A DNA stretch of 34,691 bases, taken from contig NZ_JANUCS010000019.1 in the NCBI RefSeq assembly GCF_024808815.1, positions 1 through 34,691 of the forward strand. Reading direction: 5' to 3'. Numbering within the stretch: position 1 is the stretch's first letter; the number at the start of each line of letters is the position of its first letter. A program made the translations under genes and the position numbers. The notes beneath the pieces were generated by a model, which saw nothing but the letters and a program-made list of their open reading frames with translations, was not told the origin of the DNA and did not search any database. Positions 1 through 34,691 of the stretch are shown here, one piece after another. The DNA comes from Methanosalsum natronophilum (GTDB lineage Archaea > Halobacteriota > Methanosarcinia > Methanosarcinales > Methanosarcinaceae).

Positions 1-133
1 CGTAATTGTGTTTGTTCTTAGTTTTTGTTGATTTTTCATCGAATAATACAAAGCTAAGAACACTTTTATTAATTGTGACTGGCAAACTTAGGTTGAAATT
101 ACGGGTGTAGGTTATGACTCAAGTGGTGATTTT
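1..133. other. Left edge: degenerate sequence before the truncated ATPase
   Basis: No intact gene starts here. An inverted repeat of 9 bp (TGTTCTTAG at 13-21, CTAAGAACA at 54-62) encloses a 32-base spacer; it could be an insertion-sequence end or an old terminator. The ATPase frame is closed by an in-frame TAG at 89-91 and TAA further up. In the neighbouring frame, 72-89 encodes IVTGKL, which would join naturally to VEITGVGY encoded from 92 on, so a two-base frameshift at 90-91 is likely. What lies further upstream is outside the window. Confidence 0.4.
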
Positions 134-1708
134 TTGCTTACTAACAATAAGGTCGACCCATACCAATATCCTACACTTATTGAAACTTTAAAGGCCGGTT
201 ATTTGTGTAATGAGTCATCTTACAATGATGGAGTAATTACTGGTGATCCTACAGAAGGTGCATTGTTGATAGCTGCCAAAAAGATCAGTAGTTTTGAGCT
301 AAATCATAAACAAGTTGATATCATTCCATTCGAGTCTGAAAGAAGATTCATGGCCACACTGAACGAAGATGAAAATGGGAAACGGGTAATATATGTTAAG
401 GGGTCCCCTGAAAAAATATTAGAGCATTCGGACCATTATATTTCTGGTAGTGGAAAAGCTACTTTAGATGATTCGCGAGTAACAGCTATTACAAACAAAG
501 CAGATGAAATGGCTTCACTGGGCCTTAGGGTAATTGGTCTAGCTTATTTAGAAATTGAATCCAATATTACAACAATTGAGCCTTTAGATATTAGTAATCT
601 TACATTTGTTGGATTACAGGGAATGATCGACCCACCAAGAGAAGAAGTAAAAGAATCTATAAAGAAGTGTAAGTCTGCTGGTATCAGAGTAATCATGATA
701 ACTGGTGACCATGTACTTACTGCAAGTGCAATTGGAAGAAAATTGAGGATTGATTCAGAAGGGGCAATTAGTGGTAGTGATATAGATAAGTTATCTGATG
801 AAGACGTTATAAAAACGCTTAAGCATGTTTCAGTTTTTGCTAGGACAAGTCCAGAACATAAGTTAAGAATAGTAAACTTGTTACAGTCACAAGGGGAAAT
901 AGTTGCAGTTACTGGTGACGGAATAAATGACGCACCTGCATTAAAAAGTGCAGATATTGGGATATCAATGGGAAGAACAGGTACAGAGGTTTCTCGTGAC
1001 GCTTCAGACATGGTACTTACCGACGATAATTTTGCTACTATCGTAGCTGCAATAGAAGAAGGAAGAGATGTATATAGCAAAATACAGAAAATTATGGGAT
1101 GGTTATTACCAACAAATGTGGGACTGGCTCTTATAGTAATGGTGGCAATTATTCTTGGCCTGACTTTACCACTCCTACCTGTACAAGTTCTTTGGATTAA
1201 TATGGTCACTGCTGTATTTTTAGGTGTACCCATAGCAATGGAGCAAAGAGAAAAGAATCTACTGAAAACAAAGCCAAGACCTCCAAGTGAACCATTGTTA
1301 TTACCTTTAATTAAGCGTAGAATCGCTTTGGTAGGTTTACTTATGGTACTAGGAGCTTTCACATTATTTTCTCTTGAAATTCAAAACTCTGGCGATATTG
1401 ATAAAGCCAGAACTATTGTATTAAATACAATCATCTGTTTCCAAATATTCTACTTGTTTAATACAAAATCAATGTATGATTATGTGTTCAAAAATATTTT
1501 CACGAATAGATATATGTGGTTTGGTATTGCTACAACCATTATATTACAGACACTTATTACCTTCAATCCAACTATGAACTTTCTTTTTGGTACAGCTCCA
1601 CTTACATTCCAATCTTTGATCATTATCATACCTATAGCAAGCAGTGTTTTCTTCATCGTTGAATTTGAAAAGTATCTATACAAGAAATTCAAATGGAATC
1701 AAAATTAA
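134..1708 (+). CDS. Cation-transporting P-type ATPase, C-terminal part only (probable pseudogene)
   Basis: This is the rear part of a P2-type cation pump, an ATP-driven membrane transporter. Seen in order: GDPTEGALL of the nucleotide-binding domain near residue 37, MITGDH near 190, the hinge motif TGDGINDAPALKSADIG near 260-276, then about six membrane segments from about residue 325 to 515. The M6 motif reads WINMVTA, where calcium pumps of the SERCA type have an Asp in place of the last Ala, so the ion cannot be named. The frame is open from 92, and residues VEITGVGYD before the listed TTG start clearly belong to the family. Family members are near 900 aa; missing here are M1-M4, the actuator domain and the phosphorylation motif DKTGT. 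Without that Asp it cannot pump. A palindrome follows the stop codon. Confidence 0.85.
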   Translation: MLTNNKVDPYQYPTLIETLKAGYLCNESSYNDGVITGDPTEGALLIAAKKISSFELNHKQVDIIPFESERRFMATLNEDENGKRVIYVKGSPEKILEHSDHYISGSGKATLDDSRVTAITNKADEMASLGLRVIGLAYLEIESNITTIEPLDISNLTFVGLQGMIDPPREEVKESIKKCKSAGIRVIMITGDHVLTASAIGRKLRIDSEGAISGSDIDKLSDEDVIKTLKHVSVFARTSPEHKLRIVNLLQSQGEIVAVTGDGINDAPALKSADIGISMGRTGTEVSRDASDMVLTDDNFATIVAAIEEGRDVYSKIQKIMGWLLPTNVGLALIVMVAIILGLTLPLLPVQVLWINMVTAVFLGVPIAMEQREKNLLKTKPRPPSEPLLLPLIKRRIALVGLLMVLGAFTLFSLEIQNSGDIDKARTIVLNTIICFQIFYLFNTKSMYDYVFKNIFTNRYMWFGIATTIILQTLITFNPTMNFLFGTAPLTFQSLIIIIPIASSVFFIVEFEKYLYKKFKWNQN

Positions 1709-1724
1709 CAATATGTATATTGTT
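1707..1724. terminator. Palindrome just after the ATPase stop codon
   Basis: AACAATAT and ATATTGTT form a perfect 8-bp dyad around GT, starting on the last bases of the ATPase stop codon. The two-base spacer is too short for a good hairpin, so terminator or protein-binding palindrome are both possible. Confidence 0.3.
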
Positions 1725-1785
1725 TAGTTACAATTATATTTGAACTAATCAAAAGTTATATGAAATAAATTGAGTATTAACTATT

Positions 1786-2643
1786 ATGATCATAGGTGTT
1801 TTGGGCCCTGAAGGCTCTTTTTCACAAAAAGCATCAAATCTTTGGCATGATAAATGTGATATTGATACGATTTCTCTAAATTACTATGGAGATATCCCCG
1901 ATGTATTTCAGGCAGCTATAAAAAAGGAAATAGATGTTGGAATTGTGCCAGTAGAAAACTCAATTGAAGGTTCAGTAGGAATTACTTTAGATGAGTTGTT
2001 TGAGAATCCTATCAAAATCATAGGTGAGGTTATTGTACCTATCCATCATTGTCTAGTTTCAAAAGGTGATTTAGAAGATATTAAGATAATTTTATCGCAC
2101 CCACAAGCTATAGCTCAATGTAGATGTTTTTTGAAAAAGTATTTCAATGAAACTGAAATAAGAACTACAGGAAGTACATCGCATGCCGCAAAATTAGCAA
2201 ATGAGTTTAATGAAATGGCTGCAATTGCATCTTCTGAGTCTGCTGAAAACTACGGACTTAATGTATTAATCAAAGATGTCCAAGATAGAAAAAATAACTT
2301 CACACGGTTTATAGCAATATCTTCTAGCCAGAATAAGCAGTTGATGAAAACAATATTTTATGATTCATCCAATAAAAAAAATAATATATTCAAAACTTCA
2401 CTGATATTTTATCTAGAAAATGATCATCCAGGTGCATTATATAATATTCTAGGTGAGTTTGCAACGAGAAACATCAATCTTACTAAAATAGAATCCAGAC
2501 CTTCTAAAAAGGCATTAGGAGATTATATATTTTATATTGATCTAAGCGGTCATATAGATAATGATAAAGTTAGAGATGCTATCAATTCAGTATCTAAAAA
2601 AGTGAATGAAATTAAATTATTGGGTTCATACATCGTTCAATAG
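1786..2643 (+). CDS. pheA: Prephenate dehydratase (phenylalanine biosynthesis)
   Basis: Converts prephenate to phenylpyruvate in phenylalanine synthesis; cytosolic. The 285 residues match a stand-alone prephenate dehydratase: GPEGSFSQKA at the N-terminus, PVENSIEGSVG near residue 56, SHPQAIAQC near 105, STSHAAKLA near 127 and the catalytic Thr-Arg-Phe in NNFTRF near 170. A C-terminal ACT domain (about residue 200 to the end) contains ESRPSK, the usual phenylalanine-binding signature, so feedback inhibition by phenylalanine is expected. There is no chorismate mutase or prephenate dehydrogenase fusion. The gene ends in TAG, and two further in-frame TAG codons but no TAA or TGA separate it from the next gene, which is in the same frame (see findings). 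Confidence 0.95.
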   Translation: MIIGVLGPEGSFSQKASNLWHDKCDIDTISLNYYGDIPDVFQAAIKKEIDVGIVPVENSIEGSVGITLDELFENPIKIIGEVIVPIHHCLVSKGDLEDIKIILSHPQAIAQCRCFLKKYFNETEIRTTGSTSHAAKLANEFNEMAAIASSESAENYGLNVLIKDVQDRKNNFTRFIAISSSQNKQLMKTIFYDSSNKKNNIFKTSLIFYLENDHPGALYNILGEFATRNINLTKIESRPSKKALGDYIFYIDLSGHIDNDKVRDAINSVSKKVNEIKLLGSYIVQ

Positions 2644-2673
2644 AAATAGACTAACTATAAGGATTAGAATGTA

Positions 2674-3606
2674 ATGGAATTTGAAGGCGTAATTAAAACT
2701 TATGAGAAAGCTATCAAAAAATATAGGTTCATCTATACCCTATTAGAGTTCCTGATAATTACACTTATAGTTTATACAATATTCTTTTTATTAAACATAG
2801 ATCAAGTCTTTAAAATAATACCATTTATTGAAATATATTCTGGTAGAACCTATTATCTTGCAGATTTTGGCGTACTTTTTGATACTCTTGCTATGTTTAT
2901 AACAGCTCTAATATTATCTTTTTTGATTACACTCTCAATCCATCTAAAAAGAAAAAAGGGAACCACAATTGACCTAATTGAAGCCAAGTCAACCTTAGTT
3001 AGAGAGAGGTTGAGAACGGCTTATGATAATAGAGATAAAGAAAATATTATTGTTACTGATTTGATCAGAGGTCTAGTAGAAGATTTAACGGGATATACAG
3101 AAGACATACCTGATAAAAGTACAAAGAAATCATCTCAAGTTAAGCCTTCTGATATGTTTGATTCTAAAAGATTTAAGTTGACAGTCTTACTTCTACTTGC
3201 ATCAACTTCAGCCTTTGTATATTTAACAAGTACTGACACTAGAACTGATTTCATGCCAGAAAACCTTATTGAGTACAGTGAAAGAATCCCATTTATTCCA
3301 GGTATAACTGATCCAAGTGATACTGTTCATTTTAGAGATGATCCAGATGATGTCAGTGACCCAATTCAAGTAGATGAAAAGCCAACTTTGGTCGTAGTTG
3401 ATGGTGAAGAAATTGATCTAAGCATACCCCCTGGTGCAGACGCTGGGTTTGCAAGAGAAGAAGAAGGAGAACCACAGGTATATGATTTTAGTCCATCTTC
3501 TGCTTATGATGTTGGCGTTATGGCTTCTCCTACATATTATGAAGAGCTTCCACAAGGATATGAGGATATAATCAAAAGGTATTTTGAAGAAATGGCAGAA
3601 ACTTAA
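2674..3606 (+). CDS. Membrane protein of the MoxR/DUF58 operon
   Basis: I do not recognise a named family with certainty. It resembles in layout the uncharacterised membrane proteins found before MoxR genes in other euryarchaea. Hydrophobic segments lie near residues 18-41, 66-91 and 167-186. Between the second and third is a charged, probably cytoplasmic helical part of about 75 residues. The part after the last segment (about 125 residues) is acidic and rich in Asp, Glu and Pro, and is probably outside the membrane. AAGGA lies about 10 bases before the ATG. It sits 51 bases before moxR and runs the same way, so it probably supplies a membrane anchor or sensor for the MoxR/DUF58/vWA set. Confidence 0.75.
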   Translation: MEFEGVIKTYEKAIKKYRFIYTLLEFLIITLIVYTIFFLLNIDQVFKIIPFIEIYSGRTYYLADFGVLFDTLAMFITALILSFLITLSIHLKRKKGTTIDLIEAKSTLVRERLRTAYDNRDKENIIVTDLIRGLVEDLTGYTEDIPDKSTKKSSQVKPSDMFDSKRFKLTVLLLLASTSAFVYLTSTDTRTDFMPENLIEYSERIPFIPGITDPSDTVHFRDDPDDVSDPIQVDEKPTLVVVDGEEIDLSIPPGADAGFAREEEGEPQVYDFSPSSAYDVGVMASPTYYEELPQGYEDIIKRYFEEMAET

Positions 3607-3657
3607 TATTAAACATTTATTTTTTAAATTTTGTTTTTATTGCGAGGAATAACTATT

Positions 3658-4632
3658 ATGCAAACAACTGATATGAATGAGCAACGTTTAAAGCAAATGT
3701 ATGACAATTCGCAGGAGATATTCTCAATCTTGTTCAATGAGATAGGCAAAGTCATTGTTGGTCAAAAAAGCGTAGTCGAACAAATGATAATCTCTATTCT
3801 TTGTGATGGTCACGCTTTGGTCGAAAGTAATCCTGGTCTTGGTAAAACATTGACTATCTCTACAATCTCTAAATGCATGGATCTTTCATTTAATAGAATA
3901 CAGTGCACACCTGACCTAATGCCTGCAGATATCACTGGTACAAATATAATCGACGAAACAGAAGGTATTAAGAAATTCAAGTTTGAACATGGACCCATTT
4001 TTGCAAATATCGTCTTAGCTGATGAAATTAACCGTGCTTCACCAAAAACACAGTCAGCATTGCTTGAATCAATGCAAGAAAAACAGGTTACTTCTGGGAA
4101 TAAAACATTTATTTTAGACAAGCCTTTTTTTGTATTGGCAACACAAAACCCAATTGAGATGGAAGGTACTTTCCCTTTACCAGAGGCTCAACTAGATAGA
4201 TTTTTACTGAAGATTCAGGTTGATTATCCCTCATTTGAAGATGAAATCGAAATAATTAACCGGTATACATTAATTGATACACCAGAAGTAAGGAGTATTA
4301 TTTCTAAAAGTGATATTTTTTATTTACAAAGACTAACACGTGAGGTTCCTATATCTGAAGAACTTAAGAACAAAGTTATCAAAATAGTCTCAACAACTAG
4401 GAGCTGGAAAGAGCATATCGAATATGGAGCTTCACCTCGGGCCTCTATTGGACTAATATTAGCTTCAAAAGCACATGCACTGATAAACGGCAGAAATTAT
4501 GTTAGTGAAGAAGATATTAAAAAAATGGCTTATCCAATACTCAGGCATCGAATTGTCCTCACTTTTGAATCTGAACGAAAAGGAATTTCTTCAGAGCAAA
4601 TTATTAGTGAACTTATTAAGAAAATAAATTAA
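3658..4632 (+). CDS. moxR: MoxR-type AAA+ ATPase
   Basis: MoxR proteins are AAA+ chaperone-like ATPases that work with vWA-domain proteins encoded beside them to mature or activate membrane or secreted complexes. From the chosen start (324 aa), Walker A is NPGLGKT at about 58-64, Walker B ends in LADEINRA with Asp-Glu at 122-123, followed by SALLESMQE and the sensor region ATQNPIEMEGTFPLPEAQLDRF. A C-terminal lid domain with ASPRAS follows. The ATG at 3658 is preferred to the upstream TTG at 3631 because GCGAGGA precedes it at proper spacing. The neighbours (DUF58, two vWA membrane proteins) are the standard MoxR partners. The physiological substrate is unknown. Confidence 0.95.
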   Translation: MQTTDMNEQRLKQMYDNSQEIFSILFNEIGKVIVGQKSVVEQMIISILCDGHALVESNPGLGKTLTISTISKCMDLSFNRIQCTPDLMPADITGTNIIDETEGIKKFKFEHGPIFANIVLADEINRASPKTQSALLESMQEKQVTSGNKTFILDKPFFVLATQNPIEMEGTFPLPEAQLDRFLLKIQVDYPSFEDEIEIINRYTLIDTPEVRSIISKSDIFYLQRLTREVPISEELKNKVIKIVSTTRSWKEHIEYGASPRASIGLILASKAHALINGRNYVSEEDIKKMAYPILRHRIVLTFESERKGISSEQIISELIKKIN

Positions 4633-4692
4633 TAACAGAAATTATAAGTCACAATATATATTAATAGCCATATATATTTACTAAGAGTTAAT

Positions 4693-5580
4693 ATGCAAAA
4701 AGATGATCATAAAAGGCACAATATTGATTTAGACTTCTTTAGGCAGCTGGACCGTTTTTCTTTTATGGTAAAGAAGAAAGTATCAACAGCTTATGCAGGA
4801 AGTAGACGATCAATACAGAGTGGCCGGGGCCTTGAAACTATAGGATACAGGCAATATTATCCAGGTGATGAGTTTAAGTCCATTGACTGGAACGTTTATG
4901 CAAGACTTGAAAAATATTATATCAGAAAGTTTGAAGAAGAAAAGTCCTTGACAACTCATATTTTGCTTGACACTAGTAAAAGTATGGATTATAGAAGTAA
5001 TACTATAAGCAAGTTTGAATATGGTGCTATGTTAGCTACAGCGTTTGCCTATCTTGTGACAAAAGATAATGATAAGTTTGCTATTTCTCCATTCTCTGAA
5101 GACATAATCACAAGAAAACCTAACAGAGGCCAAAAATACCTTTTCAATAATATAGATTTACTTACTAAAATAGAACTTGCAGGTAAGACAGATATAGAAA
5201 AAAGTGTAGCGAGCTATGAAAAAGCAATTAAATCTCGTTCAGTAGTAATAATTATATCTGATTTTTTAACTGATTATAAGGAAATAGAGTCTGCAGTTTT
5301 TAGATTATCTAAACATGATCTTATATTAGTACAAGTTTTGGATAAAGAGGAAGCTGAACTCAGTTTTCAAGGAAATATAAAACTAGAAGATGCAGAAACT
5401 GGTGATGAGCTGAATACATATATCAGCGAAAGTTTCAAAGAAGAATATCAAGATATGCTTAGTGAACATGTGAATAAGATCAAAGGGATATGTCATCGTT
5501 TTGGTGCAGATTTCTACTCATTTACTTCAGATACTCCAGTTTTTGACTCGTTCTTCTACGCTATTAGCAGGAGGAAATAA
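4693..5580 (+). CDS. DUF58 domain protein
   Basis: DUF58 proteins accompany MoxR ATPases and carry a vWA-like fold. Seen: the DUF58 core GRGLETIGYRQYYPGDEF around residues 45-61, continuing SIDWNVYAR, and then a MIDAS-type metal site DTSKS at 93-97, as in vWA domains. Length (295 aa) is typical and there is no signal peptide or membrane segment, so it is probably cytoplasmic, at the membrane face with MoxR. Its stop codon overlaps the ATG of the next gene by one base (TAATG), with AGGAGG just before, so the two are translationally coupled. Confidence 0.93.
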   Translation: MQKDDHKRHNIDLDFFRQLDRFSFMVKKKVSTAYAGSRRSIQSGRGLETIGYRQYYPGDEFKSIDWNVYARLEKYYIRKFEEEKSLTTHILLDTSKSMDYRSNTISKFEYGAMLATAFAYLVTKDNDKFAISPFSEDIITRKPNRGQKYLFNNIDLLTKIELAGKTDIEKSVASYEKAIKSRSVVIIISDFLTDYKEIESAVFRLSKHDLILVQVLDKEEAELSFQGNIKLEDAETGDELNTYISESFKEEYQDMLSEHVNKIKGICHRFGADFYSFTSDTPVFDSFFYAISRRK

Positions 5581-7469
5581 TGGTTTCCTTCGATAATCCT
5601 TTAGCATTGTTGGCTTTGTTGAGCATAATCCCACTAATTATACTATATCTATTAAAACCTAAACCTAAAATAATAAAAGTACCTTCATTGCTATTTTTAA
5701 TGAAAGTAGAAAATAACAAAAAACGTTTCTATTCTTCATTGACTAAAATTATCAAAGATCCACTTTTTTGGGTACAGTTATTTGTATTAATACTATTATC
5801 ATTAGCTGCAGCAAGTCCTTACTTTACAACTGATGAACCATTAAGCCAAGAACATACTGTACTAATAATCGATTCATCAGCCAGTATGCAAGCAAACAAT
5901 ATTTATCAGGATGCTCTAAATCATGCAGAAGCTCAAATTACTAGAACAAATACTATAATATTAGCTTCTAACACTCCAGAAATCGTGCTTAATAGAGGAA
6001 GTTCTACTGACACTAGAAGAGTATTGAACCAATTAAGCCCAAATGATGTTATTGCAGATGTTTCATCTGCAATGAATAGAGGGGTTCAAGAAGTTTCAGA
6101 GCATGGTGGAAAGATTGTTGTCATATCAGATTTCACTAACTGGGATGGAGAAGATCCTGTTATAACAAAGAGTTTGATAGAATCTTATGGTATTGAAGTT
6201 GAGTTCATTAACGTTGGTCGAAGTACAGGTAATGTAGGGTTCATTAATGGATGGATTGATCTGACCGCTGATGGTTATACATACAGAGGTATAATAAAGA
6301 ATTACTATGACAGAGATATTACTATAGATTTGGCTATATTTAATCAGGATGATGAAGTCCCATTTGAATCAAAAAGTTTGACAATACCTGAAAAACAAAC
6401 AAGGCAGTTTTCTATACCAGCACTTGGACCAGGCATAACTAGAGTCGAAATAGAAAACGAAGATAGTTTTATGGTAGACAATATTGCTTATATTTCAGTT
6501 CCAAGAGAAATTGAGCAAAACGTGCTGCTTATTTCTGATCAAGATAAATTGCCGTCTAAAACAGCCCTCTCAATAATACCAAATGTTAGGTTAAGTATTG
6601 CTGATACAGTACCATCAGAACTTGGCACATATGATGCGATTATTGTTGCAAACAAAGAAAAAGATGGTATTTTAACTAACCATGAGGTAAATGCGGTTGA
6701 GAATTATGTTAAACAGGGTGGTTCTGCGATATTTGTCGCTAGTGAAGCATTAGATCCCAATGAAGTAGCTACTGATTTATTGAGATTATTACCTGTTAGA
6801 GTTGGAGATGTTGTTGATAAACCAAGAGGTGTGACTCTAAATAAATTAGTAACTAATAGACTTACAGAAGACATTAATTTTGAGGAAGTTGCCGTATATA
6901 AATACTTGGAAGCTACTCCTAGAAGTGGTGCTAATGTTCTTGTTGAAACTGATGATGGTACTCCTATATATTCGCATCACAGTCTAGATCAAGGTACTGT
7001 AATATACATTGGATTTAACGATGGTTTGAAACAAGAACCTTGGAACAATTTTCACAACTTACCTGAGTATCCAGTATTTTGGTCTAAATTGATTAATTGG
7101 ATAGGTGGAACTGGAACAATATCTGACTTTAATGTTGAGACAGGTACGGTCGTTTCTTTTAGAGATACACAGACTATCAAAACACCTAATACTGAAATTG
7201 AAACTAATAGGATTCAAATGAATACCGTCGGAGTATACGAGATCGGTGCACAAAATATTGTAGCAAACCTTTATTCTGAATCCGAGTCCGATACAACAAA
7301 AGATGGTTCTGATGTGATGAATAGGGTTAGTGAACAAGACACTGAAACTGAACCACCACAGGAAACAATGTTTGAAATTAAAAATTTTATTGATGATTAT
7401 CTCATCTATTTAGTGATTTTACTTATCATACTAGAAATTATTATAGTTAAAAGAAGGGGTGAATTGTAA
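5580..7469 (+). CDS. BatA-like membrane protein with vWA domain
   Basis: Large membrane-anchored vWA protein of the type found with MoxR and DUF58. Two N-terminal hydrophobic segments (about residues 7-25 and 62-79) match the BatA N-terminal anchor. The vWA domain begins at TVLIIDSSASM with MIDAS residues DSSAS at 98-102. A beta-rich central part and a region resembling the class I glutamine-amidotransferase fold (around 345-400, NYVKQGGSAIFVASE) follow. A last membrane segment lies at about 605-622 with a short basic tail, so the bulk is probably outside the membrane. Start and stop overlap both neighbours by one base. Known partners of this family are MoxR ATPases; the actual client here is not known. 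Confidence 0.88.
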   Translation: MVSFDNPLALLALLSIIPLIILYLLKPKPKIIKVPSLLFLMKVENNKKRFYSSLTKIIKDPLFWVQLFVLILLSLAAASPYFTTDEPLSQEHTVLIIDSSASMQANNIYQDALNHAEAQITRTNTIILASNTPEIVLNRGSSTDTRRVLNQLSPNDVIADVSSAMNRGVQEVSEHGGKIVVISDFTNWDGEDPVITKSLIESYGIEVEFINVGRSTGNVGFINGWIDLTADGYTYRGIIKNYYDRDITIDLAIFNQDDEVPFESKSLTIPEKQTRQFSIPALGPGITRVEIENEDSFMVDNIAYISVPREIEQNVLLISDQDKLPSKTALSIIPNVRLSIADTVPSELGTYDAIIVANKEKDGILTNHEVNAVENYVKQGGSAIFVASEALDPNEVATDLLRLLPVRVGDVVDKPRGVTLNKLVTNRLTEDINFEEVAVYKYLEATPRSGANVLVETDDGTPIYSHHSLDQGTVIYIGFNDGLKQEPWNNFHNLPEYPVFWSKLINWIGGTGTISDFNVETGTVVSFRDTQTIKTPNTEIETNRIQMNTVGVYEIGAQNIVANLYSESESDTTKDGSDVMNRVSEQDTETEPPQETMFEIKNFIDDYLIYLVILLIILEIIIVKRRGEL

Positions 7470-10024
7470 TGATTACGTTCGAAGCCCCTGAGATGTTATG
7501 GTTAATACTTCCATTAGTAATACTTACAATTTATTTCCTTAAAGGTGATACTAAAACAAAAATTCCTTTGGTCAGATTCATTGTATTTGTCCTAATAATT
7601 ATAGCACTCGCTACACCTCAAGTTTTAACTACACATACTGTTACCGATGAAGAGCCCAATATTGTTATTATTTCAGATGAAACCGAAAGTATGAGATTGT
7701 TTGAGGAAGGTATCGGTGATAGGTTATATGAAAGTTTAGTACCGCATACTCCAACTTCACTATTTAGATTAACGGGTGAAAGGACTGCAATTGGAGACTC
7801 AATAGTTCAACATTCAAGAGGTAACAACCAAATTGTCCTAATATCCGATGGAAATAGTAATCATGGAAAAGATATAGAAGATGCACTTGAAATTGCGAGT
7901 GATACTGGTACTTTAGTCCACTACATAAAACCAAATCTCATACAGAATGATATCAGTGTACAAATAAAAGGTGAAAAAACCGTTCTTGTTGATAATGAAA
8001 ATTCTTTTGACATTGTAATAACACAAGCAGGAAATGATGAAATTAGATATAAACTTGAAGTTTATCATGGAGATTCTTTAATAAGAAGTGGAACATTTGA
8101 TCAATCAAATAAAGAAAAAACAATAAGTGTTTCAAGAACTTTTAGAGAATTGGGTGCACACGAATTAAGAGTTGAAGTTACACCAATAAATTTTGAATCC
8201 AATTCGATAAATAATAAGTTTTACAAGTCAATATATGCAATACCAAAACCACAAGTACAGTTTATTACCGATGATACATCTTCACCTCTTGCAGAAGTTA
8301 TACTAAATTTATATGATGTTTCAATGAGAAAAGAACTAGATAATTTAGACAAAAGAAAAGCCCTTGTTCTTAACAACCAGCATATAGATACATTTTCTGA
8401 ATCTGAGGTTCAGCAAGTTGAAGAGTTTGTGCGTGAAGGTGGCGGATTAATTGTAGTTGGTGGTGATCAATCTTACAATTATGGTGGTTATCTGAACTCT
8501 TCTTTTGAAAAGATATTACCAGTAATTTCAACTCCTGAAGAGTACGATGGAGGTAGAAATATAATAATGCTTTTAGATATATCTTTATCAACCTTTGTAC
8601 ATACACTAGAAGATGATGTTGTTACTGGAGAAGTTACTGTATATTCAAACTATGCAAGCAGTGCTATTAATATAATTAATGATGAAAGACTTTTTAATGA
8701 GAACCTTGGACTGATTTTATTTAGAGATAAAAGCATTCCTGTGACCGATGGATTAGTACCACTTAGATACCAATCTAATAGAGATCGAATTGTTGAAAGT
8801 ATAAATGAAGAAACATTTGAAACTTTAAAAACTCAAGAAGTAATTGCATTATTGTATGAACAAGGTCGCTATGAAACAGCTTTAGATTCCGCTTTATTGG
8901 ATGCTAAAGAATGGTTGAAACGAGAAAGTGGCGATAGTACGATATTAATTATATCAGATGGAGATTTAGCAAGTGATAAGGACAAGGAGCAAGAATTATA
9001 TCAAAAAAATCTAGAAATTGCACAAAGTATGGTAGATGAAGGTACCAATATTGTTTTTGTCCATATACCTCCTCATGAAGGTGCAGGTCCTGGTCAAGCT
9101 AGCGATTTCATGACAGAACTAGGTCTTGAAGAAAACTATGTTTTCACTGATAGTGCAATAGAATTAGGTGAAATTACAGGTTTAGACTATGATGCACCTG
9201 ATGAAGATGAACCCATAGACATCGATGAATGGCAATTAATTGAGTTTAATCCAAACCACTTTATCACAAGAAATACTGAGCTAGCAGCTAATATAAGTGG
9301 ATTTAATGCAATTACTCCTAAGCCAGGTGCAGATAGGGTTGTAAGGACAGAGACTGGTGAATCTATATTAACAACATGGAGATATGGATTAGGTAGAGTT
9401 GTTGCCTTAACTACAGATGATGGATATGGAAATGGAAACAGATGGTCTTCTGAATTATATGCTGATGAAAATGCACGTATTATATCTTCTTCAATAAATT
9501 GGGCCATTGGGAATCCTTATGAAGAAGAAGGTGCTATACTTGAAGCCTCAGATAAGTGGTTAGGGACTCCTACAATACTACAGCTGACAATGTACAATCA
9601 AGAAAGTGTCCCTAGATTAACTTTTAACAGCCAAGAAATAGATATGTCAATGATTGGAAGAAATACATATCAAGGTGAATTGAGTTCAGACATTAATGAT
9701 CGTAGTTTGATAGGAGTAAAGCATGTTTCTGGATATCCTATTGCAATAAATTACCCACTAGAATATAGAGATATTGGAATAAATAAAGATGTTGCAGGCC
9801 ATAATGGGAGAACTGGGCTAATTGAAGACTACGGTGGGAAAGTGTATACTGAAGAAGAAGCTAAAGCTACATTGTTAGATGATACAAGAGAAATGTCCGA
9901 GAGAACAGTTACAGAACCCGTTGACTATAAACCATATTTTATCTTGGCTGCTTTGATGTTATTTTTAGCAGATGTAATTATGAGAAGATTAAAGGAAGTA
10001 AAAAGACTAAGAAATCAAAAGTGA
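7469..10024 (+). CDS. Large membrane protein with two vWA-type domains and an amidotransferase-like domain
   Basis: This 851-residue protein resembles the preceding one but is longer. Membrane segments lie near residues 9-24, 33-50 and 822-838. The first vWA-like region has a degraded metal site (DETES, 70-74). A segment with VEEFVREGGGLIVVGGD near 315-330 looks like a class I glutamine amidotransferase-like fold without an evident catalytic Cys. A second vWA domain has an intact MIDAS, DISLS at 370-374, and ISDGD later. The part near 640 (TWRYGLGRVVALTTDDG) is typical of this vWA/amidotransferase-like family. AAGGGGTGA precedes the ATG, which overlaps the stop of the gene before (TAATG). It closes the operon; 186 bases without a gene follow. 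Confidence 0.85.
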   Translation: MITFEAPEMLWLILPLVILTIYFLKGDTKTKIPLVRFIVFVLIIIALATPQVLTTHTVTDEEPNIVIISDETESMRLFEEGIGDRLYESLVPHTPTSLFRLTGERTAIGDSIVQHSRGNNQIVLISDGNSNHGKDIEDALEIASDTGTLVHYIKPNLIQNDISVQIKGEKTVLVDNENSFDIVITQAGNDEIRYKLEVYHGDSLIRSGTFDQSNKEKTISVSRTFRELGAHELRVEVTPINFESNSINNKFYKSIYAIPKPQVQFITDDTSSPLAEVILNLYDVSMRKELDNLDKRKALVLNNQHIDTFSESEVQQVEEFVREGGGLIVVGGDQSYNYGGYLNSSFEKILPVISTPEEYDGGRNIIMLLDISLSTFVHTLEDDVVTGEVTVYSNYASSAINIINDERLFNENLGLILFRDKSIPVTDGLVPLRYQSNRDRIVESINEETFETLKTQEVIALLYEQGRYETALDSALLDAKEWLKRESGDSTILIISDGDLASDKDKEQELYQKNLEIAQSMVDEGTNIVFVHIPPHEGAGPGQASDFMTELGLEENYVFTDSAIELGEITGLDYDAPDEDEPIDIDEWQLIEFNPNHFITRNTELAANISGFNAITPKPGADRVVRTETGESILTTWRYGLGRVVALTTDDGYGNGNRWSSELYADENARIISSSINWAIGNPYEEEGAILEASDKWLGTPTILQLTMYNQESVPRLTFNSQEIDMSMIGRNTYQGELSSDINDRSLIGVKHVSGYPIAINYPLEYRDIGINKDVAGHNGRTGLIEDYGGKVYTEEEAKATLLDDTREMSERTVTEPVDYKPYFILAALMLFLADVIMRRLKEVKRLRNQK

Positions 10025-10210
10025 TAAATTAACCTTAACTTTTAATAGTATAAAAAAACTATATCTATAAATAGTAAATGTACGCTTTCCAATTACTAAT
10101 ACAATAATTGTTTTTTAGTTTACATAATACATAATCTATCAATATATTGAAACTAAATCAAACTACTGTTATTAAATTTAAAGTTACATTCACAATGGAG
10201 TTGTTTAGGG

Positions 10211-11014
10211 ATGGATAAAGTTAAAGTACTGGTCGTTGAAGACGAGATTATTGTTGCTCATGATATAAAAGCCAGGCTGGAAGATTTAGGGTATGGTGTG
10301 ACAGGCGTGGCGATAACTGGTGAAGAAGCAATAGAAAAAGCAGAATATACCTCACCTGACGTTATCTTAATGGACATTGCACTTAAAGGTAATATGGATG
10401 GTATACAAGCCGCTGAGGTTATACATGAAAAATATGATATTCCGGTAATTTATTTGACAGCATATTCAGATGATAAAACGTTAGAGAGAGCCAGAGTAAC
10501 ACAACCATTTGGATATCTACTTAAACCATTTGATGAAAAGGAGTTACGATCTAACATTGAAATGACCTTATATAGGCATAACCAAGAAAAAGCAAAGCAC
10601 CAAGAATCCGAAAAATGGCTTACAACAACACTTGATAGTGTGGGCGATGCAGTGATTGCTACAGATACTGAAGGGTATGTGAAGCATATTAATCCATTTG
10701 CAGAAGCATTAACTGGATGGAGAAAAGAAAATGCTATTAGTAAAAAGATTGGTGAAGTGCTAAGTCTTAAGAGCGAAGTAAGTGAAGATGTTCTAGAAGA
10801 TCCTGTCCAAAAAGCAATCAGAGAAGATATTTTTTATGGACTTGCAGAAAATACTTTACTGGTTTCAGCAGATGGGAATAGCACCCCTGTAGATATTGTA
10901 GGTTCTACAATAAAAAATGAGAACAAGGAAATTATAGGTATTGTATTAAATATTTATGATATCAGTGATAGAAAACAGGTAGAACAGAATATCAAAGATA
11001 AAGCTAAAAAGTGA
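10211..11014 (+). CDS. Response regulator with PAS sensor domain
   Basis: A CheY-like receiver domain occupies residues 1-120: acidic pair Glu10-Asp11, phosphoacceptor Asp55 in ILMDIAL, Thr/Ser switch in YLTAYSD near 90, and Lys in LLKPFDE near 112. A short helical linker leads to a PAS domain (about 130-255) with GDAVIATDTEG and the ending IVLNIYDISDRK. There is neither a DNA-binding domain nor a histidine kinase domain, so output must be through protein contact or by acting as a relay between kinases; such receiver-PAS proteins are frequent in Methanosarcinales. No kinase gene is adjacent, so its partner is elsewhere. PAS ligand unknown. Confidence 0.9.
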   Translation: MDKVKVLVVEDEIIVAHDIKARLEDLGYGVTGVAITGEEAIEKAEYTSPDVILMDIALKGNMDGIQAAEVIHEKYDIPVIYLTAYSDDKTLERARVTQPFGYLLKPFDEKELRSNIEMTLYRHNQEKAKHQESEKWLTTTLDSVGDAVIATDTEGYVKHINPFAEALTGWRKENAISKKIGEVLSLKSEVSEDVLEDPVQKAIREDIFYGLAENTLLVSADGNSTPVDIVGSTIKNENKEIIGIVLNIYDISDRKQVEQNIKDKAKK

Positions 11015-11079
11015 AACATTCATCAACATAGCTAGTTTGTTATAAATTAGATCTTGTTCTATAAGAATATGGGATTATT

Positions 11080-11583
11080 ATGTTGAATGAATTATTCAAA
11101 AAATTTGAAAAGCATCCTGCTCAAGAAAAAGTATTAAAATTATTATTCAATCGTGGATTTCGTGTTTCAGAAAAAGGCAAGGTCACATCAGGAAACATTG
11201 AAATCCCACATACACAACTTGCTAAAGAGGCAGGTGTTGACAGGCGAGTGATTGATGCCACTACAGAAACAATATTATCAGATAAGCTGTTAAAATCAAT
11301 TTTTGCTAATATACAATCAATTGCCTTTTTACGAGATGTAGCACCTTTAATGGACTTAGGTGTAATTGTAATTACACCTAATAATGCATACAGTAGCGGA
11401 ATATTATCAGATGTAGCAGGAGTTATATCAACTTATGGTATTAGTATAAGGCAAGCTGTATCAGATGACCCATATCTTACAGAAGACCCACGCCTCACAC
11501 TCATTACTGATAAAAAAATTCCCGGCGAAGTTGTAGATTTAATTTTGGAACTTCCAAATGTAAAAGGAATTAGTATATATTGA
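11080..11583 (+). CDS. HTH and ACT domain regulator of amino-acid metabolism
   Basis: A 167-residue protein with an N-terminal winged-helix-like part (about 1-75; HTQLAKEAGVDRRVIDATTETI looks like the recognition region) and a C-terminal ACT domain (about 90-167; LGVIVITPNNAYSSGILSDV). This combination matches the archaeal predicted regulators of amino-acid metabolism with an ACT domain. The ligand is probably an amino acid, but which one cannot be read from the sequence. It lies 65 bases after the response regulator, and 207 bases before the citrate synthase-like gene, whose pathway feeds glutamate synthesis, a possible target. Confidence 0.85.
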   Translation: MLNELFKKFEKHPAQEKVLKLLFNRGFRVSEKGKVTSGNIEIPHTQLAKEAGVDRRVIDATTETILSDKLLKSIFANIQSIAFLRDVAPLMDLGVIVITPNNAYSSGILSDVAGVISTYGISIRQAVSDDPYLTEDPRLTLITDKKIPGEVVDLILELPNVKGISIY

Positions 11584-11655
11584 AGGTAGTCTTTAACCAC
11601 AGTTTTTTGAAAGAAAAACATTTTAATTATAAGTTAGTAAAATAGTGGTTAGAAC

Positions 11656-11672
11656 AAAAAAGGTTCTCAAAT
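11656..11672 (+). terminator. Short hairpin downstream of the HTH-ACT gene
   Basis: AGAAC and GTTCT pair around a 7-base AAAAAAG loop about 70 bases after the stop codon, with T-rich sequence further on. A weak terminator candidate. The rest of the 207-base gap (11584-11790) is AT-rich and must hold the promoter of the following gene. Confidence 0.3.
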
Positions 11673-11790
11673 TTAATCTGATTTTTTAAATTAGCATTTT
11701 TTAAATAAAAATATACCTTACTCTATAAATGATATATAATCAGTTATAGGTTGAAAATAAATACATTTTTTGATATCTGGAGGAAATAAT

Positions 11791-13104
11791 ATGGATCCCA
11801 TGAATACATACAGATCATACGAAGACCTTCCTAAAATAAAATTGCCTATGGAACAGCCCATATTTATTAGTGATAGCACTATACGTGATGGATCTCAGAT
11901 GCCTGGGATTATAATGAACACTCAATTAAAGTACAAGATTTATCAGTACTTGAATAAAATTGGTATTGAAAAATTGGAGACTTTTGTATATCATGATAGA
12001 GATAAAAAAGCTATCAGAATGATGCTTGATCACGGATATGAGTTTCCAGAAGTAACGGGATGGGCACGGGCAGTACCAGCAGATATTGATCAAGTCTTGG
12101 CTATAGATGGAATCGAAGAGACTGGTATACTTATGTCAGTATCAGATTCCCATATTATTGATAAGATGGGGTTATCTAGCAGAAAAGCAGCTGAAGATAA
12201 ATATTTAAATGCTCTCCAATATGCAGTAGATCATGGACTCAAGACAAGAGCCCATATTGAAGATATGACAAGAGCTGATAATACTAATTTTGTGTATCCT
12301 TTAATTGAAAAAATAATGGATATTGATTCAAATTGTATTATTAGATTATGTGATACGGTAGGGTATGGAGTGCCATTCTCTAATGTAGATGAACCTTTTG
12401 GAATACCCTCAATTGTAAAACAGTTAAAATCAAATCTTGGTGTAAAAAATATTGAGGTTCATACACATGATGATTTTGGATTGGCTGTAGCAAATACTCT
12501 TGCAGGATATTGGTATGGTGCAAACTGGTCAAGTTTAACTTTTTTGGGTATTGGAGAAAGAGCAGGGAATGCTGAGCTTGAAAAGATACTTCTTTTCTTA
12601 ACACAACGTGTTGAAGGATTTGAAAAATATAACCTTGAATCTATTATTGAGTTTTCAAAATTTATGGAAAAAGAGATTGGTATCAAGGTTCCACGGAACA
12701 AATCTGTTGTTGGTAAAAATATTTTTGCACACGAGTCAGGAATACATTCATCTGGTGTGCTAAAAAATCCTTTTACATATGAACCATATCCACCAGAAGT
12801 AGTTGGTGGTGAAAGAGTGTTTCTGATTGGTGATTCTTCAGGCCTAGAGTTGCTTAGACATAAAGTCCAAGATACATTAAATGATTTTATGGACATTGAA
12901 ATTGAGCTTAAAAAAACGGATCCAAGATTAAAAATGATTCAACAAGAAATACAGGAACTATACGATACTGAAAAAAGAATATCTTGTATTTCTGATGAAG
13001 AAATAAGAGCATATGTGGAGAAATACTTTGTATTTAAACCAATTGCTAGGCAAGAAACGCATCATGAAAGTATATATGGTGAATTTAATGAAGAAAGGGA
13101 TTGA
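11791..13104 (+). CDS. Probable Re-citrate synthase (homocitrate/isopropylmalate synthase family)
   Basis: The DRE-TIM barrel acyltransferase family is clear: RDGSQMPG at 32-39 and the metal-binding HTHDD at 224-228. Within the family it resembles the clostridial Re-citrate synthase, not ordinary isopropylmalate synthase: YHDRDKKAI, GYEFPEVTGWARA, ETGILMSVSDSHI, IEDMTRAD and IRLCDTVGYGV. It also lacks the C-terminal leucine-binding regulatory domain. The expected reaction is oxaloacetate plus acetyl-CoA to citrate. The ATG at 11791 has a strong GGAGG upstream; the longer reading from 11770 would put the ribosome site inside the gene. The convergent neighbour is an isocitrate dehydrogenase, which supports a citrate-to-2-oxoglutarate role. 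Homocitrate or citramalate synthase are alternatives. Confidence 0.82.
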   Translation: MDPMNTYRSYEDLPKIKLPMEQPIFISDSTIRDGSQMPGIIMNTQLKYKIYQYLNKIGIEKLETFVYHDRDKKAIRMMLDHGYEFPEVTGWARAVPADIDQVLAIDGIEETGILMSVSDSHIIDKMGLSSRKAAEDKYLNALQYAVDHGLKTRAHIEDMTRADNTNFVYPLIEKIMDIDSNCIIRLCDTVGYGVPFSNVDEPFGIPSIVKQLKSNLGVKNIEVHTHDDFGLAVANTLAGYWYGANWSSLTFLGIGERAGNAELEKILLFLTQRVEGFEKYNLESIIEFSKFMEKEIGIKVPRNKSVVGKNIFAHESGIHSSGVLKNPFTYEPYPPEVVGGERVFLIGDSSGLELLRHKVQDTLNDFMDIEIELKKTDPRLKMIQQEIQELYDTEKRISCISDEEIRAYVEKYFVFKPIARQETHHESIYGEFNEERD

Positions 13105-13122
13105 ATAAAGACCTTTCAACAT

Positions 13123-14136
13123 TTACATCTTTTTGATAATCTCGTTTTTCATTTCGCTTAATTTTGCGGTACCACCAAGGTCATATGTCACATATTTACC
13201 CTCAGAAATTACTTCCTCGGTCGCTTTGAAGATTGACTCAGCTTGATTCTTCTCACCTAGATACTCAAGCATCCATGCACCTGCTAATATTGTGGCTACT
13301 GGATTGACTTTATCTTGTCCTGCATATTTTGGTGCGGAGCCGTGAGCTGGTTCAAACATGGCATAATTATCTCCAATATTTGCCGAGTATATCAAACCAA
13401 TACTTCCTACAAGTGCAGAACATTCTTCACTTATTACATCCATGAAAAGGTTGGTTGATAACAATATTTTTTTGTTAAATAGTTGTGGGTTCTTTATCAG
13501 TTGTTGGGCAATATTATCGATATGATATTCCCATACATCAATAGCTGGATAGGATTGACCAACTGATTCAACTTCCTCTAAAAATGTTCCACATGTTTGT
13601 TTCAATATATTGCTTTTATGTATAGCTACAACTGTATCATAGTTCCTTTTCTGGGCCTCTTTAAAAGCAAAATTTGAAACATTTCTACTTGCTGAACGTG
13701 TTATTTTCCTAATTGCAATGTATACATCATCTGTCAGTTTGGCTTCTTGGCCTATATACATTCCTTCGGTTCCTTCTCGAACACAGACAAAATCAACATC
13801 TCCTAGAGGTTTATTTGTATTTGGAAATGTTTTTATTGGACGTACGTTAGCAAATAAATTATATCTTTGTCTGATTGAAACTGCTACGCTTTTTGGAGAG
13901 CCAGCACCACCTGGAGTTGTTGTGGATCCTTTAAAACAAGCGTTGGAACTTTCAATCACATCCCATGTTTCATCAGGTATTAAAGAATCTCCTCCATTTG
14001 CTTTCCACCAAGTTTCTCCTGCTTCACATGTAATGAATTCTACATCTGTACCTGCGGCATTAACCACATCTAACATTGCATCTACAAGATCTGGGCCTAC
14101 CCCATCTCCTTTAATAACGGCTGCTGTTTTACTCAT
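13123..14136 (-). CDS. icd: Isocitrate dehydrogenase, NADP-type cofactor residues
   Basis: A 337-residue member of the isocitrate/isopropylmalate dehydrogenase family: IKGDGVGPD at the N-terminus, the substrate arginines in SIRQRYNLFANVRP (90, 100) and Arg120, Tyr127, Lys174 and Asp233. HGSAPKYAGQDKVNP (266-279) holds Lys270, Tyr271 and Val277, which correspond to Lys344, Tyr345 and Val351 of E. coli isocitrate dehydrogenase and indicate NADP; isopropylmalate dehydrogenases have Asp-Ile there. The serine loop reads KSVAV, keeping the Ser113 equivalent but with Ala for Asn115. The likely reaction is oxidative decarboxylation of isocitrate to 2-oxoglutarate for glutamate. AAGGTGA precedes the ATG. 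It ends 18 bases from the facing citrate synthase gene. Homoisocitrate dehydrogenase is the main alternative. Confidence 0.82.
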   Translation of the reverse strand: MSKTAAVIKGDGVGPDLVDAMLDVVNAAGTDVEFITCEAGETWWKANGGDSLIPDETWDVIESSNACFKGSTTTPGGAGSPKSVAVSIRQRYNLFANVRPIKTFPNTNKPLGDVDFVCVREGTEGMYIGQEAKLTDDVYIAIRKITRSASRNVSNFAFKEAQKRNYDTVVAIHKSNILKQTCGTFLEEVESVGQSYPAIDVWEYHIDNIAQQLIKNPQLFNKKILLSTNLFMDVISEECSALVGSIGLIYSANIGDNYAMFEPAHGSAPKYAGQDKVNPVATILAGAWMLEYLGEKNQAESIFKATEEVISEGKYVTYDLGGTAKLSEMKNEIIKKM

Positions 14137-14259
14137 AAATTATCACCTTTTGAGTTCATAATAAGCTTTTTTAATATTAAAAGCTTCACTGTTATAATCA
14201 AAACTTATTTCTACCAAACTCTGATATACGTCTTGCAATAAAATATTGCTGGTGTTTTT

Positions 14260-15105
14260 ATGAAACAAATAATGCCAATACTTGATAACCACATGCATAT
14301 TGATCCTAGAGGAAGAGGACTGAATGCAATAAAGGATTTTAAAAATGCGGGTGGTACCCATATTATTTTGGTATCAAAGCCCAGCTGGACTCTATCTGCT
14401 AAAACAATAGAGAATTCAAATGAATATGTAGCAGTATATGAAGAGACAATAGATATTGCTAAAAAAGCAAGAGAGATTGGTGTAACAGCTTTTCCAGTAT
14501 TAGGTGTTCATCCTGCTGAGATTACAAAGCTCACTGAATCATTCAAGCCAAAAGAAGCTGTTGAAATCATGAAAAGTGGGATTGATATAGCTGCCAATTA
14601 CGTAAAAGAACAATATGCAATAGGGATTAAAAGTGGTAGACCACATTATCCTGTATCAACTGAGATTTTGGATTTATCAAATGAAGTTATGGAATATGCT
14701 TTCGAAATTTGTGCGGAAATCAATTGTGCAGTACAGTTACATACTGAAGACACAGATGAACAGACAATTATAGATATAAGTAAACGTGCAAGAAAAAAAG
14801 GAATGCCACTAGAAAAAGTCGTTAAACATTTCTCACCACCACTAATCTCAGAGTTTACAAATGCAGGTATTTTCCCAAGTGTTCTAAGTTCCAAAAAAGC
14901 TATTGATACTGCACTCGAATGTGGTACAAGGTTTATGATGGAAACTGATTATATCGATGATAATAATAGACCAGGAGCAGTACTTGGGCCAAAGACAGTA
15001 CCAAAAAGAACATTTAGTTTATTAGATATTTATGGGGAAGAAGTATTTTGGAAAATCCATAAGGATAATCCTGAAAAAGTATACGATATCAAAATAGAGG
15101 TTTAA
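14260..15105 (+). CDS. TatD-like metal-dependent hydrolase
   Basis: A TIM-barrel amidohydrolase-fold protein related to archaeal TatD-like hydrolases. Visible metal ligands: HMHID at residues 7-11, GVHPAE near 86-91, QLHTED near 164 and KHFSPP near 188, and the Asp in METDYID near 227. Length (281 aa) is normal for the group. The bacterial TatD relatives are 3'-5' nucleases; substrate here is unknown. It is divergent from icd with 123 bases between them and is followed by a 158-base gap to uvrA. Confidence 0.8.
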   Translation: MKQIMPILDNHMHIDPRGRGLNAIKDFKNAGGTHIILVSKPSWTLSAKTIENSNEYVAVYEETIDIAKKAREIGVTAFPVLGVHPAEITKLTESFKPKEAVEIMKSGIDIAANYVKEQYAIGIKSGRPHYPVSTEILDLSNEVMEYAFEICAEINCAVQLHTEDTDEQTIIDISKRARKKGMPLEKVVKHFSPPLISEFTNAGIFPSVLSSKKAIDTALECGTRFMMETDYIDDNNRPGAVLGPKTVPKRTFSLLDIYGEEVFWKIHKDNPEKVYDIKIEV

Positions 15106-15263
15106 TAGTGATTTTGTGCCTAGAGGCTCGATATTCTTCGATATTAACTGGAATATTTCTGTTACGACAAAAAAATATTGATAACGAGTATTCTTCAATA
15201 GCTAAATAAGCATCATATTCTTAACAAAACAACTAAAATTATTACTACAAGATTGGTAAAATC

Positions 15264-18089
15264 ATGTCACTTAATAACATTATTATAAAGGGTGCAAAAG
15301 AACATAATTTGAAAAACGTCGATCTAAACCTTCCTAGAGATAATCTAATTGTGATTACAGGATTAAGCGGGTCGGGTAAATCATCTTTAGCTTTTGATAC
15401 TATTTATGCAGAAGGACAAAGAAGGTATGTAGAATCTTTATCGGCATATGCAAGACAATTCTTGGGCTTGATGGAAAAGCCAGATGTTGAGTATATTGAA
15501 GGATTATCACCGGCTATTTCAATAGAACAAAAAACCACTAGTAAAAATCCAAGATCAACTGTTGGAACTGTAACCGAAATATATGATTATCTTAGATTGT
15601 TATTTTCAAGGATAGGTGTTCCTCATTGTCCTGAATGTAAAGTTATCATTGAACCTCAGAGTGTAGATCAAATTGTTGACAGTATAAATAAAATACCCCA
15701 CAAATCTAAAATTCATATACTTGCACCCATTATAAGAGAGCGTAAAGGTGAATATAAAAAATTATTACATGATATTTCAAAAGAAGGTTTTTCTAGGGTT
15801 CGAATAGATGGTGAAGTATTAACTATAGATGAAGCACTTAATGTCGAATTAGGCCGATATCATAAACATAATATCGAAATAGTTGTTGATAGGCTTGTTA
15901 TAAAAGAAAATATTGATGATAGAATTGCAGATTCCGTAGAAGCTGCAATTGAAAAAAGTGGTGGTACAGTAATTGTACATGTATTAGATGACAAAGAACT
16001 CGTTTTCAGTGAAAAGCGTGCATGTCCTTCATGTGGTAAAGGTTTTGAAGAATTAGAACCTGCTGCTTTTTCATTCAACAGTCCACAGGGTGCTTGTACT
16101 GGATGTCATGGTTTAGGTACATCAATGGAATTCGATCCTGAATTAATTGTTCCTAATGAAGAACTATCATTAAGACAAGGAGCAATTGATCCATGGAATT
16201 CTAAAGATGGATACCACATGCAATCGTTAGAATCTTTATCTAAACATCTTGGTTTTTCAATGGATGTGCCATATAACGAACTTGATCCTAAAGTGCAGAA
16301 TATAATAATGTATGGAACAAAAGAAAAAATACCTTTTTTACATGTAGGACGAAGAGGTGGTGTCTGGAAACATACAGGTAAATTTAAGGGAGTGATTGCG
16401 AATCTTTCTAAGATATATGAAAAAACTGATTCCGAAAGTACTAAAGAAAAATTAAATAAGTATATTAGTACAAATCCATGCACTTCTTGCAAAGGAGCAA
16501 GACTAAAACCAAACAGCTTAGCTGTAAAAATAAAAGATACAAATATAATCGAAGCTACTGAAATGTCAGTTCAGAACTCACTTCACTTCTTTGAGCGTGT
16601 TGAGATGAACTTAACTGCTCGTGAATATACTATTGGAAGACTTATTTTAAAAGAAATAAAGTCACGTCTTGGCTTCCTTATAGATGTGGGATTGGATTAC
16701 TTAACATTAGATAGATCTGCAGCTACTTTGTCGGGCGGAGAGGCTCAAAGAATTAGATTGGCAACACAGATCGGTTCTAGCTTAATGGGTGTGTTGTACA
16801 TATTAGATGAACCAAGTATAGGTTTACACCAAAGAGATAATTTGAGGTTAATTAACACACTTAAAGATTTAAGAGATATTGGGAACACAGTTCTTGTGGT
16901 TGAGCATGATGAGGAAACTATACTAAATGCAGACCATGTTGTTGATATGGGGCCTGGGGCTGGCGTTCATGGTGGTTATATTGTAGCTGAAGGTACGCCT
17001 GAAGATATTTATGAAAACGAAGATTCTTTAACTGGTAAGTATTTGAAAAGGGAGCTATCTATAGAAATTCCAAGTAAAAGAAGAGTTGCTACTAATTTCC
17101 TTGAATTAGAGGGTGCAAGTGAAAACAATCTCAAAAATATAACAGCAAAATTCCCATTATCAACACTCATTTGTATTACAGGTGTTTCTGGGTCTGGCAA
17201 AAGTACCCTTATAAGTGAAACCTTAAATAAAGTATTAGCTCAAAAGCTTCAGAGGTCTAGACAAAAAGCAGGTAAGTATAAAAAAATTAAAGGTATTGAA
17301 AATCTAGATAAAGTAATTACCATAGATCAATCGCCAATTGGTCGTACACCACGATCAAATCCTGCAACATACACTAACTTATTCACACCTATAAGGGAGC
17401 TCTTTTCACAGACTCAAATGGCAAAAGCTAGAGGTTATAAGCAAGGAAGGTTTAGTTTTAATGTTAGAGGTGGAAGGTGTGAAGCATGTTCTGGTGATGG
17501 TATTATAACTATAGAAATGCATTTTTTACCTGATGTATATGTGCCTTGCGAAGTATGCCATGGAAAAAGATACAATAGGGAAACCTTAGAGGTTAAATAC
17601 AAAAATAAATCAATCGCAGATGTGCTGGACATGACTGTGGAAGAAGCTTTAGACTTTTTTGCAAATATCCCTAAAATTGAAAGGAAGTTAAAAACACTTA
17701 ATGATGTAGGATTAAGTTATATTAAATTAGGTCAATCTTCAACAACACTCTCTGGAGGAGAAGCTCAGCGTGTGAAGCTTGCAACTGAGCTCAGTAAAAG
17801 GCCTACTGGAAAAACACTATACATCCTTGATGAGCCAACAACAGGATTACATTTTGATGATATTAAAAAACTTCTTGATGTATTACATAGGCTGGTAGAA
17901 TCTGGAAATACTGTCATTGTTATAGAGCATAATCTGGACGTAATTAAAACAGCTGATTGGATAATCGATCTTGGACCAGAAGGGGGAGAAAATGGTGGTG
18001 AGATTATTGCAGAGGGTTTTCCTGAAGATATTATTAAAGTAGAGAATTCTTATACTGGAGAATTTTTGAAAAGGATTATAAATTTGTAA
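15264..18089 (+). CDS. uvrA: Excinuclease ABC subunit A
   Basis: DNA damage recognition ATPase of nucleotide excision repair. Complete at 941 residues. Two ABC ATPase modules are seen: Walker [10 protein letters not shown] at 33-41 with signature [12 protein letters not shown] near 490, and GVSGSGKST near 640 with signature [12 protein letters not shown] near 830. Zinc-finger cysteines are in CPSCGK / CTGCHG (about 254-280) and CEACSGDG / [10 protein letters not shown] (about 740-770). UvrB and UvrC are not next to it. Bacterial-type UvrABC in mesophilic archaea is usually viewed as acquired by transfer. A bidirectional terminator separates it from convergent purB. Confidence 0.97.
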
Positions 18090-18093
18090 ATAT

Positions 18094-18140
18094 AAAAAGA
18101 ATACTACTCTATGAACAAATAGAGTGATTCTTTTTTTAAA
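18094..18140. terminator. Bidirectional terminator between uvrA and purB
   Basis: ACTCTAT (18106-18112) and ATAGAGT (18119-18125) form a perfect 7-bp stem with a 6-base loop, extended by AGAAT/ATTCT after a small bulge. A T tract (18131-18137) follows on the + strand and an A run (94-98) precedes it, giving a T tract on the - strand too. It lies between two convergent genes. Confidence 0.7.
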
Positions 18141-18171
18141 AAAAATTAAGTCGTTTTTTTGCATATGTTTT

Positions 18172-19515
18172 TTATTCTGCCATGGGCTGAAGTTTTCCGG
18201 TTAGTTTTTCAACCTGTTCTACAGCTGTGCCAATGTACATATCTGGTGTGACAAGTCTTGCAACTTCTTTTTCGGATAAATGCAATGAAACTGTTTTATT
18301 TTCCATGAGTGTTTGCTTTAAGTGAAGTCCAGATTCGTGTGATTTCATTGCACAACTTCTAACAATCTCATGAGCCTCCTGTCTACCTACTCCTTTCTTA
18401 GCAAGTTCTATCATGACAGCTTCACCCATGTTTAAACCATTAGTAAATGTTAAATTTCTTCTTATATTGTTAGGATAGAATCTTAATCCCTCTAATACCT
18501 CAATTCCAAGTTTTATTATATGATCTGTAAGAATACATGTTTCTGGAAAAATAATGCGTTCACAAGATGAATTTGTAAGATCACGTTCATCCCATAATGT
18601 ATTATTTAGAAGTTGGGGTTCCACCATCGATCGCACAATTCTTGCAAGTCCACCAATTTGCTCTGATTTTATAGGGTTCCTTTTATGTGGCATTGTTGAT
18701 GAACCAACTTGTTTTTTGCCAAAGCTTTCTTCAACCTCTGCTATTTCGCTTCTTTGAAGTGTTCTAATAGCTATACCAATTTTATCTAATGTTGTTACTG
18801 TGTTTGCCATCCACATTACAAGTTCTGCATGCCTATCTCGCTGAACAATTTGGTTAGAAACATCAACTGAGTTAATTCCCAGGTTTTTCATAGTTAACTC
18901 TTGGATTTGCATACCCTTTTTCCCAAAGGCTGCTTGAGTTCCTACAGCACCTGACATTTGGCCTACAAAAATACGTGGTTTCATTTGATTTAGGCGTTCA
19001 AGATGTCGAGAGATTTCTGACGCCCATATTGCAAACTTTAAGCCATAAGTCGTGGGTACACCTATTTGTCCATGTGTACGTCCAGCACAAACGGTATACT
19101 TGTGATCAGACGACTGTTTTAACAATACTTTAAGTAAGTTTTTCAGTTTTTTTTCCATTATTAAGATAGCATCCTTTAACTGAAGAGCAGTTGCTGTATC
19201 TAAAATGTCATTGGATGTGGCTCCAAAATGTACCCATTTTCCCGAATCTTCTGGACATTTTTCTGAAATAGCTAAAACTACAGCCATCATATCATGATGT
19301 ATTTCATCTTCTATTTCTTTGACACGTTTAAGTTCTATTTTTTTAATAGATTCAGCAATGTTTTTTGCAGCATCTTCTGGAATAAGACCCACTTCAGCTT
19401 CTGCTTTTGCTAGTGCTGATTCCACCCTAAGGAGTTTTTCGAGTCTATTTTCTTCTTCCCATACATGCTTCATTTCAGAAGTTCCATATCTATATTCTAT
19501 CGGATGAATTGCCAT
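18172..19515 (-). CDS. purB: Adenylosuccinate lyase
   Basis: Catalyses two steps of purine synthesis: SAICAR to AICAR plus fumarate, and adenylosuccinate to AMP plus fumarate. The family signature GSSTMPHKRNPIKSEQ is at 271-286, with the catalytic Ser in the flexible loop, and the catalytic His region GRTHGQ at 145-150. HFGATSND near 97-104 is also conserved. Length (447 aa) is normal. The ATG at 19515 follows GAGGAGA on the - strand. Monocistronic by context: it faces uvrA and is separated from mtmB by 177 bases. Confidence 0.96.
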   Translation of the reverse strand: MAIHPIEYRYGTSEMKHVWEEENRLEKLLRVESALAKAEAEVGLIPEDAAKNIAESIKKIELKRVKEIEDEIHHDMMAVVLAISEKCPEDSGKWVHFGATSNDILDTATALQLKDAILIMEKKLKNLLKVLLKQSSDHKYTVCAGRTHGQIGVPTTYGLKFAIWASEISRHLERLNQMKPRIFVGQMSGAVGTQAAFGKKGMQIQELTMKNLGINSVDVSNQIVQRDRHAELVMWMANTVTTLDKIGIAIRTLQRSEIAEVEESFGKKQVGSSTMPHKRNPIKSEQIGGLARIVRSMVEPQLLNNTLWDERDLTNSSCERIIFPETCILTDHIIKLGIEVLEGLRFYPNNIRRNLTFTNGLNMGEAVMIELAKKGVGRQEAHEIVRSCAMKSHESGLHLKQTLMENKTVSLHLSEKEVARLVTPDMYIGTAVEQVEKLTGKLQPMAE

Positions 19516-19646
19516 CTATAATCTCCTCATATAACAATGATAATATCTAATATTAGGCTAAAACACTTAATTGTATTTATTTGCTATTCTAAAAATGAGA
19601 TAGAAGCATAAAAAGAAGATACACGATAAAAAAAACGTAACTACAG

Positions 19647-19679
19647 AAAAAAAACAGCAGTGTATAAAAATAACACTGC
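19647..19679 (-). terminator. Terminator of the mtmCB operon
   Basis: Just after the mtmB stop codon, GCAGTGT (19657-19663) and ACACTGC (19673-19679) form a perfect 7-bp stem with a 9-base loop. On the - strand it is followed by eight T (19647-19654) and then more T-rich DNA. This is a good intrinsic-type archaeal terminator for a highly expressed operon. Confidence 0.7.
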
Positions 19680-19692
19680 ATGTTAAACTCAA

Positions 19693-21069
19693 TCAATATA
19701 CTAATCCAAGTTCTTCTAGTTTCTTCTTTGCACCGTCGTATACTTTCACGTATTCGTCGGTTGGTGTGACTGTCTTTGTGTCGTAGCATTCCTGGAACGT
19801 CTTACCAGCAGGAGCCTTATCGTAATTCTTCTCATACATTCCGACAAGCTGGTCAAGTATCTTATTGACCTCAGAGATCTCCATACCTGCAGCAGCGCGA
19901 GCAGTTTCTCCCATCATTCTTGCTTCCATACCAGTGGTCTTGTTCTCAGCAACACCCTTTGCAGCAGCTACACCTGAGAGAATCTCTCGACCAGATGCAG
20001 TATCTGTGATAGATTGTGCAGCAGTTTCAAGCAGACACATTTCAGTCGCAGGACCGGCACATGGATAGTACTGGTTACCTTTGATCATGTCAGTGTTCTG
20101 GCTAGTAGCCGCTGCTGTCCATCCAGCGATTGCAAGTGTTTCCCTTGTGTTAGTGGACCCCCACCTAATGTGGACAGGACCGTCAAGGTGCCAGCTTGCA
20201 TTGCTCATAACAAATGCGTTAATGTGAGTTGCGACGTCAACGATTGCAGTTTCTTCAATACCACCAGCATATCCACCAAAGATTGGCATCTGTTCATCCA
20301 TGATAATATCGCTGTTTGCATTATAGTGTGCAATTACTGCAATGGCGTCAAGGTCGATCTTAAGTTCGTTCAATTGTGATACTTCGTGACTGTCGCTTGT
20401 TTTCATGCCCCCAATTGTATCTGCACTGATGTTACCTTGTGCAGTCAATGAGGTCTCAGGTCCCTATATACCCATGCAAGGTCTACCAGCAAGCGCACAT
20501 GCTTGTTTGATAAGTCTTGTTTCTGTCTTTGCAGCAAGGATCTCATATGGACTGCCAGGTACTGCAGATTTACCCATAATGGACTTGAGTACACCGTTAA
20601 CTATAGTGTCACATTCCTTTTCCATAGCATAGCTCATGTGGATTGGAATGAACATATCTTCAGAGACTGGAGCACCTGTTGGTCCACCTTGAACGTGTGG
20701 TTTCCTTTTATCTCCAATCTTTCTCTTTCTGACATATGTCCTGTCACGTGCATCACCAAGTGAGAATTCTTTCTGGACATTATTGATAGCGTCCCATATC
20801 TCGTCTTCAGTGTATTTGACGACACGATGTGTATCAGTACAGTATATTCCACACTCTAACAACATCTCGAAACCAGCTTTGAACAGGTTGTCCACCATGT
20901 CCATATCAGTTGGTACGATCTCATTACCAAAATCGAGTTTGTATTTCTGCTTGAGTTCAGCACTCTTCATTGGTATTGTCATGAGGTCCCAGTCATCCTG
21001 GGATATTTTCTCACCTTTCTTTGCACGGTCATAGAAGTCGTAACATGTGAACGATTTAGTGAATGTCAT
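19693..21069 (-). CDS. mtmB: Monomethylamine:corrinoid methyltransferase, with in-frame amber pyrrolysine codon
   Basis: Transfers the methyl group of monomethylamine to the corrinoid protein MtmC, the first step of methanogenesis from methylamine. The sequence appears as two open frames, 201 codons (21069-20467) and the rest, split by TAG at 20464-20466. Read through, the protein is exactly 458 residues, the known MtmB length, and the amber codon is residue 202, the known pyrrolysine site: CMGI-Pyl-GPETSLTAQGN. N-terminal KYTEDEIWDAINNVQKEF and the rest agree with MtmB of Methanosarcina throughout. A strong AAAGGAGG lies 10 bases before the ATG. It follows mtmC by 35 bases. This is not a frameshift or pseudogene. 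Insertion needs pylT/pylS, which are not in the window. Confidence 0.97.
20464..20466 (-). other. Pyrrolysine (UAG) codon 202 of mtmB
   Basis: In-frame TAG on the - strand in the context GGT ATA TAG GGA CCT. It coincides with the pyrrolysine position known for MtmB, and the flanking protein sequence continues in the same frame on both sides. Confidence 0.96.
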
Positions 21070-21104
21070 CTTTGATCTGCCTCCTTTACTTTTCCTTTGT
21101 ATAT

Positions 21105-21758
21105 TTATTTCATTAGCTCAGTTGCTGTTCGTGCAGCTTCAGCTGCATTCTCTGCAGTTGCATCAGCACCGATCTCTTCGATCCAGTCCTGTGATACTGG
21201 TGCACCACCAAACATCACTTTAACCTTATCTCTGAGTCCTTCTTCCTGGAGCATCTCGATAGTGTCTTTCTGGCTGAGCATTGATGTTGTCATGAGTGCA
21301 GATCCTACAAGAATGACCTTCTTTCCTTTATGTTTAGCAACCTCTTCAATGAGGTCTTCATTTGGTACGTCCACACCAAGGTCAAGTATCTCGAAACCGT
21401 TAGCACCTAGCATAGTTGAGACTAACCTGTGTCCAATATCATGTATATCTCCTTCCTGGACATACGTTATTGCCAACCCTACACCTTCTTCGCCTTCCAT
21501 CTCTTCTTCAAGCTTTGGTGTCAATATTTCCATTGCAGCATCCATTGCCTTTGAAGACATCATGATTTGAGGTAAATAGACCTCTGCTGCCTCGAACTTA
21601 TCTCCAATAATTTTCATTCCGACAGCTAGTCCAGAATCAATTGCTTCTACAGGTGATACACCTGCATCCAATGCTTCTTGTGCACCTTGCTTTGCACCTT
21701 CAATATCCTGGTTTACAATTGCTTCTTTTAGCTTATCTAGAATTTCTTGATTTGCCAT
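21105..21758 (-). CDS. mtmC: Monomethylamine corrinoid protein
   Basis: Carries the cobalamin cofactor that accepts the methyl group from MtmB and passes it to MtbA. The 217 residues have the usual two-domain layout: helical cap (about 1-90) and Rossmann-type B12 domain with the cobalt-ligating His106 in GDIHDIG, followed by SALMTTS near 155 and GGAPVSQDWI near 185. It is first in the mtmCB operon, as is normal. AAGGTGA precedes the ATG. A TATA box ATTTATATAT lies 89 bases upstream of the ATG, predicting a leader of roughly 60 bases. Cofactor reduction by RamA is expected, but its gene is not here. Confidence 0.95.
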   Translation of the reverse strand: MANQEILDKLKEAIVNQDIEGAKQGAQEALDAGVSPVEAIDSGLAVGMKIIGDKFEAAEVYLPQIMMSSKAMDAAMEILTPKLEEEMEGEEGVGLAITYVQEGDIHDIGHRLVSTMLGANGFEILDLGVDVPNEDLIEEVAKHKGKKVILVGSALMTTSMLSQKDTIEMLQEEGLRDKVKVMFGGAPVSQDWIEEIGADATAENAAEAARTATELMK

Positions 21759-21803
21759 TTTGTCACCTTTCTATTTTGTTTTTTATTATTATAGTTCTAA
21801 AAA

Positions 21804-21826
21804 TGTAGCTTTTAACATCTACTACA
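21804..21826 (-). promoter_or_regulatory. Weak leader stem in the mtmC 5' UTR
   Basis: TGTAG and CTACA (21804-21808 and 21822-21826) can pair as a 5-bp stem in the predicted leader. Weak alone, but the mtbC leader has a stronger hairpin in a comparable position. Confidence 0.25.
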
Positions 21827-21846
21827 AAATTTAATGAGAAAGTATG

Positions 21847-21856
21847 ATATATAAAT
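21847..21856 (-). promoter_or_regulatory. TATA box of mtmCB
   Basis: ATTTATATAT on the - strand, ending 89 bases before the mtmC ATG. The same ten bases occur at the same distance before mtbC. Archaeal TATA boxes sit about 25 bases before the transcript start, so the leader would be about 60-65 bases. Confidence 0.65.
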
Positions 21857-21864
21857 ATTATGAC

Positions 21865-21907
21865 TTAACTTTGTTTTCGAACTAAACTTTTTATACTTTA
21901 ACTTTGT
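21865..21907. repeat. Direct repeat pair between mtmC and the HTH gene
   Basis: TTAACTTTGT occurs at 21865-21874 and again at 21898-21907, 33 bases apart start to start, which is about three helical turns. The second copy overlaps the predicted start site of the HTH gene, and the first is just upstream of the mtmC TATA box. This is a good arrangement for a regulator acting on both genes; the regulator is not known. Confidence 0.45.
21889..21896 (+). promoter_or_regulatory. TATA-like box of the HTH gene
   Basis: TTTTATAC-type sequence about 25 bases before the ATG at 21918. With no ribosome site in between, the transcript would be leaderless or nearly so. Confidence 0.45.
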
Positions 21908-21917
21908 CAGAATAATT

Positions 21918-22343
21918 ATGCCAAAAAGCGAGATTTACAATGTTAAGCATAAAATGAGTCTTAATGATTTAGACAAGAGAATAAAGTATCTAGAAAGAAT
22001 GGTTAAAGTGCTTAACAGATTAAAATTCATAAGGTATCGATATAAGGGGCTTTCTGTAGAGAAAGCTGCAGCAAAAGTCCAAGTAACAAAGTCTGTTGGA
22101 TACATTTGGCAAAAAAGGTGGAATCGAGATGGATATGTTGGATTAGTGCCTAAGTATAAGGGAGGAAGAGCTCCTAAATTAACAATTGATCAAAAAAGAG
22201 AAATACAGGAAATTATACAGAAAAATGAGCATTTTAGCACCCGTACAATTAAAACTATAATTGAAAACAAGTTCGGAATAACTTATTCATTAAAGCAGGT
22301 TAGGTTGATTATAAAAGAATTAAAAAATGGGCATATAATCTGA
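21918..22343 (+). CDS. Stand-alone IS630-type helix-turn-helix protein
   Basis: A 141-residue, Lys/Arg-rich protein. Residues about 35-75 form a helix-turn-helix (YKGLSVEKAAAKVQVTKSVG, then IWQKRW), followed by the linker GGRAPKLT typical of the front part of IS630-family transposases. A second winged helix (about 105-138, FSTRTIKTIIENKFGITYS) completes the paired DNA-binding module. The DDE catalytic domain is absent: the frame closes at TGA and nothing transposase-like follows in the 55 bases before ccmF. No terminal inverted repeats are visible. It is divergent from mtmC with a shared 159-base control region. It may be a relic or a transposase DNA-binding domain put to use as a regulator. 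Function not established. Confidence 0.7.
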   Translation: MPKSEIYNVKHKMSLNDLDKRIKYLERMVKVLNRLKFIRYRYKGLSVEKAAAKVQVTKSVGYIWQKRWNRDGYVGLVPKYKGGRAPKLTIDQKREIQEIIQKNEHFSTRTIKTIIENKFGITYSLKQVRLIIKELKNGHII

Positions 22344-22398
22344 CCTAGTTATTAGCAGTATATTTAATATCCTTAAATAATCCTATAAGTATAATTTA

Positions 22399-23475
22399 TT
22401 ATGTTCTTTTTTTATCTATGACGTATTTGTATAACATACCCAAAATACTTGCAATTATAAGACCAAATATAAATAAACCCATAATTGCACCATCAAAACT
22501 GAAATCTTGCCAAGCATGCACGGATGCCCAAAGACCACTACGTGTTACAAATGTTGCAAAAACAACAAATACAAAAGAAAAAATCGCTAGTATTGGGACC
22601 AATGTTTGGAATTCTTCATGTTTTAATCGATACTGTGCATGCAAATAAGCAGTTGCAGTAAGCCAAGGAATCAGGGAAGCAGTCTCAACTGGATCCCATG
22701 TCCAATACCATGCACCCCAGCCAAGTACTTCATACGCCCAGAATCCACCGAGTGCAATTCCAATTGTCAAAAAAATCCATGCTATACGCATCCAAAAATT
22801 ACCAATATCAACCCATTTATCATCATTTATAAATAAAGCAGAAAGTCCTAAAACAAATGGGAAAGTAAAGGCAGCATAACCTACAAACAAAAGTGGTGGA
22901 TGTGCTGCCATCCATGGATTTCTTAGTAAGGGGTTCATACCTTGACCATAAGGTACATCAAAAGAGTAAACAAAAGGATTCCAAGTAGTTAGCTCTACAA
23001 TCCCACCTGGCAATAAATGATACATAGAAAATGGATTTTTTATAACTAAAAACAGTAAAAATACAGTTCCAATCAAAAGTAAAATCGTTCTTGACAAATA
23101 AATTAGTTTTTTGTTTTCAAAAGTATTTACATTTGGAGATATTCTAAAAATAATACACATTACAAATATTAACCAAACCCATAAGAGTAAAGAACCTTCT
23201 TGACCAGCCCAAAGAGCAGAAATACGGTAGTACCATTCAAGGTTCATACTAGAATGATGGAACACATAACTATAACTTGCATTTACTACAAATAAATAGT
23301 ATGTTAAAAGTATAACACAAAAAGTCAAAATGATAGTACATAGAGTTTCCATTAAATAGGAACGTTTTTTCACGCTTAGGTCTGGATTCAAGTAAAAAGA
23401 AGTCGAATAGAGAAATGCACCAAATCCTGCAATAAATGCTAGCCATATTGCAATCATACCAAAGTTAACATCCAT
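22399..23475 (-). CDS. ccmF: CcmF N-terminal half (haem-handling membrane protein)
   Basis: Cytochrome c maturation protein of the CcmF/CcsA family, which handles haem on its way to apocytochrome c outside the membrane. About ten membrane segments. The WWD haem-binding motif is clear: GWGAWYWTWDPVETASLIPW, about two thirds along. Conserved His residues occur in AAHPPLLFVGY before it and SVHAWQDF after it. At about 358 residues it covers only the front half of a bacterial CcmF of about 650. The ATG at 23475 with GGCGAGG upstream is chosen over the TTG at 23499. It lies 36 bases downstream of the other half of the protein, so the halves are transcribed in reversed order. Other ccm genes are not in the window. 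Confidence 0.88.
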   Translation of the reverse strand: MDVNFGMIAIWLAFIAGFGAFLYSTSFYLNPDLSVKKRSYLMETLCTIILTFCVILLTYYLFVVNASYSYVFHHSSMNLEWYYRISALWAGQEGSLLLWVWLIFVMCIIFRISPNVNTFENKKLIYLSRTILLLIGTVFLLFLVIKNPFSMYHLLPGGIVELTTWNPFVYSFDVPYGQGMNPLLRNPWMAAHPPLLFVGYAAFTFPFVLGLSALFINDDKWVDIGNFWMRIAWIFLTIGIALGGFWAYEVLGWGAWYWTWDPVETASLIPWLTATAYLHAQYRLKHEEFQTLVPILAIFSFVFVVFATFVTRSGLWASVHAWQDFSFDGAIMGLFIFGLIIASILGMLYKYVIDKKRT

Positions 23476-23511
23476 AGTAAACTGAACCTCGCCTATCAAT
23501 TATTTATTAAT

Positions 23512-24489
23512 CTAGTTACTACTCTCTTCTTCATCGTCGATTCTGCCCTTAATATTACCCTTAAAGCCTTTTTTAGACTCAATTAACAATACTACAGAGC
23601 TACCAAGTACAAGTAAAAAAGTTCCTATCCAAACTAGTGAAATATAAGGAACTGTACGAACATATAAGCTTATTTCCTCTTTTGTTAAGTCAATTGCCCT
23701 AGGAGCAATAAATATTTCATTTCTAAAGCCACGGTTGATATATGTTGTTGTATAAGATTGTTCCCATTTGAAATCAGTTATATACTTCATTTCACCTGTA
23801 TCAATATATCGATCTCCTGAATACAAATCAAACTGAATATCCGTTATATAAGATGAACCTGGATATCCCTCGTAAGGCATCCCTTCATAATAAGAGTTCA
23901 TTTGTGTGACTTTTATTGTATAATCTTGGCTATCAAGATATTTTTCAATGTTTAAACTGAATTCAGCTGAGTCTTCAACCTTTGCTGTTGAGCTTATCAC
24001 AACTCCGATAAGAATTAAAATTATTCCCAAGTGAACTATGTGAGCTCCAATTTTTCTTAAATTCAGTTGACTACCACTAGATGTAGATGGTAGCCTATTG
24101 ACCATTAAATAGCCCAATAGAGCAATAACTGAAACTAGAGAAATTAATAAAAATGGAATGGAAACATCAAGTATAAAACTATTGAATGGAGAAACAAAAA
24201 ATGAGATAACTGAAATAAAAATGCCTACCAAAGGAACCAAGCTAGCTTTTCTTGCATCTGTCAGATACAATAATGCACAGATATTAAGCACAAAAACCAA
24301 AAAAAGCATTGGAATTGCAGTCCTTTCATTAAAATAGGAAGCTTCCAAAATCATTTCTATACCAGTAATCATCTTAAAAAAAAGAGGAGTTAGCATACCC
24401 ACAACTAGTAATAGAGATAATAAAGTTAAAGTGAAAACTGTTGCTAGCATAACATTTTTTCTATTGACTATATCATCAACTTTTTTCAT
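23512..24489 (-). CDS. CcmF C-terminal half
   Basis: A 325-residue membrane protein that fits the rear half of CcmF: several membrane segments, then IGAHIVHLGIILILIGVVISS near 150-170 (the conserved His-containing helix leading to the exported domain), an outer beta-rich domain of about 110 residues rich in Tyr, and the closing helix PYISLVWIGTFLLVLGS. It is the first gene of the pair; the WWD-bearing half follows. The stop codon is TAG, three codons before a TAA in the same frame, so readthrough with pyrrolysine would add only four residues. Divergent from carS with 226 bases between. Confidence 0.8.
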   Translation of the reverse strand: MKKVDDIVNRKNVMLATVFTLTLLSLLLVVGMLTPLFFKMITGIEMILEASYFNERTAIPMLFLVFVLNICALLYLTDARKASLVPLVGIFISVISFFVSPFNSFILDVSIPFLLISLVSVIALLGYLMVNRLPSTSSGSQLNLRKIGAHIVHLGIILILIGVVISSTAKVEDSAEFSLNIEKYLDSQDYTIKVTQMNSYYEGMPYEGYPGSSYITDIQFDLYSGDRYIDTGEMKYITDFKWEQSYTTTYINRGFRNEIFIAPRAIDLTKEEISLYVRTVPYISLVWIGTFLLVLGSSVVLLIESKKGFKGNIKGRIDDEEESSN

Positions 24490-24715
24490 ATTAGCGTTAC
24501 CTCAGAATTCATCTTACTGTTTCATTTTATCCCCTACGCAGCTGCATTATTTATAGCTATTTGAGATAAAGAAATTCTCCATTTTCTACATTTATTTAAA
24601 GGTATCAAGAAATATCTAGTTCAACACAATAACCAAATAAAAGTCTTGTTCATTCGGCAAATCTTTTCAATTTATTCAGAGAACTTAAATATTAATAAGC
24701 TGCATTTTATGCAAA

Positions 24716-25294
24716 ATGGATCAGATACTTTCCCTTGTTCAAATAGCAGTATTAGCAGTATGGTTAATGCTTCCAGCTTATTTTCCAAATCCAATAGCTG
24801 CTGTTTTTGGAGGTGGGAAGCCTATAGATAATGGTAAGCTTTTTTTCGATGGGCGAAGAATTTTAGGAGATGGAAAGAGTTATAGAGGTTTGTTGGCTGG
24901 TATAACAAGTGGTCTTTTAGTTGGCCTTATACAAATATCACTAGCTAGTAGGGAAATAACTATATTAAACATAGATCTGCCTTCATTTGGACCGGATACA
25001 GTTTCAGCTATTTTAGTTATTTTTTGTTTATCTGCTGGATCTTTATTAGGAGATATGGTAATGAGCTTTTTTAAGCGCAGAATGAACCTGAAAAGAGGAG
25101 CTCCCTTACCATTAATTGATCAATTAGATTTTGTCTTTGGTGCATGGATATTAACATATTTAGTATTTCCTCAATGGTTTATTGCAACATTCTCATTTAA
25201 TATCATAATTGCAATTTTAATAATAAGTCCTATTTTACATGTTACAATCAATATAATAGGTTACATAATAGGTGTTAAAAAAGAACCTTGGTGA
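24716..25294 (+). CDS. carS: CDP-archaeol synthase
   Basis: Makes CDP-archaeol (CDP-2,3-bis-O-geranylgeranylglycerol) from CTP and the diether phosphate in archaeal membrane lipid synthesis. The 192 residues have about five membrane segments and the family motifs LPAYFPNPIAAVFGGGKPID near residue 20, GRRILGDGKSYRG near 47-59, GSLLGDMVMSFFKRRMNLKRG near 103-123 and PLIDQLDFVFGA near 126. Start ATG at 24716 comes about 30 bases after an AT-rich TATA-like stretch. pyrE begins 5 bases after its stop, so the two are likely cotranscribed. Confidence 0.93.
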   Translation: MDQILSLVQIAVLAVWLMLPAYFPNPIAAVFGGGKPIDNGKLFFDGRRILGDGKSYRGLLAGITSGLLVGLIQISLASREITILNIDLPSFGPDTVSAILVIFCLSAGSLLGDMVMSFFKRRMNLKRGAPLPLIDQLDFVFGAWILTYLVFPQWFIATFSFNIIIAILIISPILHVTINIIGYIIGVKKEPW

Positions 25295-25298
25295 TATA

Positions 25299-25841
25299 AT
25301 GTTACAAGAAACAGATAAATCGAATCTTATAGAGGCCCTTAAAGATTGTGGGGCTGTTCAGTATGGAGATTTTACATTATCTTCAGGTAAAAAAAGTAGT
25401 TATTACATAAATATTAAAAAAGCTATCACAAAACCGAATATATTAGATTTCATAGCTGAAAAAATGGTCGATTTTATTGAAACAAAAGATGTAACCGCAG
25501 TTGGAGGTGTTGAACTTGGAGGTGTTCCTCTTGCAACTGCAGTTTCATTAAAATCTGGGCTGCCTTTATTGATAGTTCGAAAATCCTCTAAAGAATATGG
25601 TGTCAAAGAGAAATTTATTGGAAATATCAATGATGAACAAAGTATTTTCCTTATCGAAGACGTGACAACAAGTGGTAAATCTGTAATTGATGCAATTACT
25701 TCAATTAAAGAAACAGGTTCACTTGTCAAAGGTGTTATTACTGTGGTGGATAGAAATGAAAGTGCTTTTGAGAACCTAAACAATATTGGTATTAATCTCT
25801 ATAGTTTAATCAACGTTAATGATCTGGTCAATAAACAATAA
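25299..25841 (+). CDS. pyrE: Orotate phosphoribosyltransferase
   Basis: Converts orotate and PRPP to OMP in pyrimidine synthesis. The 180 residues include FTLSSGKKSSYYINIK (25-40), the central region GVELGGVPLATAVS and the PRPP-binding loop LIEDVTTSGKSV near 117-128. The ATG at 25299, with GGTGAT just upstream, is preferred over the in-frame GTG at 25272, which would overlap carS. It ends 163 bases before purD; that gap is AT-rich and presumably carries the purD promoter. Confidence 0.95.
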   Translation: MLQETDKSNLIEALKDCGAVQYGDFTLSSGKKSSYYINIKKAITKPNILDFIAEKMVDFIETKDVTAVGGVELGGVPLATAVSLKSGLPLLIVRKSSKEYGVKEKFIGNINDEQSIFLIEDVTTSGKSVIDAITSIKETGSLVKGVITVVDRNESAFENLNNIGINLYSLINVNDLVNKQ

Positions 25842-26004
25842 ATGTAGTTGAGAAAATTGTATATAGTTGAAATAACGTCAAATTAAATTAAATTTAACCA
25901 CATATCGTTTGTTAATTTCAAGTTATTTTATATTCCATATTTATAGGATTAAATAGATTAGCGTCATGAATATATGTTATTTAATTTTTAAATGAGGTAT
26001 TTAG

Positions 26005-27309
26005 ATGAATGTTTTAATTGTTGGTAGCGGTGGTAGAGAGCATGTTATCGCAGAAACAGTTGCCAAAAGTAAAAAAGAACCAATTATATTTGCGGTAATG
26101 TCTAAGAAAAATCCAGGTATAGCCAAGCTCTGTAAAGATTATCTTCTATCCAATGAAGTTGATACTCAAAAAATTGTCAACTACGCTTTGATAAACAAAA
26201 TAGACATAGCATTTATAGGGCCTGAAGCGCCTTTAGCTGCAGGAATTGTTGATGAACTTGAGGATAAAGGAATTAAGTCAATAGGTCCAAAAAAAGAAGT
26301 TGCACGAATCGAGTTTGACAAAGCATGGACAAGAAAATTCATGCAAAAGTACAACATTGAAGGTTGTCCAAAATTTGGCGTATTCAATAATGAAACAGAA
26401 GCAATTAGTTTCATAGACACTCTTGAAAGTGTTGCTATTAAACCAGCTGGTTTAACTGGCGGAAAGGGAGTTAAGGTTACTGGTGACCAACTACAAACAT
26501 TGGATGATACCAAAGCTTATGTTAGACACGTTTTAGAGAAAGACACTGTGGTGATTGAGGAAAAACTTATAGGTGAAGAATTTACACTTCAAGCATTTTC
26601 GGATGGCCATACACTTGCTTTTGCACCAACTGTCCAGGATCATAAAAGAGCGTTTGAAGGAGATAAGGGTCCAAATACAGGTGGGATGGGATCATACAAT
26701 AGCTCATCCATATTACTTCCATTTTTAACAGATGATGACCTGTATAAAGCAAAAAATATAATGCTGGATACTATCAAATATCTTAAGGAAGAAACATCTG
26801 AATTATATAAAGGCGTTATCTATGGCCAGTTCATCTTAACAAAATATGGACCAAAAGTGATAGAGTTTAATGCACGGTTTGGAGATCCTGAAGCTATGAA
26901 TATTTTACCACTGCTCAAAACAGATTTCCTGGATGTTGCAACTGCCATTCACAATGAGTCATTAAAAGACCTTATTGTTGAATTTGATAAAAAAGCAACA
27001 GTGTGTAAATATGCTGTTCCAGAAGGTTATCCTGATAATCCTGTTAAAGACGCAAAAATCAAAATAGAGGATACAGGTGATGCTTTACTTTTTTATTCCA
27101 GTGTATATGAGCATGAAGGTATAATTTATACAACCGGGTCGAGATCTATTGCAGTTGTAGGAATTTCAGATGAAATTGAAATGGCTGAACAGATAGCTCA
27201 GAATGCTTTAGATAACATCGATGGTCGAGTTTTTTCACGAAGAGATATTGGTACGAGCAAACTAATTGAGCAAAAAATGCATAATATGAAAAAAATAATC
27301 AATGACTAA
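26005..27309 (+). CDS. purD: Phosphoribosylamine-glycine ligase
   Basis: Second step of purine synthesis: phosphoribosylamine, glycine and ATP to GAR. A full-length 434-residue ATP-grasp enzyme: VGSGGREHVIA at the N-terminus, TGGKGVKV near 148-155, HKRAFEGDKGPNTGGMGSY near 213-231, and FNARFGDPEAM near 290-300, which holds the Mg-ATP ligands. GAGGT lies 9 bases before the ATG. argF follows after 39 bases on the same strand. Confidence 0.96.
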   Translation: MNVLIVGSGGREHVIAETVAKSKKEPIIFAVMSKKNPGIAKLCKDYLLSNEVDTQKIVNYALINKIDIAFIGPEAPLAAGIVDELEDKGIKSIGPKKEVARIEFDKAWTRKFMQKYNIEGCPKFGVFNNETEAISFIDTLESVAIKPAGLTGGKGVKVTGDQLQTLDDTKAYVRHVLEKDTVVIEEKLIGEEFTLQAFSDGHTLAFAPTVQDHKRAFEGDKGPNTGGMGSYNSSSILLPFLTDDDLYKAKNIMLDTIKYLKEETSELYKGVIYGQFILTKYGPKVIEFNARFGDPEAMNILPLLKTDFLDVATAIHNESLKDLIVEFDKKATVCKYAVPEGYPDNPVKDAKIKIEDTGDALLFYSSVYEHEGIIYTTGSRSIAVVGISDEIEMAEQIAQNALDNIDGRVFSRRDIGTSKLIEQKMHNMKKIIND

Positions 27310-27348
27310 TTTCTTTAAAGACATATTTTATTCCGTTGAGATGATAGC

Positions 27349-28254
27349 ATGAAACATTTAATATCCATGGCAGATTTATCGCCTGAAAATTTAATTGATA
27401 TCTTAGATATTGCAGAAACTCAAAAGCAAATGAGATTGAGAGGGAAAAATAATGATAGCCTCAAAAACAAGAGTTTAGCAATGATTTTTGAGAAATCTTC
27501 TACGAGAACCCGTGTGTCTTTTGAAGTTGCAATGAGTGATTTGGGTGGACATTCACTTTATCTAAACTATAATGATATACAAATAGGTCGTGGAGAAACT
27601 ATTGAAGATACATCAAAAGTTCTTTCTAGATATGTACATGGAATATGTGCAAGAGTAAATAATCACAATACGGTTTTAGAACTAGCCAGAAATTCTAACA
27701 TACCAGTAATAAATGCATTATCAGATATAGAGCATCCATGTCAAACTCTAGCTGACATGCTAACAATTAAGGAGTATAAGAAAAAATTCTGTGGTCTGAA
27801 GTTAGCATGGATTGGAGATGGTAACAATGTTTGTAATTCTACGATTATTGGATGTGCATTATTAGGAATAGATATACATGTAGCTTGTCCAAAGGGATAT
27901 GAGCCCCGTAAACAAATTGTTGATAAAGCACGTTCTATTGGGGGAGTTGTTGAGATAACTAATGATGCTTATGAAGCTGCTTTAAATGCAGATATTCTAT
28001 ATACTGATGTGTGGGTATCAATGGGAGAAGAGGAAGAAAAACTTAATCGATTGAATGCTTTCTCTAGCTATCAAATCAATTCTGACATCGTTAATAAAGC
28101 AAATAATGATGTTATAGTTATGCATTGTTTACCGGCGCATAGAGGTGAAGAGATTACTGCAGAAGTAATTGATGGTCCTCATTCTGTAGTATTTGATCAG
28201 GCAGAGAATAGATTACATGCCCAAAAAGCACTTCTGATTAAACTAATGTGTTGA
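27349..28254 (+). CDS. argF: Ornithine carbamoyltransferase
   Basis: Makes citrulline from ornithine and carbamoyl phosphate in arginine synthesis. The 301 residues carry the carbamoyl-phosphate motif SSTRTR near 50-55, HPCQTLADM at 129-137 and the catalytic [11 protein letters not shown] at 258-268, which distinguishes ornithine from aspartate carbamoyltransferase. Probably cotranscribed with purD. Confidence 0.96.
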
Positions 28255-28275
28255 AATTATTATTCTGAGATATTA

Positions 28276-28321
28276 GCTTGATTCTCTTTAAATCAAATTC
28301 AAATTACAAGGAAAATCAAGC
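28276..28321. terminator. Inverted repeat after argF
   Basis: GCTTGATT (28276-28283) and AATCAAGC (28314-28321) are perfect 8-bp arms separated by 30 bases, between the convergent argF and membrane protein genes. The long loop makes it a weak terminator candidate. Confidence 0.3.
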
Positions 28322-28330
28322 CTGTTCTCA

Positions 28331-28358
28331 TTTATTTATTTATTTATTTATTTATTTA
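28331..28358. repeat. Tetranucleotide repeat, seven copies of TTTA
   Basis: Seven perfect tandem copies of TTTA, running over the stop codon of the membrane protein gene on the - strand. Change in copy number would alter only the 3' end of that gene. Confidence 0.9.
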
Positions 28359-29659
28359 TCTAGTTTCCGTTGTTGAAGAGCCTCTACTATTTTAAAAGAA
28401 ATTTTATTTAAATACAATGTGCCCCATGTAGCAACTACGAATGCTCCAACTAAATTGAAAAACATGTCTCCCATTGTATCATGTATCCCATACTGAACCA
28501 AAAATACATCTATTCCTACCCAAATAGCAAACACATCTGTCACGTATTCTAATATTTCCCAAATAACACCAACAGCTAAAATAAATAGGAAAATAAATAT
28601 GAACATCAGTCTTGGTGGTAGATGGACTTCATTATCATAAATATCAATCACTCTTACAATAACATATCCTGCTGCAGCCACAACACTTCCAGATACTGCA
28701 TGAGTTAAGTTGTCCCACCTGTCAATTGTTTCATAGAATCCAAATGTAGTCCCAATTGCATCAAGGAATACTGCAAGGGTTATCCAAAGTACTAAAGATG
28801 GCATCAGATTTAGATCAAATCTTTTTTTCATGAGTGCTGGGATGAAAGTTATAAATAAAGCAAGAATTGCGTTTAAAATCACATGTAAATCGCGAGAAAA
28901 AACTCCAATGATCAATAAGCCAACTAAACATATTTGCATAAAATGTGTTAGAGCTGCTTGTTTAGATGGAGAAACTCCAAATAGTTTTAACATGAAATTA
29001 GGTGGCTTGGAAAATGACTTTTCTGAATAAGTGGTTGGTATTTTTTCTGGGAAAATGATATTGTTTGTTTTTTCCAGTCTTTCTTTTTTAAAGTACCAGG
29101 CAAAGATGAGTCCTGAAATTAAGCCAGCAATAGTCGAATAAATAAATTCATGCATTACTTCTGCATTAAGTATATCTTCGCCCCGTCCATCCAAAATAAA
29201 AGATGTACCCAGAGATATGTCAAGCAACCATCTCATTAAATGCCAAAGGCCAGTTACAGCTAAAGTTGTAATTAAAACAAGTAGAATAGCAAACTTTGGA
29301 TTCATCTTTACAGATGTAAACCAATTGATTTCTGCAACCAATAAGAGTGAAATTGTTGCTATTGATATATAAACAGGTATACGTACCAAAAAAAGGTAAC
29401 TTGCTGTAGTACTAGCAATAAGTGGAAGTATTACTAAAAATAGAAGATACCATGTAGGCATGACTTTTGGGTTTCTAAAATGTAGAGCTGGTAATATTAT
29501 TACAATAATTGTAAAGATAGTTAAAACTGTCCACGTATACCTTCCTTCAGAAAAATTTATTATAGCTACAATTATCAAAACTATAACAATAGCCCAAGAA
29601 AGAAAGCTGTTTATTTTATTATCTTGGAGTAAATGAGTGAAATGCTGCGTTTTATCCAT
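28352..29659 (-). CDS. Polytopic membrane protein, C-terminal part YjdF/DUF2238-like
   Basis: About 435 residues with roughly ten to twelve membrane segments. No named family is certain. The C-terminal 150 residues (FYETIDRWDNLTHAVSGSVV, later WEILEYVTD and HDTMGDMFFNLVGA) follow the pattern of YjdF/DUF2238 proteins, which have conserved Asp, His and Glu in the membrane; the N-terminal half is not recognised. The ATG at 29659 is preferred to the TTG at 29671 as a start. A 12-bp palindrome (CTTTCATGAAAG) lies 31 bases upstream. Function unknown. Confidence 0.7.
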   Translation of the reverse strand: MDKTQHFTHLLQDNKINSFLSWAIVIVLIIVAIINFSEGRYTWTVLTIFTIIVIILPALHFRNPKVMPTWYLLFLVILPLIASTTASYLFLVRIPVYISIATISLLLVAEINWFTSVKMNPKFAILLVLITTLAVTGLWHLMRWLLDISLGTSFILDGRGEDILNAEVMHEFIYSTIAGLISGLIFAWYFKKERLEKTNNIIFPEKIPTTYSEKSFSKPPNFMLKLFGVSPSKQAALTHFMQICLVGLLIIGVFSRDLHVILNAILALFITFIPALMKKRFDLNLMPSLVLWITLAVFLDAIGTTFGFYETIDRWDNLTHAVSGSVVAAAGYVIVRVIDIYDNEVHLPPRLMFIFIFLFILAVGVIWEILEYVTDVFAIWVGIDVFLVQYGIHDTMGDMFFNLVGAFVVATWGTLYLNKISFKIVEALQQRKLDK

Positions 29660-29671
29660 AATAAATACCAA

Positions 29672-30185
29672 GTCAACATTTTTTTACAACTTTCATGAAA
29701 GATATGAAACTTTGAGCTATTCAACAGTCCAATAGTGTTAGAATACTTAAAATAGCAAACTAATGGCCTTTTTATGTATTTAATTACTTGGTAAAACTTG
29801 CTATAAATATATAAATTTGTTGTTAATTGTTTTTTAGTTATAGCTATAAGGTATCCATTATCGAAATTGTGAATTCAAGAATGTTAGATATCAAACTATT
29901 TAAGGAAACTATACCAACAAAATAATCTAATTATCATAAAATTTAGAATTAGCTTAGATTGTATTGACATGCTAAATAAATAAAAAATAATAGAACATAC
30001 TACTTACTTATATAACATATCATTCTGATAGAACCATTTTTCAGAAATTAAAAAAGCAGATTTATATGGTTATTTATTGAAAAGAATTACACTATTTGAG
30101 ATGTAAAAGCACTATCTAATTTGCACTAGATAGATACAATTTCTATTTATTCGAAAATGATTGCTTTATCTTAAATATATATGCT
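29672..30185. other. Long AT-rich region without genes
   Basis: Together with the terminator next to mtbB this makes 579 bases without a believable gene. It must hold the promoter of the membrane protein at its left. Visible structure: a 12-bp palindrome at 29690-29701 and a hairpin CTATCTA / TAGATAG at 30112-30118 and 30127-30133 with an 8-base loop. No tRNA-like or other structured RNA gene was recognised. Confidence 0.6.
29690..29701. promoter_or_regulatory. Palindrome upstream of the membrane protein gene
   Basis: CTTTCATGAAAG is a perfect 12-bp palindrome 31 bases before the ATG at 29659. A possible operator. Confidence 0.3.
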
Positions 30186-30229
30186 AAAAAAAAAGGTAAA
30201 ATAGTTAATATTAGCTTCATATTAACTAT
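30186..30229 (-). terminator. Terminator of the mtbCB operon
   Basis: ATAGTTAATAT (30201-30211) and ATATTAACTAT (30219-30229) form a perfect 11-bp stem with a 7-base loop, 22 bases after the mtbB stop codon. On the - strand a run of nine T (30186-30194) follows. A strong intrinsic-type terminator. Confidence 0.75.
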
Positions 30230-30250
30230 ATCGACCTTTATTCATTCGAT

Positions 30251-31651
30251 TTAGATTTGGTTTCTAAACCTTTCACATGAATTGATTTCAATATCAAGAA
30301 GTTTCTCAATATTCATTTTAGCTGCAATTCCTTTTGGTGCTTCTGCAACAGATGTAATTACACCTATTCCTAGATCTTCTCGAATTTCCCTCATAGCAAA
30401 TTCATCGCTTAGATCTATTGGAGCAACATTTAGTTTATCTGCAACAAACTTCTTAGCTTCATCAATTCGCATATTTTTAGCGAACTGCATCCTGGCAACT
30501 AAGTCCCCTGCAGCTCTAATTCCACTCATACCGGAGGTCATTATATGTGATATCGGCATACCCATCGGGTCGCCGACCCCTATCTATATACCGTCAACGC
30601 CAGCAACTTCAACCATAGCTTTACTAGCGCGGGAAACAGCGTCTATTGGAGGGGTTTCAAACATAGGAATTCCACCTACACCCATTCCCATATCTACATG
30701 ACATGGTATATCAGAGGCTTCTACTGCAGCTTTAATGAACGTTACTGCACGGCCAAGGTTCCATGAAAAGCTTTTACTTGTATTTGTGTTTACAACTGGT
30801 CCAAATAGATTTGCGCCTGCTTTTGAGACTAATGGCGCTTGCTGGTGTGGCCAAAGGCCTGCAAGTGTGGTTCCATCATACTCAAGTCCGCCATGCATGC
30901 CTAATACACATTCACCTGCCATACCTACTTCAATATACATGTTCGGAAACTCTTTTCTTAGAGCTTCAACTGCATGTAGTGTTGAATACATGTCACCATC
31001 TCCAGCTGCACCTGTAGTGTCAAAGTTTACACCGTCTGATGCGGAGCGCATAAGGTGTTGCATGATCCATATCATGTCACGTGTTAAATGGTCTGCAGAT
31101 TTCTCAATTGATTCCTGTGCTTCAGCAATCTTAAATGCCTTCATGAGATCCCCAGGGTTCTCAAATGGACCATCTGGCGTATAATATAGACCCATGTTTG
31201 GCATTGCACCATACAACAAAGGAATAATCATATTTTGTTGGCAAACTTCCATTGCTTGACACTCTTGTGCAATTACAGGTTTTACGGGCTTGTAACTGTA
31301 ATCGATATGGCCAAGTTCCATAGTGTCTGCACCAAATGCACGCTCGTGCATCATACATCCAATCATGCGGCTTGAAGGGATACCTACTCCACTATTTCCT
31401 TGATCACCATCTATACGAAGTGTACTGATATCATGTGTTACAGGGACTTCCTTACCTTCTTCAACACCTACCATTCGTCCCTCTAGCATAATGATTTCTG
31501 CAATTCTTTCTGTCTCATCGCTGCTAAGACCTGATATTTCACCAAGGTCTGCAGCATCAGCAATACCTGCTTCTAAATCATCCATAATTTGTTTTTTGTC
31601 ATGATAAACGCGTTTACCATCACCCATTCTTATTGAATATTCTGTTGCCAT
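30251..31651 (-). CDS. mtbB: Dimethylamine:corrinoid methyltransferase, with in-frame amber pyrrolysine codon
   Basis: Transfers a methyl group from dimethylamine to MtbC, leaving monomethylamine, which MtmB can use. The frame is split by TAG at 30584-30586. Starting at ATG 31651 ([16 protein letters not shown], the known MtbB N-terminus), the amber codon is residue 356, matching MtbB of Methanosarcina, in VDGI[17 protein letters not shown]. The whole protein is 466 residues, close to the usual 468. Other conserved stretches are [16 protein letters not shown]-like [29 protein letters not shown] and [15 protein letters not shown] precedes the ATG; mtbC ends 14 bases upstream. Not a pseudogene. 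Confidence 0.97.
30584..30586 (-). other. Pyrrolysine (UAG) codon 356 of mtbB
   Basis: In-frame TAG in the context GGT ATA TAG ATA GGG on the - strand, at the known MtbB pyrrolysine position, with family sequence on both sides in one frame. Confidence 0.96.
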
Positions 31652-31665
31652 AGTATACACCCACT

Positions 31666-32313
31666 TTATACATTAAGTATTTCTTTTACACCGCGTACAG
31701 CTTCGGTTGCATTTTCAGCATATAAGTCTGCTCCGATTTTGTCTGCCCACGCTTGTGTAACTGGAGCTCCGCCTAGCATTACTTTAATTTCATCCCTGAG
31801 TCCTTCTTCCTTGAGGGCTTCAATTACTTCCTTTTGTCCTTGCATAGTGGTTGTCATTAGTGCGGAAAGTCCTACAACGTTTGCATTGACCTCTTTGATT
31901 TTATCAATAAATGCTTTTGTTGGCATGTCACGACCAATATCATGTACTTCAAATCCAGCTGATTGGAGCATTGTTGATACAATAGATTTTCCTATGTCGT
32001 GTACATCTCCTTCAACGGTTCCATTAACTATGACTGCAGGCTTCTTTGCTGATTCTCCTGGTTCCATATCTTTTTCAAGTAAGGCTACTCCTTGTGTCAT
32101 GGCATCTGCTGCCATCATTACATGTGGAAGGAATAGTTTTCCTCTTTCGAACAGAACGCCAACCTCATTCATTCCAGCTGCCAACCCTTTCTCAATAATT
32201 TCAGTTGGTTCCATTCCTGCATCTCTTGCTTTCTCCACTGCTGCGATAACATTATCTTTCTTACATGAGATAATGGCATCTGAAAGTTCTTTAGCTAATT
32301 CTTCCTTGCTCAT
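31666..32313 (-). CDS. mtbC: Dimethylamine corrinoid protein
   Basis: B12-carrying partner of MtbB. From the ATG at 32313 ([14 protein letters not shown]) it has 215 residues: a helical cap, then the B12 domain with cobalt-ligating His105 in [20 protein letters not shown] near 150 and [16 protein letters not shown] near 185. The longer reading from 32358 adds 15 residues not seen in the family, and AGGTAGGA sits just before the chosen ATG. TATA box ATTTATATAT lies 89 bases upstream. Assigned to MtbC rather than MttC because mtbB follows directly. Confidence 0.93.
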
Positions 32314-32348
32314 TTTCCTACCTACTATGTTTTTGTTAGTAATAGCTA

Positions 32349-32375
32349 AAAGTATCATTTAGATAGTGATACTTT
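32349..32375 (-). promoter_or_regulatory. Hairpin in the mtbC leader
   Basis: AAAGTATCA (32349-32357) and TGATACTTT (32367-32375) form a perfect 9-bp stem with a 9-base loop, inside the predicted 5' UTR and 35 bases before the ATG. It could act on mRNA stability or translation. Confidence 0.5.
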
Positions 32376-32401
32376 CATTAGTTCAAATGCAATTCAAAGC
32401 T

Positions 32402-32411
32402 ATATATAAAT
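32402..32411 (-). promoter_or_regulatory. TATA box of mtbCB
   Basis: ATTTATATAT on the - strand, ending 89 bases before the mtbC ATG, same sequence and distance as for mtmC. CATA lies just upstream in both. Confidence 0.65.
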
Positions 32412-32652
32412 TATGGTTTTGGTTCATAAAACAAAAAGGTAGTGTCGGGTTTTCATTTAAAAATATGTTCAATTGGATATTAACATTAAGTTATTGTTAA
32501 TACATTGACTAAAATAAATCATTATCTAGACACTATATTTCCAATTTAAATTAAATCTAGATAAGAATTCAAAACAAGTTATTTAATAAATATAGGCCCT
32601 TATTTATATAAATTTTCGAATAATTTAGGCTAAAGTATATATATGTCTTAAA

Positions 32653-33267
32653 TTAAAAAGTTCGTTCAAGGTACTTATAGATTAGCTCAAACGACTCCTT
32701 TTCTCTTGTACCACCACATTTGTTCACAATATTCTCATGTTTCTTTATTAGTGCCAAAAATTTATCAGAACCCGTTAGTTGGTATCTTGTGCCATGTATG
32801 CAAGATTCAATTACTGAAAAAAAACCTCTATTAGGTGCCTTAATCATATTACTGTTAATTTCATAGTGTAAAGGAATTAAATCTGCTGTCAACAAACTGA
32901 TTTTTTCTTGTATGTTGCGACATTCAAAAAGTACGAAACTTACAGAAGATACAAGAGGATAATATGCAATATTATTATAATCTTTTTTTCTAAACTCAGA
33001 TGGATTCAAGTTCGAAAATGTGGAAACTACATATAAAAGGGGATCATAAATTATATTTGCAGTTAAAAAAGGATTTACTAAAATATTGTTATATGTATCA
33101 GAACCTTTAAAAATACGAATTTTTATGTTTTTATCTGCCCTTATTATTCCCATTGGAGCAGCATTAGCTATATTAGATGAAAAAGTTGTTACAATAGTCT
33201 CAGAAATGCCATCTCTTATTCCTACTTTATCAATCTCCTTGAGGATCATATCTTTAATTTGTGTCAA
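32653..33267 (-). CDS. DUF447 family protein (flavin reductase-like fold)
   Basis: A 204-residue protein of the DUF447 type, found in methanogens and methylotrophs that use tetrahydromethanopterin. Seen: ISETIVTTFSSNIANAAPMG at about 21-40, RIFKGSDTYNNILVNP near 51-66, and RGFFSVIESCIHGTRY near 148, all typical. The start is a TTG at 33267 with GGAGG 10 bases upstream; it overlaps the stop codon of the CitG-like gene (TTGA), so the two are coupled. The next in-frame ATG (33249) has no ribosome site. A link to methanopterin synthesis or repair is inferred from family distribution only. Confidence 0.82.
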   Translation of the reverse strand: MTQIKDMILKEIDKVGIRDGISETIVTTFSSNIANAAPMGIIRADKNIKIRIFKGSDTYNNILVNPFLTANIIYDPLLYVVSTFSNLNPSEFRKKDYNNIAYYPLVSSVSFVLFECRNIQEKISLLTADLIPLHYEINSNMIKAPNRGFFSVIESCIHGTRYQLTGSDKFLALIKKHENIVNKCGGTREKESFELIYKYLERTF

Positions 33268-34262
33268 AACCTGAGTCCTCCAAATAATGAGATAAAAAGG
33301 CCTGCAACTATAATATCTGCAGTTGAACCAGGGTTTATTCTTTGTTCAAGAAGCTCTTGATCAAATTTATTAAGCTCCGGGATAATTGAGCTTATGGATT
33401 GCTTTTTATCATCAATTTTTTGAACCAAATATCTAGCCTTTATACTTACATTTTCTGAAACTTTAGAGTTATGTTTTATTGTTATGAATGTATCATTGTA
33501 TTCGGATAATAGTTTTAAAAATGTGTAAATTATAGAATAATTTATGTTCTTTTCTTTCTCTTTTAATATATTCATTGGATGAATAAAAGATTCACAAATT
33601 AAATTTGAAGCATATCCACATCTTTTAAACCCATTTACCCATTCATTGGCTAAAAGATCTCTGTTTTTAGACATTTGCATTAAATCAAATAGTGTTAGTT
33701 TGGAATTTTTAATTTGATCTATTGATTCGCTATTTTTCAAGTCGAACTCATTGACAGATTTAACGCGAACATTCCCGTAATTAAATGCATTATAAAAATT
33801 GATGGAATCAACAATGTCAGTATTTTCCACAGTATGTGAAGCGCATGATAGAAGCTGTTGGAGTGTAAATTCTTTTTCTTTATCCACCATTTTAATTATC
33901 GCAGCAGCTAGTGGTACAAGTAATACATACGCACCAAAATGTGTGTTCCCACCTCTTTGCCATTTTAAGCTTTCCAAAACTCCTGAATAAATTGACTCTC
34001 CCAAGCCCTTGTTATATGTGCATAAATTAAAAATCGTTGGGAAAACTGAAATTGATGATGCCAGAAAATGTTCATATTTAGTATCATCAAAATCATGATC
34101 TCTATCAATATTTCCTGGTTTAGGAGTAGCTGAAACTTCGAGGCTCATAGCAAGCTGTGCACACTGTGCAATGTATATACATATACCATTGTGTTCCAAA
34201 TTACTTGGATGATATAAAATTTTTTCAACGTTATGAGTGGTCATTCTTAGCAACTTTTGCAT
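33264..34262 (-). CDS. CitG-like triphosphoribosyl-dephospho-CoA synthase family protein
   Basis: Member of the CitG/MdcB family: AMSLEVSATPKPGNIDRDHD near 33-52 is the clearest motif, with GGNTHFGAYVLLVPLA near 98-113 and the closing NPGSTADIIVAGLFI. In bacteria the family makes the prosthetic-group precursor of citrate and malonate decarboxylases. Archaea lack those, and the archaeal/methylotroph versions go with C1-carrier (methanopterin) genes instead; the exact reaction is not established. It overlaps the DUF447 gene by 4 bases. An alternative ATG at 34244 would shorten it by six residues and reduce its overlap with the gene remnant upstream. Confidence 0.82.
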   Translation of the reverse strand: MQKLLRMTTHNVEKILYHPSNLEHNGICIYIAQCAQLAMSLEVSATPKPGNIDRDHDFDDTKYEHFLASSISVFPTIFNLCTYNKGLGESIYSGVLESLKWQRGGNTHFGAYVLLVPLAAAIIKMVDKEKEFTLQQLLSCASHTVENTDIVDSINFYNAFNYGNVRVKSVNEFDLKNSESIDQIKNSKLTLFDLMQMSKNRDLLANEWVNGFKRCGYASNLICESFIHPMNILKEKEKNINYSIIYTFLKLLSEYNDTFITIKHNSKVSENVSIKARYLVQKIDDKKQSISSIIPELNKFDQELLEQRINPGSTADIIVAGLFISLFGGLRF

Positions 34263-34290
34263 GATCTAATATATATTCACTTAGTTCTTT
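34231..34290 (-). pseudogene. C-terminal remnant of an unidentified gene cut by an insertion sequence
   Basis: On the - strand a frame ending in TAA at 34231-34233 encodes SKELSEYILDHAKVAKNDHS, which looks like a natural helical protein end and overlaps the start of the citG-like gene, as coupled operon genes often do. Upstream it runs directly into the insertion-sequence end. I infer that the insertion removed the first gene of this operon; its identity is unknown. Confidence 0.4.
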
Positions 34291-34291
34291 T

Positions 34292-34691
34292 GAGGCTGTC
34301 AAAAACTTTGGTGTTAAACTTTATTGGATATGTTCCCTTCCCAATATCCTCTTTTAACACTTAAATAATTCAATATCCCACTCGGTGTTTTAAATATCCT
34401 TTTCAACGAATCAGGTAAAGTTTGTCGATAATAATTCTCAATAGGGTTTGTTGTTCTTGAAATCATTTCATCCACCATAAATAGAGTCAACCTTTCGAAG
34501 TCTTTTATAATCTTATCTATTGATTTGTGAAGTAAATGTGGAATTTCTTCCATATTACTGATTATCTCTTGAAGTCTATTGATTGCGATATTTAGATCAT
34601 ATGTTCTAAATACTTCTTTGATCTTTGTAAATGCTAAACACAACCTGATCTTTTCCCTAGGGCTAATAAATTTTGATTTTAGTTTTTTGTA
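34292..34691 (-). mobile_element. Partial insertion sequence at the right edge
   Basis: GAGGCTGTCAAAAACTTTGG at 34292-34311 has the look of an insertion-sequence terminal repeat and lies just outside the transposase stop codon at 34314. The other end is beyond the window, so the boundary and family are not proven. Confidence 0.45.
34314..34691 (-). CDS. Transposase, C-terminal part (runs off the window)
   Basis: The frame is open to the last base of the window, giving at least 125 residues of a transposase C-terminus. SRTTNPIENYYRQTLPDS followed by KRIFKTPSGILNYLSVKR and WEGN is the kind of ending seen in DDE transposases of archaeal insertion sequences, where the N-x-x-E motif supplies the last catalytic Glu. 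The family cannot be named from this part. The gene is very probably complete beyond the window edge. Confidence 0.65.
   Translation of the reverse strand, partial: YKKLKSKFISPREKIRLCLAFTKIKEVFRTYDLNIAINRLQEIISNMEEIPHLLHKSIDKIIKDFERLTLFMVDEMISRTTNPIENYYRQTLPDSLKRIFKTPSGILNYLSVKRGYWEGNISNKV

Follow-up and report, generated by a model that had tools for sequence, protein, structure and literature searches.

An IS630-derived DNA-binding protein encoded beside mtmCB in Methanosalsum and its relatives is a candidate local regulator

The 34,691-nucleotide stretch of Methanosalsum natronophilum DNA that was analyzed (the window) carries the monomethylamine genes mtmC and mtmB and, on the opposite strand, a gene for a solo IS630 OrfA-like protein. 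As the first-pass annotation had described, the two divergent units, OrfA on the plus strand and mtmC on the minus strand, have a 159-bp region in common. The features of the locus are the following.

18172-19515, minus strand: purB; mtmCB lies between purB and a ccmF-like gene
19693-21069, minus strand: mtmB, monomethylamine methyltransferase, with a single in-frame TAG read as pyrrolysine
21105-21758, minus strand: mtmC, monomethylamine corrinoid protein, divergent from the solo OrfA gene in 22 of 22 loci
21848-21855, minus strand: mtmC TATA box, TTTATATA, 24 to 25 bp from the left site in this genus
21865-21874, plus strand: first copy of the repeat TTAACTTTGT from the first-pass annotation, not conserved
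21880-21899, plus strand: fossil IS630 left-end inner site (the left site), AACTAAACTTTTTATACTTT, covering the BRE/TATA of the OrfA gene itself; proposed operator
21890-21895, plus strand: TATA box (TTTATA) of the solo OrfA gene, within the left site and conserved in the alignment
21898-21907, plus strand: second copy of TTAACTTTGT, not conserved
21918-22343, plus strand: solo IS630 OrfA-like protein (paired-type, two-HTH) of 141 amino acids, lacking the DDE domain and the insertion-sequence linker
22386-22405, minus strand: fossil IS630 right-end inner site (the right site), AACATAATAAATTATACTTA, inverted relative to the left site and following the gene
22399-23499, minus strand: ccmF-like gene, the other neighbor of the solo OrfA gene in this genus only

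No known RNA family was found within positions 21600 to 22500. The mtmC leaders of three Methanococcoides loci (L007, L014, and L017) have a common CAGGACAAACGACC motif in a foldable stem, with modest fold z-scores of -0.7 to -2.0; the mtmC leader in the window is unstructured.

The 141-residue protein (pI 10.3) aligns with the IS630 transposase model over the N-terminal 109 of its 299 positions (E 3e-18, below the model's cut-off), and both Pfam HTH_23 and HTH_32 are matched within it. Its closest known counterparts, two-frame elements of the IS630 (IS630-Tc1-mariner) group in Methanosarcinales and Thermoplasmata (e.g., L042, L046, and L061), have an OrfA two-HTH region that is 41 to 47% identical to it over its whole length. 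The reading frame ends at the exact point where the OrfA of live elements continues into the linker MHHAKPYPHDYRRP. A tblastn search of the window, of the other loci linked to mtmC, and of their flanks found no DDE stretch, the best E value being 1.8; true IS loci gave 1e-40 to 1e-124. The two helix-turn-helix parts of the transposase have been kept and the catalytic domain is gone, as had been proposed from the sequence. The solo gene retains the OrfA-type DNA-binding region of functional IS630, and three other traits of such elements are missing at the window locus: the DDE domain, intact terminal inverted repeats tipped with TATAG, and multiple copies or variable position.

The protein consists entirely of DNA-binding domain, with no evident effector or sensor domain, and no solved structure is significantly related to it by sequence. 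In its AlphaFold model (pTM 0.44), the first helix is long and two HTH units are present, with uncertain domain orientation; the top five fold matches are the DNA-binding domains of Pax5, Pax6, Tc3, SETMAR, and Mos1, all of them weak (E 0.018 to 0.1). By these weak matches, the solo OrfA may resemble the eukaryotic Pax paired-domain factors and SETMAR in a paired-type bipartite fold that is shared with Tc1/mariner transposases. In Pax factors and SETMAR, a transposase domain has been turned into a host factor; unlike them, the archaeal protein has an independent origin, has no homeodomain or other partner domain, and still lies beside its own ancestral ends.

Relatives sought in 112 genomes of the family fall into two cleanly separated groups. 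Members of the first are 50 to 59% identical to the window protein and occur as one copy per genome at the same position: in all 21 other genomes of this group (22 of 22 with the window), the solo OrfA gene is divergent from mtmC, at an intergenic distance of 151 to 173 bp. These 21 genomes comprise all 11 of g7, all 8 of g10, one of g3, and G073 from the genus of the window, such that the gene is present in four genera, namely in every Methanococcoides and Methanohalophilus genome searched (g7 and g10), in Methanosalsum, and in one further genus. The second group consists of IS630 OrfAs that are at most 45% identical, are often multicopy, and are followed by a DDE frame. The mtmC-linked proteins form one branch relative to the mobile OrfAs (support 93/93), and pairwise dN/dS values of the linked orthologs, counted only for pairs with unsaturated dS, range from 0.009 to 0.14, indicating purifying selection. 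The first-pass annotation had suggested looking for the gene beside mtmC in relatives, and all 21 other orthologs proved to lie there; homologs that were always followed by a DDE domain, or that lay at random positions, would have spoken against recruitment, and the outcome on both counts was in its favor. The gene-bearing genomes G016 to G026 and G031 to G038 rarely hold other related IS630 copies, as opposed to up to 17 to 18 in some genomes without the gene, a contrast that is confounded by phylogeny.

G072 (72% complete), a third genome from the genus, provides a case of natural loss. Here purB and ccmF are in place and mtmCB is absent between them; no mtmCB was found elsewhere in this 72%-complete assembly at E 1e-50. 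The OrfA gene of G072 is reduced to a fragment of 74 codons (L126, 942-1166) lacking the start region and the second HTH. The gene was not kept without mtmCB in this case, a single and incomplete genome.

Contrary to the first-pass annotation, which saw no insertion-sequence ends, the gene is flanked by a degenerate left end at 21880-21899 and an inverted right end at 22386-22405. The termini of live elements, defined by comparing element copies, show a left end of TATAGTTAnTAACCAAACTTTTATTACTTA followed by orfA, with the inner site 38 to 42 nt before the ATG; the left site in the window lies 38 nt from the ATG, matching this offset. A matrix built from eleven live left ends, used to scan the window on both strands, gave its top score at positions 21880-21899 (20.2 bits, versus 11.6 for the next). 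The best intergenic matrix position falls 38 to 40 nt before the ATG in 21 of the 22 linked loci, and in 18 of those 21, at most 2 of 200 shuffles score as well; L018 has a weak left site, and those of L021 to L023 are not significant by shuffling. Across genera, the columns of the left site are 85% identical, versus 58% on one flank and 61% on the other. The closest live end (L042) reads AACTAAACTTTTTATACTTA, as compared with AACTAAACTTTTTATACTTT in the window.

At the other side of the gene, the low-coordinate end of the right site lies 45 bp past the first base of the stop codon. A search of the 2.03-Mb genome with the 19-base pattern AACNNAANNNTTTATACTT, allowing up to one mismatch, returned two matches only, the left site and, at 22387-22405, the inverted right site; in G073, the same pair is among five matches. 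In the other genera, an inverted, weaker right copy occupies a constant place at the stop codon (stop+2) in most loci, with individually weak sites in L006-type Methanohalophilus and some Methanococcoides. The inner parts of both ends are kept in the window, and the terminal TATAG tips are gone. By its order of left site, orfA, and right site, the window locus is an internally deleted IS630. It resembles live elements in the left-end inner site and its distance from the ATG, and is unlike them in lacking the DDE frame, the C-terminal linker, and the tips, and in being single copy and syntenic.

The 10-base direct repeat that had been singled out initially is real, its two copies lying 33 bp apart and occurring nowhere else in the window, but it is statistically weak, since dinucleotide shuffling of the region, which has 20% G+C, yields a direct repeat of at least 10 bases in 9.5% of cases, and it is absent from all 21 other orthologous loci. 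Being both unconserved and weak by shuffling, the repeat was rejected as the operator.

The 22 syntenic orthologs, their single clade and low dN/dS, the loss of the DDE domain and tips, and the decay of the gene together with mtmCB strongly support the view that the DNA-binding domain of a transposase was recruited beside mtmCB. We consider it probable that this tamed domain is autoregulated through the fossil site and modulates mtmCB. In the lineage ancestral to Methanococcoides, Methanohalophilus, and Methanosalsum, an IS630 would have inserted just 5' of the mtmC promoter, and its catalytic frame and terminal tips would then have been lost through internal deletion and mutation. The DNA-binding OrfA would have been retained under selection, together with the inner transposase-binding site at each end, leaving a protein that may now act as a local regulator.

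Autoregulation through the left site is well supported by inference, since the conserved site is the inner sequence of an IS left end and covers the BRE/TATA of the gene. The first-pass annotation had also proposed an autoregulated gene, placing control at the 10-base repeat and not at this site. With the left site lying over the TATA box of the gene, binding should compete with TBP/TFB, so that the protein would repress its own promoter, as do OrfA-type proteins of live insertion sequences. In IS1, InsA (OrfA) binds IRL and IRR and represses a promoter that overlaps IRL (PMC12428005). The solo OrfA is likewise the DNA-binding part of a transposase without the catalytic domain, with one site over its own left-end promoter and a second in the right end. 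Unlike InsA, which resides within a mobile IS, it belongs to an unrelated sequence family, is immobile, and is tied to a metabolic operon, and its repression is a prediction.

The position and spacing of the left site are the grounds for proposing that mtmC is controlled as well. Bound at this site, which adjoins the mtmC core promoter on its upstream side, the protein would modulate mtmCB, and such a position suits an activator; activation is the probable sign, and repression is also possible. The left site lies 14 to 16 bp from the mtmC TATA box in three genera versus 24 to 25 bp in Methanosalsum, an added distance of about one helical turn. The inverted right site may provide a second anchor. 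Nothing points to the monomethylamine switch that had been suggested: the protein is devoid of a sensor part, making a direct response to monomethylamine unlikely. A wider regulon was likewise rejected, because the site pattern is not enriched elsewhere: in most of the nine genomes compared, its matches (up to one mismatch) are no more numerous than those of its reversed control. A further reading, which we regard as speculative and rather unlikely, is that capture took in the entire element as a feedback circuit already in working order, in which an archaeal counterpart of Pax would use both fossil ends as operators and so adjust its own amount as well as the expression of a pyrrolysine-dependent methyltransferase operon; the ends would perhaps be paired into a small loop, as a transposase pairs ends.

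In genera that lack the solo OrfA gene, different genes lie upstream of mtmC. A winged-HTH protein is encoded divergently from mtmC in G044 (L092), whose genus lacks the solo OrfA, and several g11 genomes (L088, L089, L090, L091, L093, and L094) have in this position a large, sensor-like protein that starts with a membrane segment and has no Pfam match in its first 110 residues. The window's own genome contains a second solo OrfA (L002, 1498-1914; G000:C15) of 138 amino acids and 45% identity, lacking the DDE domain and the TATAG tip, retaining the left-end inner site, and adjoining a gene for a SpoIIM-like membrane protein. Another, separate solo IS630 OrfA (about 138 amino acids) occurs in five Methanosarcina-like g13 genomes (L131, 4986-5402, minus strand; L132, 5035-5451, minus strand; L133, 1218-1634; L134, 676-1092; and L135, about 4985-5341, minus strand), in each case upstream of a gene for a GNAT acetyltransferase. 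No DDE domain lies near it within the stretches examined, and its upstream region keeps the end-like ACAGTTTTTTACGCAAACTTTAATACATA.

The protein could be autoregulated and act on some other target, or have an architectural role, with mtmCB unaffected. The lack of a sensor domain and the occurrence of near-exact sites nowhere in the genome but on either side of the gene are compatible with this, but the constant neighbor is mtmC, ccmF adjoining the gene only in Methanosalsum, and the mtmC-divergent slot of L092 is filled by a winged-HTH protein; we give this explanation a small chance of being correct. It is similarly improbable that the solo OrfA has been kept mainly as a guard that binds the ends of invading IS630 relatives and blocks their transposition, its adjacency to mtmC being incidental. 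OrfA-type proteins are competitive inhibitors of transposition (IS1 InsA acts in trans), and most gene-bearing genomes have no other match, as opposed to up to 17 to 18 copies in several genomes lacking the gene. This difference in copy number is confounded by phylogeny, however, and a guard function leaves unexplained the strict linkage to mtmC, the fixed spacing to the mtmC TATA box, and the decay of the gene upon loss of mtmCB.

Part of the left-site score is generic, since the site includes a TATA box, and the resemblance to IS ends might in principle reflect BRE/TATA similarity alone, with the operator elsewhere, for example at TTAACTTTGT. This is very improbable given that no other position in the window exceeds 11.6 bits, that the match extends to the upstream half (AACYAAAC) and to the spacing from the ATG, that an inverted copy follows the gene, and that no relative has the 10-base repeat. 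A functionless, decaying remnant, for which the loss of tips and DDE domain and the similar orphan in the same genome (L002) might argue, is in practice refuted by purifying selection and by 22 intact syntenic copies forming one clade in four genera.

The methyltransferase operons of Methanosarcina have ArsR-like or Msr/Mre proteins as their known or proposed regulators (PMC3510493, PMC11619418), with MM2441 proposed to act on mtmC2B2 (PMC3510493). The job proposed for the solo OrfA is like theirs, control of a methyltransferase operon, but these proteins are ArsR-like or sensor-type and have no sequence kinship to it. Some RNA-guided transcription regulators of prokaryotes derive from TnpB-type transposon proteins. 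The solo OrfA would be like these in being a transposon protein turned prokaryotic transcription regulator; they differ from it in protein family and in their RNA-guided mechanism. In the open literature that was searched, we found no description of a transposase-derived regulator of mtmC or of mtmCB control in Methanococcoides or Methanohalophilus.

For Methanococcoides and Methanohalophilus, the solo OrfA provides a candidate local regulator of mtmCB with an exact, 20-bp predicted site. The locus would also be an unusually complete case of transposase domestication in a prokaryote, combining a single origin, relatives among live elements, ancestral ends flanking the gene, and a natural loss of mtmCB accompanied by decay of the gene. 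If the solo OrfA upstream of the acetyltransferase gene in g13 is truly a separate capture, such events may represent a repeated route to new archaeal regulators.
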